DNA from: Acidithiobacillus acidisediminis
GTDB taxonomy: Bacteria > Pseudomonadota > Gammaproteobacteria > Acidithiobacillales > Acidithiobacillaceae
Assembly (NCBI RefSeq): GCF_023277115.1
Contig: NZ_JALQCS010000001.1
Coordinates: forward strand, 372,001-436,000
Length of the DNA: 64,000 nucleotides
Direction: 5' to 3'
Below the pieces are notes generated by a model. It made no database searches. It was not told the DNA's origin and saw only the letters and a list, made by a program, of their open reading frames with translations. Positions within the stretch are counted from its first letter, which is position 1, and each line of letters begins with the position of its first letter. Below are positions 1 to 64,000 of the stretch, one piece after another. The translations under genes were made by a program, and so were the position numbers.

Positions 1-1987
1 ACTGATAGTTGGATTGGGAGGAAATAGGCCCCATCTGAATGGCCGGCGGGAGCAGGAAACTGGCCTCTACACCGGGAAAGCGTTGCACCGTCTGTCGCAG
101 CTGGGCAATGATCTTGTCGCCGCTGGCCCGATCCCCCTGGGGCTTGAGCCGGATGATGAGGCGCCCGGTATTGGCCGAGCCGAAGGCCCCTGCCCCCTGC
201 CCAGCGCTGGACATGACCGCATCGACGCCGGGATTTTTTTGCACCGCCGCGGCCACCCGCTCTTGCAGACTTTTCAACTGAGCAAAGGAGATACCCTGGG
301 GATACTGCAAGTTGCCCATGACCATGCCGCTGTCTTCGCTGGGAATGAAGCCCTTAGGCAGGATCACGAAGAGTCCGATCATGGCGAGAAAACTCAGACC
401 CGCGATCAGATAGATCCAACCCCGATGCTCCAGGCTTTTGCGCAGACTGCGTCCGTACCAACTACGCAGCCCGGCAAACCAGCGTTCAAAGCCCGAAGGT
501 GTCTGGTGCTTGACGCGCAGATAGCGCGCACAGAGCATGGGGGTCAGGGTCAAGGACACTAGGCCCGAGAGCAGGATGACCACGGCAATGGTGACGCCAA
601 ACTCCCGAAAGAGGCGACCGATAATGCCACCCATGACCAAGAAAGGCAGAAAGACCACCGCCAGGGACAGGGTCATGGACATCACCGTAAACCCAATCTC
701 CGAACTGCCGGCATAGGCCGCCTGTTCGGGCTCCTCCCCCTGCTCCTCGTGACGCGCGATGTTCTCCAGCATCACCACCGCATCATCCACCACAAAACCG
801 ACGGAGAGGGTCAAGGCGAGCAGGGTGAGGGTGTTGAGGGTATAGCCTAGATAGGAGAGGACCCCAAAGGTACCGAGGATGGAGGTCGGGATGGCCAGGG
901 CGCCAATCAGGGTCGGGCTGCCCCGGCGCAGGAAGAGCCACAGAACCCCCGCCACCAGCACCGAGGCGAGGAGCAGGGTGTACTCCACTTCCTGCACCGC
1001 AGCCCGGATGTAGTCGGCCTTGTCATAGATGATCTTGAGCTTGGCGCCCCCCGGTAGCCCGGCGGTAAAGCTCGGCAAGCGTTGCTGAATCGCTTCGGAA
1101 ATCGCCACCGTATCGGCATTGGGCTGACGCACCACCGCCAGGATCAGAGCCCGATGCTGGCCCAGCCAGCTGGCGATCTGATCGTTGTCGACACCATTGT
1201 CTACCTGCGCCACGTCCGCCAGGGGCACCACCGTGCCCCCGCTCTGAGGCACCGGCATGTCGCGAAAGGCTGCGGCATCGTGGAGCTGACCGTGCACGTT
1301 CACCGCATAATTGCGCGCCGTCCCGAGCAGGGTGCCCTGGGGGAGATTGACGTTGTGACTGCTCACCGCCTGATCCAGGGCCTGCAAGGAGAGGCCATGG
1401 GCCTGCAGGGCAAAGGGATTGGCATGGATGCGCACGGCATAGTTCTGCTCGCCAAAGACCTGCACCTGGGCCACGCCCGGGATACCCGAGATGGCCGGCA
1501 CCACCTTGTCGACGGCGTAGGCATTGAGCTTGTAGATGGGCATGTCCGGCGCCGAGAGGGCGATGAATTCGATGGGCGCCGCCGACGGATTCATCTGCTT
1601 GACGAAGGGCAGGCTGGGCATCCCCGGGGGCAAGAGGTGCTGGGCCTGGGTGACGGCGTTCTCCACGTTCTGGGTGGCCACGTCGATATTCTGGCTGAGA
1701 TCGAATTGCAGGATGATACGGGTCGAGCCCAGGCTGCTGGTGGAACTCATGGACGACAGGCCGGGGATGCTGGAGAACTGCTTTTCCAGGGGGGTGGCTA
1801 CACTGCTGGCCATGGTCTGGGGGCTCGCCCCCGGCAGGCTGGCGGAGACCAAGACCGTAGGAAAATCGACACTGGGCAGCATCGCCACCGGTAGGTTCTG
1901 AAAGGCGAAGATCCCGTAGATGACCAAAGTCAGGCTGAGAATGATGGTCATCACCCGTCGGCGGATGAACAGCGCCGAGAGATTCAT
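1..1987 (-). CDS. RND-family efflux pump inner-membrane protein (3' end cut by window edge)
   Basis: Proton-driven inner-membrane pump of the HAE1/MdtB-MdtC type, working with the adaptor and outer-membrane channel encoded just upstream. About 662 codons are visible of a family length near 1030, so the C-terminal third lies outside the window. The N-terminus (MNLSALFIRRRVMT) and first membrane helix are typical. The porter domain follows, and the membrane motif GFVVDDAVVMLENI near residue 400 holds the paired acidic residues that relay protons. SGLVSLTLTPMLCARYL lies further on. The ATG overlaps the adaptor stop by four bases (ATGA), so translation is coupled. Drug, solvent or metabolite substrates cannot be told from sequence; the metal-pump (CusA) subfamily looks less likely. 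Confidence 0.9.
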   Translation of the reverse strand, partial: MNLSALFIRRRVMTIILSLTLVIYGIFAFQNLPVAMLPSVDFPTVLVSASLPGASPQTMASSVATPLEKQFSSIPGLSSMSSTSSLGSTRIILQFDLSQNIDVATQNVENAVTQAQHLLPPGMPSLPFVKQMNPSAAPIEFIALSAPDMPIYKLNAYAVDKVVPAISGIPGVAQVQVFGEQNYAVRIHANPFALQAHGLSLQALDQAVSSHNVNLPQGTLLGTARNYAVNVHGQLHDAAAFRDMPVPQSGGTVVPLADVAQVDNGVDNDQIASWLGQHRALILAVVRQPNADTVAISEAIQQRLPSFTAGLPGGAKLKIIYDKADYIRAAVQEVEYTLLLASVLVAGVLWLFLRRGSPTLIGALAIPTSILGTFGVLSYLGYTLNTLTLLALTLSVGFVVDDAVVMLENIARHEEQGEEPEQAAYAGSSEIGFTVMSMTLSLAVVFLPFLVMGGIIGRLFREFGVTIAVVILLSGLVSLTLTPMLCARYLRVKHQTPSGFERWFAGLRSWYGRSLRKSLEHRGWIYLIAGLSFLAMIGLFVILPKGFIPSEDSGMVMGNLQYPQGISFAQLKSLQERVAAAVQKNPGVDAVMSSAGQGAGAFGSANTGRLIIRLKPQGDRASGDKIIAQLRQTVQRFPGVEASFLLPPAIQMGPISSQSNYQ

Positions 1988-3123
1988 GCGCCGCCTCGAT
2001 GGTGATTGCCCCCGCCAACGTCAGATCCCGCTGGCGCCTTTTGGCCGGGAAGCAGGACGTGAACCCCAGCATAGACCCGGGCGGGTACCGGATTGATCAC
2101 CTGGGCGTTGGCCGACAAGCCCGAGATGACGGCGGTCTGCCCATCTTCCCAGAGTACCTGCACCGGCGTCGCTTCCACCACCCCCTTAGGGGCCTGATAG
2201 ACAAAGTTGCCATTGCTGCCTTGCTGTACCGCCGCTACGGGCAGGGTCAGGGCCTGGGCGACCTGCTGCACCGGCAACTGCACCTCGACAAACTCTCCGG
2301 GCCAGAGCCCGCTGCTGGCATTCTGGGCCTCGGCCTGGACACTCACGGTGGCCGTGGTACTGCTGACGCTATTGTCGATGATGTGCAGGGTGGCGGTATC
2401 CAGGGTCGTGCCTTTTTTCTCATCCTGGATCAACAGCTTCCATGCCTTCGCCTGCGCGGTGCGGGCTGCCCCCAGCAGACTTTGGGGAATCTGAAAATTG
2501 ATGCCGATGGGGCTAATCTGGTTGATGGTGGCCAGCTGGGTCTGGTTGGCGACCACCAGGTTGCCGGGCTTGACCAGGGCCATGCTGATCCGGCCGCTGA
2601 TGGGCGCGGTAATCCGCGTATAGCCCAAAGTAATCTGGGCCTGCTGCACCGCCGCGGCGTCGGCTGCTACCTGGGCTTGGCTGGCCTGGGCCTGGGAAAC
2701 GGCCTGCTCATAACTCTGGCGGGTAATGAAGTCCTTTTCCACCAGCGGTTTGTCCTGCGCCACCAGGGTGCGATTATAGCGGGCGGTGGCTTGGGCCGCA
2801 GCCAGATTCGCCCGCGCCTGGGCCAGAGTAGCGGCCGCTTGGGCCGGATTGATGGTGAACAGGGTCTGTCCCTGCTGCACCACGCCACCCTGGGTAAACG
2901 ACAGGGAGGCCAGTTGGCCGGAGGTCTGGGGCACGATGGAGACCGTCTGCAACGGCGTCACGGTACCCAGAAAGCTCTGATAATGGATCATGTCCTGGGC
3001 CTTGGGCTGGACGAGGGTAACCCGTAGGAGCGGGGGGCCACTCCGCTCGGCCTTCTGACACGCCGCCAGTCCCCAAGGCAGACACAGGATCAGGGCAATG
3101 CGGCCCCAGCGATAGGATTTCAC
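1984..3123 (-). CDS. RND efflux periplasmic adaptor (membrane fusion) lipoprotein
   Basis: AcrA/MexE-type adaptor that bridges the RND pump and the outer-membrane channel across the periplasm. The 379-residue product starts with a basic n-region, a hydrophobic stretch and a lipobox (GLAAC, Cys about 22), so it is probably lipid-anchored to the inner membrane. Residues about 50-95 form the first half of a lipoyl domain (VSIVPQTSGQLASLSFTQGG). A long Ala/Gln-rich alpha-hairpin spans about 100-170 (repeated AQA..A pattern), followed by the second lipoyl half (ITAPISGRIS) and beta-barrel domains. The start is GTG, overlapping the preceding stop (GTGA). It is the second gene of the operon. Family assignment is firm; substrate is unknown. 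Confidence 0.92.
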   Translation of the reverse strand: MKSYRWGRIALILCLPWGLAACQKAERSGPPLLRVTLVQPKAQDMIHYQSFLGTVTPLQTVSIVPQTSGQLASLSFTQGGVVQQGQTLFTINPAQAAATLAQARANLAAAQATARYNRTLVAQDKPLVEKDFITRQSYEQAVSQAQASQAQVAADAAAVQQAQITLGYTRITAPISGRISMALVKPGNLVVANQTQLATINQISPIGINFQIPQSLLGAARTAQAKAWKLLIQDEKKGTTLDTATLHIIDNSVSSTTATVSVQAEAQNASSGLWPGEFVEVQLPVQQVAQALTLPVAAVQQGSNGNFVYQAPKGVVEATPVQVLWEDGQTAVISGLSANAQVINPVPARVYAGVHVLLPGQKAPAGSDVGGGNHHRGGA

Positions 3124-4541
3124 GGTTGCGATGCTCCCACAGGGATGCCCACGGCTTGGCTCAATTGCGCCAAGGCCACGTAGCTGTTGACGAGGTTGGC
3201 GATCAGACTGTAGCGGGACTGCGCCAGGGTAGACTCTGCTTGCAGCACATCCTGGATGGTCGCCTGCCCCACCTTGTACTGGGCAATAACCACCTCCATG
3301 GCCTTACGGGCATTGGCCAGGCTGCTACGCGCACCCGGGTAGGCCGCCAGATCCCCTTGAAAGCCATGGTAGTCCTGCCAGATGCTGACGAGGGTGCTGT
3401 TGCGGGTGGCGGCGAGGGTATCTGTCTCTTGCCGCGCCGTAGCCTCGGCCTCGCGCACCTGGTAGTGGTTATCGAAGCCGGTGAAGAGGGGCACCGTCAG
3501 GCTCAAGCCCACGCTCCAGGTATCGCCGGGCTGGAATCCCCCTTGAATCTGATAGCCGTAGGAGCCCGTCACCCCCAGGCTGGGCAGCCCCTGGGCGCGG
3601 GCCGAGCGGACGTTGGCCTGGGCCACGGCCACTTGGGCGCGGGCTTCCTGGAGGGCGGGATTCGCCGTTTCTGCTGCGTGCATCAGGGTTTCCACGCCCT
3701 GTTGTACCTGGCTCGGCGGCGCACTGTCGGTGGTCAAGGGGGCAATGTGGATGACGCTGTTGGTGGGCAGACCCAGGCTGCTGGCCAAACTTCCCTCGCC
3801 ACTGCGCACTGTCTGCGCCTGTGCGGCGTAGGTGGACTGGGCCGTGGCCAGGGAGGCGCGCGCCTGGTAGAGAGCGCCAATGGTGGCTTGCCCCGCCTGA
3901 TGCAGCACCTCGGCGGCCTCCAGGGCCTTCTGGTTCTCGGCCACCGTCTTGGCATCGGCAACGAGCAGAGCCTGATTCCCCAGGAGCTGATAATAGGCCT
4001 GAGTCACGGTAAAGATAACTGCCTGCAGGGTCTGGTTCTGGGTATAGCCCGCCACCCACTCCTGGGCCTGGGCGGCATCGGTCTTCGCCGCGCGCAGGCC
4101 AAAGTCCCACAGGGTGTAGCTCAGGCTCAGGCTAGGCATGACGCTGTTGCGCGCCGGCACACTGAAACCCGCCGTCGACACCGCCTGACGGCGGGAGGCG
4201 CTGGTGCTGAAGGTCAGGCTGGGTAGCCAGGCGCTATCGGCCACCCCCAGGGCCGCGGCCTGGGCCCGCAGGGCCTCCCAGGAGGCCGCGGTTTGCGGAT
4301 TATGGGCCAAGGCCCAGGTCGTCAGTTCCGGAAGGGTCCAGGTTTTGGCAGCCATTGCTGCCGGCCAGGCTTGGGACGAGGGCAAGGCAGGGAGGCGCTC
4401 GGGGACGCCTTTCCAGGACTGACCCGCTTGCCCAGGCAGGCCGCTATCGGTGAAAAAGGGGTCGTCGAAGGCGGCGCCGATCCCGGCCTGCGCCACACCA
4501 TTGACCAGCAACAGGCCGTAGAGGAGCCATCGACAGTGCAT
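3120..4541 (-). CDS. TolC/NodT-type outer-membrane efflux channel
   Basis: Outer-membrane factor forming the exit duct of the tripartite efflux system. The 473-residue product has an N-terminal signal peptide ending near VAQAG. Two outer-membrane efflux protein repeats follow (about 75-260 and 285-465), each with long heptad-like helices and the characteristic GFDNHYQVREAEAT and SLSLTVPLFTGF stretches, the latter being a TolC-like strand. It is the first gene of the minus-strand operon and is read away from the Spy-like gene, with about 210 bases between the two starts. There is no N-terminal lipobox Cys, unlike many NodT/OprM relatives. Confidence is high for family. Confidence 0.9.
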   Translation of the reverse strand: MHCRWLLYGLLLVNGVAQAGIGAAFDDPFFTDSGLPGQAGQSWKGVPERLPALPSSQAWPAAMAAKTWTLPELTTWALAHNPQTAASWEALRAQAAALGVADSAWLPSLTFSTSASRRQAVSTAGFSVPARNSVMPSLSLSYTLWDFGLRAAKTDAAQAQEWVAGYTQNQTLQAVIFTVTQAYYQLLGNQALLVADAKTVAENQKALEAAEVLHQAGQATIGALYQARASLATAQSTYAAQAQTVRSGEGSLASSLGLPTNSVIHIAPLTTDSAPPSQVQQGVETLMHAAETANPALQEARAQVAVAQANVRSARAQGLPSLGVTGSYGYQIQGGFQPGDTWSVGLSLTVPLFTGFDNHYQVREAEATARQETDTLAATRNSTLVSIWQDYHGFQGDLAAYPGARSSLANARKAMEVVIAQYKVGQATIQDVLQAESTLAQSRYSLIANLVNSYVALAQLSQAVGIPVGASQP

Positions 4542-4647
4542 CGTTTTGTCATCGCTATATCCTGGGACGCCACTATTGTCCTTGATCTTCTCGTCCTGCG
4601 CAGCAACTTTTTGCCCGGCAAATTATGTACGTCTGTGACGATCTACG

Positions 4648-4677
4648 TTGATTTTTGTAAGAATTTTTCACTAGATT
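4648..4677 (+). promoter_or_regulatory. Possible sigma-70 promoter for the Spy-like/ompR/envZ operon
   Basis: TTGATT and TAGATT are separated by 18 bases in an AT-rich stretch of the divergent intergenic region, about 75 bases upstream of the Spy-like ATG. The -10 is weak, so this is only a candidate. Confidence 0.3.
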
Positions 4678-4702
4678 GATCGGCCGGGCAACCGTATTCT
4701 GC

Positions 4703-4722
4703 CTATCGAGCGATAGCGCTCG
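4703..4722. promoter_or_regulatory. Overlapping palindromes in the divergent efflux/Spy-like intergenic region
   Basis: CTATCG-AG-CGATAG (4703-4716) and CGAGCG-ATAG-CGCTCG (4707-4722) are both perfect inverted repeats sharing ten bases. They lie downstream of the candidate promoter and 30 bases before the Spy-like ATG. They could be an operator for a dimeric regulator or a 5' UTR hairpin; the regulator is not identified. Confidence 0.35.
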
Positions 4723-4752
4723 GCCGTTATGTACTGTCAAGGAGATGTCGTT

Positions 4753-5262
4753 ATGCGGAAAACAATGCTTTCTCTGCTCACTTGGTCCGCCCTGGCCCTG
4801 GCTCCCGTGGCCAGCATGGCGGCAGACATGCCAGCCCCGGTGATGCACGGACCCATGCATCCGCATTGGGGTCCGCGCGCTGCAATGATGAAGAATGCCC
4901 CCGTTCCCATGCTCATGCCGATCGTCTGGCGCCATGCAGTGGAACTGAAGTTGACACCGCAGCAGGAAACCCAATTGGAGACCTGGCGGAAAGAGCAAAT
5001 GGGACAATGGAAAGGACAGATGGAAAGCATGCGTGCCCACAATCAGGCCCTGCAGAGTGCCCTGCTGCATGGGGAGACGGGTAGCGCCCTGAAGCCCTTA
5101 GAGGACGCAGTCCTTGCCGATCATCAGGCCATGTTGCAGCGCGGCATTGCCCAGGTCGGCTTCGTACATAAACTGCTCAACGCGGAACAGTGGCAGAAAG
5201 TGACGGCAATTTATGCGAAGATGGAAAATGGCCCGCAGCGAGGAGGATGGCACAAACCGTGA
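4753..5262 (+). CDS. Spy/CpxP-like periplasmic LTxxQ protein, Met/His-rich
   Basis: Probable periplasmic stress or metal-sensing protein of the Spy/CpxP/ZraP group. The 169-residue product has a signal peptide ending near SMAA. Its mature N-terminus is loaded with Met and His (ADMPAPVMHGPMHPHW), then comes the family hallmark LTPQQETQLETW near residue 75 and long amphipathic helices. The start was chosen at ATG 4753 because AAGGAG sits at 4740-4745, seven bases ahead; an upstream in-frame ATG at 4729 has no such site. Its stop overlaps the GTG of the response regulator, so it should be co-expressed with the two-component pair. Related proteins act as chaperones or dampen sensor kinases. Metal binding here is inferred from composition. 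Confidence 0.75.
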   Translation: MRKTMLSLLTWSALALAPVASMAADMPAPVMHGPMHPHWGPRAAMMKNAPVPMLMPIVWRHAVELKLTPQQETQLETWRKEQMGQWKGQMESMRAHNQALQSALLHGETGSALKPLEDAVLADHQAMLQRGIAQVGFVHKLLNAEQWQKVTAIYAKMENGPQRGGWHKP

Positions 5263-5987
5263 GTAATACTGCCCGCATCTTGTTGGTGGATGATGACGCC
5301 AAGTTGCGCGCGATATTGATGCGCTACCTGGAGTCTCGGGGCTATACCGTGCATGGCGCCGCTTCGGCGGCGCAGATGGATCGGCTCCTGGAGCGGGAGC
5401 GCTATGACCTCCTGCTCCTCGATGTCATGATGCCGGGGGAGGACGGCTTCCAGATTTGCGATCGTCTGCGCAAACAGGAATCCTTGCTGCCGATCATCAT
5501 GCTCACTGCGCGCGGCGACCTGGACGATCGCGTGCAGGGCTTGTCCATGGGCGCCGATGATTATGTCGCCAAACCCTTCGAGCCCGAAGAACTGCTGGCG
5601 CGCATTGGCGCCGTCCTCCGGCGCAGTCAGGACAGCGGCACCGTTGAGCCCAGCCCAGGCGCCATCGACTTCGGCCCCTTCCATCTCGCCCTCGACTATC
5701 GCCGCCTGTACCGCGGCGACCAGGAAATCGACATCACCGAAACCGAGTTCGCGCTGCTGCGGGCCCTCGCCGAGCATCCCTGGCAAACCCTGTCGCGGGA
5801 CAAGCTCCTGGGCATGATCCACGGGCACAGTGAGGACATCCCTGGCCCGCGCGGAATCGACGTCTTCGTTTCGCGCCTGCGCCGCCTGATCGAGGATGAC
5901 TCGAGCAAACCGCGCTACCTGCAAACGGTCTGGGGGCGCGGCTACGTCTTCGTTCCCGACGCCGGGAGTCCGGAACCACGCCAGTGA
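5259..5987 (+). CDS. ompR: OmpR-family response regulator
   Basis: DNA-binding response regulator. The N-terminal receiver (about 1-120) shows ILLVDDD, the phospho-acceptor in LLLLDVMMPGEDG, the LTAR switch region and the conserved Lys in VAKPF. The C-terminal winged helix (about 140-235) has the OmpR/PhoB pattern ending QTVWGRGYVFVP. The start is uncertain. GTG 5259 overlaps the previous stop (GTGA) and sits 12 bases after AGGAGG; ATG 5247 is in frame but abuts that site. The partner kinase follows with a four-base overlap. Kinase similarity suggests an OmpR/EnvZ-type pair; the symbol is by resemblance only. Likely targets include the divergent efflux operon. Confidence 0.85.
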   Translation: MSNTARILLVDDDAKLRAILMRYLESRGYTVHGAASAAQMDRLLERERYDLLLLDVMMPGEDGFQICDRLRKQESLLPIIMLTARGDLDDRVQGLSMGADDYVAKPFEPEELLARIGAVLRRSQDSGTVEPSPGAIDFGPFHLALDYRRLYRGDQEIDITETEFALLRALAEHPWQTLSRDKLLGMIHGHSEDIPGPRGIDVFVSRLRRLIEDDSSKPRYLQTVWGRGYVFVPDAGSPEPRQ

Positions 5988-7267
5988 ATTTACGAAAACT
6001 CTGGTCCGATACCCTCTTCGGGCGGATCTTCCTGCTCATCGGCGCCTTGTTGCTGATGAGCCAGTTCGTGGTCTATTGGTACTTTACTATCTACCTGGGA
6101 AATCCCCAGGCGCGCCATCTCGCGCAAAGCTGGGCACAGATTCTTACCCTGAGCAGCGCCCTCGACGTCGGCGAGGCTGAATGGCTGGCGCCACGCCTGG
6201 CGCGGATCGGCATTGCGTTCTACCCGGTCGACGAGATGACCGGCCATGCGCCACGGCAACCCATCATGCGCAATGCGCAGCGGCTATTGCACGACATGGG
6301 CTGGCCACACGCTCAGGCGCGGGTAGATGATCAGCAGCATTTGTTATGGATTGATCCCGACCCGCACAGCCATGTGGTGGTGGCCATGCCCATCCCCAAG
6401 CCTCCACCGGGGCCTTCACCGCAGTGGTTCAAACTGAGTGCCATCCTCCTGCTCTCCCTGCTCGGGGCCTATCTGATCGTGCATCAGATTACCGGTCCCT
6501 TGCGGCGCCTGGTGCAGAGCCTGAATGCCAATCGGGGCCGCGAGGGGCCAGTCGTCTTGCCGGTTGAGGGACCCGAAGACATCAAGCATTTGGCGGGGGA
6601 GCTGAACACCGCCCTGCGGGAGCGCTACGAGCTGACAGAAGAACGAGAAATGGTATTGCTTGGTGTGTCGCACGACCTGCGCACCCCGCTCACGCGCATG
6701 CGGATGCTGGCCGAATTTCTGCCTGCGGAAGCGGCAGAGATCCAACAAGATCTGGTCGACAATCTCTGGGAAATGGACGAAACGCTGCACCAGTTCCTCG
6801 ACTATGCCCGCAGTGGCCGCGAGGAGCTGGCGGAAGAAATCGATTTGTTGGCCTTTCTCCGCCAGTTCGCGGAGCAGCAGGGGGCCGATGTCACCTGGCA
6901 TGAACCGGCGCAGGGATCCGCGCCGGAGACGCTCTACCTATCCGTTACCCCGGTGGCACTGCGTCGCGTTCTGCAAAACCTGGTGGAGAATGCCCGTCGC
7001 CACGGTAAGGCACCGATCGAACTGCGCGTCGTGCAGGAGAAGGACCGGGTGACCATCGAGGTCCGCGATCATGGTGAGGGGATCGCGACAGAAAAACTGG
7101 CCCTCCTGGGCAGGCCATTTGCGTTGGCCGGTCGCGGTGGGGGCACCGGCCTGGGCATTGCGATCGTGCAACGCATACTGCAGCGCCTGGGCGGCTCCAT
7201 CGCCTTCAGTAATGCCAGCGATGGTGGGTTACTCGTGCGTCTTTCCCTGCCCCTGCGCCAGGCTTGA
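5984..7267 (+). CDS. envZ: EnvZ-type sensor histidine kinase
   Basis: Inner-membrane sensor kinase for the adjacent OmpR-like regulator. The 427-residue product has a first membrane helix at about 12-36, a periplasmic domain of roughly 110 residues, a second helix at about 145-165 and a HAMP region. The dimerisation/phosphoacceptor site GVSHDLRTPLTRMR near residue 225 closely resembles EnvZ. The ATPase domain has an N box (LVENARRHG), a G1 box (RDHGEGI) and a G2 box (GGGTGLGIAIV). The start is GTG in a GTGA overlap with ompR. The sensed signal is not readable from sequence; proximity to the Spy-like protein suggests envelope state or metals. The symbol is by resemblance. Confidence 0.85.
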   Translation: MNLRKLWSDTLFGRIFLLIGALLLMSQFVVYWYFTIYLGNPQARHLAQSWAQILTLSSALDVGEAEWLAPRLARIGIAFYPVDEMTGHAPRQPIMRNAQRLLHDMGWPHAQARVDDQQHLLWIDPDPHSHVVVAMPIPKPPPGPSPQWFKLSAILLLSLLGAYLIVHQITGPLRRLVQSLNANRGREGPVVLPVEGPEDIKHLAGELNTALRERYELTEEREMVLLGVSHDLRTPLTRMRMLAEFLPAEAAEIQQDLVDNLWEMDETLHQFLDYARSGREELAEEIDLLAFLRQFAEQQGADVTWHEPAQGSAPETLYLSVTPVALRRVLQNLVENARRHGKAPIELRVVQEKDRVTIEVRDHGEGIATEKLALLGRPFALAGRGGGTGLGIAIVQRILQRLGGSIAFSNASDGGLLVRLSLPLRQA

Positions 7268-7603
7268 GGCAGCGGCCGCCTGCTGCGGACAGAGTTTGCG
7301 CAACTCGCGCAGTTCCAAGGGATCCAGCTTTTGCCAGGCAATGTTGCCACAGCGGCCCTGAATGGCGCCCTCCAGCGTCCCGGTTTGGGAAATCCCCGGT
7401 GCTACGACGAAATTCGGCACCGACACGGCGCTCCCCGTTGGCGTGACGGACTGTAACGCAGAACTCGCCGATTTTGCTGCGGGCTGAACCCCCGGACCCG
7501 TAGGATGCAGCCAGAGAAAGAAAAATCCGACCAACACGATCAACGACAAAATGACAATGACCACCGCCATCCAGGATGCCTTGCTGTTCGTGTCCGTGCT
7601 CAT
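7229..7603 (-). CDS. Hypothetical single-pass membrane protein
   Basis: The 124-residue product has one strong membrane helix at about 12-32 (VVIVILSLIVLVGFFFLW). An Ala/Ser/Pro linker follows, then a short C-terminal domain with two Cys (GRCGN and KLCPQQ) that might form a disulfide outside the membrane. No family recognised. Its 3' end overlaps the 3' end of the kinase gene by 39 bases in convergent orientation. It reads in the same direction as, and 22 bases downstream of, the helicase gene, so it may be expressed with it. Good helix and plausible spacing support it as real. Confidence 0.6.
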   Translation of the reverse strand: MSTDTNSKASWMAVVIVILSLIVLVGFFFLWLHPTGPGVQPAAKSASSALQSVTPTGSAVSVPNFVVAPGISQTGTLEGAIQGRCGNIAWQKLDPLELRELRKLCPQQAAAASSLAQGQGKTHE

Positions 7604-7625
7604 CTGCGCCCCTCCTTACTTCCTC

Positions 7626-9749
7626 TCAGGATAGTTTTTCCAGACTCACAATGCCAAGTGCCAACCATTTGGTGCCGGTGCTGAACTGAATTTGCACTCG
7701 CCCCTGACGCCCGCCGCCCTCGTAATCCAGGACGGTACCTTCGCCAAATACCGGATGGCGGATCCGCCCACCCAGGGGATAGGGACAGTCACTACGGCTG
7801 GCAACCGCGGGTATGGCCGCGGCCAGCGGTCGAGAAATCCGGGCGCGGGGACGGAGTTCCTCGACTTCCTCAGGCGGGAGATCACGCAGGAAGCGAGAGG
7901 CCAAGGTCAGACGCTCACTACCATGCAAACGGCGGCTCTCGGCGTGGCAGAGGACGAGCTGTTGCATGGCGCGGGTCATGCCCACATAGCAAAGTCGGCG
8001 CTCCTCGGCGAGGCCGGCGGGATCCTCAAGGCTGCGCTGATGGGGAAAGAGGCCCTCCTCCATCCCAACCAGAAACACCAAGGCAAACTCCAAGCCCTTG
8101 GCACTATGCAGACTCATCAACTGGACCGCGTCCTCCCAGGCCTCTGCGCCTCCTTCCCCTGCCTCCAATGCCGCGTGGGTGAGAAACTCACTGAGTAGAT
8201 CACCGGGGACCGGGCTGAGTGCCCGCAATCCATCGGAACTGTCCTGCAGGGCAAAACTACGGGCGGCATTGATCAACTCCTCCAGATTCTCCAGGCGTCC
8301 TTCGCCACGGTCGCCGTCGCGTGCGTGCCAGTCGCGCAGGGGCACCCGTTCCAGAACCCGCAGTACCTGCTCATCCAGGGCCTTGTCGGCACAGACCGCC
8401 GCCAACTGGTCAATCAAGGTGAGAAAGTCGTTGAGCTTACCCTGCCTCAGCTCGCCCGCAGCCTGCCACAAGGATATTCCGCGTTCACGAGCGAGACCGC
8501 GCAGCCGCTCGAGGGTAACGGCGCCAATGCCGCGCGCAGGTACATTCACCACCCGTTCGAAGGCGGCATCGTCATGGCGCTGCAGAACCAGACGCAGATA
8601 CGCGAGAACATCCTTGATCTCGGCCCGCTCGAAGAAACGCAGGCCACCATAGACCCGATACGGCATTCCGGCACGCAAAAGATGCTCTTCAAAGGGCCGC
8701 GACTGGGCATTGGAACGATAAAGGATCGCACAATCCTCGCGCTTTCCCCCCGCCGCCACCCATTGCTCGATGCGACCTACAACAAAACGTGCCTCATCCT
8801 CTTCGTTGAAGGCGCGATAGAGTTGCAGCGGATTCCCTTCTTCGCGTGCGGTCCATAAGGTCTTCCCCAGTCGATCGCTATTCTGCGCGATGATCGCATT
8901 GGCGGCGGCCAGGATGGGCGCCGTAGAGCGGTAATTCTGCTCCAGACGAATCAAGCGTGCCCCAGGAAAATCCTGCTGAAAGCGAAAGAGATTTTCCACT
9001 TCCGCACCGCGCCAGGCGTAGATGGACTGATCATCATCACCGACCACAAACAGGTTTTTGTGCTCTGCGGCCAAACGCCGCAACCACTGATACTGCACCG
9101 CATTGGTGTCCTGAAACTCATCAACCAGAACCTGCTGAAAACGTTCCTGATACTGGGCAAGCAGATCACGATCCTCCCAAAGACGCAGGGCATACAGGAG
9201 CAGATCAGCAAAATCGAGGGCACCAGCCCGCTCGCGCAGCAGCTCGTAGCGTTGGTAAATCTCCAGCAGCGCAGCCGGCACCGAACGCTCTCCGGCCAGC
9301 TCCTGCGGCCCGAGTCCGCCATCCTTCCAGCGGCTGATACGCGCGGCAATCTGTCGTGATGGCCATTGCTTTTCGTCCAGTTGCAATTCGCGCACGGCAC
9401 GGCGCACCAAGCGCTGGCTATCATCGGCGTCGAGCACGGCAAACTGCGCCGGCAAACCGAGCGCTTCGTGGTGCATACGCAACAGACGGTGCGCAATGCC
9501 GTGGAAGGTTCCCATCCACAGTCCCCGCAGATCCATGTCGAGCATGACGGCCAAGCGCTCGCGCATGGCGCGTGCGGCTTTGTTGGTAAAGGTAACCGCA
9601 AGGATCTGTGCCGGGTGGAGGCCTTCTTCGAGCAGATAGGCAATACGGCTGGTAAGCACCCGCGTCTTGCCGGAGCCGGCACCCGCCAGGACCAGCGCCG
9701 GCCCGGGCGCTAGCAATACCGCTTCCCGTTGCCGCTCGTTTAGCTCCAT
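7626..9749 (-). CDS. uvrD: UvrD/PcrA-type superfamily 1 DNA helicase
   Basis: ATP-driven 3'-5' DNA helicase for repair and replication restart. The 707-residue product carries the full motif set in order: NERQREAV, Walker A GAGSGKT (about 27-33), TFTNKAA, VDEFQDTN, GDDDQSIYAWRGA, QNYRS, SLHSAKGLEF and YVGMTRAM. The C-terminal end (HPVFGEGTVLDYEGGG) is the Tudor-like domain of UvrD/PcrA, which argues against Rep. The start was set at ATG 9749, giving MELNERQ as in relatives. The frame stays open a further 600 bases antisense to the cbpA-like gene, but that extension has no helicase similarity. Length agrees with UvrD (about 720). Confidence 0.92.
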   Translation of the reverse strand: MELNERQREAVLLAPGPALVLAGAGSGKTRVLTSRIAYLLEEGLHPAQILAVTFTNKAARAMRERLAVMLDMDLRGLWMGTFHGIAHRLLRMHHEALGLPAQFAVLDADDSQRLVRRAVRELQLDEKQWPSRQIAARISRWKDGGLGPQELAGERSVPAALLEIYQRYELLRERAGALDFADLLLYALRLWEDRDLLAQYQERFQQVLVDEFQDTNAVQYQWLRRLAAEHKNLFVVGDDDQSIYAWRGAEVENLFRFQQDFPGARLIRLEQNYRSTAPILAAANAIIAQNSDRLGKTLWTAREEGNPLQLYRAFNEEDEARFVVGRIEQWVAAGGKREDCAILYRSNAQSRPFEEHLLRAGMPYRVYGGLRFFERAEIKDVLAYLRLVLQRHDDAAFERVVNVPARGIGAVTLERLRGLARERGISLWQAAGELRQGKLNDFLTLIDQLAAVCADKALDEQVLRVLERVPLRDWHARDGDRGEGRLENLEELINAARSFALQDSSDGLRALSPVPGDLLSEFLTHAALEAGEGGAEAWEDAVQLMSLHSAKGLEFALVFLVGMEEGLFPHQRSLEDPAGLAEERRLCYVGMTRAMQQLVLCHAESRRLHGSERLTLASRFLRDLPPEEVEELRPRARISRPLAAAIPAVASRSDCPYPLGGRIRHPVFGEGTVLDYEGGGRQGRVQIQFSTGTKWLALGIVSLEKLS

Positions 9750-9848
9750 GCTTGCCTCATCCCGCTGGTGACTTGAAAAAACGCTGCTGCGCCCCCACTG
9801 TCGCATCAGGTTCATCAGATGCCAGAGGGCATGATACGGGGGGTTCCC

Positions 9849-10796
9849 TTGGAATACAAAGACTACTACCAGATCCTGGGGGTGGCGCGCGACGCCGATG
9901 CCGACGCGATCAAATCCGCCTATCGAAAAATGGCACGCAAGTACCATCCCGACGTGAGCAAAGAGGCCAACGCCGAGGAGCATTTCAAGGAGGTTCAGGA
10001 GGCCTACGAGGTGCTCAAAGACCCGGAAAAGCGGCGTGCCTATGACCAACTTGGCAGCAATTGGCGCGCTGGGCAGGACTTTCGGCCACCCCCAGGCTGG
10101 GAAAATTTCGCCGGAGGCTTTGCCGGCGCGGCCGGCGGCGGGCCGGATATCGGCGGCTTCAGTGATTTTTTTGAGGAGCTCTTTGCCCAGCGTGGGCGAC
10201 GAAGCCCGCATGGCGGTGCGGCATTTCGGATGCGCGGCGAAGACAGCGAGGCGGAAATCCAGGTCCCTCTGGAAGATGTTTTCCGGGGTGCCAAGCGGGA
10301 GATTTCTTTGGAAGTTCCAGTGCGTGGCGCTGATGGACGGGTGCATCGCGAACGCCGCCAACTGAGCATCAAGATCCCGGCCGGCATCACCGAGGGGCAG
10401 CGGCTGCGCATTGCGGGGCAGGGTCAGCCGGGTGCTGGTGGCGGGCCCAATGGCGATCTCTATCTACGTATTCGCTATGCGCCCCATCCGGATTTTCATG
10501 CCGAGGGCAAGAATCTCTTCCACGAGCTCCCTATCAGCCCCTGGGAGGCGGTGCTGGGTGCCTCCGTTGCGGTGCCCACCCTCGATGGTCAATTACGCGT
10601 GAAGATTCCGGCGGGGAGCAGCAGCGGCCAGAAACTACGTTTGGGTGGAAAAGGCCTGCCCGGCCCAAAGGGCGGGGCAGCAGGGGACCTCTATGCGGTC
10701 CTGCAGGTCGTTACGCCGAAACAGATCAGCGAAACAGAACGGGCCCTGTGGGAAAAATTGGCGGCCGAGAGCCACTTTCAGCCGCGCGACGGGTGA
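9849..10796 (+). CDS. cbpA: CbpA-type DnaJ-like co-chaperone / curved-DNA-binding protein
   Basis: J-domain co-chaperone of DnaK. Residues 1-67 form the J domain with the essential HPD (KYHPDVSK). A Gly/Phe-rich linker follows, then two substrate-binding beta domains ([28 protein letters not shown]), with no zinc-finger domain; this is the CbpA/DjlA-free class II layout. The start was set at TTG 9849 because relatives begin right at M-x-x-KDYY and a G-rich ribosome site (9838-9843) lies five bases ahead. In-frame ATG codons at 9819 and 9831 would add ten or six unrelated residues. It is divergent from uvrD and convergent with the GGDEF gene. Confidence 0.88.
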
Positions 10797-10802
10797 CCAA
10801 GT

Positions 10803-12665
10803 TCAGGGGCGGGAAAAGCAAACCACTTGGTTTCGCCCTTGTCTCTTGGCCTCAAACAGGGCGTGGTCGGCGGCCTGCAGCAAGTCGTCACTGGACTGCA
10901 TCTGCGCATCGCGGCTCGCCACCCCAATACTTACCGAGATCACGTGTTCCAAGCCAGTCCAAGTCTCTGCTGCAGCCAGACGGGCACAGATTCGCTGCGC
11001 TAACACCTCCACCCCCTGCAAATCGGTTTCTGGACAAAGGATCGAAAACTCGTCTCCACCAATGCGGCAGGGAACATCCTGATGCCGGGCGAAATCGCGC
11101 AATACGCTGGCAACCCTGCGCAAGACCTCATCGCCGCCAGCGTGCCCCAGGGAATCATTGATACTTTTGAAGTTATCCAGATCCAGGAGCATCAGCGCCA
11201 GATTTTTCTCCTGCCGCTGGGCGAGGGTCCATTCCTGCCGTAAGCGTTCGTCGGCATAGCGACGGTTGCGCAGGCTGGTCAGCGGATCCGTCAGCGCCGC
11301 CTGACGCAGATCCCGATTGATCTCTGCCAGGGAACCCGTAAAACGACGCATCCGTTGCTGGCGCTGCGCATATTTTTGCCGTGCCTCGCGGCGGCGGTAG
11401 GCGCGCTGCAGGTGTTTCTGAAGGGCCTCGCATCGCAATGGTGTGCACTCATAGGCATCGACCCCAAGCCGAAACAACAACGCTTCACTCTGGGCGTCCA
11501 GTGCTTCGCCATAAAGAAGCAGGTAAGGCCCAAACACCGCATCCAACCCGGCCAGAAGATCCTTGATCTGTTCCGCATGCTGGGGGTGATAGGCAACAAG
11601 GAGCAGATCCAATCCATTGGGCACCGATACCGCTGGCATCTCAAGAAACGACAGCAAATTGAGGCACTCTGGCGGCAGATCTGCCTGTTCGCCCAGGCAA
11701 AGCACAGACAGTTTGGAAACATCGTCAGACGATACCTCTCGCTCCACCGCCAGCGACTTCCAGTCCAAGGGTTCAGAGAGCAGCGGAGCGGCCTCCTGCA
11801 GCAGATCCTGCCAATGCTCCCAATTCACCATGAGGCGCGATAACTGCTCTTGCAGCAGCAGGTCATCCACGCCCAGAGCCTGGGACTCTACCACCAGCCG
11901 CTGCACGTCCTCTACTCGCTCGGGGTTATCCAGCAGGCACATTCCCGCCATGCCCTGGCCTAGGCGCAGCAGGCGCGCCAGGTACAGAGGCCGGCTGGCA
12001 TCAGGAAATGTGCTCAGCGCCTGCGGATGCGATTGATGGAAGACCGCCTCGACGAAGACGACCGGCAATCCCCATTCTTCTACCAGCAAGGAAGACAGTT
12101 CATCCTGATCGATCCCATACTGCTGACGTTCCGCCTGCAATCGCACTTCAATGTCGTTGCATCCCTCAAGCGGTGCGGCCAACTCGACATAGCTCTCCGT
12201 GAAGAGGCTCACCAAGGCCAGCTCACCCACTTTTGCCAGCAATGCGACGACAAAAATTTCATCTGCATTTACCTGCCCAAGGTGCTCGGCCAGGGCTTGG
12301 GTCGCGAGCGCAGCCAGCAGCGCGCGTGTCCAAAAGTGGGGATAATCAAAGCCGGCAACGCGGGGCGTGGTCGATTGCAGAAGGGCCAAAGCCAGAATCA
12401 AGCGTTTGATTTGTGCCTGGCCCAAAACCAGGATCGCATCGGCAACCGCCACGATGGGTCGCGAGCGCGTACGAATGGAGACATTCGCGAGCTGCAACAA
12501 GCGCGCGTTGGTCGCAGGATCGGACTGCAGCACCCGGACCAATTCACGACTGTCCACTTCCTCCTGCTCCAACAGGCGCAATGCTTCCAGGTACACGCCT
12601 TTCGGCGACGGAAGTTTACCGCCCTGTCGATATTGCGACAGCCAGTCTGCGTTCCTGGTCGTCAT
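10803..12665 (-). CDS. HDOD / degenerate receiver / GGDEF diguanylate cyclase
   Basis: Probable c-di-GMP synthase with regulatory front end, 620 residues. Residues about 15-210 are an HDOD domain (ELVRVLQSDPATNARLLQLA). Residues about 330-440 look like a receiver fold that lost its phosphorylation site: LDLLLVAYHP stands where LDLLLLDxxLP is expected, and GVDAYECTP where GADDYxxKP is expected. After a short helical linker the GGDEF domain (about 460-615) has an intact active site IGGDEF preceded by RHQD, the RxxD inhibitory site. ATG 12665 is preceded by GGGGA; an in-frame TTG at 12680 is an alternative. Output activity is inferred from intact motifs; the input signal is unknown. Confidence 0.85.
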   Translation of the reverse strand: MTTRNADWLSQYRQGGKLPSPKGVYLEALRLLEQEEVDSRELVRVLQSDPATNARLLQLANVSIRTRSRPIVAVADAILVLGQAQIKRLILALALLQSTTPRVAGFDYPHFWTRALLAALATQALAEHLGQVNADEIFVVALLAKVGELALVSLFTESYVELAAPLEGCNDIEVRLQAERQQYGIDQDELSSLLVEEWGLPVVFVEAVFHQSHPQALSTFPDASRPLYLARLLRLGQGMAGMCLLDNPERVEDVQRLVVESQALGVDDLLLQEQLSRLMVNWEHWQDLLQEAAPLLSEPLDWKSLAVEREVSSDDVSKLSVLCLGEQADLPPECLNLLSFLEMPAVSVPNGLDLLLVAYHPQHAEQIKDLLAGLDAVFGPYLLLYGEALDAQSEALLFRLGVDAYECTPLRCEALQKHLQRAYRRREARQKYAQRQQRMRRFTGSLAEINRDLRQAALTDPLTSLRNRRYADERLRQEWTLAQRQEKNLALMLLDLDNFKSINDSLGHAGGDEVLRRVASVLRDFARHQDVPCRIGGDEFSILCPETDLQGVEVLAQRICARLAAAETWTGLEHVISVSIGVASRDAQMQSSDDLLQAADHALFEAKRQGRNQVVCFSRP

Positions 12666-12712
12666 TTCGTTCCCCGGCAAACCTTGGCAATTTTTCAGTA
12701 GGATATACTAGC

Positions 12713-13390
12713 CTAATTTTTACAAAATGCCGTACCCGATAAATCCATTTGCGCGTGACTTTCGCTGTGTCCTTCCGCGATTGGGGCTGGCACGGCCCGT
12801 TCTGCCGCGAGAAAAACGGGTGCCACCCCAAGAGGGTGTAAGGGGACGCTGCTACGCAAACGACCATCCTTGATACCTCCCCAAGAGAGACCGAGATTTT
12901 GACATGCCGCTTGCGCCTCCTGCACAAAGCGGTGCAACATCTGCGCCTGGGCCTGCCGCTGCGCCGCCGCAATGGCAGCACTAGAGGCTTGAGAGTGCAA
13001 GGAGCGCAACTGCAGCCGCGATTGGAGCGTCGCCAATACTGGCAAGAGAACTTTCGGGTCGGCACGCAAGGATAGATTTCCCTGCATCTGCCAGTCCTTG
13101 TCCCCCTGCTGACCACTACTGTAGCCCACTAATTGCCAGTGAATATCCGTAAAAGCAGCCAATTGCCCCTCGGCCCAGCGTAGATCGGCATTCACCGCGC
13201 TTGCTGCTTGGTCTGCCCGACTCTTGACGGCGGTCGCACTCAGCTCGGCGACAAGCTCACTATTGGCAACAGAATAGTTCTGCGTAAGCTGTAATTCTAC
13301 CTGCGGCTGGGTATTTGCGGTCTGCGCCCAAGCCGCGGGAGCCACCATAAAGGTGACGGCGGCCAAGCCATTGCATAGGGTTTTCACCAT
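12713..13390 (-). CDS. Secreted SIMPL/DUF541-like protein
   Basis: The 225-residue product has a clear signal peptide (cleavage near AAWA-QT). The body resembles SIMPL-domain periplasmic proteins. A region rich in alternating strands is followed by an Ala-rich helix AAIAAAQRQAQAQMLHRF and a Leu/Gly stretch (NLGLSWGGIKDG), matching the family pattern of regularly spaced Ala then LG..LG. The start at ATG 13390 has AGGAGA seven bases ahead; an upstream ATG at 13405 overlaps that site. Function of the family is poorly defined. It lies 47 bases upstream of the HDOD-GGDEF gene on the same strand, so the two may be co-transcribed. Family call is moderate. Confidence 0.6.
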   Translation of the reverse strand: MVKTLCNGLAAVTFMVAPAAWAQTANTQPQVELQLTQNYSVANSELVAELSATAVKSRADQAASAVNADLRWAEGQLAAFTDIHWQLVGYSSGQQGDKDWQMQGNLSLRADPKVLLPVLATLQSRLQLRSLHSQASSAAIAAAQRQAQAQMLHRFVQEAQAACQNLGLSWGGIKDGRLRSSVPLHPLGVAPVFLAAERAVPAPIAEGHSESHAQMDLSGTAFCKN

Positions 13391-13727
13391 TGTTGTTCTC
13401 CTCATAAAAGTTAGGGCGTCACGCAGGTAAGGAAGTGTGCCCGGGGACGTATCCTAACCGCCCGCTTTTACATTCTCCAACTTGCAGATAGTTTACTCCA
13501 GACTTAGTCGATTTAGGTGAGCTCAAGGTTGTCGTCTCCTTCCTAGCATTATGACCAGATTCGCCCGCCCCTGCGACTGCAAGTGATGGCTTGGGGCAAA
13601 CACACCCATTCACAATGATAGTCGGTAGCATTACAATCAAAAGGGTAGTAGGACTCTGATACCTCGGACCGAACGTGTTATTCGGCAATGCGGGACGCTA
13701 TGCGGCAATAGTCATCAGGAATCTCTT
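13391..13727. other. Intergenic stretch, no supported gene
   Basis: About 340 bases upstream of the SIMPL-like gene. An 89-codon minus-strand frame (13419-13688) is open, but has no recognisable family. The stretch should contain the SIMPL-like promoter on the minus strand; I could not define one. Confidence 0.4.
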
Positions 13728-13868
13728 ATGAATGCAAAACATCCCGGGAAGTGGATTTTTGGGAAAGCAACTTATTCAGCGGATAATGTGCCCATTTTTT
13801 CTGGAAATTGTTACTGCGAAGACTGCCAATGTTCATCTGGATTCGAATTTTTGGGAAAAGTTTTTTAA
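13728..13868 (+). pseudogene. Short Mss4/GFA-like zinc-domain fragment
   Basis: A 46-codon frame beginning at ATG 13728 with AGGA eight bases ahead. Its C-terminal half reads NCYCEDCQCSSGFEF, which looks like the CxCxxCQ..SG core of the glutathione-dependent formaldehyde-activating (GFA/CENP-V, Mss4-like) fold. That family is normally 110-160 residues with a second Cys pair, so only a slice is present and it stops at TAA 13866-13868. The stop overlaps an ATG of the next frame (TAATG). It is best read as a remnant in an AT-rich patch, though a genuine mini-protein cannot be excluded. Confidence 0.4.
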
Positions 13869-13879
13869 TGGAGGTCATT

Positions 13880-14092
13880 TTGGCAAAGAGATTCTTCGGA
13901 TTTGTCGTAATTTCAGGCGTTCTCAGTCTCTGTTGCGGGTGTACGTCACAGCAACTCTATACGACTGGACAGTCCTACCAACGCAATCAATGCCTGCAAA
14001 CTCCCAATCAAGGAGATCGGGACGACTGTTTGAGCAGACCAAATACAGCATACGAACAATACAAGCGTGAAACTGGTTCGGATAATAAATGA
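13880..14092 (+). CDS. Small lipoprotein
   Basis: The 70-residue product has a basic start, a hydrophobic helix and a lipobox (LSLCCGC-TSQQ), then a short mature part with paired Cys (NQCLQT...DDCLSRP) and YEQYKRET near the end. It resembles the small envelope lipoproteins of gammaproteobacteria that carry a QRNQC...C...YDxYKR pattern. TTG 13880 was chosen because GGAGG (13870-13874) lies five bases ahead; ATG 13868, overlapping the previous stop, is the alternative. Base composition is much lower in GC than the flanks, which suggests transfer or an older island. Function unknown. Confidence 0.6.
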   Translation: MAKRFFGFVVISGVLSLCCGCTSQQLYTTGQSYQRNQCLQTPNQGDRDDCLSRPNTAYEQYKRETGSDNK

Positions 14093-14265
14093 TGACAGTA
14101 TGATTCTGAAGAACCTTTCGTCTAAGAAACAGCCCCCGGAACTATCAGGCAATTGGGGATGGCCAAATGCTCATCCTCAATATATGCACTAAGCACCGGC
14201 CGGTCTTGCCCAAGTCGGGAGCAAACTTTATTGCCTGCGAACACCAATGACAGTACAACCACCAG

Positions 14266-16101
14266 CTATTCCACGGTCACCGCTTTGGCCAAATTGCGCG
14301 GGCGATCGACGTCGGTGCCTTTGACGAGCGCGGCGTGGTAGGCCAGTAGTTGCACGGGAATGGCGTGGAGGACTGGCGAAAGCAGGCCGACATGCCGCGG
14401 CAGGCGAATGACATGCACCCCGTCGCCTGGCTCGTAGTGACTGTCGAGGTCGGTAAAGACGTAAAGTTGACCACCGCGCGCGTACACCTCCTGCATGTTC
14501 GCCGCCAATTTCTCCAACAGCTGATCATTAGGGGCGATGACCACCACCGGCATCTGCCGATCGACCAGGGCCAGGGGGCCATGCTTCAGCTCCCCGGCGG
14601 GATAAGCCTCGGCGTGGATGTAGGAAATCTCCTTGAGCTTCAAGGCACCTTCCAGGGCAATGGGATAATGCAGGCCGCGCCCGAGAAATAGCGCATGCTC
14701 CTTGTCGGCAAACTGACTGGCCCACAGTTGAATCTGTGGCTCGAGATTCAAGGCTTGCTGGATGCTCCCCGGCAGTTGGCGCAAGGCCTCGCGGTGTTGC
14801 TGCAGCGCATTCGCGTCCACTCGCCCGCGCAAAACCCCCAGACTCAGGGCCAGCAGATACAGCGCCACCAGTTGGGTGGTAAAGGCCTTGGTCGAGGCGA
14901 CACCAATCTCTGGCCCGGCGCGGGTCAGAAAACGGAGCGCAGAAGCGCGGGGAATGGCACTTTCGGCGACATTACAGATGGATAGGGTCTGGACATGCCC
15001 GCGCGCCTGGGCATGGCGCAGCGCCTCGTAGGTATCGAGGGTTTCGCCAGACTGAGAGAGCGTCACGATGAGCTGGCGCGGATCCGCAATGCTTTCGCGG
15101 TAGCGATACTCATGGCCCAGCTCCGCCTGCGCGGGAACGCCCGCGATGGATTCGAGCCACTGCCTACCTACCAAGCTCGCGTAGTGACTGGTGCCCGACG
15201 CCAGAAACAAGACCTTGTCGATTTGCCGGATGCGCTCTGTCGCTCCCGCACCCCAGAGCTCTTCGATCGAGAACTCCATCCCCAAGGCGCCCTCCAGGGT
15301 ATCGGCAACAGCGCGCGGCTGTTCGTAGATCTCCTTTTGCATGAAATGACGGTACGGGCCAAGATCGATGGCCGCTGAACTGAGCTGACTCCAATGCTCC
15401 TCACGCTGCAGCGGGACAGCATCAACATCTTGCAGCACAACCTGGTCCTGCTGTAGTCGGGCAAAATCCCCATCTTCCAGGTAGACCACGCGGCGCGTCA
15501 CCGGAAGCAGTGCCGCGACATCCGAGGCGAAGTACCGTCCGTTTTCCCCCAGACCCAGCAACAAGGGGCATCCCTTGCGGTGGAGGATCAGCTCCTTGGG
15601 ATCCTGGACGCTCAGAACCGCAAAGGCATAGGCGCCCTGAAGCTCGCGGCTAGCCGCTTGTACTGCGCTGAGCAAGGTCGGCAGTTGCTGCCGATACCAG
15701 TGGATCAGATGGACAATGACTTCGGTATCCGTCTCGGACTGGAAGGCATAACCCAAGGCCTGCAGACGACCGCGCAGATTCTGATAATTTTCGATAATGC
15801 CATTGTGAACCACGGCAATCTCGTCGTGCGAGATCAATGGATGCGCATTCTGCTCCGCGATGCCACCGTGCGTAGCCCAGCGCGTGTGGCCAATTCCCAC
15901 CTGGCTGCGGAACCCTTCCTGACCGTGCACGGCCGCCAGCTCTGCCACCCGACCGACACTCCGACGGCGCTGCAGTTTGCCCGCAGCATCCAAAAAGGCC
16001 AGTCCCGCCGAGTCATAGCCGCGATATTCCAGCCGCCGCAGCCCCTCCAGAATGACCGGGACAATGTCTGCTGTCGTGATACCACCAACAATTCCGCACA
16101 T
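14266..16101 (-). CDS. glmS: Glutamine-fructose-6-phosphate aminotransferase (isomerising)
   Basis: Makes glucosamine-6-phosphate from fructose-6-phosphate and glutamine, the first step to UDP-GlcNAc for peptidoglycan and LPS. The 611-residue product starts MCGIVGG with the catalytic Cys1 after Met removal. It has the glutaminase domain (about 1-240) and two SIS isomerase domains (about 285-425 and 455-600), including [13 protein letters not shown], and ends in [11 protein letters not shown], the invariant C-terminal tail. Length matches E. coli (609). It lies 22 bases downstream of glmU, probably in the same transcript. No glmS ribozyme-like leader is seen, as expected outside Firmicutes. 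Confidence 0.97.
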
Positions 16102-16123
16102 GATACGCCCACCCTCTGTTCGT

Positions 16124-17503
16124 TTACGACGGTGTACAGGTTTTTTTCGGCCCCTGCCAGTGCGGGATCGATTTTTGCGGACTACGGCTCAGCGTCAAGC
16201 CTCCCGCTGGAACATCCCGCGTGATGGTGCTGCCCGCGCCGATCGTTGCGCCAGAGCCAATCGCGACCGGTGCAACCAACTGCGTATCGGACCCCACGAA
16301 AACCTGATCACCAATCAAGGTACGGTGCTTGTGTACTCCGTCATAGTTACAGGTGATCACCCCGGCGCCGATATTTACCCCCCGACCAATCTCGGCGTCG
16401 CCCAGATAACTCAAATGATTGGCCTTGCTGCCCTCCCCCAAAATAGTCTTTTTGGTTTCGACAAAATTTCCTACATGGGCATGCGCACCAATCAGCGATC
16501 CGGGCCGGATACGGGCGAAAGGACCGATACGTGCAGCGGCCCCAATCGACGCCTCCTCAAGCAAGGAGTACGGCAGAATTTCGACGTCTGCCGCAATTTC
16601 GCAGTCGCGCAGGATTGCCCCGGCACCAATGCGCACCCGATCCCCCAGGCACACCTTGCCCTCGATAATGACATTGGGCTCGATCCAGCAATCTGCACCA
16701 AACTGCAAGGTTCCGCGTAGATCCAGACGTTCGGGGTCCGCGCAACGCAGGCCGGCGCGCATCAGTTCCTGCACTTGCTGGCGTTGATAATAGCGTTCTG
16801 CGGCCGCAAGCTGCGCCGGGTCATTCACCCCCAGGGCCTCCTCCGGGTCGGGAAGGCGATGACCGTGGACCGGCACCCCTTCCGCCCGGGCGAGGGCGAC
16901 GACATCGGTCAAATAGTATTCGCCTTGCGCGTTACTGGGTTGTAGGCGCTCAAGCCAGGAGCGCAAGGGCGCCGCAGGCAGCAACAGTATTCCCAGATTG
17001 ACTTCCGCCACGGCGCGTTCCGCACTGCTACAATCGCGCTCCTCGCGAATGCCGAGCACTTCCGCCTGTGCCCCCCGCAAAATGCGACCGTAGCCGCAAG
17101 GGTCCGGCAAGAGCCCGGTGCATAGCCCCAGAGCATTCGCCGGCGTGCTGTGAATGAATTGCTGCAGGGTATCCGCCCGTAGCAATGGGACATCCCCATA
17201 GAGGACCAGGACTCGCTCCGCATGCTGCAATCCAGGCAACGCTTGACGCACAGCATCACCAGTACCCCGTTGCTCCTCTTGTTCGTGCCAGAGGAGATCC
17301 CCGTCTTGGGCAAAGGCTGAACGTACTGCTGTTGCAGCATACCCCACGACGATGTGGATTTGGCGTCGCTCGGGTAGTTGTCTGGCGCTCGCCAGCACGT
17401 GCGCCAGCAATGGTCGTCCGGCGAGGGGCTGCAAGACTTTGGGCAGCGGCGAGCGCATCCGAGTACCTTTCCCGGCAGCCAAAATGACGACATCGATAGT
17501 CAT
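16124..17503 (-). CDS. glmU: Bifunctional GlcNAc-1-P uridyltransferase / GlcN-1-P acetyltransferase
   Basis: Cytoplasmic enzyme making UDP-GlcNAc in two steps, following GlmS and GlmM. The 459-residue product has an N-terminal pyrophosphorylase domain with [17 protein letters not shown] near residue 9 and the GTGDAV and YGDVPLL motifs. A C-terminal left-handed beta helix of hexapeptide repeats (about 250-440) includes NFVETKK and the acetyltransferase region [20 protein letters not shown] 17503 follows GGAG by six to seven bases; the longer open frame upstream adds unrelated residues. A terminator-like hairpin separates it from atpC. Confidence 0.96.
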
Positions 17504-17516
17504 GCGGATCTCCATA

Positions 17517-17550
17517 GAAAAAGGCCCCAGCACGCCGACGCGCTGGAGCC
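17517..17550 (-). terminator. Rho-independent terminator between atpC and glmU
   Basis: Read on the minus strand, GGCTCCAGC and GCTGGGGCC form a nine-base stem (one G-U pair) with extra GC pairing inside, followed by TTTTT. It lies just downstream of atpC and 14 bases before glmU, so it may end or attenuate the ATP synthase transcript. Confidence 0.65.
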
Positions 17551-17578
17551 GCAGATGATGGAATGCAGGACCGAGATC

Positions 17579-18004
17579 CTAGCGCAAAATCCCTTGCTCA
17601 CGCAGGCGTTGCAGGGTCTTGAGGCGAGCCATTTGCTCCAAGAGTTCGGCTTGGGCCGCCGCATAATCCAATTCATCTGCCTGGTTGGCAAGGCGCGCCT
17701 CGGCGGCTTCCTTCGCCGCCTTGGCCTTGGCTTCGTCGATATCCGCCGCCCGCTCGGCAGAATCTGCCAGGACCGTTACCACGTCGGGTTGAATCTCAAG
17801 AATCCCACCATTCACGAAGAGATACTCGGTCTCCGTACCGTGTTTGATCCGGAGTTCGCCTGGTCGCAAACCGGTCAGCAAGGGGGCATGGCGCGGCAGT
17901 ATGCCGAGCTCACCCATTTGCCCCGGTGCCACCACCATCTCTGCCGTACCCTCAAAGATACTGCCCTCGGCGCTGACTACACGGACATCTATCGTCATGG
18001 CCAT
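17579..18004 (-). CDS. atpC: F-type ATP synthase epsilon subunit
   Basis: Central-stalk subunit of F1 that regulates ATP hydrolysis. The 141-residue product has the N-terminal beta sandwich ([38 protein letters not shown] is cut here to its hallmark [14 protein letters not shown]) and a C-terminal helical hairpin rich in Ala. It is the last gene of the operon, five bases after the atpD stop. Two in-frame ATG codons (18004 and 17998) are possible starts. A hairpin terminator follows. Confidence 0.95.
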
Positions 18005-18009
18005 GGTGC

Positions 18010-19446
<1,437 letters not shown>

Positions 19447-20313
19447 TTACACTGCCGCGGCGCCCGCACTGATCTCCGCAATTTCTTGCGTGATCGCGGC
19501 CTGACGCGCCTTGTTGTAGGCCAGTTGCAACTCGCCCACCAGTCGCTTGGCGTTATCCGAGGCATTCTTCATGGCTACCATACGCGCGCTCTGCTCGCAG
19601 GCCAAATGCTCGATCACCGCCTGATAGATGATGGATTCCACGTAGCGCTGAAGCAGATGGTCCAGGACCGGACGCGCTTCGGGCTCGTAGATATAATCCC
19701 AACGCTCGCCGGCGATGACGGTCTTTTCCTCGGGCTTCTTCACCGGCAACACCTGTTCCAGCGTGGCCCGCTGCAACATGGTATTGATGAAACGCGACGA
19801 AATCAGATAGAGGGCGTCGATCTCGCCATTGCGATAGGCTTCGGTCATGACGCGAATGGGACCGACCATATCCGGCAAGTTGGGGCGATCACCCAGGCCC
19901 GTCAGTTCGGCGCTCAGATGGGCACCATGCCGCCGCAGGAAGCCCACCCCCTTGTTCCCGATCGCCGCCACCTGCACCTCTACACCCTGTTGCTGCAATT
20001 CATGCATCTGCTGCACAACAATTCGCAGCACGTTGACATTCAGCGCGCCGCAGAGTCCCCGGTCGGAACTGACCAGCAAGAAACCCACCCGTTTGATGGG
20101 GCGCTCCTGCAAGAACGCATGCTCGTACTCTGGATACGCCTGTGCTACGTGCGCAAGTACCTCACGGATCTTGTCCGCGTAGGGACGCGAGGCCGCCATC
20201 CGCTCCTGAGCTCGACGCATCTTGCTGGCCGCGACCATTTCCATGGCCTTGGTGATCTTGCGCGTGTTTTTCACGCTCTTGATCTTGGCGTTGATTTCCT
20301 TCGCCTTTGCCAT
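19447..20313 (-). CDS. atpG: F-type ATP synthase gamma subunit
   Basis: Rotating central shaft of F1. The 288-residue product begins with the conserved helix [20 protein letters not shown] and ends with the matching C-terminal helix ([31 protein letters not shown]), of which SDNAK and NKARQAAIT are the conserved parts. The middle Rossmann-like domain shows [11 protein letters not shown]. Length equals the E. coli protein (287). It is nine bases downstream of atpA. Confidence 0.96.
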
Positions 20314-20322
20314 TTCCGGTCC

Positions 20323-21867
20323 TCAGTAACTTGCGGTGGACTTGAACTGCTTCAGTGCTGCCTCAAGCTCTGCCTTGATCTCATCCGTCAATGCCTTTTT
20401 CTCTTCCAAGGCATCAACTGTCGCCTGATGGTTGGAGTGCATGTAGGCGAGCAGGGCCTTCTCAAAGGGACGCACCTTGGCAACCTCGACATCGTCCAAT
20501 GCCCCACTGCTCGCGGCAAAGAGAGATATCGCCTGTTCGGCCACAGACATCGGTGAATATTGATCCTGCTTAAGCAACTCGGTAACGCGCTTGCCGCGTT
20601 CGATCTGCTTACGGGTGATCTCGTCGAGGTCAGAGGCAAACTGCGCAAAGGCTGCCAGCTCGCGGTACTGCGCAAGGTCAAGACGAATGCCACCACCCAG
20701 CTTCTTGATCACCTTCGTCTGCGCCGCACCACCTACGCGCGACACCGACAGGCCGGCGTTGATGGCCGGTCGAATACCAGAATTGAAGAGATCAGACTCC
20801 AGGTAGATCTGGCCATCGGTAATGGAGATCACATTGGTCGGCACGAAGGCGGACACGTCGCCCGCCTGCGTCTCGATGATCGGCAGCGCCGTCAGTGAGC
20901 CGGTCTTGCCCTGTACCGCCCCATTGGTCTTGCTCGCGACAAAGTCCGCGTTGACCCGCGCGGCCCGCTCCAACAAACGGGAGTGCAGGTAGAACACATC
21001 GCCAGGATAGGCCTCGCGACCTGGAGGACGACGCAACAACAGGGAGATTTGCCGATACGCCCAGGCCTGCTTGCTGAGATCATCATAGATGATCAGTGCG
21101 TCCATGCCGCGATCCCGGAAATACTCTCCCATCGTGCAACCGGCATACGGCGCAAGATACTGCATAGCGGCAGAATCCGATGCGTTGGCCGAGACCACGG
21201 TGGTGTATTCCATCGCCCCATATTCTTCGAGCTTGCGGACCACACTCGCGACGGTCGACGCCTTCTGGCCGACGGCAACATAGATGCAGTAGACGTTTTG
21301 GCCCTTCTGGTTCAGGATGGCGTCAACGGCCACTGCGGTCTTGCCCGTCTGGCGATCGCCAATGATCAATTCCCGCTGACCGCGACCAATGGGAACCATC
21401 GCATCAATGGCCTTGACACCAGTCTGCATCGGCTCGTCGACACTCTGGCGATCAATCACCCCAGGGGCAATCTTCTCGAGCACGTCGTAGGCTTCTGCTT
21501 CGATTGGGCCCTTACCATCAAGTGCCTGACCGAGGGAATTCACCACCCGACCCAGCAGACTTTTGCCGATGGGAACCTGCATCACCTTGCCAGTGCATTT
21601 GACAACGTCGCCCTCTTCCAGGCCAGAGAACTCGCCCAGGACCACCGCGCCGACGTTATCGCGCTCCAAGTTCAACGCCAAGCCGTACTTGCCCCCCGGC
21701 AATTCCAGCATTTCTCCATACATCACGTCTTCCAGGCCATGGATACGGAGGATACCGTCGCTCAGGCTGGTGATCGTTCCCTGCGAGCGGGTTTCTACCC
21801 GCCCCTCGAAACCCGCTATCCGCGCGCGGATCAGGTCACTGATTTCCGAAGGATTCAGTTGTTGCAT
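20323..21867 (-). CDS. atpA: F-type ATP synthase alpha subunit
   Basis: Non-catalytic nucleotide-binding F1 subunit alternating with beta. The 514-residue product starts [17 protein letters not shown], carries Walker [14 protein letters not shown] near residue 170 and the alpha/beta signature with [17 protein letters not shown] near 365-380. The length matches E. coli AtpA (513). It lies between atpH and atpG with short gaps. Confidence 0.97.
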
Positions 21868-21881
21868 GCCATTCCCTCAAT

Positions 21882-22421
21882 TCAATTGCGAAGATTTTGC
21901 GCCAGCTGTTCCAGCTGACCGCGCACGGAAGCATCAATGGACTCGTCACCCGCTCGGATCACCACTCCACCCAGCAGATCTGGATCCAGGGATTCCCGCA
22001 GCGTTACCTGCATCCCAGGGTGGCGACGCTCCATCGCGCTGGTTACGGCCGCCTTTTGCCCAGCATCCAGGGCGTAGGCGCTGATGACCAGCACGTCGAG
22101 TTCGCCCTTGGCGCGTCGCAGGGCAGCGCGAAACAGGTCGGCGATCTCGGTCGCGAGAGGCCAGCGTTCGTTGTCGATCAGAAGCTGTACGAATCGGCGC
22201 CAGCCCTCTGCGTCTACACTGACCGGGATTCCCGCGAGGAAGGCAACCTTGTCTGCATCGGCGCGCTCCGGATCAGACAGGAATGCACGCGCATCCTTGT
22301 CCTGCACCCAAGAGGCAAGCGCCTGCAAGGCATCATCCCAAGCGTTGGTGGCAGCCCCCACCGCCGCCATCTCGAACAGGGCTTCGGCATAGGGGCGCGC
22401 CAAGGTGTTGAAATCGGACAT
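21882..22421 (-). CDS. atpH: F-type ATP synthase delta subunit
   Basis: Peripheral-stalk subunit linking F1 to the b subunit. The 179-residue product begins with the typical ARPYAEALFEMA helix and ends with the family signature LGGVVIRAGDESIDASVRGQL. Length matches the family (about 178). It lies between atpF and atpA. Divergence in the middle is normal for this subunit. Confidence 0.95.
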   Translation of the reverse strand: MSDFNTLARPYAEALFEMAAVGAATNAWDDALQALASWVQDKDARAFLSDPERADADKVAFLAGIPVSVDAEGWRRFVQLLIDNERWPLATEIADLFRAALRRAKGELDVLVISAYALDAGQKAAVTSAMERRHPGMQVTLRESLDPDLLGGVVIRAGDESIDASVRGQLEQLAQNLRN

Positions 22422-22432
22422 CGCCGCCTCCG

Positions 22433-22912
22433 TCAGAGCTGAGCAACCAGACGATCAACAATATCGCGATGGTTGTCGGCGTTGATTTCCCGGTGCAGGA
22501 TTTGCTGCGATCCGTCAATGACCAAACGCACCACTTCACCACGCAGCTGCTCACGCGCCCGATTCTCTTCCACGTCGATCTCGGCCCGCGCCGCAGCGAT
22601 GATGCGATCTGCCTCCTCGCGCGCCTTCACCTGTGCTTCTTCGCGCATTTCAATGCCGCGGCGCTCGGCCATGGCAATGATTTCTCCCGCCTTCTCCTTC
22701 GCCTCGCGCAGGATCTCAGCGGCGCGCTTCTGCGCCAGATCAAGTTCTTGCTGACCGCGCTCGGCGGCCGCCAAACCATCGGCGATCTTGGTCGACCGGT
22801 CTTCCATCACCCGGCGCAACGGACCGTAAAGATACTTGTAGAGCAAGATCACCAGGATCACAAAAGTGATCAGCTGGATGATCAGCGTCCCATTGATACT
22901 TACTGGATTCAT
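22433..22912 (-). CDS. atpF: F-type ATP synthase b subunit
   Basis: Membrane-anchored stator subunit. The 159-residue product starts with one membrane helix (about 6-27, [20 protein letters not shown]), then [19 protein letters not shown] and a long charged coiled coil with [19 protein letters not shown]. It is a single b-type gene rather than a b/b' pair, as in most non-photosynthetic bacteria. It is 11 bases before atpH. Confidence 0.95.
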
Positions 22913-22956
22913 GATGTCCTCTCTCGCACGCGGGCCAACTCAAGCGGCCAGCGGCA

Positions 22957-23211
22957 TTAGCCGACGAAGGGATTGGCGAAGAGGAACCAGAAACCGAAAG
23001 CCAAAATGATGAAGGGGAAGGACTCCATCAAGCCAGCAAAGATAAAGGTATTCACCAAGAGCTGGGGGCGCATTTCCGGCTGCCGGGTAATACCTTCAAT
23101 CGTCTTGGAGGTGATCAAACCCCAACCGATGGCCGAACCGAGGCCCGCGGCGCCAAAGATGATGCCCACGGCGATGGCAGTCGCTGCAACGATAATGGTA
23201 TGTGCGTCCAT
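22957..23211 (-). CDS. atpE: F-type ATP synthase c subunit
   Basis: Proton-carrying ring subunit. The 84-residue hairpin has helix 1 with GAAGLGSAIGWGL, a polar loop (RQPEMRPQ) and helix 2 with the essential carboxylate Glu in FAGLMESFPFIIL. I see none of the usual Na+-ligand Gln in helix 1, so H+ coupling is expected. It lies between atpB and atpF with about 44 bases to atpF. Confidence 0.96.
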   Translation of the reverse strand: MDAHTIIVAATAIAVGIIFGAAGLGSAIGWGLITSKTIEGITRQPEMRPQLLVNTFIFAGLMESFPFIILAFGFWFLFANPFVG

Positions 23212-23244
23212 GTGTAGACTCCTCGAAGTTAAGACAAAGAAAAT

Positions 23245-23994
23245 TTAGTGGTCTTGCATATTGGCCATGCCCAGGTACACCACCGTCAAGACGGTAAAGA
23301 TGAAGGCCTGCAGCATGATGATCAGAGATTCAAAAAGGGACCAGACCTCACCCAAGACCAGCGTCCCCCACCAGGGCAAGAGGGCTAGGAGGAGGAACAC
23401 CAACTCGCCGGCAAACATGTTGCCGAAAAGTCGCAGGGCAAGACTGAGGGGCTTGGTGATCTCCTCAATCGCCGTCATGATGATGTTCACGGGCACCAAG
23501 TACTTACCGAAAGGATGGGTGAGATACGTCTTGAAGTAGGCAAAACCCTTTACACGCAAACTGGTAAAGATGGTCAAGGCAAAGACTGTGATCGCCACGG
23601 CGAAAGTAGTGTTGAGGTTCACCGTGGGCGTGATCCGAAAATGCTCTATCCCGAACCAACCCGTCACGACGCCTGGCAGATAAGCCGGAATGACATCCAT
23701 ACTGTTCATCAGCAGGATCCAGAGGAATACGGTCAAGGCAACGGGCGCAATCAGGGGATCACGCACGGGGAAGCTATCGGTAACCAGCTTATCAATGAAT
23801 TCTACCGTCCCTTCGAGCCAGGACTGCATACCCGCCGGTGCACCAGCCCGCAGGCGGCTCCCAACGACCATGGCGGTAATCACCAGAATGGCGGCCATGA
23901 TCCAGCCCACAAGGATGGTATCGAGGTCAAAGGTCCAGAAGCCCTGGCCAACCGTCCAGTTGGTCAGGTGGTGGGCGATGTCGCCAGATGCCAC
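23245..23994 (-). CDS. atpB: F-type ATP synthase a subunit
   Basis: Membrane stator subunit providing the proton half-channels. The 249-residue product has five to six membrane helices and the essential Arg in LALRLFGNMFAGE near residue 185, with the C-terminal helix LQAFIFTVLTVVYLGMA. The start is GTG with AGGAG about eight bases ahead. It lies three bases after the atpI stop. Confidence 0.95.
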   Translation of the reverse strand: MASGDIAHHLTNWTVGQGFWTFDLDTILVGWIMAAILVITAMVVGSRLRAGAPAGMQSWLEGTVEFIDKLVTDSFPVRDPLIAPVALTVFLWILLMNSMDVIPAYLPGVVTGWFGIEHFRITPTVNLNTTFAVAITVFALTIFTSLRVKGFAYFKTYLTHPFGKYLVPVNIIMTAIEEITKPLSLALRLFGNMFAGELVFLLLALLPWWGTLVLGEVWSLFESLIIMLQAFIFTVLTVVYLGMANMQDH

Positions 23995-23997
23995 GTG

Positions 23998-24405
23998 TCA
24001 TCTCCTTTTCCTGCTGCGTTCCCGCAACATGAAGCCTAAGTATACGAAATGGGCGAGCAAAAACCCGATCACCAAGCCGGGAACCGGCAGCTTGAGCCAG
24101 GCTACCGCCAGCAACAATGCCACAATGGTGAAGACCCAACGCTGCAGCACCGCCCCACCGAGCCGCTTGCCAGCGGCTGCAGGTGCAACGGGGAGCGCCA
24201 AAAGACGGCTTCCCAAAATGAGCATGTTGATGACGCTCAATAAGGCGGCGTAGAGTACGGCCCAAGCCTCCGTGACACTCCAACGCCACGCGCAGAGGGC
24301 AGCAATGAGGAGGGCCAGAACCAGTACCCACGCGGCGACGCGGCCTACATAGGCCGAAATCGCCCAGGAGGCCGTAGATGGTGGTCGTTCTTGCACCGGC
24401 CTCAC
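23998..24405 (-). CDS. atpI: ATP synthase subunit I
   Basis: Small membrane protein that aids assembly of the c ring. The 135-residue product has four predicted membrane helices, at about 15-35, 45-65, 85-105 and 108-126, matching AtpI topology (LLIGLxxxHFVYL is seen as VIGFLLAHFVYLGFML). GTG start. It is the first gene of the atp operon, 40 bases downstream of parB on the same strand. Sequence conservation is low in this family, so position supports the call. Confidence 0.85.
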   Translation of the reverse strand: MRPVQERPPSTASWAISAYVGRVAAWVLVLALLIAALCAWRWSVTEAWAVLYAALLSVINMLILGSRLLALPVAPAAAGKRLGGAVLQRWVFTIVALLLAVAWLKLPVPGLVIGFLLAHFVYLGFMLRERSRKRR

Positions 24406-24445
24406 CGCAAATTGGCAGCGAGTCTAAACAGGCACTCGGGCGAGG

Positions 24446-25309
24446 TCAAGAGCACGACGCCGCATCGTCCCCGAGGCCCAGACGTTGCCATAGCGCCTCG
24501 GCCTCCGCCGTATTGCGCCAGCGCAAACGCAACTCCCCGCCCTCGCCGCGCGCCGTCAATCGCACCGACAGGCCCAGAACGGACTCTATCTGCTGGCGCA
24601 ATGCATCCAGGTTGGGGTCTGCCCGGATGGACTTCGCGCTTTTATCCGCCTCCGCTTGCAAGCGCTGGACCAAGCGCTCTGTCTGGCGCACATTCAGCGC
24701 TCCGGCGACGATCTCGGCAGCGGCGCGGCGCTGTGCGGCAGGCGACAAGGACAACAAGGCGCGGGCATGACCCGCACTCAGGGCACCGGAAGCCAAATGC
24801 GGCGCCAGCGTGGCATCAAGACGGAGCAGACGCAGTTGATTACTAATGGCGGCACGCGAACGCCCCAGGGCCTGCGCCAAAGCCTCATGGCTGAGGCGAA
24901 ACTCTTCCACCAAGCGCTGCAAGGCAGCCGCTTCTTCCAGGGGGTCGAGATCCTGGCGCTGGATATTTTCGATGACGCCAATCACCAGGGCCTGTTGCTC
25001 CGATGCCTCACGGATCAGTGCGGGGATCTCGCGCAGGCCAGCGCGTTGTGCCGCCCGCCAGCGTCGTTCGCCAGCGAGAATTTCATAACGCCCGCCTGGC
25101 TCGGCACGGACCAGGATCGGCTGCAGCACGCCCTCCGCCCGAATCGAGTCGGCCAACTCGCTCAAGGCCACATCATCGAAGTGCTTGCGCGCCTGATGCA
25201 CTCCGGGATGCAACAGGTCCACAGGTAGGTGACGCAGGGTACTGGTTTCGCGGTTACCCGCAAACAGGGCATCCAAGCCCCGTCCCAAGGCGGCGGGTTT
25301 CTTACTCAC
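24446..25309 (-). CDS. parB: Chromosome-partitioning protein ParB (Spo0J)
   Basis: CTP-dependent DNA clamp that loads at parS sites and helps segregate the origin region. The 287-residue product starts with KKPAALGRGLDALFAG, has the CTP-binding ParB/Srx fold with ILAGERRWRAA near residue 80, the HTH region (RLSHEALAQALGRSRAAISN) and a C-terminal dimerisation segment. It overlaps parA by four bases. Three candidate parS sites occur in this window at 26820, 41749 and 43567. Confidence 0.96.
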   Translation of the reverse strand: MSKKPAALGRGLDALFAGNRETSTLRHLPVDLLHPGVHQARKHFDDVALSELADSIRAEGVLQPILVRAEPGGRYEILAGERRWRAAQRAGLREIPALIREASEQQALVIGVIENIQRQDLDPLEEAAALQRLVEEFRLSHEALAQALGRSRAAISNQLRLLRLDATLAPHLASGALSAGHARALLSLSPAAQRRAAAEIVAGALNVRQTERLVQRLQAEADKSAKSIRADPNLDALRQQIESVLGLSVRLTARGEGGELRLRWRNTAEAEALWQRLGLGDDAASCS

Positions 25310-26061
25310 GGGCGTTGCTCACGTTGGAGAAATTCTTGCGCAAGGAGACGATAGGCCTCAGCGCCTGCACACTGCGGATCGTAGTCGATGGCGGCACGCC
25401 CAAAACTCGGCGCCTCGGCCAAACGCACATTGCGCGGGACGATAACACGGTACAAGCGCTCGGGAAAATGCTGCTCCAACTCCCGACTGACCTCGGTGGT
25501 GAGACGATTACGCGCATCGAACATGGTGCGCAGCAGACCATCTACCTCCAGCCCTGGGTGCAATTGCGCCCGTACTCGCCGCAAGGTGTCGAGAAGTTGG
25601 GTGAGGCCCTCCAGGGCAAAATATTCACATTGCATGGGAATCAACACACGATCTGCCGCCACCAGGGCATTGAGGGTCAGCAGACCCAGGGAAGGGGGAC
25701 AGTCGATGAATACGTAATCCCAGTCCTGGGTTTGCTGCAGAGTGCGCCGCAAGCGAAATTCGCGCCCCTCCTTCCCAGCCAACTCCAACTCCAGCGCTGC
25801 CAGATCTGCACTGGCTGCCACCAGAGAGAGCGCTCCCCAGCTTTGCGCTACCGCCGCGAGATCCGCTTCTTCGAGCAACAAATGATAGACGTTGGGCCAA
25901 CGCCCTTTTTCGCCGCCCAGACCCGTAGTCGCATTACCCTGGGGATCGAGGTCGACCACGAGCACGCGCTTGCCCAAAGCAGCGAGGGCGGCAGCCAGAT
26001 TCACTGCCGTGGTCGTCTTTCCGACGCCACCTTTCTGGTTGGCTATGGCCACAACCCGCAT
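25306..26061 (-). CDS. parA: Chromosome-partitioning ATPase ParA (Soj)
   Basis: Walker-type ATPase that moves ParB-parS complexes over the nucleoid. The 251-residue product begins RVVAIANQKGGVGKTTTAVN, the deviant Walker A with the signature Lys, then VLVVDLDPQGNATTGLG and the Walker B region FIDCPPSLGLLT. It lacks the N-terminal HTH of plasmid type Ia ParA proteins, as expected for the chromosomal type. It lies three bases after rsmG and overlaps parB. Confidence 0.96.
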   Translation of the reverse strand: MRVVAIANQKGGVGKTTTAVNLAAALAALGKRVLVVDLDPQGNATTGLGGEKGRWPNVYHLLLEEADLAAVAQSWGALSLVAASADLAALELELAGKEGREFRLRRTLQQTQDWDYVFIDCPPSLGLLTLNALVAADRVLIPMQCEYFALEGLTQLLDTLRRVRAQLHPGLEVDGLLRTMFDARNRLTTEVSRELEQHFPERLYRVIVPRNVRLAEAPSFGRAAIDYDPQCAGAEAYRLLAQEFLQREQRP

Positions 26062-26064
26062 CGT

Positions 26065-26793
26065 CTAGCTCTCCGTGCCTCTGCGCTCCAAGGATACCGA
26101 TTGCGACGTAGCGCGACCAGTAATTTGGCCATCCTCATTCTCGATATCCGCGCAAAGCACAAAGCGTGGGGGTTGATGCGGAATCCTGAGCGGGTGCACA
26201 CGGAAGCGCTCGGCCCAAATCGGCGCCAACCGTTCCATTTCCGCGGACCAAGCGGGTCCCTTTGCCAGAAGCAGGCTGACCCCCGGACGGAGGCAGCCCT
26301 GCAGCAGCGACAAAAAATCTGCCAGCTCGGCAGTGGCACGACTGACCAAGACCATTTCCGGCACGCAAGATAAGGTCTCAGCGCGGGTTGGAAGTACGTC
26401 CACGTTCTCCAAACCCAATAGCAGCAAAACATGACGCAAGAAGGCGACGCGCTTGCCCGCCGGCTCAACCAATACAAAGGGCTGTTGCGGGCGGACAATC
26501 GCCATTGGGATACCGGGCAAGCCAGCACCACTGCCAATATCATAGACCGGACGCACCGGTGGCAGATAAGGCAGCAATGCCAAACTATCGAGTAGGTGCC
26601 GATGCAGGGCGACCTCGGCGTCGTGAATGGCGCTCAGGTTATGCACCTTGTTCCAGCGCAATAATTCCGCCAGGTATTGGAGCAGGCGCAGGCGTGCTTG
26701 CTCGTCGAGCTGTGCGTCCAACTGCATTGCCTGCAACCCTTGATCCAGGACTCGGCGCAGTCCCTCGCCATCGCTCGAAGCCAACACCGGCAT
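26065..26793 (-). CDS. rsmG: 16S rRNA (guanine-N7) methyltransferase RsmG
   Basis: SAM-dependent methylation of G527 in 16S rRNA. The 242-residue product has RWNKVHNLSAI, the SAM-binding motif YDIGSGAGLPGIPMAI near residue 85, then VSRATAELADFL. The ATG follows the mnmG stop directly (TGA-ATG), and parA starts three bases later. The C-terminal 35 residues exceed E. coli RsmG (207) and are of no clear family. Confidence 0.93.
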   Translation of the reverse strand: MPVLASSDGEGLRRVLDQGLQAMQLDAQLDEQARLRLLQYLAELLRWNKVHNLSAIHDAEVALHRHLLDSLALLPYLPPVRPVYDIGSGAGLPGIPMAIVRPQQPFVLVEPAGKRVAFLRHVLLLLGLENVDVLPTRAETLSCVPEMVLVSRATAELADFLSLLQGCLRPGVSLLLAKGPAWSAEMERLAPIWAERFRVHPLRIPHQPPRFVLCADIENEDGQITGRATSQSVSLERRGTES

Positions 26794-28668
26794 TCAGCTC
26801 GCTGCGGCCCAGTGGTGACGTTTCACGTGAATCAGCAGAAGCGAGACCGCCGCCGGCGTGATGCCAGGGATCCGACTTGCCTCCCCCACCGTGCCCGGCT
26901 TTTGCCGCTGCAATCGCTGCCGCACCTCCGTGGAAAGGCCCGCAATCCGACCATAGTCGAGGTCTGCCGGAATCTCCATCGCCTCCCAGCGCAGGTTGCG
27001 CTCCACCTCTTCCACTTGGCGCTGCACATAGCCGGCATATTTGCAGTCGATTTCCAACACCGCCGCCAAGCTGGGGGGCAGCGGCTCCGCAACCGCACAA
27101 TCGGCAAGGAGATCTGCATATCCGATCTCTGGCCGCCGCAACAATTCCCACAGACTGTGGTCGCGCCGTAGCGGCTGCGGCAGACGCCCCATCAACCGCT
27201 GTGCCGCTGCCGAATCCGCACTGATGCGGATGGTTTCCAAGCGCTGCCGCTCGGCCTGCAGAGCGGACTGTTTCTCCCGGAAGCACTGCCAACGCCCCTC
27301 GTCGACCAAGCCCAACTCGCGTCCGACCGGCGTCAGGCGCTGGTCGGCATTGTCTTCGCGCAGGCGCAGGCGATACTCGGCGCGACTGGTAAACATGCGG
27401 TAGGGTTCATCCAATCCACGGGTGACGAGGTCGTCCACCATGACTCCGAGGTAGGCCTCGTGCCGACCTGGACACCAGCCTGCTTCCCCTCGTACCCAGC
27501 GTGCAGCATTGATGCCCGCAAGCAGGCCCTGCGCCGCTGCCTCCTCATAGCCCGTGGTCCCGTTGATCTGACCGGCACAGAAAAGTCCGCGCAGAAGCTG
27601 GCTCTGCAACTGCGGGGTCAGGGCGCGGGGGTCGAGATAGTCGTACTCGATGGCATAGCCCGGACGCAGCAAAATGGCGTTTTCCAGACCCTGCATACTG
27701 CGCACCAAGGCCTCCTGCACCGGGAAGGGAAGACTGGTAGAGATGCCGTTGGGGTAGACCTCGTGCGTACGTAAGCCTTCGGGCTCCAGGAAGATTTGGT
27801 GGGCTGCCTTGTCGGCGAAGCGCACGATCTTGTCTTCAATGGACGGGCAGTAGCGTGGTCCTTTCGACTGGATATGTCCGCCGTACATGGCCGAGTGTTG
27901 CAGATTGTCCGCGATGATGCGATGCGTCTCGGCATTGGTGTAGGTGATGTAGCAGGGGCGTTGCTCTACCTCAATATGGTCCGTGAGAAAAGAGAAGGGC
28001 GGTGCAGGATCGTCGCCGGGCTGCATTTCCAGCACTGAGTAATCGATACTGCGGCCGTCGATCCGTGGCGGCGTCCCGGTCTTCAGCCGCCCAACAGGAA
28101 ATTGTAGGGCGCGCAGACGCTCGGCGAGGGCGTTGGCCGGGGCATCGCCGGCCCGCCCAGCAGGAACGCTTTGATCGCCAATGTGGATGCGACCGGCGAG
28201 GAAGGTTCCCGTCGTCAGGACCACCGCCCGGGCGCGAAACTCCTGCCCATTCTCCAAACGCACTCCAGCCACGGCGTTATCTGCGACCAGTAGATCTCCG
28301 ACGCTGCCCTGAAAGATTTGCAGCGTCGGCAACTCCTCCAGCAACTCGCGCACCGCGAGTTTGTACAAGGTGCGATCTGCTTGCGCGCGGGTGGCACGCA
28401 CTGCCGGCCCCTTACGCGCATTGAGGATGCGAAACTGAATCCCGGCACGGTCGATGGCACGCGCCATGATGCCGCCGAGGGCGTCGATTTCCTTGACCAG
28501 ATGCCCTTTGCCAATGCCACCAATGGCCGGGTTGCAGGACATCTGCCCGATGGTATCGATATTTTGCGTGAGGAGCAGGCAGGAGGCACCACTGCGCGCA
28601 GCCGCCGCTGCTGCCTCGATACCGGCATGGCCCGCACCTACCACAATGACAGAAAAAGTGTTTTTCAT
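26794..28668 (-). CDS. mnmG: tRNA uridine-5-carboxymethylaminomethyl modification enzyme MnmG
   Basis: FAD enzyme that with MnmE modifies the wobble uridine (cmnm5U34) in several tRNAs. The 624-residue product starts with the FAD-binding [17 protein letters not shown], carries [22 protein letters not shown] near residue 45 (only part quoted: [13 protein letters not shown]), the second conserved [14 protein letters not shown], and the C-terminal helical domain. Length matches E. coli (629). It is the first gene of the run towards atp and is divergent from the PilZ gene. A parS-like 14-mer lies within its 3' end. Confidence 0.97.
26820..26833. other. parS-like site (one mismatch) inside mnmG
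   Basis: GTTTCACGTGAATC differs at one base from the palindromic parS core GTTTCACGTGAAAC. It lies in the last codons of mnmG, about 0.8 kb from parA. The other two candidates in this window are perfect. Confidence 0.6.
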
Positions 28669-28724
28669 AGCTCGGGATTATCCTGCGCTCCTCGCCGGGG
28701 GGCAAGGCATCGTAAAAGCGCTGT

Positions 28725-28752
28725 TTGCTGAAGAAGGACGACGCGCTATGCT
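28725..28752 (+). promoter_or_regulatory. Possible sigma-70 promoter of the PilZ gene
   Basis: TTGCTG and TATGCT are separated by 16 bases, 32 bases upstream of the ATG, in the 116-base gap between divergent mnmG and the PilZ gene. Confidence 0.4.
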
Positions 28753-28784
28753 AAAAACTGATTTCTTGCCTAATTGCTGCCGCT

Positions 28785-29489
28785 ATGAACCGTGCCTCCT
28801 CCGCCGAGAATGACGACCTCACCACTTTATTGCCAGAGCGCTTTGGGCTGGATTTGCAAAGCTTTCTCGCTGGAATTTTTGCCGGGGACTTTGAAGCCGT
28901 TAACAATCCCGAGAAACAGATTTTTCTCGCCAATTCTCCCCAGGAGGCGGTAGTTTACGGCGCGGACCCACAAGACGCAGGGAGTCGCTGGGTGTTTCGC
29001 GGCTGGCAGGATGACGCGTTGTGTTTTTCTCCCTTGGCACCGGAAACGGATACTCCTGAGAGAGGTTCCGTGTTGATTGTCATGGAAACCGAGCAACATA
29101 TCATCGGCTTTCTCAGCACCTTCCACGGCGGGCCCCATCAGGTTGCACAACCAGCACAGATACTGCGCCGCCTGGCGCGCAAGAAGAGACGCTTGGCGGT
29201 GCGCGGGTCGGTCCTGTTGCGCAGCCGGGCGAATCAGGCCCTGCGAGCCAGAATCCATGACTTCAGCCCGCGTGGCATCAGCTTTGTGCTGGAGAGCTAC
29301 CAAATTACTGCGGGAGAAAGCCTACTGGCCACTGTCGAGCTGGACGGTTGTGGCAGCTGCGACGTCATTGTCACGGTGCGCAGAAAGGAGCGCTTCGGCA
29401 GCACCAGCAGTCTCGTTGCCGCGACCTTCCAGAGCACGACCGAGCAAACCCTCCGCCTGCAGCAACTTTTTCAATGTGCGCTGGGCTAG
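28785..29489 (+). CDS. PilZ-domain protein (probable c-di-GMP effector)
   Basis: The 234-residue product has an N-terminal region of about 125 residues without recognised family, perhaps a YcgR-N-like beta domain. A C-terminal PilZ domain begins at RKKRR (RxxxR) and carries DFSPRG (DxSxxG), the two c-di-GMP contact motifs, at usual spacing. It should sense c-di-GMP made by GGDEF proteins such as the one at 10.8-12.7 kb and may control motility or surface traits. It stands alone, divergent from mnmG, and its 3' end overlaps moaB by four bases in convergent orientation. Confidence 0.8.
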
Positions 29490-30007
29490 GCTTCGTGGCG
29501 AATGCGTGGCAGGAGCTGGGTGAGATTGCAGGGGCGATGACGCAGATCGAGTTGGGGCAGGATCATCTGGCTCACCCCCAACCGTACCGCCCCAGTGGAG
29601 CCAGGTAACAGGAAAAACAAGGTACCAGAACAGATTGCCGCCTCGGCACGCGACTGAATGGTGCTGGTGCCAATCTCCTGATAGGAAAGAAAGCGGAACA
29701 GCTCGCCAAAGCCGGGGATAGGCTTCGTGACCAAAGGCGCCATGGCCTCGGGACAGACATCGCGGCCAGTAAGGCCGGTACCACCCGTGCTCACTACCAC
29801 ATCCACTTGCGCCGCATCGATCCAGGCCTGCATCTGTGCCCGCAACGCAAGCAGATCATCCGCAACGATGGCGCGCGCCTCGATTCGGTGTCCTGCCTCG
29901 CGCAGCAGCGCCGCGGCCGCATCGCCTGACTTGTCGGTATCTGGAGTACGGGTATCCGACGCCGTCAAGACCGCCACACCTAAAGGTTGAAATTCTACAG
30001 CCTCCAT
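29486..30007 (-). CDS. moaB: Molybdenum cofactor biosynthesis protein MoaB
   Basis: Molybdopterin adenylyltransferase-type (MoaB/Mog) protein that activates molybdopterin for metal insertion. The 173-residue product has [15 protein letters not shown], the signature [13 protein letters not shown] near residue 75 and [16 protein letters not shown] 30007 was chosen with GGAGG just ahead; it overlaps the ntrX stop (TGATG). Placement in the ntrYX transcript hints at joint control of a molybdoenzyme such as nitrate reductase, but none is in view. Confidence 0.9.
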
Positions 30008-31401
30008 CAATCCTCCAGATCCTCGTCGCCGCGGCGTTCGCCGCGCAGCCCAATGCCAAGATTCTTCAACTTTCGGTAGAGGTGGGTGCGCTCCAGCCCA
30101 GCGACTTCCGCAGTGCGTGCGATATTCCAGTCATTGCGGGCCAGGTGATATTCGAGAAAGGCGCGCTCGAAGCGCTCCCGCGCGCGTTTGAGGGTGCCGC
30201 CAAAATCCTCGGGGGAGGCATTGCCGAGTGGTGCCAAACGTTGATCCAGACCCAAGGCACCCTCGACCTCTTCGGCACTGACTTCTGGACCCTCGCTGAG
30301 GATCATCAGGCGCTCCACCAAGTTCTGCAGTTCCCGCACATTGCCGGGCCAGGGATAGTGGCGCAGGACCTCCATGGCCTCGGGCAAGAACTGACGTCGG
30401 CTCAGCCCATCGCGACGCCGATGTAGCGTCATGAATTCTTCGACAAGCTCGGGGATGTCGGCGCTGCGTTGCCCCAGGGTAGGCACATGCAAGGGGAGCG
30501 CTTGCAGGCGATAGAAAAGGTCCTGGCGGAAATTTCCTTCGGCTACGGCCTTCTGCAGATCTCGCGCGCTACCGGCAATGACCCGCACATCCACCGCCAC
30601 CGGTGTGGTCCCCCCTACCCGTAGGATGCGTCGCTCTTGCAGGGCAGAAACCAGGCGCGCCTGGCTTTCAAGATTCATGTCCGCAATTTCGTCGATAAAG
30701 AGTGTGCCGCCATGCGCCAACTCGAGGCGCCCACGTTGCACCCGCCCCCCTTCTTCGGCGCCAAAGAGTTCGACGGTGACATTGGGCTGGGCGATGACAG
30801 CGGCGCGCAGATCAATGAACGGGCCATCTGCTCGGCGGCTTTGGCGATGCAAATACCGTGCTGCGACTTCCTTGCCAGCGCCCGATTCCCCCAGCAACAG
30901 GACCCAGGAATCCACCGCCGCCACCCGTTTGAGCTGCTCGCGGAACTGCTGGATTGCCGCACTGTTACCCGTTGGCCGTTCGACCAACCCCGCCTGCGCA
31001 CGCAACTCGCGATTCTCGCGCTGTAGGCGGAACGCCTCCAAGGCATGACTGACGCTGAGCAGGGTCTTTTCAAGGGACAGGGGCTTTTCGATGAAATCGT
31101 AGGCACCCAGCTTGGTTGCCTGCACCGCAGTCTCGATCGTGCCGTGACCCGACATCATCACTACCGGCTGGTCGAGACCTGAAGCTGCAAGACGTTGCAG
31201 GAATTGCAGACCGTCCTCGCCCGGCATCCAGATATCCAATAGCAAGAGATCGAAGCTTCCATCCCGCAGCCGCGCCTCGGCCTCTGCTGCGCTAGCCGCC
31301 TGCTCGACCCGGTATCCTTCGTCTTCGAGGATATCGGCGACCGTGCTGCGAATGTCTGGTTCGTCGTCGATTACCAGAATACTGAGTCGTCTCGTTTCCA
31401 T
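30007..31401 (-). CDS. ntrX: NtrX-type response regulator with AAA+ domain
   Basis: Nitrogen-related response regulator paired with NtrY. The 464-residue product has a receiver (Asp56 in [13 protein letters not shown]; Lys in FIEKPLSLE), an AAA+ domain with Walker [11 protein letters not shown] and Walker [13 protein letters not shown], and a Fis-type HTH ([17 protein letters not shown]). The loop that normally reads ELFGHEKGAFTGA is [19 protein letters not shown] here, so the sigma-54-contacting GAFTGA motif is missing. It may therefore act without sigma-54, as reported for some NtrX proteins. ATG 31401 overlaps the ntrY stop by one base. Confidence 0.9.
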
Positions 31402-33620
31402 CACTCTTCCTCTGCCACCCCTGCTGGGAGGGGAAAACACATGCACACCCGGGCCCCCTGTGCGCCGTCCCGACTGCCCGCCTCAATCTGCCCACCGTGC
31501 TCTTCGACAATACGGCGGACAATGGCCAAGCCGAGACCCGAACCCTTGCTTTTACTGGTAACATAGGGCTCGAAGACGCGCGCGAGGAGTTCCGGCGGAA
31601 AACCGGGACCGTCATCCTCTACGATCCATTCTAGCATGCTCGGGTGGCGATCGAGAGCGAATCCTGTGCGAATCCAGATGTGTTTTGCCTCGTTTACTGC
31701 CTCGCCAGCAATGGCATCGAGGGCATTGCGGAGCAGGTTATTGAGAATCTGGCGCAGGCGGTGGGCATCGGCACGCAAAGGGGGGAGATCTGGCGCCAAG
31801 TCACAGCGGATCTCGACGCCGGTGCCCTGCCCCCGATAGAGTTCAACGATATCGGCAATGAGTGCATTCAGGTCAACGGGGCGCAGGTCCAGCTTTGGCG
31901 CCCGTGCGTATTCGGAAAACGCATCGACCAGGACCTTGAGGGCGTCAACCTGCTGGATGATGGTGTGCGTGGCCCGATCCAGGGTTTCGCCTTCACCCCC
32001 CAATTTTTCCAGATATTTGCGCCGCAGACGTTCGGCCGAGAGCTGAATGGGGGTCAGGGGATTTTTGATTTCGTGCGCCAGACGCCGCGCGACTTCCCCC
32101 CAGGCCGCACTACGCTGTGCGGCAACCAGCGGACTGATGTCATCAAAAACCAGGACAAAGCCTTCGGCGCCACCGAGCTCTGCAAAGCGGGCCCCGTGCA
32201 GAATCAAGGTTTGGGCACCCTCATTGCGGTCGATCTGCAACTCACGCTGCATGTCATTGCGTGGCTGTCGGATCCAGTCCTGGGCCTGGGCCCAGAACTC
32301 TGCCAGCTGTGGATCGCTCTCTGGATCCGGCAAGCCCGCATCGGTGAGACGCAGAATCTGGCGCGCCGCGGCATTGATTTCCGAGATTGCACCATTATTG
32401 GCAAAGATCAGGATGCCGCTGGAGATCTGCGCCAGAATCGTCTCCAGATAATAGCGGCGTTGCTCGGCCTCTTCCTGCGCCTTGGCAGCCTGCTGCTTGG
32501 CGCGGGCGAGCTGGCGCGTCATGTTATTGAAAGAATGCAGCAGAACGCCGAGTTCATCGTTGCTGGGAATGATCTGCAGCGGGATGAACTCCCCCCGGGC
32601 AACGGCTTGCGTCCCAGCCGCCAGGCGGGCAATGGGAGCGGTCAGGCGGCGCGCCAACAACAGGGCGATCCACAAGGCGGTCAAGGCGGTGAGCAGCAAG
32701 GCCACCGCCAGACTCATCTGGAAAGCCGTCTTCATCGGGTCGCGCATCAGGGTCAGCTGGCGGTAGCGATGATCAGCATTCTGCACCGCAGCGGCGGCAC
32801 GGCTGAACTGCTCCGGCACCACCTGTTCTACATAAAGCAGGCGGTTGCCCTGACCAAACTGGGGATTCATGACCGGGATCAGCACGCGTACGACGAGCTC
32901 GCCATGCACCGTCGCCATTTTCACCACCGGATGGTTTTCGTGCAGGGTGAGGAGAAGGTCGCGCGGAAGACGGGGGACGAGGGCGAGATTGTCGCTGCTG
33001 GTGGCGATGATCCGATTATTGCTGGAGAAGAGGGTGACACTGCTGAGACGAAATTGATCCCGCATCTGGATCACGGTAAGTACGGCGGCACTATCCGAGG
33101 ACCCGGTCAAGGCCTGGGCAATGGTTTCGGCCGATAGGAGGGTGCCGCTGCGATATCGTTCAACCCCGGCTTTTGCCACATCCACCGCCTGCTCCAAGGC
33201 ACTCTCCACCGCCGTACTGAGCCAGGAATTGATGCCCTGATTCAGGTAGTGCCAGGAGAACGCGAAGACCACCGCCGCCGGACTCAGACTCAGGATGGTG
33301 ATGATGACCACCAGGCGGGTAGCGAGCTGGCTACCGACCTCGCCGCGCCGCAGGCGCAGCAAGAGGCCAGCGATAGCCAACAGGACCAGGATCAGCAGCA
33401 GCAGGACGATCGCCGCTGAAGCCAACAGCATGGGCACAAAAAAGGGGCTTAGGGGACCGGCAGCACTGACAAAAAAGGTAAAGCCCAGGAAGGCCAGTAC
33501 CAATAGAATCAACAAGATCGCCCACCAGCGAGGGAATATCCGCACCGTTTCTTCGCTATCCGTTTGGCGCAAGGCGTGCAACCAACGTCGGCGTGGCGAG
33601 GGATGTTGGCGTTCGCTCAT
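31401..33620 (-). CDS. ntrY: NtrY-type sensor histidine kinase
   Basis: Large membrane kinase for NtrX. The 739-residue product has three or four membrane helices within about 30-120, a long periplasmic region, a further helix near 300, a HAMP domain, a PAS domain (about 385-495) and the kinase core with the phosphoacceptor in RRLAHEIKNPLTPIQLS and G box GSGLGLAIVRRIVEEHGG. This architecture and length match NtrY (about 740-770). Its start overlaps rsmB by four bases. Confidence 0.93.
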   Translation of the reverse strand: MSERQHPSPRRRWLHALRQTDSEETVRIFPRWWAILLILLVLAFLGFTFFVSAAGPLSPFFVPMLLASAAIVLLLLILVLLAIAGLLLRLRRGEVGSQLATRLVVIITILSLSPAAVVFAFSWHYLNQGINSWLSTAVESALEQAVDVAKAGVERYRSGTLLSAETIAQALTGSSDSAAVLTVIQMRDQFRLSSVTLFSSNNRIIATSSDNLALVPRLPRDLLLTLHENHPVVKMATVHGELVVRVLIPVMNPQFGQGNRLLYVEQVVPEQFSRAAAAVQNADHRYRQLTLMRDPMKTAFQMSLAVALLLTALTALWIALLLARRLTAPIARLAAGTQAVARGEFIPLQIIPSNDELGVLLHSFNNMTRQLARAKQQAAKAQEEAEQRRYYLETILAQISSGILIFANNGAISEINAAARQILRLTDAGLPDPESDPQLAEFWAQAQDWIRQPRNDMQRELQIDRNEGAQTLILHGARFAELGGAEGFVLVFDDISPLVAAQRSAAWGEVARRLAHEIKNPLTPIQLSAERLRRKYLEKLGGEGETLDRATHTIIQQVDALKVLVDAFSEYARAPKLDLRPVDLNALIADIVELYRGQGTGVEIRCDLAPDLPPLRADAHRLRQILNNLLRNALDAIAGEAVNEAKHIWIRTGFALDRHPSMLEWIVEDDGPGFPPELLARVFEPYVTSKSKGSGLGLAIVRRIVEEHGGQIEAGSRDGAQGARVCMCFPLPAGVAEEE

Positions 33621-34885
33621 GCCGCCTCGCCCGCGGCGGATTTGCGCAGCAGCGCATAGTAGAAACCATCCATTTCCTCTTGCCCAGGCAGGCGTTGCCC
33701 ACAGCGGGGATCATCCACCCGACAGGCATCTGCCTGTGTGTGCAAAAAGTCTTGCACCAGGAGCTCATTCTCCTCGGGAAGGAGCGAGCAGGTGGCGTAC
33801 AGCAGGCGTCCACCGGGGGCCAGGGCGGGCCAGACACCGCGCAGCAAACGCGCCTGCTCTTGACAAAGGCGCGGGAGATCCGGCGCATGATGGAGGATAT
33901 CGGGATGGCGGCGGATGATCCCCGTGGCGCTACAGGGGGCATCGAGCAGGATGGCGTGGAAAGGACGCCCATCCCAGTAGCTGCTGATTTGCGCCGCATC
34001 GGCCACGCGCGTCTGCGTGCTCAGCCCCTGCCGTTGCAGCGCCACCTCCAGGCGCTGCAAGCGCGGTGCCGCACTATCCAGTGCCAGCACGTCGTCCGCC
34101 CCCAGGCTCAACAAATGGGCCGTCTTGCCCCCCGGTGCCGCACAGGCATCCAGGATCCGTTCCCCGGCTTGCGGCGCAAGAATTTCCGCCGCCAACTGGG
34201 CCGCGCCATCCTGTACCGCTACCCAACCGTCCTCCCAGCCCGGGAGCTCACGTACCGGCAGACTCTGTGGCAAGATCAAGGCATCTGGCAGGGTGGCACA
34301 GCGCTGACTGGCGTGCCCTTGCTCCTGCAATAGCGCTTGGTACTGGTCACGGCTGATGCGCCGCCGATTGACCCGCAACCACAGGGGCGCCGCTTGCAGA
34401 TTGGCGCGCACGATAGTGGGCCAATCTGTCGGATATGCGTCTTGCAGGCGCTGCAGCAGCCAGTCTGGGTGCGAGGCGGAAACTGCGTCGGCATCGAGCC
34501 CTGGGCGCTCGCGCAGGTAGCGGCGTAGTACAGCGTTGATCAGCCCCTTGGCCCAGGATTTTCCCACTAGCTGACTGGCACTGACCCAGTCGTTGACGAT
34601 CGCAAAGTCTGGGCGTTGGCCATGCCGCAGCTCGAACAGGGCCAGTTGCAGCAAGGCAAGGATCTGCTCGTCCTGCTTTCCCGGGCGCAGTAGATGTTGC
34701 AAGAGCTCTTGCAGTATCCCGCTCTCGCGCAGGGCACCGCTGAGCAGCCATTGCAGGCTGGCTCGTTCGCTGCCGCGCAGGCCGGAACGATCCAGGAGAA
34801 AATCCAGGCGCTCCCCGGCCAATACCGCCGGGTAGACGGCCAAGGCAGCGCGGCGCAGGCGTGCGCCCTGCACGCCCTCGGTCAA
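33617..34885 (-). CDS. rsmB: 16S rRNA (cytosine-C5) methyltransferase RsmB
   Basis: SAM-dependent methylation of C967 in 16S rRNA. The 422-residue product has an N-terminal NusB-like RNA-binding domain (about 1-140) and a Rossmann methyltransferase domain with DACAAPGGKTAHLL, catalytic Cys in LLDAPCSATGI and the second Cys in YATCSLLPEEN. The frame is open far upstream into fmt, but the family start and the TTGA overlap with the fmt stop, with GAGAGG seven bases ahead, support TTG 34885. GTG 34873 is an alternative. Confidence 0.93.
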   Translation of the reverse strand: MTEGVQGARLRRAALAVYPAVLAGERLDFLLDRSGLRGSERASLQWLLSGALRESGILQELLQHLLRPGKQDEQILALLQLALFELRHGQRPDFAIVNDWVSASQLVGKSWAKGLINAVLRRYLRERPGLDADAVSASHPDWLLQRLQDAYPTDWPTIVRANLQAAPLWLRVNRRRISRDQYQALLQEQGHASQRCATLPDALILPQSLPVRELPGWEDGWVAVQDGAAQLAAEILAPQAGERILDACAAPGGKTAHLLSLGADDVLALDSAAPRLQRLEVALQRQGLSTQTRVADAAQISSYWDGRPFHAILLDAPCSATGIIRRHPDILHHAPDLPRLCQEQARLLRGVWPALAPGGRLLYATCSLLPEENELLVQDFLHTQADACRVDDPRCGQRLPGQEEMDGFYYALLRKSAAGEAA

Positions 34886-35817
34886 ACGAAGACCTCTCCC
34901 TCTTCGGGGCGGTATCCGCGCAGGAAATCTGCTCCCGCCAGCTGTCCTTTCCCGGCCGGCTGCAGGCGCGTCAGAATCAGGCTTCCCTGCCCACAGGCAA
35001 TCTCCGGCCCCTCTGCTCTGGCAGCGAGCAGCGCACCCGCCGTACCCCGGCCCGTTCCAATCTTTGCCGCCCAGACGCGCAACGGCTGACCGCGAAAGTG
35101 GCAATGGGCCACCGGATACGGGTTGAAGGCACGGATCAGACGCTCCAGCGTCTGCGCATCCTGCGACCAATCGATGCGCGCCTCCTCCTTGCGCAGCTTT
35201 TTGGCATAGCTGGCTTTTTCGTCATCTTGGGCTTCGGCGTGCAGTTCGCCACACCACAGCCGATCCAGCGCCTCCCCCAAGGCCTCCGCCCCGAGCTCCG
35301 CCAGACGATCATGCAGACTCGCGCCGGTATCGTTATCGCCGATCGGCGTTTTCCGCGTCCACAAAACTGGGCCAGTATCCAGGCCTGCCTCCATCTGCAT
35401 GATGCAAATTCCCGTTTCCGCATCCCCGGCAGCCAGGGCACGGACGATGGGAGCGGCACCCCGCCAGGCCGGGAGCAGGCTGGCATGGACGTTGATCGCA
35501 CCCAGGCGCGGGGTGTCCAGGATCGCTGCGGGCAAGATCTGACCAAAGGCAACGACGATGAGGAGATCTGGGTTCTGTTGGCGAAGCCAGTGCAAGGTTT
35601 CGGGAGCCCGGCTGGAGGCCGGCTGCAGCAGCGGGAGTCCGGCCTGCAGCGCCAAGGTCTTGACCGGACTGGCCTGCAGCCTGCGCCCGCGCCCCGCCGG
35701 CCGATCGGGCTGCGTCAGCACACCAACCACATCCTCCTGGCGCGCCAGGAGTCGCGCCAGGATGCGCTCGGCAAACTCCGGCGTACCGGCAAAGACGATG
35801 CGTCGGCCATCAGCCAT
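34882..35817 (-). CDS. fmt: Methionyl-tRNA formyltransferase
   Basis: Formylates initiator Met-tRNA with 10-formyl-THF. The 311-residue product starts with [11 protein letters not shown] and has the formyl-transfer motif [15 protein letters not shown] (catalytic Asn and His) near residue 107, then Asp in LDTGPVLW, and a C-terminal OB domain. It overlaps def by eight bases and rsmB by four. Confidence 0.97.
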
Positions 35818-36313
35818 GGTGACGGTTCCGCTTCTCCGCCTTGCGCCGAATCACGCTCTGCTTGAGGCGGGAAAGATGATCGACGAAAAGTACGCCATTC
35901 AGATGATCGATTTCGTGCTGCAGACAGACCGCCAGCAGACCATCCGCCTCCAGCTCCAGGATCTTGCCCGCAACATCCTGCGCGCGCACCGTAACCCGCT
36001 CAGCGCGTCGCACCGTCTCCAGCACGCCGGGAACAGACAGACAACCCTCCTGCATTTCTTCTTCCCCGGATTTGTGGATGATCTCCGGGTTGATCAGGGT
36101 CAGAAGCTCATTGCGCCCATCGGAAACGTCCACCACGATGAGTCGCTGTCCGGCCGCAACCTGGGGCGCTGCCAGCCCAATGCCTGGGGCATCGTACATG
36201 GTTTCGGCCATATCATCGGCCAGTTGGCGAATCTCCCGATCGATGCGCGCCACGGGCTGGGCCATGCCTTTGAGGCGGGTATCGGGATATTCGACGATTT
36301 TCAAAAGCGCCAT
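35810..36313 (-). CDS. def: Peptide deformylase
   Basis: Metalloenzyme that removes the formyl group from nascent proteins. The 167-residue product has all three motifs: [19 protein letters not shown] and the metal-binding [10 protein letters not shown]. Length matches E. coli (169). It is the first gene of def-fmt-rsmB-ntrY-ntrX-moaB and divergent from the LysM gene. Confidence 0.97.
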
Positions 36314-36388
36314 CGCATCACCGTTCTCGCAAAAATTGCTATCTTGGACTAATACTATGGGGCGCGGAAGTCCTGAGGAGAAGAGATC

Positions 36389-37441
36389 ATGCGGAAAAGT
36401 GTTGCGCCCCTGCTCGTCATCGGTGCCCTACTGGGTCCTCTGGCCCCAGGCGTCGCCTTGGCGCAACCGGCTGCGGAAACCCAGCAGCTGGGCAGTTATG
36501 TCGTTCAACCTGGTGATACCCTCTGGGGTATTGCGGCACATTTTCTCAAAAACCCTTGGGAATGGCCGAAAATCTGGCACGCCAATCCACAGATTCGGAA
36601 CCCGAACCTGATCTACCCGGGGGACCGCATCGTTTTATATCGTCTTCCCAACGGTGAGACGGCGGCAGAAGTCATTCCCTTGCAGCCCAGCCTGCGGGTA
36701 ACGGCGATTCCCAGCTACCACACCGGGATTATCATGCCCTTCCTGCACAGTCCCGCCATCATCAACAGCAAGAAGGACTATGACCGGCTACCCTATCTGG
36801 CAGCGGCATTGCATGAACGTCCAGCCTATACCGCCGGCGACCGGGTCTTTGTCAGTGGCTTGCGGGATGTGCCGGTGGGCACCCGCTACAGCATTGTACG
36901 ACTGGGCACCGTCTTGCATCGGCTGGCCGATCCCAAACCCCTGGGCTACAGCATGATCAATCTCGGTACGGCAGAATTGCTGCGCTCGGGCAGCGAGGCG
37001 GAGATCCGCATCACCTCGGCGCGGCGCGAGATCGAGCTGGGCGATCGTCTGGTTCCCATCAGCTCTAGTCCTACTCCGCATTACTTTCCGAGTACGCCGA
37101 AAGAGGCCGTTGCCGCACAGATCGTCGCCAAGATGAATAACGCCGAAGAGCTCACCGTGGGACAGGTAGTGGTGTTAGATCAAGGCGCCAATGCCGAGCT
37201 ACAACCAGGCAACGTACTGGAGATCGCAGATTCTGCGCGGATGAGCAAAAATGCCGTGACGGGAAAGAATTTTCCCCTGCCCCCGGAAAAAATTGGCACC
37301 GTGATGATCTTCCGGGTCTTTCCGCAGGTATCCTATGCCGTGATTACCTCGGCCACCCGTGGCATTCCCCTCGGCGCCAATATCTATTATCCCACCTCCG
37401 GACCGGCAAAACTGCGCCAAGAAGCCCAACTCACTCCTTGA
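36389..37441 (+). CDS. LysM-domain envelope protein
   Basis: The 350-residue product has a signal peptide ending near LAQPA and a LysM peptidoglycan-binding domain at about 35-88 ([17 protein letters not shown] ... PGDRIVLY). The rest has several beta-rich stretches of no recognised family. Such proteins commonly precede dprA in gammaproteobacteria and are thought to act at the cell wall. Its stop overlaps the dprA TTG (TTGA). GAGGAG lies about nine bases before the ATG. Confidence 0.85.
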
Positions 37442-38508
37442 AAGACATTGCCTGGCTTGCCCTCCTGCGTTGTCCCGGGCTAGGGGCCAAACGACAGCGG
37501 GCGCTGCTGGAGAAATGCGGCAGCGCGGAGGCATGCTTCAGCGCTCGTCATGCGGAACTGCCCAGTGCTAGCCAGGAATGGTTGCGCCGCGATCCCGAGG
37601 ATTGCCTGACTGCGGCCGATCGTTCGTGGCTGGAAAATCCGGAGCACGATCTATGTACCTGGTGGGATGACGATTATCCACCGTTACTGCGGGAAATCGA
37701 TGATCCGCCGATGGCGCTGTTCTTGCGCGGCCAGCGGGCACGTCTGCGCGATCCCTTGTTTGCCATGGTGGGCAGCCGCAATCCCAGCCCGCTGGGTAGC
37801 GCCACGGCGCGCGCCTTTGCCGAGGAGCTCGGTCACAGCGGTCTGGTCATTGTCAGTGGCCTGGCCGTGGGCATTGATGCCGCGGCCCATCAAGGGGCAC
37901 TGACCCGCGGCACGCTGGCAGTCCTTGGGACCGGCACCGACTTGGTCTATCCGCGGGAAAATCTGGATCTCGCCCGGACGATCTTAGCCACCGGGCTGAT
38001 CATCAGCGAACAGGTACCCGGTACCCGCATCCATCGCGGACTCTTTCCGCGCCGGAATCGCCTGATCAGCGGCCTGAGCCTGGGCACTCTGGTGGTCGAG
38101 GCGGCCGAAAACAGCGGCTCGCTGATTACCGCACGCCTGGCCATGGAGCAAGGGCGGGAGGTCTTTGCGATCCCGGGATCGATCCACAACCCCCTTGCCC
38201 GCGGTCCCCATCGTCTGATTCGTGACGGCGCCAAACTGGTCGAGACGGCGCGGGATATCCTCGAAGAACTGGGACCGCTCTTTGCTGCCACCCAAAGCAG
38301 CAGGCGCAGCGCCAGTGCCCCCGCGGATCCACAGGAACGACAGGTATGGACCGCGCTGGGACACGAAACCCTGAGTAGTGAAGAAATCGCCAGTCGCTGC
38401 GGATTGACGCTACAGACGCTTTCGTCCATCCTCTTGCACATGGAAATCCAAGGAACTATCGCCTCCTGTCCTGGGGGGCGCTTCTGCCGCCTTCCCAATG
38501 CCACCTAG
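37438..38508 (+). CDS. dprA: DNA-processing protein DprA (Smf)
   Basis: Loads RecA on incoming single-stranded DNA during transformation. The 356-residue product has an N-terminal SAM-like region, a Rossmann-fold domain (about 90-290) with SGLAVGIDAAAHQGAL and GTGTDLVYPREN, then FPRRNRLISGLS, and a C-terminal winged helix (about 300-350). It starts at TTG in a TTGA overlap with the LysM gene. Presence fits natural competence but also occurs in non-competent species. Confidence 0.94.
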   Translation: MKDIAWLALLRCPGLGAKRQRALLEKCGSAEACFSARHAELPSASQEWLRRDPEDCLTAADRSWLENPEHDLCTWWDDDYPPLLREIDDPPMALFLRGQRARLRDPLFAMVGSRNPSPLGSATARAFAEELGHSGLVIVSGLAVGIDAAAHQGALTRGTLAVLGTGTDLVYPRENLDLARTILATGLIISEQVPGTRIHRGLFPRRNRLISGLSLGTLVVEAAENSGSLITARLAMEQGREVFAIPGSIHNPLARGPHRLIRDGAKLVETARDILEELGPLFAATQSSRRSASAPADPQERQVWTALGHETLSSEEIASRCGLTLQTLSSILLHMEIQGTIASCPGGRFCRLPNAT

Positions 38509-38517
38509 AGGTCTACC

Positions 38518-38958
38518 ATGGAAGACGTCATCGATATCATCAGCTACCTCCTCGATCATCTCGACGACGAGGACGAGAACAGTGAAATCGAGGATCAGCT
38601 GCGTGCGGCCGGCTATCCTGAGGAAGGAATTCAGCGCGCCTTGGACTGGATGGACGGGTTTGACGAAGACCATAGTCCGGAGAACAGCCTTGCGGCGGTG
38701 CGCAGCTACCAGCCATGGGAAAGCCTGCAACTTTCCCTCGCCACACGCGGGCAGCTCGCAGAATGGGAGCACCTCGGCGTCATCAACAGCAGTATCCGCG
38801 AACGTATCATTGATCGTCTCCTCGCCCTCGAGTTGGAAGAGACGGATCTGGAAACCTTGGACTGGGTCGCCTTCCTGGTCATGGTCAACGAAGACGGGCC
38901 CGAGGGCTACTGGATGGACCAGCTCCTCAGCCCCGACGGCCAGCGCATTCTCCACTGA
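38518..38958 (+). CDS. smg: Smg/DUF494 family protein
   Basis: The 146-residue product starts MEDVIDIISYLLDHL with a strongly acidic stretch and YPEEGIQRALDWM, hallmarks of the Smg/DUF494 family. No biochemical role is established. The order dprA-smg-topA is common in gammaproteobacteria. It is nine bases after dprA and three bases before topA. Confidence 0.9.
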   Translation: MEDVIDIISYLLDHLDDEDENSEIEDQLRAAGYPEEGIQRALDWMDGFDEDHSPENSLAAVRSYQPWESLQLSLATRGQLAEWEHLGVINSSIRERIIDRLLALELEETDLETLDWVAFLVMVNEDGPEGYWMDQLLSPDGQRILH

Positions 38959-38961
38959 GTC

Positions 38962-41409
38962 ATGACGCAACTGTTGATTGTTGAGTCGCCGGCAAAGGCG
39001 AAGACCATCCAGAAATATCTGGGGGGAGATTTCACGGTGCTGGCCTCGTACGGCCATGTGCGTGATCTCCTGCCCAAGGAAGGTGCCGTCGATACGGAGC
39101 ACGACTTTGCCATGCGCTATGCGGAGATCGCGCGCAATGGCAAGCATGTCGATGCCATCGCCAGCGCCTTGCGCAAGGCCGATGGACTCTGGCTCGCCAC
39201 CGACCCGGATCGCGAGGGCGAGGCCATCTCCTGGCATCTGGTTGAACTACTGCAGCAAAAGAAGTTACTCGAGGGGAAGTCGATACAGAGGGTGGTCTTT
39301 CACGAAATTACCCCGCGCGCTGTCAAGGACGCCGTCGCGCACCCGCGCCAAATCGCCATGGATCTGGTCAACGCCCAGCAGGCGCGGCGCGCCCTCGATT
39401 ACCTGGTCGGTTTCAATCTCTCCCCCTTGTTGTGGCGCAAGGTGCGTCCGGGCTTGTCGGCGGGGCGGGTGCAGAGCGCTGCGCTGCGTATGATCTGCGA
39501 GCGTGAGGCCGAGATCCGCGCCTTTGTCGCGCAAGAATACTGGACCCTTAGCGCGCAATTGGAACAGGAAGAAAAGCGCTTTCCCGCCCGCTTGTCGCAG
39601 TGGCAACAAAAGAAGCTAGAGCAATTCGATATTACCAATGCGGCATCGGCCGAGGCCATCCGCGCCGAGATCCTTGCCGATCTCGAACGCCATCCGCTGC
39701 AGGTCAGCAAGGTCGAGCGCAAACAACGCCAGCGCCAGCCGGCCGCGCCCTTTACGACCTCCACCTTGCAGCAGGAGGCGTCGCGCAAGCTGGGCTTCAA
39801 CGCCAGTCGCACCATGCGCGTTGCGCAACAGCTCTATGAAGGGATCAGTGTGGGGAACGAGACCGTTGGTCTGATCACCTACATGCGTACCGATGCAGTG
39901 AATCTCTCGGAAGAGGCGATTGCCGCCCTGCGCGACTTTGTGCAGCAGCACTTTGGCGCGGAATATCTCCCGCCAGCAGCGCGGCGCTTCAAAACCAAGG
40001 CCAAGAACGCACAAGAGGCCCATGAAGCGATCCGCCCCACGGACATTCGTCGTCATCCTGATCAGCTGCAAGGCAGACTGGACAAGGATCAGTGGCGTCT
40101 GTACGACCTGATCTGGAAGCGCGCGGTGGCTTGCCAAATGGCTGCTGCCCAGCTGGATCTGGTCGCCGTGGACTTTGCAGCGGAGAGCCACTGGTTATTG
40201 CGCGCCAACGGCTCGACGGTAACCTTTCCCGGCTTCCTGGTCGTTTATCAGGAAGGGAAAGACGAACAGGAAGAAGAGGACGAACAGCGTCTCCTGCCCG
40301 CCCTGCAAGTGGGGGAGCAGCCGCTCTTCCACAGCCTCGATGCCGAGCAGCATTTCACCGAGCCACCACCGCGCTACAGCGACGCGAGCTTGGTCAAGAC
40401 CTTGGAGGCACATGGCATTGGCCGCCCCTCCACCTACGCGAGCATCATCCAGACCCTGCAGAATCGCGAGTATGTGGCGATCGAACAGCGCCGATTCCAT
40501 CCCACCGACCTGGGTGAAGTGGTCAATCAGTTCCTCGTGCAGCATTTCGATCAATACGTCGATTATGGCTTTACCGCGGAGCTGGAAGACCAACTCGACG
40601 CGATTTCCCGGGGCGAAAAACAGTGGCAACCGGTATTGAAGGAATTCTGGCAGCCCTTTCACCAGCGTCTGGAGGAAAAGGCCAATGTGAGTCGCTCCGA
40701 GGCGACGAGCGAGGCCATCGACGAAAACTGCCCCGACTGCGGCAAGCCTCTGCGCCTCAAGCTGGGACGCTACGGGCGCTTCATTTCTTGCAGTGGCTAT
40801 CCTGAGTGCAATTATGCCCGGCCCATCGACGGGCCGCGCGAGGCCCCGGAACCGGTCGGGCGAGATTGTCCAGACTGCGGCAAGGCCCTGGTCTATCGCC
40901 AGGGGCGCTACGGACGCTTCATATCCTGTAGTGGCTATCCGAGCTGTAAATACTTGGAGAGCTTGACGGCAGCCAAGTCGACGGGGGTCACCTGTCCCGA
41001 GTGTGGCAGTGGCGAATTGGTGGAAAAGCGCAGCCGCTATGGGAAGATTTTTTACTCCTGCAACACCTATCCCAAGTGCAAGTATGCGGTTTGGGGAGAG
41101 CCTGTTGCTCGCGCCTGTCCCCGCTGTGCCTGGCCTGTGCTCTACCGGAAAAGCACCAAGCGCCGCGGCGAGGAACTGGTCTGCCCGCAGGGGGATTGCG
41201 CCTTCCATTTTCCGGAGCAGGCCGAAGCAGCGGAAATCACCGAGCTCCTACAGGACTACCAGGCGCCAGAGCCCAACGACGAAAAGGCGGCGAGCACCGG
41301 CAAGCCCAGTGCCCGCCGCAGCAGGAGCGCTACCCCGGCGAAAAAACCCGCAAAGAAGACGGCTTCCGCGCGCGCCACCCGCAAGAAACCCAGCCCAGCC
41401 AAGGTTTGA
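38962..41409 (+). CDS. topA: DNA topoisomerase I
   Basis: Type IA topoisomerase relaxing negative supercoils. The 815-residue product has a Toprim domain (LLIVESPAKAKTI; TDPDREGEAISWHL), the active-site Tyr307 in GLITYMRTD, and GIGRPSTYASII. The C-terminus carries four zinc-ribbon-like units starting CPDCGKPLR, CPDCGKALV, CPECGSGEL and CPRCAWPVL, then a Lys/Ala-rich basic tail of about 45 residues (KKPAKKTA). The ATG follows smg by three bases. Confidence 0.96.
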   Translation: MTQLLIVESPAKAKTIQKYLGGDFTVLASYGHVRDLLPKEGAVDTEHDFAMRYAEIARNGKHVDAIASALRKADGLWLATDPDREGEAISWHLVELLQQKKLLEGKSIQRVVFHEITPRAVKDAVAHPRQIAMDLVNAQQARRALDYLVGFNLSPLLWRKVRPGLSAGRVQSAALRMICEREAEIRAFVAQEYWTLSAQLEQEEKRFPARLSQWQQKKLEQFDITNAASAEAIRAEILADLERHPLQVSKVERKQRQRQPAAPFTTSTLQQEASRKLGFNASRTMRVAQQLYEGISVGNETVGLITYMRTDAVNLSEEAIAALRDFVQQHFGAEYLPPAARRFKTKAKNAQEAHEAIRPTDIRRHPDQLQGRLDKDQWRLYDLIWKRAVACQMAAAQLDLVAVDFAAESHWLLRANGSTVTFPGFLVVYQEGKDEQEEEDEQRLLPALQVGEQPLFHSLDAEQHFTEPPPRYSDASLVKTLEAHGIGRPSTYASIIQTLQNREYVAIEQRRFHPTDLGEVVNQFLVQHFDQYVDYGFTAELEDQLDAISRGEKQWQPVLKEFWQPFHQRLEEKANVSRSEATSEAIDENCPDCGKPLRLKLGRYGRFISCSGYPECNYARPIDGPREAPEPVGRDCPDCGKALVYRQGRYGRFISCSGYPSCKYLESLTAAKSTGVTCPECGSGELVEKRSRYGKIFYSCNTYPKCKYAVWGEPVARACPRCAWPVLYRKSTKRRGEELVCPQGDCAFHFPEQAEAAEITELLQDYQAPEPNDEKAASTGKPSARRSRSATPAKKPAKKTASARATRKKPSPAKV

Positions 41410-41412
41410 TGT

Positions 41413-41745
41413 ATGACCTATGTCGTCACCGAAAACTGTATCGAATGTAAATACACCGACTGCGCCGAGGTATGCCCGGTCGAGTGTTTCCACGAGGGAC
41501 CGAATTTTCTGGTCATCGACCCCGTGGAATGTATCGATTGCGCCGCCTGTATACCCGAGTGTCCCGCCGACGCGATCTTCGCGGAGGATGAGGTCCCGGC
41601 AGATCAAAAGCACTTTACTGCCCTCAACGCCGAGCTGAGCCCACACTGGCCGGTCATTCTGCGCAAGAAGGAAGCCTTGCCCCATGCCGAGGAATTCAAA
41701 GGCAAGAAAGACAAGCTTCCTTTACTGCGGCGGGAGCGGCCCTAA
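41413..41745 (+). CDS. fdxA: Seven-iron ferredoxin (3Fe-4S/4Fe-4S)
   Basis: Small electron carrier. The 110-residue product reads like Azotobacter ferredoxin [19 protein letters not shown] supplies ligands of the 3Fe-4S and 4Fe-4S clusters, then [17 protein letters not shown]. The conserved long C-terminal tail ([11 protein letters not shown]) is present. It is three bases after topA, and its stop is followed within three bases by a parS site, then minC. The electron partner is unknown. Confidence 0.95.
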
Positions 41746-41748
41746 CGG

Positions 41749-41762
41749 GTTTCACGTGAAAC
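41749..41762. other. parS: Perfect parS site directly before minC
   Basis: GTTTCACGTGAAAC is the perfect 14-base palindromic core bound by ParB. It fills the gap between the fdxA stop and the minC ATG and abuts the ATG, where a ribosome site would normally be. ParB is encoded 16 kb away in this window. Confidence 0.88.
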
Positions 41763-42455
41763 ATGACCGCCAAAGCAAACCCATCGACCCTGCGTTTTAG
41801 TGGCGGCGTGTTCACCCTCAGTCTCCTGCACTTGCCGGATCAGGAGATGGGCAGTCCTCGCCAGGCGCTGGCAGCGCAAGGCACAGCCCTGCAATTATTA
41901 CGGGGCGCAGCCGTCGTCCTAGATCTCGCGGGGACCGATCCCGCACGGGTACCCGCCTATGCGGAGTGGCGCCAGAGCTTGCGCGAATTCGACTGCTTTT
42001 TGGTTGGGATACGAAACGCCAGCGATACCCAGGCTGCGGCAGCCGCGGCGCAAGGCTTGCCGCATTTGCGCGGCAATGAAACGAAGGAGGCGCCCCCTCC
42101 CAAAACGCCCCAGCCAGCGGGCGCAAGCTCCGGTACCGTACTCATCCAGCCACTGCGTTCCGGTCAACGCCACTATGGCCGTGGCGGCGACTTGGTATGT
42201 GTGGGGGCGGTGAATGCCGGGGCCGAGGTCCTGGCCGATGGCCATATTCATATCTACGGGCCCTTGCGCGGACGCGCCCTGGCCGGAGTACAAGGGGATG
42301 AGACGGCCAGGATCTTCTGTCAACGCCTGGAGGCCGAACTGATCGCCATCGCCGGGGTATATATGACGTTGGACGATACCCAACCCCTCTGGGGACAAGC
42401 CGCACAAGTTTCCCTCGCCGGCGAACACCTGCATATAATCCCTTTAGACAAATAG
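41763..42455 (+). CDS. minC: Septum-site inhibitor MinC
   Basis: Blocks FtsZ assembly away from midcell in complex with MinD. The 230-residue product has the N-terminal FtsZ-binding domain (STLRFSGGVFTLSLLHLPDQ is the start of the fold), a Pro/Ala linker near 105-120 and the C-terminal beta-helix domain (QPLRSGQRHYGRGGDLV; GAEVLADGHIHIYGPLRGRA). No Shine-Dalgarno sequence is visible because a parS palindrome occupies that position. It heads minC-minD-minE. Confidence 0.95.
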   Translation: MTAKANPSTLRFSGGVFTLSLLHLPDQEMGSPRQALAAQGTALQLLRGAAVVLDLAGTDPARVPAYAEWRQSLREFDCFLVGIRNASDTQAAAAAAQGLPHLRGNETKEAPPPKTPQPAGASSGTVLIQPLRSGQRHYGRGGDLVCVGAVNAGAEVLADGHIHIYGPLRGRALAGVQGDETARIFCQRLEAELIAIAGVYMTLDDTQPLWGQAAQVSLAGEHLHIIPLDK

Positions 42456-42466
42456 GAGAGAAACTC

Positions 42467-43276
42467 GTGGCCCAAACCGTCGTCGTCACCTCCGGCAAGG
42501 GAGGGGTGGGCAAGACCACCACCAGCGCCGCCTTTGCGAGCGGGCTCGCACAGCGCGGTCATCGCACCGTCGTCATCGACTTTGACGTCGGCCTGCGCAA
42601 TTTGGATCTGGTCATGGGCTGTGAGCGGCGCGTGGTCTACGACTTCATCAACGTCATCCAGGGCGAGGCGCGACTGCAACAGGCGTTGATCCGGGACAAG
42701 ATGCTCGACAACCTCTACATCCTCCCCACCTCGCAGACGCGGGATAAGGACGCCCTCACCGCTGACGGCGTGGCACGGGTCATGGATGAGCTACAAAAGG
42801 ATTTTGATTACATCGTTTGTGACTCCCCCGCTGGCATCGAGGCCGGCGCCCTGCGTGCCCTGTATCACGCCGACGCGGCGATTGTCGTGACCAATCCGGA
42901 AGTCTCCTCGGTACGCGACTCTGATCGCATCCTGGGCATCCTCGCCGCGCGCTCCAAACGCGCCGAGGAGGGCGCGGAACCGATCCGCGAGCACCTACTG
43001 CTTACCCGCTACGCCCCGAAACGCGTGCAGGGAGGGGAGATGCTCTCCCTTGATGACATTCAGGAACTGCTGCGCATCCCCCTCCTGGGAGTGATTCCGG
43101 AATCGGAGGTCATCCTCCAGGCATCCAACCAAGGCATTCCCGCAATCCATATGCAGGGGACGGACGTGTCCCATGCCTACGATGACGTGGTGGCGCGCTT
43201 TCTTGGCGAGGAGCGCCCTTTGCGCTTTGTTCAACCTGAAAAAAGCGGCTTTTTCAAGCGGCTTTTTGGAGGCTGA
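42467..43276 (+). CDS. minD: Septum-site ATPase MinD
   Basis: Membrane-associated ParA-like ATPase that recruits MinC and oscillates with MinE. The 269-residue product starts with VVVTSGKGGVGKTTTSAAFA (deviant Walker A), has VIDFDVGLRNLDLVMG and CDSPAGIEAGAL, and ends with the amphipathic membrane-targeting helix GFFKRLFGG. GTG start with AGGAG about nine bases ahead. It lies 11 bases after minC. Confidence 0.97.
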   Translation: MAQTVVVTSGKGGVGKTTTSAAFASGLAQRGHRTVVIDFDVGLRNLDLVMGCERRVVYDFINVIQGEARLQQALIRDKMLDNLYILPTSQTRDKDALTADGVARVMDELQKDFDYIVCDSPAGIEAGALRALYHADAAIVVTNPEVSSVRDSDRILGILAARSKRAEEGAEPIREHLLLTRYAPKRVQGGEMLSLDDIQELLRIPLLGVIPESEVILQASNQGIPAIHMQGTDVSHAYDDVVARFLGEERPLRFVQPEKSGFFKRLFGG

Positions 43277-43277
43277 G

Positions 43278-43529
43278 ATGTCCTTCCTCGACTATTTTCT
43301 GGGATCGCGCAAGAAGACCGCCACCGTCGCCAAGGATCGCCTGAAACTGATTCTCGCCCACGAACGCAGCGCCGACGCACCCGATTTTTTACCCGCCTTG
43401 CAGGCCGAATTGCTAACGGTGATCAGCAAATACATTCCCGTAGAACAGGACCAGATTTCCGTGCATATGGAACGACGCGGCGACTTTGAGGTCCTGGAAC
43501 TCAACATCCTCTTTCCCGAACAGCACTGA
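43278..43529 (+). CDS. minE: Cell-division topological factor MinE
   Basis: Stimulates MinD ATPase and confines MinCD to the poles. The 83-residue product starts MSFLDYFLGSRKKTATVAKD, has the anti-MinCD helix with RLKLILAHER and the dimerisation domain (ISKYIPVEQDQISVHMER). ATG 43278 was chosen, preceded by GGAGG; upstream in-frame codons overlap minD and are unrelated. Confidence 0.95.
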   Translation: MSFLDYFLGSRKKTATVAKDRLKLILAHERSADAPDFLPALQAELLTVISKYIPVEQDQISVHMERRGDFEVLELNILFPEQH

Positions 43530-43548
43530 CAGCGTCCCGGAGGGTTCG

Positions 43549-44658
43549 ATGCGCAGACGACACCTGGTTTCACGTGAAACCAAGATGGCCGCGCAGTCGC
43601 GTCGCCGGGGCCTACCTCCCGGAACCCTCCTGGATAGCCAAGCGGGGCCTCTAGCCTCTTTGCGCCTGCTCCAGTACGGTGCGGAAAGTTATGCGGAAAT
43701 CCCCGAACCCAGCATTGCAAAGGCCGCTGCCAGCATAGCAGGACAAGCGGGTGTCACTTGGCTACATCTGCAGGGCGTGCCGCAACTCAGCCAGCTCGAA
43801 GAACTCGGCCAACACCTGCAAATCCACCCGCTCACCCTGGAAGACATTCAGAGTGGCTTCCACCAAGCCAAGCTGGAGATCTTCGACAACTACCTCTATC
43901 TGCGCTACGAGGTACTCCACAGCCATGGCGAAGAAATTGATGTCCACCCCTTTCATATTCTGTTGCAAGAGGGCCTGGTGATCAGTGTCGCGACGGGCAG
44001 ATACGACATCACCGAAAGCCTCTTACCGCGGCTGCAGAGCGCGCAATCGCGCCTGCGCCAACGTAGCGCGAGCTATCTCCTCTATGCGTTGCTCGACCTG
44101 GTCGTCGACCAGGCCTTCCCGGCCTTGCAGCATTTCACCGAACGAGTGGAGCGCCTCGAGGAGGATCTGCTGCTCCATACCCACAAGGACCAGCTTGCCG
44201 CCATTCAGCAGACAAAGCGCGATCTTCTCCTCTTCAATCATGCCCTCTGGCCCATGCAGGAAACGGTCTCGCGCCTGAGCCACAGCATCGGCGAGCACCC
44301 GCTGCTTCGCCCGACGCTGCGCCCCTTTCTCAACGATCTCTACGATCACACCATCCAGTTGATGAGCTTGCTCAATAGCGAGCGCGATGTCGTCGGAGGC
44401 TTGATGGATATCTATCTGTCCATGGTCAACAACCGCCTGAGCGACATCATGCGGATATTGACCATCATCTCCACCATCTTCATCCCCCTCACCTTCATTA
44501 CCGGCATCTACGGCATGAATATTGATGGCATTCCCCTGTTACATTATCGATATGGTTACGATATCGTCGTCGGGTTCATGTGGCTGGTCGCCGTGGCGAT
44601 GCTCTCGTATTTCCGCCGTCGCGGCTGGATTTTTCAAGGCCAAGGAAAAGGCAAATAG
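43549..44658 (+). CDS. corA: CorA-type divalent cation transporter
   Basis: Inner-membrane Mg2+/Co2+ channel, or the related Zn2+ exporter ZntB. The 369-residue product has a large N-terminal cytoplasmic domain, the long stalk helix (about 250-305) and two C-terminal membrane helices around the YGMN signature (ITGIYGMNIDG). The ATG 43549 follows GGAGGG closely; codons 7-11 (VSRET) are a perfect parS site. A later ATG at 43585 has no ribosome site. It follows minE by 19 bases and is convergent with dhaM. Confidence 0.9.
   Translation: MRRRHLVSRETKMAAQSRRRGLPPGTLLDSQAGPLASLRLLQYGAESYAEIPEPSIAKAAASIAGQAGVTWLHLQGVPQLSQLEELGQHLQIHPLTLEDIQSGFHQAKLEIFDNYLYLRYEVLHSHGEEIDVHPFHILLQEGLVISVATGRYDITESLLPRLQSAQSRLRQRSASYLLYALLDLVVDQAFPALQHFTERVERLEEDLLLHTHKDQLAAIQQTKRDLLLFNHALWPMQETVSRLSHSIGEHPLLRPTLRPFLNDLYDHTIQLMSLLNSERDVVGGLMDIYLSMVNNRLSDIMRILTIISTIFIPLTFITGIYGMNIDGIPLLHYRYGYDIVVGFMWLVAVAMLSYFRRRGWIFQGQGKGK
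43567..43580. other. parS: Perfect parS site in the 5' end of the corA-like gene
   Basis: GTTTCACGTGAAAC is identical to the site before minC 1.8 kb away. It encodes VSRET in codons 7-11 of the CorA-like protein, a region with no conservation constraint known to me, so DNA-level selection is likely. Confidence 0.88.
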
Positions 44659-44679
44659 CATCCGGCGCAAGTCTTGGAT

Positions 44680-46995
44680 CTAGGAGTTTGCGGCTCGCTG
44701 CAGCGCGCGGATGACACCCCCAAAGCGATCTGGACTCATCGATAGGCGCCGAATGCCAGCGGCAACCAGCGTAGGCACCAGCAACGGGTCGCCCGCCGCC
44801 TCGCCGCAGACAGATATCGGCCTATCGACCGCCTGCAGCAGGGCACGCACGGCGGCCATTACCGCTGGATGCCGAGCATCCCCCAGATTTTGCAAGCGAT
44901 CATCACCGCGATCTGCGGCCAGGACGTACTGGGTCAAGTCGTTTGTCCCGACGGATACGAAATCCACCAGCGAGCGAAAGTTTTCCGCGGCCAGGAGCAT
45001 TGCAGGCACCTCCGCCATGACCCCAACGGGCACCGGCCAAGCGTGCGCAACGCCTGCACTCAATAATTCTGTGCGCACGACGGCCAAATGTTGGCGCAGC
45101 GCCTGCACCTCCTCGGGGTTAGTCACCATGGGTAGCAGCAACTGAATGGACAGGCCTTCGCCAGCGCGGAGAATGGCGCGCAGGTGACTGTGGAGAAATT
45201 CCTTGCGTGCCAACAGCGCGCGAATGCCCCGCAATCCCAAAGCTGGATTTTCCTCGCTGGGCAACCCGAGAAAGGCCATGAGCTTATCCGCTCCAGCATC
45301 CAGCAAGCGCACGACGGCGGTTCGGTCTGCCATGGGCAGCAATATTTCCCGCAGCCGCTGGGCCTGGTCTTCCTCACTCGGTAGCTGCCATTGGTCGAGA
45401 TACAGAAATTCAGTGCGTAACAGTCCGATCCCGAAGGCTCCGACCCTACGCGCCGCCACGGCCTCTGCGGCCGAGGCCACATTCGCCCAAAGCTCGACCG
45501 AGGAACCCTCGCTCCACGCCACCCTTCCCGTAAAGCCAGGCGTCACCGCATCTTCCTGCACCTGCCGGTAACGCGACTGGAACTGCGCCAACGCCTGCGC
45601 GTCGGGTGAAATCACCATTTCGCCGCTTCCACCGTCCAACGCCACGAATACCCCCGCTTGCAGAGCGGGATCCGTAGCCTGGATGATGTAGGGAATTCCC
45701 CGGGCGCGCAGCAGAATCGCGGCGTGACTGTTTTGCGCACCGTGTCGATCTACCACCCCTAACACCCGCTCCGCGTCCAGGGCCGCTGCGACAGACGGCA
45801 GGAGTTCATCCACCAGAAGGATACGGGGCTCCTGCAAGGTAGTGTTGTGCTCCTCCACGCCCAACAACCTGCGCAGCACCCGCGCCCCGAGATCACGCCA
45901 ATCCGCGGCGCGGGCACGCAGCACGGGGTTTTGCAGACTCGCCATCTCCCGCGCAAGGGCTTCGATCGCCGTTACCCAGGCATGCGCCGGCCCTTGCCCA
46001 GTGACCAGTTCGCGCTCAATCAGCGCCAGCAAGCGAGGATCCTCGAGCAGTGCACGTTGCGCCGCCATGATTCCGTGACCAGGTGCTACCTCAGCCACGG
46101 CCTCCATCGCTGCGTGAATACGCGCGAGACCGTGCTCGTCAGCGGCTTCCTGTGCTGGGAGGAGATCCCATAGATCCTGCTGCGCGGGCGCGAGGACCCC
46201 GCAGGCAAAACCAGGAACGACCCCACGCGGTAGTGTTGCCTCCTGCTCTCCACGATCTTCACCGGGCGGGCTACCCAATATCGCCGCCAGGGCCTGAGTC
46301 AGCTCCGCGGCCAGGGATTGGCGGCTATACACGCAAAGTTCTTCGCCCTGGCGCAGCTCCAGCGCCAAGAGGGCGCTGAGGCTATTGGCGGAAGCGAGCG
46401 CAGCGCCGACGCCAGCGCGACCAACCCAGACTTTGCCATCGGCGCCACCAGCCACGCGCACGATTTCTGTGGCGGGGCGTAAATGCAAGCCCATCGGGTC
46501 GTGCAGACGGTAACACTGCCGCATCATGTCCGGGTCCGCGTGCTGTTCTTCTCCCCCGCTGGTAAGCTCGGCGCCCCCAAGTTGATCCTGCTTGCCACGC
46601 AGTGCGCTTTCCGCCTCGCGCAGCACCGCATCGATCTGCGTGCCCGCCTGTGCCGCCAAAGCCGCCGCCACAGCACCTTCCACAAAAGGCGCGGAACACA
46701 GCCGAATCCGCCTCCCATCATCGTTGCCGAGCAGGCCCAAGGCCATCTCCGTGCTCAATAGCGCACTGCCGAGGTCCATCAAAACTACAACATCGTAGGT
46801 CGCAACGAGACCCTGCAATGCGCTGGCAATGCGGGTCGTATCGGTACCGAGGATCTCACCTTCGTCTCCCGCACCAGCGGCTACCACAACCGGCACCGCA
46901 TCCGTGGTCATCTGCCAGATCAGCGAGCGGGTCGCCTCCGCCAGCGGACGGCTGTGCGAGACCAATAGCAGCGCAACGCCGCGTGGCTCTGCCAT
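44680..46995 (-). CDS. dhaM: DhaM-HPr-enzyme I fusion, PTS phosphoryl donor of dihydroxyacetone kinase
   Basis: Carries phosphate from PEP to the ADP on DhaL. The 771-residue product is three proteins in one. DhaM/EIIA-mannose-like domain: about 1-130, His14 in LLLVSHSRPLAE. HPr domain: about 155-245, His171 in PMGLHLRPATEIV. Then a full-length enzyme I (about 255-771), with His424 in NSHAAILLRARGIP, VSVGTNDLTQYVLAADR and active Cys730 in SVCGEAAGDP. E. coli DhaM (about 472) ends with only part of enzyme I, so this version may be able to use PEP alone. It is the last gene of the glp-dha operon. Confidence 0.92.
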   Translation of the reverse strand: MAEPRGVALLLVSHSRPLAEATRSLIWQMTTDAVPVVVAAGAGDEGEILGTDTTRIASALQGLVATYDVVVLMDLGSALLSTEMALGLLGNDDGRRIRLCSAPFVEGAVAAALAAQAGTQIDAVLREAESALRGKQDQLGGAELTSGGEEQHADPDMMRQCYRLHDPMGLHLRPATEIVRVAGGADGKVWVGRAGVGAALASANSLSALLALELRQGEELCVYSRQSLAAELTQALAAILGSPPGEDRGEQEATLPRGVVPGFACGVLAPAQQDLWDLLPAQEAADEHGLARIHAAMEAVAEVAPGHGIMAAQRALLEDPRLLALIERELVTGQGPAHAWVTAIEALAREMASLQNPVLRARAADWRDLGARVLRRLLGVEEHNTTLQEPRILLVDELLPSVAAALDAERVLGVVDRHGAQNSHAAILLRARGIPYIIQATDPALQAGVFVALDGGSGEMVISPDAQALAQFQSRYRQVQEDAVTPGFTGRVAWSEGSSVELWANVASAAEAVAARRVGAFGIGLLRTEFLYLDQWQLPSEEDQAQRLREILLPMADRTAVVRLLDAGADKLMAFLGLPSEENPALGLRGIRALLARKEFLHSHLRAILRAGEGLSIQLLLPMVTNPEEVQALRQHLAVVRTELLSAGVAHAWPVPVGVMAEVPAMLLAAENFRSLVDFVSVGTNDLTQYVLAADRGDDRLQNLGDARHPAVMAAVRALLQAVDRPISVCGEAAGDPLLVPTLVAAGIRRLSMSPDRFGGVIRALQRAANS

Positions 46996-46997
46996 CC

Positions 46998-47600
46998 TCA
47001 GCTTCCCTGCTGGGCCAGACAGGAAAGGATCAGCGCCGCCGACGCAGCACCCGGGTCAACATGCCCGATGGACCGTACCCCCAAATAACTGGCCCGCCCC
47101 TTGCGCGCCTGCAAAGGGATGGTTGCCTCCCGCCCCTGCTCTCCAGCACGCGCCGCCGCTGACGCATCCCCCGACGCCGCGAGGGCATCCACGGCAGGGA
47201 TCAGCGCATCGAGCATGGTCTTATCCCCTGCACTGGCCTTGCCCAAGCGCTGTACTCCAGAAACGCCACTTTGCAGACAGCGGCCAAGCTCTTGGCCGCT
47301 GAATTCCTTGCTCGACCCCATCGCCTTGCCAGTCTCCAGGAATAATGTTCCGTACAACGGCCCGGAGGCGCCACCTACGGTACTGATCAGCGCCATGGCC
47401 ACCGCCTTGAACAGGCTGGCGGGGGGCTCTTCTGCACCAACTGGTAATTCCGCCACTTTACGAAAGCCGCGCGACAGGTTGCTTCCATGGTCTCCGTCGC
47501 CAATTTCGGCATCCAGACGATCCAGCATGGCGCGTTCTTCCTCCAGGCGCCGTTGGATGCAGCCCAACCAAGCACGAAATACCTCGTTGTTGTAGCTCAT
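46998..47600 (-). CDS. dhaL: Dihydroxyacetone kinase ADP-binding subunit DhaL
   Basis: Holds the ADP/ATP that cycles as cofactor: phosphorylated by DhaM, it passes phosphate to dihydroxyacetone on DhaK. The 200-residue all-helical product has the Mg-ADP site DAEIGDGDHGSNLSRGF near residues 29-45 and GGASGPLYGTLFLE near 80. ATG 47600 was chosen by alignment with DhaL and a GGGGG ribosome site; 20 upstream codons are unrelated. It lies 11 bases after dhaK and two bases before dhaM. Confidence 0.93.
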   Translation of the reverse strand: MSYNNEVFRAWLGCIQRRLEEERAMLDRLDAEIGDGDHGSNLSRGFRKVAELPVGAEEPPASLFKAVAMALISTVGGASGPLYGTLFLETGKAMGSSKEFSGQELGRCLQSGVSGVQRLGKASAGDKTMLDALIPAVDALAASGDASAAARAGEQGREATIPLQARKGRASYLGVRSIGHVDPGAASAALILSCLAQQGS

Positions 47601-47611
47601 CGCAGCCCCCT

Positions 47612-48613
47612 TCAGGCACCCCAGCGCAGCGCCGCTGTCACAACGGGGGCATCCCACCATTGTTGCAGATCAGCTTCCAGACGCAGGATGGTAATGGCGA
47701 CGCCAGCCATATCGAGACTGGTCATGTAGGGTCCGACCAGACGGCGCTGTACCTGCAGCCCGTACTCTCGGGCAACCGCCTCCGCTGCCCGATAGACGAT
47801 AAATAGCTCCAACAACGGTGTCGCGCCCAAGCCATCGACAAAGATCAGTACCGGATCACCGGGGTGAAAAGGGAGATCGCTGAGGATCGGTTCCATGAGC
47901 AAGCGCGTCAGTGCATCGGCCGAGGCCATGGCGATGCGCTCCCGACCTGGCTCGCCATGAATGCCGACGCCAAATTCGATTTCTTTTTCGCCCAGTTGGA
48001 ACCCTTCCTGTCCGGTGCTCGGATTATGACAAGGACCCAGGGCCAACCCCATCGAGCGTGCCTGAGCATTCACCCGCCGCGCCAGCGCTGCCAAGTCGGT
48101 GAGCGGCATGCCCGCCTCGGCCGCAGCACCACAGATCTTTTCGGCCAAGACGGTTGCGCCGACCCCGCGCCGCCCCGCGGTATAGAGGGAGTCCTGGACG
48201 GCAACATCGTCGTCCATGAGCACTTGCTCTACCGCCACCCCCTCCGCTTGCAGCAGCTCGGCCGCCATCTGAAAATTGAGCACGTCGCCAGTATAGTTCT
48301 TGACCAAGTGCAGCACCCCCGCGCCAGCATGGGCTGCTAGGGAAGCGGCCGCAATCTGGTCGGGGGTGGGGCTGGTGAATACCGCCCCCGGGCAGGCCGC
48401 ATCGAGCATGCCTCGACCCACAAAACCGGCGTGCATGGGCTCGTGGCCAGAGCCCCCGCCAGAAATCACGGCGACCTTACCGGCAATCGGGGCGCCCTTG
48501 CGCAGGACATAGCTCGGTGCCTCGTGTACCTGCAGCAAATCCGCGTGGGCCAGGGCCATGCCGGCCAGGGACTCGGCGACGACGGTATCCGGATCATTGA
48601 TGAGCGCCTTCAT
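47612..48613 (-). CDS. dhaK: Dihydroxyacetone kinase substrate-binding subunit DhaK
   Basis: Binds dihydroxyacetone covalently and receives phosphate from DhaL, giving DHAP. The 333-residue product has [20 protein letters not shown] near residue 48 and the substrate-binding His in [11 protein letters not shown] near 210. Length fits (E. coli 356). The ATG overlaps the glpF stop by four bases, with AGGAGG upstream. Unlike E. coli, it sits with glycerol genes and not beside a dhaR regulator. Confidence 0.95.
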
Positions 48614-49590
48614 GATTTTGCCTCCTGCTCTTCGATTTGTTTGCGCACCTCATCCAAGGCCTTCTGCAGCTTTTCCAGTTTGAAACCCAAACCCTTTTGC
48701 TCCACACGCGGCTGCTTTTCCTGTAACAGTTTCGCGCGCACGCAGAGGGTACGGCTGATCAGCCATTCATAAACGTACACGGCGATCGTGGCACCGATGA
48801 GCGGGCCGACAATGGGTACCCACCAATAACCATGGGGGCCGGGAAAGGCATTGGCGCCCCAGCCTTGCAGCCAGCAGAAAAAGCGGGGTCCAAAATCGCG
48901 CGCCGGATTGATGGCGTAGCCGGTGCCCACGCCAAAGGACATACCGATGGCCGCTACGGCAAAACCAATCATCAGGGGCGCGAGGTTGGCGCCCGGCCCT
49001 ACATTCATGTTGTCGATGATGGCCAGGACGAACAGCAGCAGGAAAAAGGTGGCAATCACCTGATCCAGGAGCGCCAGTCCCATCTGGTTACCATAGTAGG
49101 CGGCGGGGAAGGTGGCAAAGATACTGAAGGTGGTCATTCCACCCGGGGCCGCGCGGGAGACCACGTGATGCACAAGATTCCATTTGTCGATGGCCAGAAA
49201 ATAGTCGTAATAAACAATGGCCGCACCCGCAAAGCAGCCCACCACCTGAGCCACCCAGTATGGCAGCACCTTGCGCCAGGGAAAATTGCCGCGCAAGGCG
49301 AAGGCCAGGGTTACCGCGGGGTTGATGTGCGCGCCAGAGACGCCTCCCGCCACATAGACCGCCATTGCTACGGCCATCGCCCAGCCCCAGGTAATCAGGA
49401 GCCAGCCCCCAGCGCCCTGAAAGATCACCAGGGTCCGCCCCGACTCCGTCAAACCCACCACCGCCACGGCCACACAACCGGCACCAAAGGCCAAGAGAAC
49501 GAAACAACCGAGAAACTCGGCAATCATCTCCGCCCAAATGGACTGGGCACGCCAGCCCGATTTCACTCCAGCAGCCATTTGTGTCGCCAT
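48610..49590 (-). CDS. glpF: Glycerol facilitator (aquaglyceroporin) with C-terminal coiled-coil tail
   Basis: Inner-membrane channel for glycerol. The 326-residue product has six helices and the two NPA boxes, [13 protein letters not shown] and [13 protein letters not shown]; the Asp after the second box is the aquaglyceroporin mark. E. coli GlpF is 281 residues. Here about 40 extra residues form a charged helical tail ([20 protein letters not shown]) with heptad spacing. ATG 49590 has GGAGGAAAA ahead and starts one base after the glpK stop. Confidence 0.93.
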
Positions 49591-49591
49591 G

Positions 49592-51097
49592 TTAGTTTTC
49601 CTCCACCCAAGCAAAAGACCGCTGTACTGCCTTCTTCCACGCGTGATACAAGCGCTCGCGCGCGGCGGGCTCCATCTGCGGCTCCCACACATGATCCACG
49701 CCCCAGTTAGCGCGCAGATCCTCGACACTCTGCCACAACCCCGTTGCCAAGCCTGCCGCATAGGCAGAACCCAGCGCTGTCGTCTCGACAATGCGTGGCC
49801 GCTGTACCGGAACCGCTAACAGATCGGCCTGGAACTGCATCAGTAGCTCGTTCAACACCATGCCGCCGTCACTGCGCAAGGCGCGTAAAGGAATGCCACT
49901 ATCTACTTGCATGGCCTCCACCACATCCCGCACTTGGTACGCGGTCGACTCCAGCGCGGCACGGGCGATATGTGCCTTGGTCGCAAAGCGCGTCAGACCG
50001 GCAATCACGCCACGTGCATCCTCGCGCCAGTAGGGAGCGTAGAGACCGGAAAACGCGGGCACGATATAGACGTCGCCATTATCTGGGACGCTACGCGCCA
50101 GCGGCTCGATCTGCTCTGCAAAATCAAAGAAATGCAGATTATCCCGCAACCACTGGACCAGCGCGCCGGCGATGGCGATCGAGCCCTCCAGGGCATAGTG
50201 CGTAGGACCGTCGCCGAAGCGATAAGCGACCGTACTCAGGAGGCCTGCCTTGGACTGGACTGCCTCGGTGCCGGTATTCATCAACAGGAAGCAACCGGTG
50301 CCATAGGTATTCTTGGCCTCCCCGGGGGCAAAACAGGTCTGTCCCACCAAGGCTGCCTGCTGGTCACCCAGCATGCCGGCGAGTGGGGTACCACGCAGCG
50401 GTGCGGTGCGAATTTCACCATAGACCTCGCCGGAGGAGACGATCTTGGGCAAACAGGCGGGGGGAATCTGGAATTCCTCGAGCAGTTCCGGATCCCAACG
50501 ACAACTGCGCAGATTCATGAGCAAGGTGCGACTGGCGTTGCTGACATCGGTGATGTGCAGGCCACCCTCCTTGCCCCCCGTCAGATGCCAGGCGAGCCAG
50601 GTGTTGATATTGCCGAACAGCGCCTCGCCTTGTTCCGCCTTGCGTCGAGCCCCCGGCACATTTTCCAGGATCCAGAGCAGCTTGAGTACCGAAAAATAGG
50701 TGGTCAGGGGCAGCCCACTGCGTTCTCGAAACCAGGCCTGCTCCCGCTTTTGCAGGAAGCGGCGGACCAACTGATCGGTGCGGGTGTCCATCCAGACGAT
50801 GGCAGGGGCCAGCGGCTCGCCGCTGTGGCGATCCCAGAGGATGGTGGTTTCCCGCTGATTGGTGATACCCACGGCGCGCAGATCTTTGCCGCTGAGGTTG
50901 GCACGCGCCAAAGCCGCGCCAATCACCTCATTACTGTTATGCAGAATCTCCATGGGGTCATGTTCGACCCATCCCGGCTGTGGGTAGATCTGCCGATGCT
51001 CCTTTTGCGCTTGCGTGAGGATCTTGCCTTCGCGGTCGAAAATGATGAAGCGGGTGCTGGTGGTTCCTTGATCAATGGCCCCGACATAGTTGGACAT
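49592..51097 (-). CDS. glpK: Glycerol kinase
   Basis: ATP-dependent phosphorylation of glycerol to glycerol-3-phosphate. The 501-residue FGGY-family product starts [19 protein letters not shown], has [17 protein letters not shown] and the signature [20 protein letters not shown] (about 340-360). Length equals E. coli GlpK (502). It lies between glpD and glpF, so uptake, phosphorylation and oxidation are in one transcript. Confidence 0.97.
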
Positions 51098-51127
51098 GGG
51101 TTGTACTCCTCTCTTCGTTTTTCCTCG

Positions 51128-52630
51128 TCAGTCGCTGCTGACGATCTTCACCAGAATTTGGCGCAAGCGTTGCTCGGCCCCAGCGGGTATGTGCAGGGCC
51201 AGCTTAGATCGGCGCCAGAGGACATCTTCTGGCGACCGTGCCCATTCCTGCTCCACGAGATAGCGCAGCTCCGCCTCGTACAGCCCGCCACCTAGGTCTT
51301 CGCCCAAGTCCGCTGGTTGCTGCACACCCGTCAAAAAACGGGCAACGCGAGTACCATAGGCGCGGCCATAGCGATGCAAGAGCGGGGCGGGAAGGCCCGG
51401 GTATTGCGCAATCAGTTGCTGGTAAAAAGCGGTAAAATCGGCGCCAGGGAGATCGCCCCCAGGGAGGGGGGCGGTCGCTGTCCAGGACGCACTGACGGCC
51501 TTGCCCAAGAGGGGCTCGAGCAGCTGTAGGGCGTGTTCGGCCAGCCGTCGGTAAGTGGTGATCTTGCCGCCAAAGATGGAGAGCACGGGTGCACCCGGTC
51601 CCTGTTCGAGATCGAGGACATAGTCCCGCGTGACTGCCGAGGCATTGGCCGCGTGGTCATCATACAGAGGGCGAACACCGGAATAGCTGCGCACGACATC
51701 CGCAGGCGTCACCGCCTTGCGTAGATAGCGGGAAGCGCTGGCACACAGATACGCCGTCTCTTCCGGGCTGATCTCCAGCCGTGCTGGATCGCCATCGTAG
51801 GGGATATCGGTAGTGCCGATCAGGGAGAAACTCCCCTCATAGGGGATGACGAAAATGATCCGTCCGTCGGGATTTTGCAGGATGAAGGCAAAGTCTTCAT
51901 CGTAGAGACGGGGCACGATGATGTGGCTTCCCTTTACCTTGCGCACGCTCTTGTGGGTATGGAGATTCAGGGCTTGTCCCAATACGTCTCCTACCCAGGG
52001 TCCTGTGGCATTGACCAGGCTACGCGCCCGCAGGGTCTCCCGCTGCCCGTTTGCCGACTCGATTTCGGCATGCCAGAGGCCATCGACCACGACGGCTTTC
52101 TTCAGGGACGTATGCAAGCGGATCTCTGCGCCGCGCTCGCGCGCATCCAGGGCATTGAGTACCACCAGGCGACTGTCCTCTACCCAACAGTCCGAGTAAC
52201 TGAATCCATGCCGGACGCTTTCTTGCAATATCTTGCCTGCCGGATGCTGGGAAAAACGCAGGGCGCGGGAGGCGGGCAAGCTTTGCCGCAGCGCAAGGTG
52301 ATCATAGAGCCAGAGGCCGGCGCGCAGCTTCCACCCGGCACGACTTTGCGGACCTTGCGGCAAGACAAAGATGAGCGGCCAGATGATGTGCGGCGCGATG
52401 TGCAGCAGTCGTTCTCGCTCTTGCAGCGCCTCGCGCACCAAGCGAAATTCGTAGTATTCGAGGTAGCGTAGTCCACCGTGAATCAGCTTGGTACTGGCCG
52501 AGGAGGTATGGGAAGCAAGATCGTCCGCCTCGACCAGGGTTACGGAAAGTCCGCGCCCGACAGCATCACGCGCAATGCCAACACCATTGATCCCGCCACC
52601 AATCACCAGAATATCTCGTAGTTCGTTCAT
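51128..52630 (-). CDS. glpD: Aerobic glycerol-3-phosphate dehydrogenase
   Basis: FAD enzyme at the inner membrane oxidising glycerol-3-phosphate to DHAP and passing electrons to quinone. The 500-residue product starts RDILVIGGGINGVGIARD (FAD site), has STKLIHGGLRYLEYYEF near 47-63 and the C-terminal DAO domain. ATG 52630 follows AGGA by nine bases and gives the E. coli length (501); ATG 52639 is too close to that site. It is the first gene of the operon. Confidence 0.96.
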   Translation of the reverse strand: MNELRDILVIGGGINGVGIARDAVGRGLSVTLVEADDLASHTSSASTKLIHGGLRYLEYYEFRLVREALQERERLLHIAPHIIWPLIFVLPQGPQSRAGWKLRAGLWLYDHLALRQSLPASRALRFSQHPAGKILQESVRHGFSYSDCWVEDSRLVVLNALDARERGAEIRLHTSLKKAVVVDGLWHAEIESANGQRETLRARSLVNATGPWVGDVLGQALNLHTHKSVRKVKGSHIIVPRLYDEDFAFILQNPDGRIIFVIPYEGSFSLIGTTDIPYDGDPARLEISPEETAYLCASASRYLRKAVTPADVVRSYSGVRPLYDDHAANASAVTRDYVLDLEQGPGAPVLSIFGGKITTYRRLAEHALQLLEPLLGKAVSASWTATAPLPGGDLPGADFTAFYQQLIAQYPGLPAPLLHRYGRAYGTRVARFLTGVQQPADLGEDLGGGLYEAELRYLVEQEWARSPEDVLWRRSKLALHIPAGAEQRLRQILVKIVSSD

Positions 52631-52817
52631 ATCGGTCATTCCTGTGTTTAGTTATTTTTGGGCTACACGGACACAAGACGTGTCATTTTTTTAACATTGT
52701 AGTAGAAATTTTTTCCAAGGAGATGGATCATTTTATAAGCATATTTTTCTATAATCGTACAAGATTCGATCTATATTCGAGGCAGACTTGATCTTTTTGC
52801 CGAGGGAGTCCGCATCC

Positions 52818-53009
52818 ATGCCGTCCAAACCAACCAGCCTTCTCTGGCCTTCACCAGCGCCGCCGACCAGAGGGCAGCCGGATGTACTCTTTTTGCGTGC
52901 CCTGGGCGAGCAGGGCGCGACGCCTTTGCAAATCTTACCCACCGCGCCAGAGGCGAGCAGCTTCGCGGCGGAAATTTTCCATAAAGCCATTCTCGATCAA
53001 GACCTATAA
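52818..53009 (+). CDS. Short hypothetical frame, possibly coding
   Basis: A 63-codon frame starting at ATG 52818 with GGGAG six bases ahead and a GC-rich third-position pattern unlike the AT-rich DNA on both sides. The product is Pro-rich at first, then ...DVLFLRALGEQG. I recognise no family. It could be a small protein or the remnant of a lost gene; the antisense frame is about equally open. Confidence 0.3.
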   Translation: MPSKPTSLLWPSPAPPTRGQPDVLFLRALGEQGATPLQILPTAPEASSFAAEIFHKAILDQDL

Positions 53010-53086
53010 AAAACTTCTACTATTCACAAATAATAGGAATCTATGAAGAAAATAAAGCTCATTGATTTTTTCGTTGGGTAAATTTC

Positions 53087-53115
53087 TTGCGCGGGCTGTT
53101 CCCCTGCACTATACG
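53087..53115 (+). promoter_or_regulatory. Possible sigma-70 promoter of the rbsK/ABC cluster
   Basis: TTGCGC and TATACG with a 17-base spacer, about 40 bases before the leader ORF and 95 before rbsK. Confidence 0.4.
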
Positions 53116-53154
53116 TTTTTAGGTCATTATAAAATTAGCAAAGACGGAGAAGCC

Positions 53155-53235
53155 ATGAATCAGGGCGAATATTCCCTGGATACCGGCGTGTCTCGGCGGC
53201 GGTGGGTCCATGTTGGTCGTGGTCGGCAGTTGTAA
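53155..53235 (+). CDS. 26-residue leader ORF overlapping the rbsK start
   Basis: ATG 53155 is preceded by GGAG, and the 26-codon frame stops at 53235, 24 bases inside rbsK in another frame. rbsK itself has no clear ribosome site just before its ATG 53210. So the leader may couple translation of rbsK through ribosome re-initiation, or act as a regulatory leader peptide. It may equally be chance. Confidence 0.35.
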   Translation: MNQGEYSLDTGVSRRRWVHVGRGRQL

Positions 53236-54097
53236 CATTGATCTCGTTCTGCGGCTCGATCGCGCTCCCACAGCTGGGGAGACGCGGATTGCTCGCAGTC
53301 TGAGTCTGCATAACGGCGGCAAGGGCGCCAACCAAGCCGTAGCCGCGAGTCGAGCCGGTGCGCAGGTCCGCCTGCTGGGCGGCCTCGGACAGGATCCCTA
53401 CGGCGGCCGGCTCTATCAGGCTCTCACTACGGAAGGCATTGATCTGAGTGCGCTGTCCTGGAGCCAATTGCCCACCGGTACGGCGTGTATTTTTGTGGAA
53501 GACTCTGGCGACAATCGCATCGCCATCTATCCCGGCGCCAACCGTGACATTCCCCTGGCCAACTTGGAAACACAAATCGCCGGTGCCAGCCATGTCTTGG
53601 CGCAATTGGAAGTCGACCCGCAACTCGTCACGGCCGCGGCCCGTATCTGTCGGGCGCAGCGGATCACTTTTGTGCTCAATGCCTCCCCAGCGGCAGAAAT
53701 CTCCCCAGAGCTACTCGCTCTGGCAGATATCTTGCTGGTCAACGCCGAGGAGGCAGCGCAAATCCTCGGCGCGTCCGTGTCGTCCGCCATGGAGGCTGCG
53801 GCACGCCTGGCCCAGGGTCGACAGGCTGCGATCATCACCCTGGGCAAGGATGGTGCGGCATGGGCCAACGCTACGGGGCAGGGCTGCCTCCCAGCGCACC
53901 CGGTTGCTGTCGAAGACAGCACGGGCTGCGGCGATGCCTTTGCTGGTGTCCTCGTTGCCGCCCTGGCCGCAGGCGCAACCTTGCCTACTGCCATTGCCCG
54001 TGCCAATGCCGCGGCGGCGCTGACCGCCACGGCCCTCGGTGCACAGGACGCCATGCCGTCACGCCTAGCCATCGACCAGTTCCTGGCTTCCCAATAA
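53210..54097 (+). CDS. rbsK: Ribokinase (PfkB family)
   Basis: Phosphorylates ribose or a similar sugar on entry. The 295-residue product has VGSCNIDLVLRLDRAPTAGE, the first PfkB signature GGKGANQAVAASRAGA near residue 38, and the second EDSTGCGDAFAG near 240, which holds the catalytic Asp (usual GAGD reads GCGD). Length fits RbsK (309). It precedes a ribose/fructose-type ABC importer with a 22-base gap, so the substrate is probably what that importer brings in. Confidence 0.9.
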   Translation: MLVVVGSCNIDLVLRLDRAPTAGETRIARSLSLHNGGKGANQAVAASRAGAQVRLLGGLGQDPYGGRLYQALTTEGIDLSALSWSQLPTGTACIFVEDSGDNRIAIYPGANRDIPLANLETQIAGASHVLAQLEVDPQLVTAAARICRAQRITFVLNASPAAEISPELLALADILLVNAEEAAQILGASVSSAMEAAARLAQGRQAAIITLGKDGAAWANATGQGCLPAHPVAVEDSTGCGDAFAGVLVAALAAGATLPTAIARANAAAALTATALGAQDAMPSRLAIDQFLASQ

Positions 54098-54119
54098 TCC
54101 CAACTCGGAGGACCTCCCC

Positions 54120-55028
54120 ATGCAAGCCAAAAAGACCGCCACCCTACTCCTTGCCGCCCTGAGCAGCGTCGGTCTGCTCAGCACTGCGACCGCCGCACCC
54201 CAGTACACCTTCGGTCTGTTGCTCTCGGCCATGACGCCCTATTTTGCCACCATCAAAAGCGGCGCCGAGGCCGAAGCGAAAAGGCTCGGGGTGCAACTGC
54301 TCATCGAAAATGGCAACAACGATTCCGCCACCCAATCCAATCAGGTGGACACCCTGATCGCCCGCAAGGTTAATCTGCTACTGATCAACCCTACCGATGC
54401 CAAGGCGCTGGTCCCAGCAGTCGAGAAAGCGAATGCGGCACACATTCCGGTGGTGTTCATTGATCGCAAGGCAGATGGCGGAAATGCCATTGCCTACTTT
54501 GCCTCAGACAATACCCAGGCCGGTGCCCAGGCGTGCCAGTTCCTCGCCAACCGCCTCCATGGCAAAGGAAATCTGTTCCTGCTATTGGGGATTTCCGGTG
54601 CGTCCGCCACCAATGAGCGTACGGCGGGTTGTGAGTCGGTCCTGCAGCACTACCCCAACATCCACGTCGTCGCCCGGCAGTCCGGTCACTTCAGCCGCCG
54701 CGGTGGTCTCACGGTGACGCGCGAGGTATTGATCGCTCATCCCAATCTCAACGCCATCTACGCGGAAAATGGCCAAATGGCCATCGGTGCCGTACGCGCG
54801 GCACAGGCTGCGGGGCATCTGAAAGGCCTGAGCATTGCCATGATCGGCAGCGGCAGTGCTGGTGAGACGCAACTGGTCAAAGAGGGAAAGATTTCTCTCA
54901 GCGTCGCCCAACAACCCGCCGTCATGGGTGCCCTGGGTGTGGAGGCAGGGTACAACTATGTGAAAAGCGGGACCGTTTTTGTGCCCGTCCCGCTGCATAT
55001 GGACTATGCCCCCGGTCAGCGCCCGTGA
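54120..55028 (+). CDS. Ribose/fructose-type ABC transporter substrate-binding protein
   Basis: Periplasmic sugar-binding protein of the CUT2 (RbsB/FrcB) class. The 302-residue product has a signal peptide ending near TATA-AP and the PBP1 fold: FGLLLSAMTPYFATIKSGAE at the first strand and VNLLLINPTDAKALVPAV near 80-98. An aspartate pair in FIDRKADGG is typical of the sugar pocket. It overlaps the ATPase gene by four bases (GTGA). Confidence 0.9.
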   Translation: MQAKKTATLLLAALSSVGLLSTATAAPQYTFGLLLSAMTPYFATIKSGAEAEAKRLGVQLLIENGNNDSATQSNQVDTLIARKVNLLLINPTDAKALVPAVEKANAAHIPVVFIDRKADGGNAIAYFASDNTQAGAQACQFLANRLHGKGNLFLLLGISGASATNERTAGCESVLQHYPNIHVVARQSGHFSRRGGLTVTREVLIAHPNLNAIYAENGQMAIGAVRAAQAAGHLKGLSIAMIGSGSAGETQLVKEGKISLSVAQQPAVMGALGVEAGYNYVKSGTVFVPVPLHMDYAPGQRP

Positions 55029-55798
55029 ATCTGCAAAACCCGTCAGAACCCGCCGCGCTCCTGCAGCTACGAGGGATCGGCAAACGCTTCGGTGCCGTGC
55101 ATGCCTTGCGCGGCATCGACCTGGAGGTCCATCCTGGGGAGGTGCTCGCCCTGCTCGGCGACAATGGCGCGGGCAAGTCGACACTGGTAAAGATCATTGC
55201 CGGTGCCCAGCCCCCGACGAGTGGGGAGATGATGATGGCGGGCGAAAAGGTGACCCTGTTTGATCCCCGCCATGCCCACGACCTCGGAGTCGAGACGATC
55301 TACCAGGATCTGGCGGTCGCGGAAAATCTAGACGTCGCCACCAATATCTTTCTTGGACGGGAGCGCAAGTCACGTCTGTTGGGGACAGTGCCCATCCTCG
55401 CCCGGCGAGAGATGCGCCGGGAAGCAGCCTCAGCACTGCGGCATCTAGCCATCGAACTGCCCCTGCGCCAAGCGGTCGGTGAACTTTCCGGTGGGCAACG
55501 GCAGGCGGTCGCTATTGCTCGTGCCGCCTATTGGCAGGCACGTCTGGTGATCATGGACGAACCCACTGCAGCGATTGGGGTGGGCGAACACGAGGCGATT
55601 CTCCAGCTCATTCAAAATCTGGCCCAGTCGGGGGTGGCCGTGATCCTGGTCACCCATACCATGCCGGACGTCTGGCGTGTCGCCACTCGCATTGTCGTCC
55701 TGACCCGCGGCGAGAAGGCCCTGGAAGGGAACACCACAGAGTTGGATGAAGAGCGCGTGGTACGCGCCATGCTGGTGGGGAGGGAAGCGCGTGCCTAA
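55025..55798 (+). CDS. ABC sugar importer ATPase, single-domain FrcA-like
   Basis: Cytoplasmic ATPase of the importer. The 257-residue product has one ABC cassette: Walker A GDNGAGKST near residue 47, signature ELSGGQRQAVAIARA near 155 and Walker B LVIMDEPTAAIGV. RbsA proteins have two cassettes (about 500 residues); the single one points to the FrcA subclass. GTG start. It overlaps the permease gene by eight bases. Confidence 0.9.
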   Translation: MNLQNPSEPAALLQLRGIGKRFGAVHALRGIDLEVHPGEVLALLGDNGAGKSTLVKIIAGAQPPTSGEMMMAGEKVTLFDPRHAHDLGVETIYQDLAVAENLDVATNIFLGRERKSRLLGTVPILARREMRREAASALRHLAIELPLRQAVGELSGGQRQAVAIARAAYWQARLVIMDEPTAAIGVGEHEAILQLIQNLAQSGVAVILVTHTMPDVWRVATRIVVLTRGEKALEGNTTELDEERVVRAMLVGREARA

Positions 55799-56747
55799 CG
55801 ATCTGCGCCATAATCCCGTCGTGCAGGCCATGGTCGATCAAGGGGTACTGATTGCCTTCCTGTGCTTGCTCGTGTTTCTGGCCTTTGTCGCTCCGCATTT
55901 TGTCTCCGCCGCCAACGCCTTCAGCATCCTGATCGACGCCGCCCCCCTGGTACTGCTCGCTCTCTGTGAATTGGTGGTGATGCTCGTCGCCGGCATCGAT
56001 CTCGCCGTTGGTGCCATTGCCGGATTCACGGGTGCCATCGCCGCCACCCTGATGCTGCAGGGCATGGCCTGGCCTCTCGCCACCCTGCTCGCACTCCTCG
56101 CCGCCACCCTCGCCGGTGCCCTACAGGGAGTCGTCATCAATTACCTGCGCGTTACCGATTTCATCAGCACCCTGGCCGGGCTATCGATCTTCTCCAGTCT
56201 GACCCTGATCATCACCGACGGCGAACCGATGAATATCAACGCCAATGGTTTCAATGCCCTGGGCGAAGGGCATCTGCTCGGAGTGCCGACACAAATCTGG
56301 ATTGCCGCCTTTGTCGTGGTGCTGGTAGCACTGTGGCTGGGCCTGACGGCATCGGGAATGCATCTGTACGCCATCGGCGGCAACCGCACCGCTGCCTATC
56401 GCGCCGGCATTCGCGTGCGCCGCCTGCGCAGCCTGGCCTACGCCTTCTCGGGGCTCTCGGCAGGAATCGCTGGGGTGATCCTCGCGGCACAACTTGCCAC
56501 CGCCGATCCCAATGCCGGCCGCGGGCAGGAGCTGCCGGCCATTGCTGCGGTGGTGATTGGCGGAGTTTCCCTCTTCGGCGGTCGCGGATCGGTGTGGGGG
56601 GCCGTACTCGGTGCCTTGATCTTGAGCACCATCCTCGATGGCCTGGTTTTATTGAATATATCTCCCTTCTACACCGAATTGGTGGAGGGCATCGTTATTC
56701 TTCTGGCGGTCATGATGGGCCACCTGAGAAAAAGGAGCAGCAATTGA
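55791..56747 (+). CDS. ABC sugar importer permease, RbsC/FrcC-like
   Basis: Membrane component of the same importer. The 318-residue product has eight to ten helices and the conserved AIAAVVIGGVSLFGGRGSV near residue 250 plus AIGGNRTAAYRAGI, marks of RbsC-type permeases. GTG 55791 has GGAGGG six bases ahead; the longer open frame upstream lies inside the ATPase gene. Confidence 0.9.
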   Translation: MPNDLRHNPVVQAMVDQGVLIAFLCLLVFLAFVAPHFVSAANAFSILIDAAPLVLLALCELVVMLVAGIDLAVGAIAGFTGAIAATLMLQGMAWPLATLLALLAATLAGALQGVVINYLRVTDFISTLAGLSIFSSLTLIITDGEPMNINANGFNALGEGHLLGVPTQIWIAAFVVVLVALWLGLTASGMHLYAIGGNRTAAYRAGIRVRRLRSLAYAFSGLSAGIAGVILAAQLATADPNAGRGQELPAIAAVVIGGVSLFGGRGSVWGAVLGALILSTILDGLVLLNISPFYTELVEGIVILLAVMMGHLRKRSSN

Positions 56748-56759
56748 TCGCTGCACGAT

Positions 56760-56775
56760 AGGGGGGCAATCCCCT
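56760..56775 (+). repeat. Short hairpin before the porin gene
   Basis: AGGGG and CCCCT flank six bases. It is a stem without a U run, 22 bases before the porin ATG; it may protect or separate the transcripts. Confidence 0.3.
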
Positions 56776-56796
56776 GGTAACACGGAGGAGTACACT

Positions 56797-58251
56797 ATGA
56801 AAACAACAACACCACGCACAACACCAAAACTACGGCGCCAAGCCGTCCTCGCCAGTGCAACCCTGGCCGCCACCTTGCTGTTGGGTAGTTTCGCCCTACC
56901 CGCCTATGCGAGTAGCCACTCCCTCATCCCGAGCAATAAAATCCTGGAGCAGGATCTCGGTGGCACAAAGATCTCGGCCATGCTCGGCCTGATCAACTTC
57001 AGTTACCTCAATCACGCCCACAGCATTCAGGACACCCACTCCCTGGCCCTGGGCGGGCATCTGTACTTACACAGTCCTTCCTTTGTTGGTTTGAGCCTGG
57101 GGGTGGGTGGTGACTTTGCCACCTGGACGGGCTTTTATCAGCATGAAGACCCAGAGTTGACTGGTCCCTACCCCAGTCACGGCTTGGCGATCCTGCGGTT
57201 GGGCTATCTCCAGTATCACTATGGGCCGGTGGTCGTCCGGGGTGGACGGGAGTTCATCAATACCCCCTATGCCAACATGGATTACTACACATTCAACCCG
57301 CGTGCCTTTACCGGTGTAGCCGCCGTCTGGGATGTGCTCGGGCATCCGCAGAGTGCCAATTGGGCGGGTAACGGTCCCTTGACCCTGAGTGGATCCCCCG
57401 CGACCGTGAGCCTGATGTTTGCGCGCGAATTCAGTTATGCCAGCCGCTATAGCGCCACCTTTACGACCGGCAACCGCTACACCGACGCCCATACCAATGG
57501 TTTCTATACCATCGGCCTGCGCTATCAGACGCCGTTTCTCGGCAATCACCTCGCCGTACAGCTCTGGGACTATAACTTCTATGGTTTTGCCAACATGTTC
57601 TACGGACAGGCGAATTTTTCTGCGCCCATCGACCAGAATCTAGCAGTTCTTGCCGGATTCCAGATGATCGCCGAGGGTAACTCTGGGTCGGGCACCAATT
57701 TTCTCGGGGCACTCAACGCCGAATCTGTGGATGCGCATATCTATGGTGGACGCATTGGCGTGCAATTTGGGCACGAGAAGGACACGGTAGCGCTGGTCGG
57801 AAATTACAGTCCGATCAACTACAACTCCTTCCGTCATGGTGGCCTCATTCATCCCTACAATGACCTGAGCGGAACGGAGTACACCACCACCATGCAGACA
57901 GGGCTCTCGGATATTGGTCCCGGCTATGCCTATGGAATTGCCAGCAATTTTGGCTTCCTACAGCACAAGCTCCTGGTCAATGCCAGCTTCATCCGTTATG
58001 TGGCACGTTATGGCTACGGTGGTAGTGCCTACACTTACAATGGCGCCTATGGCTTTCCCAGCGGCGAGGCGGTGCCGAATCAAAAACTGTGGTCCATGGA
58101 TGTCGGCTTCTCCTACAACCTCTCGCGCTTGTTAGCGGGCCTGACCGTGGCGGACTACACCGATATTTCCATAGCGCAAAACGAGGCCAATTACCCGCAG
58201 TATCGCAATCCCTATTTCAGCAACCGTTTCTATCTGAAATATCACTTCTAG
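56797..58251 (+). CDS. OprD-like outer-membrane porin
   Basis: Probable outer-membrane channel for sugars taken up by the neighbouring ABC systems. The 484-residue product has a signal peptide ending near AYAS, many alternating aromatic beta strands, GGREFINTPYANMDYYTFNPRAF partly matching the OprD motif (RGGREFINTP), and a C-terminal Phe (YLKYHF) required for barrel assembly. It has a GGAGGAG ribosome site and precedes the glucose-type importer by 22 bases. Substrate is inferred from context. Confidence 0.75.
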   Translation: MKTTTPRTTPKLRRQAVLASATLAATLLLGSFALPAYASSHSLIPSNKILEQDLGGTKISAMLGLINFSYLNHAHSIQDTHSLALGGHLYLHSPSFVGLSLGVGGDFATWTGFYQHEDPELTGPYPSHGLAILRLGYLQYHYGPVVVRGGREFINTPYANMDYYTFNPRAFTGVAAVWDVLGHPQSANWAGNGPLTLSGSPATVSLMFAREFSYASRYSATFTTGNRYTDAHTNGFYTIGLRYQTPFLGNHLAVQLWDYNFYGFANMFYGQANFSAPIDQNLAVLAGFQMIAEGNSGSGTNFLGALNAESVDAHIYGGRIGVQFGHEKDTVALVGNYSPINYNSFRHGGLIHPYNDLSGTEYTTTMQTGLSDIGPGYAYGIASNFGFLQHKLLVNASFIRYVARYGYGGSAYTYNGAYGFPSGEAVPNQKLWSMDVGFSYNLSRLLAGLTVADYTDISIAQNEANYPQYRNPYFSNRFYLKYHF

Positions 58252-58273
58252 AAGAACAGAGGAGAACACAACC

Positions 58274-59554
58274 ATGAAACATCCAATGAAAAAAGCCCTG
58301 GCCCTCGCCATTCTTGGCCTGGCGGCCCTGGCGACCGAGCCGGCTCTGGCCAACAACAGTTCCCTGAGTGTCATCAATTGGTGGACCGCTGGCTCCGAGG
58401 CCAAGGCCATGAATGTATTGGTACAGATGATGAAGGCGCAGGGCGTGACCATCAAAAATGATGCCATTGCTGGTGGTGGTGGGGCGCAGGCCCGCACCAT
58501 CCTGAAGACGCGCCTGATGGAAGGGGAAATTCCGGGTGCGGCCCAGATCAAAGGCGTCGAAATCCAGCAATGGGGCAAGACCGGCCTGCTGGCCAATGTC
58601 GATGCCGCCGCCAAGGCCGACGACTGGGACAAGAATATCCCCACCGAAATCGATAATTACATGAAATACAAGGGCAACTATGTAGCAGCACCTATGGATC
58701 TGCACCGCCTGAACTGGCTGTGGTACAACCGTGCGGTATTGGCCAAGGCTGGCATCAAGGAAGCACCGCAGACCTGGGACGAACTGGTGGCCGATCTCGC
58801 CAAGATCAAGGCGAAGGGGATTATCCCCATGGCCGGCGGTGGCAACGGCTGGATGATTGCCACGGAATTCGATCCCATTGCCCTGGAAACCGGGGGACCG
58901 GCTTGGTACCGCGATGTCTTCGTCAAGCTCGATGCCAAGGCCATCGATAGCCCGACCATGGTCAAGGCCCTGGAGCGCCTGCGCCAGATCGAGGCCTATA
59001 CGCCGAAGAGCCTGGCAGGTCGCACCTGGAACTATGATACGGGCCTCGTCGCCCATGGCCAGGCAGCCTTTCAGATCATGGGCGATTGGGCCAACGGCCA
59101 GTTTGAGTTCCTGGGCGTGGAGCCGGGAGGACCGAAGGTAGGCTGTGTGGCCTTCCCCGGTACCGCCAGTGACTTTATCTACAATGTCGACAGCTTCATC
59201 TTCTTCCGTCAGCATACCGCTGCCGCGCGGGAGGCGACGATCAAGCTGGCCGAGACGATGACCAGTCCCAAGTTCCAGCTCCTGTTCAACAAATACAAGG
59301 GCTCGATTCCGGACTTGATGAACGTGTCCCTGAAGGGATACAACCCGTGCCAGCTGAAGTCCCGGGCGCAGTTCCTCACCGCAAGCAAGGAGCATAACCT
59401 GGTACCGAGCTTCTCGCAGGACATGTCCACCTATGGACCACCGACTGGCGCCTTCACCGACTCCTTGGATCATTTCTACACCACCAATGAGAGTCCACAG
59501 GCAGCGGCGGCAGCCATGGCGAAACGCGTGGAAGTAGCAAAGAGTCAGGACTAA
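58274..59554 (+). CDS. gtsA: Glucose-type ABC transporter substrate-binding protein (GtsA-like)
   Basis: Periplasmic binding protein of the CUT1 class. The 426-residue product has a signal peptide ending near ALA-NN and closely recalls Pseudomonas GtsA: INWWTAGSEAKAMNVL, NDAIAGGGGAQARTIL, AQIKGVEIQQWGKTGLL and LHRLNWLWYN. Two Cys (GCVAFPG, NPCQL) may form a disulfide as in GtsA. It heads gtsABCD; the hairpin after it may favour its higher expression. Glucose, mannose or similar sugars are likely; the symbol is by resemblance. Confidence 0.88.
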   Translation: MKHPMKKALALAILGLAALATEPALANNSSLSVINWWTAGSEAKAMNVLVQMMKAQGVTIKNDAIAGGGGAQARTILKTRLMEGEIPGAAQIKGVEIQQWGKTGLLANVDAAAKADDWDKNIPTEIDNYMKYKGNYVAAPMDLHRLNWLWYNRAVLAKAGIKEAPQTWDELVADLAKIKAKGIIPMAGGGNGWMIATEFDPIALETGGPAWYRDVFVKLDAKAIDSPTMVKALERLRQIEAYTPKSLAGRTWNYDTGLVAHGQAAFQIMGDWANGQFEFLGVEPGGPKVGCVAFPGTASDFIYNVDSFIFFRQHTAAAREATIKLAETMTSPKFQLLFNKYKGSIPDLMNVSLKGYNPCQLKSRAQFLTASKEHNLVPSFSQDMSTYGPPTGAFTDSLDHFYTTNESPQAAAAAMAKRVEVAKSQD

Positions 59555-59565
59555 CAGCACGTAGC

Positions 59566-59612
59566 GTGATGGGAGGGCGCTCCGACTTGGTCGAAGTGCC
59601 TTCCCGCGTCAC
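59566..59612 (+). repeat. Large stem-loop between gtsA and gtsB
   Basis: GTGATGGGAGGGCGCT pairs imperfectly with AGTGCCTTCCCGCGTCAC around a short loop. There is no U run, so it is more likely an RNA-stabilising or partial-termination element that sets the binding protein above the permeases. Confidence 0.5.
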
Positions 59613-59627
59613 CGAGGAAGGATACGG

Positions 59628-60518
59628 ATGTCACAATCATGGATGCAGCGTATTGGGGGCAGGGACCAGGTCTGGGCCGGACTGATGCTGTCCCCCACGG
59701 TTCTGGCAGCAATTTTTTTCATTTACGCCTTCATTCTGTGGACGGTCTGGTTGTCTTTGACCCGCTCGACCATCCTCCCCAGCAATCACTTTGTCGGTCT
59801 CGCGAATTACCAGGATCTCTTTGGTAGTGGTCGCTGGTGGCGCTCCTTGATCAATTTGGGCATCTTTGGCGGGCTATATGTGAGTATCTCCATGGCCATT
59901 GGTCTGTTTTTGGCCATTCTTCTTGACCAGAGAATTCGCGGCGAACGCCTCTTCCAGGTGGTGTTTCTCTACCCCATGGCGATTTCCGCCGTGGTGACGG
60001 GAGTCGCCTGGCGCTGGCTACTGGACCCCAATTTCGGGGTCCAGGCCATTGTTCGTTCCCTCGGCTTCAGCCATTTTCATTTTGCCTGGATTGATGATCC
60101 GGATCTCGCCATCTACACCGTGGTCATTGCGGCAGTCTGGCAGAGCTCTGGTTTCATGATGGCGATTTTCTTGGCGGGCTTGCGTGGTATCAGTCCCGAT
60201 ATCATCAAGGCGGCCCGAATTGACGGCGCGAACACCCTGCGCATCTATCTGCGGGTCATTCTTCCCAATTTAGCGCCTACCTTTTTCGTCGCCTTCATCC
60301 TCAGTGCCGGCCTCGCGATCAAGGCCTTCGGCCTGATCATCGCCCTTACTGGTGGCGGTCCAGGCTACAGCACCAATGTGCCAACCATTTTCATGTATGT
60401 CTTTTCCTTTCAACGTGGGGAGATGGGGGTTGGTGCAGCCAGTGCCCTCATTTTGCTGTTGATCATGATGGTCGTCGTGGTTCCCTTTGTGATTCTGGAT
60501 GCGCGGAGGAAAATCTGA
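59628..60518 (+). CDS. gtsB: Glucose-type ABC permease (GtsB-like)
   Basis: First membrane subunit (MalF type). The 296-residue product has six helices and the EAA loop (IIKAARIDGANTLRIYLRVILPNL; AARIDGAN..RIYLRVILP is the conserved core) that docks on the ATPase. GAGGAAGG lies eight bases before the ATG. The stop overlaps the gtsC ATG by one base. Confidence 0.92.
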   Translation: MSQSWMQRIGGRDQVWAGLMLSPTVLAAIFFIYAFILWTVWLSLTRSTILPSNHFVGLANYQDLFGSGRWWRSLINLGIFGGLYVSISMAIGLFLAILLDQRIRGERLFQVVFLYPMAISAVVTGVAWRWLLDPNFGVQAIVRSLGFSHFHFAWIDDPDLAIYTVVIAAVWQSSGFMMAIFLAGLRGISPDIIKAARIDGANTLRIYLRVILPNLAPTFFVAFILSAGLAIKAFGLIIALTGGGPGYSTNVPTIFMYVFSFQRGEMGVGAASALILLLIMMVVVVPFVILDARRKI

Positions 60519-61360
60519 TGCGTCGCTTGGCACTGTATCTTGCCCTAAGTATTGCCGCCCTGTTCTTTCTCTTACCGCTCTACATCATGCTGGTCACTTC
60601 CTTCAAAACCATGCCCGAAATCTACAATGACGGCATCCTAGCATTGCCCCATCAGCTCTACCTCTATGCTTGGCATCATGCCTGGAGCGGAGCCACGATC
60701 GGTGCCAGTAATCAGGGTATTCATCCGTTCTTTTTCAACTCATTCGAACTGGTGATCCCAGCAGTGATCATCTCCACGGCCATCGGCGCGATCAACGGAT
60801 ATGTCCTCACCCAATGGCGCTTTCGTGGCGCCAATGTGATTTTTTATCTTCTTCTTTTGGGTACGGTATTCCCGTTTCAGATCATTCTGTTGCCCATGGC
60901 CTGGGTGCAGGGAAAATTGCATATTGCGGGCACCTTGATCCCCGGTTTGGTATCGGTCCATATCATCTACGGCTTGGCCTTTACTACCCTCTTTTTTCGC
61001 AATTACTATGTCAGCATTCCGCGAGATCTGGTGCGCGCAGCGCGCGTGGATGGCGCTGGTTTTTTCCGGATCTTCTGGCGCGTGATGCTGCCCTTGAGTA
61101 CGCCCATCATCATGGTCACCGCTATTTGGCAATTCACCATGATCTGGAATAACTTCCTCTTTGGTGTCGTCTTTACCGATACCGATCACCAACCCGTCAC
61201 CGTCGCCATCAACGATCTGGTAGATACCGTGACCAGCGTGCATATGTGGAATGTCGATATGGCTGCGGCCCTCATCGCTGCGATACCCACTCTCTTGGTC
61301 TATCTGCTGGCTGGAAAATATTTTGTGCGCGGCCTGACCGGCGGCGCGATCAAAGGATAA
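60518..61360 (+). CDS. gtsC: Glucose-type ABC permease (GtsC-like)
   Basis: Second membrane subunit (MalG type). The 280-residue product has six helices and the EAA loop DLVRAARVDGAGFFRIFWRVMLPL, of which ARVDGAGFFRIFWRVMLP is the core. Length matches GtsC (281). Followed three bases later by the ATPase gene. Confidence 0.92.
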   Translation: MRRLALYLALSIAALFFLLPLYIMLVTSFKTMPEIYNDGILALPHQLYLYAWHHAWSGATIGASNQGIHPFFFNSFELVIPAVIISTAIGAINGYVLTQWRFRGANVIFYLLLLGTVFPFQIILLPMAWVQGKLHIAGTLIPGLVSVHIIYGLAFTTLFFRNYYVSIPRDLVRAARVDGAGFFRIFWRVMLPLSTPIIMVTAIWQFTMIWNNFLFGVVFTDTDHQPVTVAINDLVDTVTSVHMWNVDMAAALIAAIPTLLVYLLAGKYFVRGLTGGAIKG

Positions 61361-61363
61361 GAC

Positions 61364-62479
61364 ATGGGCAAACTCATCTTACGCGACATTCACAAGAGCT
61401 ATGGCAAGGACGAGGTCCTCCATGGCATCAACATCGAAACCGGAGAGAATCAGTTTCTCGTCCTGATCGGTCCCTCGGGCTGCGGCAAGACTACCCTGCT
61501 CAACATCATTGCTGGCTTGGAGCAGGAGAGTGGTGGCGACATCCTGCTCAATGACCGGCGTCTCAATGATCAGAGCCCCAAGGACCGCGACATTGCCATG
61601 GTCTTTCAGTCCTATGCCCTCTATCCCTCGATGACGGTGCGGAACAACATCCTCTTTGCCTTGGAGAACCGCCGCGTTCCCAAGGCAGAACGCCATCAGA
61701 TCCTGACGGATGTCGCCCGCATGCTGCAAATTGAACACCTTCTCGATCGCCGCCCACGCCAGCTATCGGGTGGACAGCAGCAACGTGTTGCCATTGGCCG
61801 CGCCATTGCGCGGCGCCCCACACTCTTTTTGTTCGACGAACCGCTGTCCAACCTCGACGCCAAATTGCGCGTCGAAATGCGCAGCGAAATCAAGCGTCTA
61901 CATCAGAAGTTGCAGACCAGCATGGTCTATGTGACGCACGATCAAATCGAGGCCATGACCATGGGTGACCTGATTGCGGTAATGAATGGGGGAGTGATCC
62001 AGCAACTGGGCAGCCCGGAAAGTATTTATAACGACCCAGCCAACCGCTTTGTCGCCGGCTTCATGGGCTCACCCTCGATGAACTTTCTGCCGGTGACAGC
62101 GCGGGAAGAAGAATCCGGGTTATGCCTACGGATTGCCGGCACGGAAGGGGACGGAAATCGTCTCCCGCTGCCCGCTCGCATGCAGGCGGCGCTGCGCTCC
62201 CAGTTGGGACGTCGTATTACCCTCGGGATTCGTCCAGAACAGATCACCGACCCTGGGAGCGCGCGGGAAGGAGAGGCCTTGCATACCCTGGAGCTCAACG
62301 CCGAACTCCTCGAGCCTACTGGACCGGATACCTTGGTCTTCACGCGCCTGGACGGTCATGCGCTGGTCGCCCGCGTCCATCCCAGTGCCCGGGTAGCGCT
62401 GGGTGCGCCCTGCACGCTGTCCTTTCACATGGAACGCGCGGTCTTTTTCGATCCCGACAACGGCGCGCGTCTGGCGTAG
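61364..62479 (+). CDS. gtsD: Glucose-type ABC transporter ATPase (GtsD/MalK-like)
   Basis: ATPase of the CUT1 importer. The 371-residue product has Walker A GPSGCGKTTLLN near residue 38, signature LSGGQQQRVAIGRAI near 130, Walker B LFLFDEPLSNLDAKLR, the switch His in VTHDQIEAM, and a C-terminal regulatory OB domain (about 240-365) with LGIRPEQI. It belongs to the MalK/UgpC group that can serve several importers. Confidence 0.93.
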   Translation: MGKLILRDIHKSYGKDEVLHGINIETGENQFLVLIGPSGCGKTTLLNIIAGLEQESGGDILLNDRRLNDQSPKDRDIAMVFQSYALYPSMTVRNNILFALENRRVPKAERHQILTDVARMLQIEHLLDRRPRQLSGGQQQRVAIGRAIARRPTLFLFDEPLSNLDAKLRVEMRSEIKRLHQKLQTSMVYVTHDQIEAMTMGDLIAVMNGGVIQQLGSPESIYNDPANRFVAGFMGSPSMNFLPVTAREEESGLCLRIAGTEGDGNRLPLPARMQAALRSQLGRRITLGIRPEQITDPGSAREGEALHTLELNAELLEPTGPDTLVFTRLDGHALVARVHPSARVALGAPCTLSFHMERAVFFDPDNGARLA

Positions 62480-62502
62480 AGCAGCAACAACCGAGTCCTG
62501 CC

Positions 62503-63867
62503 ATGCGGCGTGCGGGAACCCCCTTTCTGCTCATCTCCGGGATCGCCGGACTGGGCGGGCTGCTGTTTGGCTATGGTACAGCGATCATTGCCGGAGCGTT
62601 GTTCTTTTTGCAGCAATGCTTCGCGCTTGACCACAGTCTTACCGGGCTTTTAGTCGCTACAACCTTGGCTGGGGCGGCCCTGGGAGCCGGTGTTGCCGGT
62701 CCGTTGGCCGATGCCCTGGGGCGAAGGCGGGTCATTGCGTCCGCCGCCGTGCTCTTTGCCGCGGGCTCCCTCCTGGCCGCCAGTGCCGATCTGCGTCTTT
62801 CCCTCTTTTTCGGCCGCGCCTTGGTGGGATTGGCGATCGGCTTGAGTTCTACCGTCACGCCACTCTATCTATCGGAAATTACGGCTGCCGAACAGCGGGG
62901 CGCCATTGTCACCCTCAATCAACTCCTGATTACCGTGGGAATTCTAGTCGCCTATCTGGTCAACCTAGCCTTCGTCGGCACCCCACTCGGTTGGCGCTGG
63001 ATGTTTGGTCTGGGTGCCCTGCCTGCCCTGGTCTTGCTCGCAGGCCTCGGCATTCTGCCCGAGAGCCCGCGCTGGCTCTTGCGCCAGGGCCGAATGGAGG
63101 CCGCTGCCGCGGCACTGGAGCGCCTGCGCCAAGATCCGCAAGCGCGCGCGGAGGAGTGGGCGCAACTGCAGGCAGCGGGCGATTCCCAGCGGGGGGGCTG
63201 GCGCGAGCTATTTCGTAGCCGCCTGCGTAAGCCGCTCCTCATTGCCCTCGCCCTGGCTCTGTTCCAACAGATCACGGGTATCAACGTCGTGCTGTATTAC
63301 GCACCGATCATCTTTCACGCCGCAGGCTTCGCCTCCACCCAAGGCGAAGTACTGGCCACCGTGGGCATCGGAAGTATCAATGTGCTCGCCACCCTGATTG
63401 CCGTCCGCCGCCTTGACCGGTGGGGCCGGCGTCCGCTGCTGCTAGGGAGTTTTGCCGGAATGCTACTGAGCCTGCTGATTCTGGCCACGGGGCTCCGTCT
63501 AGCCCTACAAGGTCCGTGGCTCTATCTGATCGTTGCCGCCATTGCCGCCTTCGTCATCTCTTTTGCCATGGGCATTGGCCCGATCTTCTGGCTCCTCATT
63601 GCCGAAATCTTCCCCAACGTCCTACGCGGCCGTGCAATGGCCCTCGCCACCGTGCTCAACTGGCTCAGCAACATGCTGGTCACCGGCGTCTTTCTCGACC
63701 TGGCAGCCCGCCTAGGTGCCGGTGGAACTTTTTATCTCTATGCCTTCGCCAGCTTTCTGGCTTTGCTCTTTACCTGGCGCTGGGTACCAGAAACCAAGGG
63801 TCTGCGTTTGGAAGACATCGAACAGCGCCTGATGGCGTCGGGCAAGGCTCCACCCCCGCAACACTAG
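62503..63867 (+). CDS. MFS sugar porter (GLUT/XylE type)
   Basis: Sugar-proton symporter of the inner membrane. The 454-residue product has twelve helices, GYGTAIIAGALFFL in helix 1, DALGRRRVI in loop 2-3, LPESPRWLLRQGR before the central loop, QQITGINVVLYYAP in helix 7 and PETKGLRLEDIE at the C-terminus, all sugar-porter marks. ATG 62503 was chosen; an open frame further upstream overlaps gtsD. It may offer a low-energy route for the same sugars. Confidence 0.92.
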   Translation: MRRAGTPFLLISGIAGLGGLLFGYGTAIIAGALFFLQQCFALDHSLTGLLVATTLAGAALGAGVAGPLADALGRRRVIASAAVLFAAGSLLAASADLRLSLFFGRALVGLAIGLSSTVTPLYLSEITAAEQRGAIVTLNQLLITVGILVAYLVNLAFVGTPLGWRWMFGLGALPALVLLAGLGILPESPRWLLRQGRMEAAAAALERLRQDPQARAEEWAQLQAAGDSQRGGWRELFRSRLRKPLLIALALALFQQITGINVVLYYAPIIFHAAGFASTQGEVLATVGIGSINVLATLIAVRRLDRWGRRPLLLGSFAGMLLSLLILATGLRLALQGPWLYLIVAAIAAFVISFAMGIGPIFWLLIAEIFPNVLRGRAMALATVLNWLSNMLVTGVFLDLAARLGAGGTFYLYAFASFLALLFTWRWVPETKGLRLEDIEQRLMASGKAPPPQH

Positions 63868-64000
63868 CCTTGCTCCAGCTCTTCCAGACTTTTCTGCCGA
63901 GATTCCAGGCCATAGCGCCAGGTCACGAAGACTGCAAGGAGGGAGATGGCAGCCATGACGACCAATAAACGGGGAATGCCCCAACTTTTTTCGACGATCG
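63864..64000 (-). CDS. C-terminal end of a membrane protein, probably an MFS transporter (partial)
   Basis: The last 44 codons of a gene entering from the right edge. They encode one membrane helix (LLVVMAAISLLAVFVTW) and a charged tail RYGLESRQKSLEELEQG, similar to the end of MFS transporters (ETKGKSLEEL-like). It overlaps the sugar porter gene by four bases in convergent orientation. Confidence 0.5.
   Translation of the reverse strand, partial: IVEKSWGIPRLLVVMAAISLLAVFVTWRYGLESRQKSLEELEQG

Follow-up and report, generated by a model that had tools for sequence, protein, structure and literature searches.

A predicted centromere site stands in the place of the minC ribosome site in the Acidithiobacillaceae

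Introduction

How chromosome segregation is tied to the choice of the division site is an old question, and the usual answers to it are protein gradients or Noc-type proteins. The stretch of Acidithiobacillus acidisediminis DNA analyzed here (64,000 nucleotides, hereafter the window) raises this question in another form: directly in front of the division gene minC, a DNA segregation signal appears to occupy the place of a ribosome site. We asked whether this palindrome is a genuine parS, how it came to stand at the minC start codon, and whether its position there is likely to matter for the Min system.

A perfect parS abuts the minC start codon

The perfect parS 14-mer GTTTCACGTGAAAC covers positions 41749-41762 of the window and matches the parS core palindrome GTTNCACGTGNAAC at every position (it is given without strand, as are the other parS sites below). 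The minC ATG begins at 41763, which leaves a gap of zero between the two. Upstream, the ferredoxin gene that we call fdxA ends with a TAA stop codon at 41743-41745; this is followed by CGG alone and then by the palindrome. We assigned the ATG at 41763 as the minC start because the frame is closed upstream by an in-frame TGA codon within the 14-mer (41757-41759), and because the next in-frame ATG, GTG or TTG falls within the conserved MinC domain. A preliminary description of this DNA had placed a perfect parS palindrome directly 5' of the minC ATG and parB in the same window, and we found both to be correct.

The minC gene (41763-42455, + strand) encodes 230 residues and matched TIGR01222 (3.0e-48) and Pfam MinC_C (1.8e-30); its match to Pfam MinC_N (2.9e-4) was below the curated cut-off. 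It is followed by minD (42467-43276, + strand), which has a GTG start, the Shine-Dalgarno sequence AGGAG and Pfam ParA/MinD-type ATPase domains, its name resting on sequence and position. Next come minE (43278-43529, + strand; 83 residues; Pfam MinE, 3.6e-23) and a corA-like transporter gene (43549-44658, + strand; Pfam CorA, 2.4e-62). On the other side of minC, topA (38962-41409, + strand) is the first gene of a topA-fdxA-minCDE run, in which fdxA (41413-41745, + strand; Pfam Fer4 and DUF3470) ends 17 nt before the minC ATG. The same arrangement, topA-fdxA-parS-minC, was also seen in relatives, and fdxA and minC are likely to be co-transcribed. A consensus scan of the fdxA-minC gap revealed no promoter-like (sigma-70-like) or terminator-like site on the + strand. 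The parB gene (24446-25309, - strand) has a GTG start and matched Pfam ParB_N (1.1e-34) and HTH_ParB (4.6e-31), and parA (25306-26061, - strand) matched Pfam AAA_31 (1.1e-59). Names given without a Pfam match, such as topA, mnmG, rsmG, ntrY and DUF4390, are presumptive assignments from sequence.

parS copies in the genome and the ParB protein

The genome of 2.81 Mb, in 4 contigs, contains two perfect parS copies, at C1:413749 and C1:415567, which correspond to 41749 and 43567 of the window; by simple arithmetic, chance alone would give about 0.01 exact matches to a 14-mer in 2.8 Mb. Three sites in the genome had at most one mismatch, all of them in this window, and two copies with two mismatches were located far from it. 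The second perfect parS (43567-43580), which the preliminary description had missed, is 1.8 kb from the first, just after minE and within codons 7-11 (VSRET) of corA. With one perfect site before minC and the other after minE, the two thus bracket minCDE. The corA site was found at the same codons in 5 genomes of the genus (this one among them), with diverging neighbors, and it therefore appears to be a DNA signal written into the coding region. The third, parS-like site has one mismatch (26820-26833; GATTCACGTGAAAC in the mnmG sense) and lies at the 3' end of mnmG, beside parAB. This form of the 14-mer was present in 18 of 29 family genomes, and its position in mnmG was confirmed here and in the six relatives that were read. 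The dnaA gene lies at C1:463557-464846, 50 kb from the minC parS, and the corresponding distance was 10-45 kb in the six relatives for which it was computed (G002, G007, G013, G019, G022 and G023). The origin-proximal, few-copy character of chromosomal parS was therefore seen in this genome.

The ParB protein of the window matched solved ParB, Spo0J and Noc chains. According to PMC7383237, the residues that contact parS and their spacing separate parS-type proteins from Noc-type proteins (Q173 and R201). Upon alignment by eye, based on motif spacing, the window ParB showed GRSR, N, G and R at Caulobacter positions 170-173, 178, 201 and 204, respectively. The Noc-type Q173 and R201 were not seen in this alignment, R and G being present instead, and two residues were not those of the Caulobacter contact set, H standing for Q162 and R for K171. 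Judged by its sequence, the window ParB carries parS-type contact residues, with two other contact residues differing. We infer with high confidence that ParB would bind the minC parS and that this site would serve as a centromere.

The junction is conserved across the family

To describe the junction in relatives, we used a family set of 29 genomes from four genera. The fdxA-minC junction was readable in 28 of them, 17 of which belong to one genus; in the remaining genome (G001, 69% complete), minC lies off the contig. A script that accepted sites with at most one mismatch read 26 junctions, and the two that its fdxA filter had dropped (G004 and G005) were read by inspection. All 28 readable junctions contained such a site, and in all 28 it adjoined the minC ATG with a gap of 0. 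The site was perfect in 23 genomes and had one mismatch in five (G004, G005, G009, G010 and G012). In these five, the change was always in the left half, and GTGAAAC followed by ATG was invariant. The left-half changes represent about four events, G009 and G012 sharing one, which is too few for significance, and the change shared by G009 and G012 (GTTC) is a normal parS variant.

Over the 26 junctions read by script, the columns of the site carried 1.6-2.0 bits of information, and those just outside mostly carried less than 1 bit. The distance from fdxA to parS was 3, 4, 9, 15 or 16 nt in these junctions, whereas that from parS to the ATG was always 0. The minC product was 46-66% identical to ours in seven aligned relatives, and the length of its N-terminus varied. 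The preliminary description had proposed a comparison of this gap across relatives, and the comparison revealed the pattern of a chromosomal parS, a 14-mer kept against divergent flanks, in each of the 28 readable family genomes. These are not 28 independent cases, because all descend from one event.

We also looked at the other parS sites of the family. Three sites with at most one mismatch were present in 18 of the 29 genomes, and the number ranged from 1 to 4. Eleven further sites were read in relatives; ten of these were in the rsmB-DUF4390-kinase region, in some cases within codons, and the eleventh, in G026, was elsewhere. In 5 genomes of the genus, including ours, the corA site is found instead of a site in the rsmB-kinase region. 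The minC parS has thus kept its place better than the other origin-region site, which sits in different genes among relatives. In the window, histidine-kinase and rsmB-type genes were seen at 31401-35170, a region that often holds another parS in relatives. No parS was found at 33001-36500, which covers most of the rsmB-DUF4390-kinase region, even when four mismatches were accepted.

Comparison with minC loci outside the family

As a control, we used a class sample of 274 genomes, in which TIGR01222 found minC in 115, ours included. The parS core was present in 232 of the 274 genomes. Within up to 4 kb of minC, however, neither an exact parS nor one with one mismatch was found in any of the 114 other class loci (925 kb). 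These 114 control loci consist of 112 regions and two sister-family regions with flanks of 2.4-3.4 kb, and some regions end at contig ends; G076 was below the minC model cut-off, and second matches in G089 and G218 were left out. A second minC set, the best 80 of at least 543 matches, showed parS in none of the 75 non-family loci and a zero-gap junction in all five family loci. This set overlaps the first, as the five family loci (G005, G006, G008, G011 and G012) had already been included and part of the 75 are also among the 114. In the sister family, which is represented by two genomes, minC and parS are on different contigs, and in the one leader that was read (G029) AGGA precedes the minC ATG. 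Since the search gave no parS close to minC in the 114 other loci, those of the sister family included, a single origin of the parS-minC arrangement, in the ancestor of the Acidithiobacillaceae, is most likely.

The pairing of a parS with an ATG is more widespread than its pairing with minC, and a parS directly followed by ATG was found in 84 of the 274 class genomes. The last base of the wider 16-base parS consensus is A, and this probably accounts in part for the frequent occurrence of parS-ATG in the class. Among 30 class loci that were read, an open reading frame of at least 200 residues started at the parS-ATG in two, our minC and one gene of G178. We considered parS-ATG as a general gene-start device and rejected it on this count.

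minC has no Shine-Dalgarno sequence

The preliminary description had further stated that minC is without a Shine-Dalgarno sequence and that the parS constrains its translation. We measured leader strength as the duplex energy with the genome's own 16S tail, which here ends in GGATCACCTCCTTT (two copies). The minC leader gave -4.3 kcal/mol in our genome and -4.0 to -5.0 kcal/mol in 27 of the 28 family genomes, G028 being absent from these energies as its locus was too short. For 3000 random 20-mers drawn from these loci, the mean was -4.0 kcal/mol, and 44% were at -4.0 or lower. The minD leaders of the same 27 genomes ranged from -5.8 to -9.9 kcal/mol with a mean of -6.9 (-7.3 kcal/mol in our genome); in the run that included the random control, the means were -7.1 for minD (21 of 28 found) and -11.2 for minE (12 of 28 found). 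Pairing between the minC leader and the 16S tail was thus no better than chance in 27 of the 28 family genomes, and minC is truly without a Shine-Dalgarno sequence, as had been claimed. This is not unique to minC, because the fdxA leader was also weak, with a mean of -2.2 kcal/mol in 27 of 28 genomes. The claim of a constraint on translation also held, since the parS fills positions -14 to -1 and must therefore constrain how minC is translated. As fdxA is so close to minC, the arrangement suggests that translation of the two genes is coupled.

Role of the site at minC

We favor the reading that the 14-mer is a working ParABS parS near the origin, which settled on the place of the minC ribosome site in the ancestor of the Acidithiobacillaceae and stayed there, and we give this a probability of about 0.7. 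By its sequence, the 14-mer is a genuine family-wide centromere site that stands in place of the minC ribosome site; it would be an ordinary parS in an extraordinary place that is conserved family-wide. ParB clamps would load at this site, inside the topA-fdxA-minCDE gene run. Translation of minC would do without a Shine-Dalgarno sequence and most likely rely on ribosomes that have just completed fdxA, 17-30 nt upstream; the A-rich right half GTGAAAC beside the AUG would at best be a weak aid. With less certainty, ParB loaded at the minC parS may lower or time minCDE expression in cis. The observation made in the preliminary description was right, and stronger than stated, and its interpretation, a link in cis between chromosome segregation and division-site placement, is supported in part.

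The junction may have persisted with no cross-talk at all between the two systems. On this account, an ordinary parS landed once at minC, and as parS and the ATG are each needed, the junction stayed; we put this at somewhat under even odds. Exact abutment alone is no proof of joint function, because parS and the ATG are separately needed and can be parted solely by an insertion at their boundary. In a rough estimate of indel rates, the absence of such an insertion was not significant. Zero spacing was likewise considered as a proof of translational selection and rejected, as insertions at any one boundary are rare. An accidental landing is also consistent with the parS sites inside other genes, which are common here (corA, mnmG and the rsmB-kinase region), and with the 84 of 274 class genomes in which a parS is followed by ATG. 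However, the site remained at minC in 28 of 28 genomes while another site moved, minC was left without a normal ribosome site, and a reading frame of at least 200 residues started at parS-ATG in 2 of the 30 class loci read, ours included, all of which speaks against this account.

We consider it possible, but more tentatively, that the position itself has a regulatory function. ParB at the parS would then repress or time minCDE and make Min levels track the segregation of the origin, and the site would have been kept for this purpose as a dual-purpose element, both a centromere and a cis-control site of the division-site operon. The perfect minC site in 23 of 28 genomes, set against another origin-region site that shifts between genes among relatives, is consistent with such a function, as are the two perfect sites that bracket minCDE in this genome. 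Precedent from other bacteria for the regulation of parS neighbors by ParB is mixed. As described in PMC5521831, P. aeruginosa ParB represses the genes beside the intergenic parS3 and parS4 but not those beside the intragenic parS1 and parS2. Contacts between ParB and MinE and between ParA and MinC in P. aeruginosa (PMC9927451), and between ParB and MinC in Deinococcus (PMC7022226), show cross-talk of Par and Min proteins. In contrast, the genes beside parS were unchanged upon loss of Spo0J in B. subtilis and of ParB in S. pneumoniae (PMC7022226), and in Caulobacter a parS inserted near gyrB did not alter gyrB transcription (PMC5815017). The consensus scan of the fdxA-minC gap, which showed no promoter-like site, may also count against such regulation, as ParB would then need an upstream promoter or elongation as its target. 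If the regulatory function is real, ParB that loads where minC begins (and, in this genome, on either side of minCDE) would tie the supply of Min proteins to copy number and to segregation of the origin. An entire bacterial family would then have a fixed, DNA-borne connection between segregation and the placement of the Z ring. A single 14-base site makes a direct test of both segregation and Min levels possible.

It is improbable that the palindrome is kept mainly as RNA, with a 5-bp hairpin or a minimal Shine-Dalgarno sequence (GUGA) that sets the MinC level. The parS RNA can fold into the 5-bp hairpin GUUUC-ACGU-GAAAC (-4.0 kcal/mol), four nucleotides (GUGA) at -7 to -4 of minC match the 16S tail, in register with it when placed by hand, and GTGAAAC, the right half, does not vary even among the five one-mismatch sites. 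However, the GUGA match was no stronger than chance, and pairing with the 16S tail equaled that of random DNA; GUGA was rejected as a real Shine-Dalgarno sequence on this energy, despite its usable position and the invariant right half. The same palindrome is present in corA, where no gene starts, and the left-half changes, about four events among which the GTTC of G009 and G012 is a normal parS variant, are too few to give the invariant right half significance. Finally, the idea that the 14-mer is a chance palindrome or the operator of another factor was rejected as very improbable, given the exact ParB consensus, the parS-type ParB, its clustering with two further copies, within 65 kb of dnaA, and the conservation across the family.

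Comparison with known systems

We compared the predicted parS at minC with systems that are already known. The site resembles the chromosomal ParABS parS of Proteobacteria in its 14-mer core, its proximity to the origin, the parAB genes nearby and the small number of sites. The difference is that one site here appears to be fused to the minC start and to replace its ribosome site family-wide, so that the Min operon begins in physical union with a centromere site; none was found near minC in the 114 other class loci. The P. aeruginosa parS3 and parS4, which lie ahead of PA0011 and PA0013 (PMC5521831), are likewise upstream of a gene. Their neighbors are not Min genes, however, and the cloned upstream regions contain functional promoters, whereas the site described here abuts an ATG within a gene run.

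The Noc/NBS system of Bacillus is similar in that a ParB-family protein and DNA sites are tied to division (PMC7383237), but Noc binds the membrane and scattered NBS, not a site at a Min gene, and the window ParB has parS-type residues. The Par-Min protein contacts reported in PMC9927451 and PMC7022226 also link segregation with Min; here, the link would be a DNA arrangement and not a protein-protein contact. In titles and the openings of abstracts among the papers listed, we found no parS at a min operon, and an entry in the parS tables of Livny 2007 is possible. The main text of PMC10561277, which covers the nucleoid proteins of these bacteria, does not mention ParB, parS or MinC.

parS sites at other gene starts

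Two other genes were seen directly behind a parS. Outside the family, the parS of one G178 locus (L106, 2415-2428) abuts the ATG of a gene that resembles an ABC-transporter ATPase by sequence. Within the family, another parS in G005 (L047, 6647-6660) abuts the ATG of a sensor-kinase-like gene, which we take to be ntrY-like.
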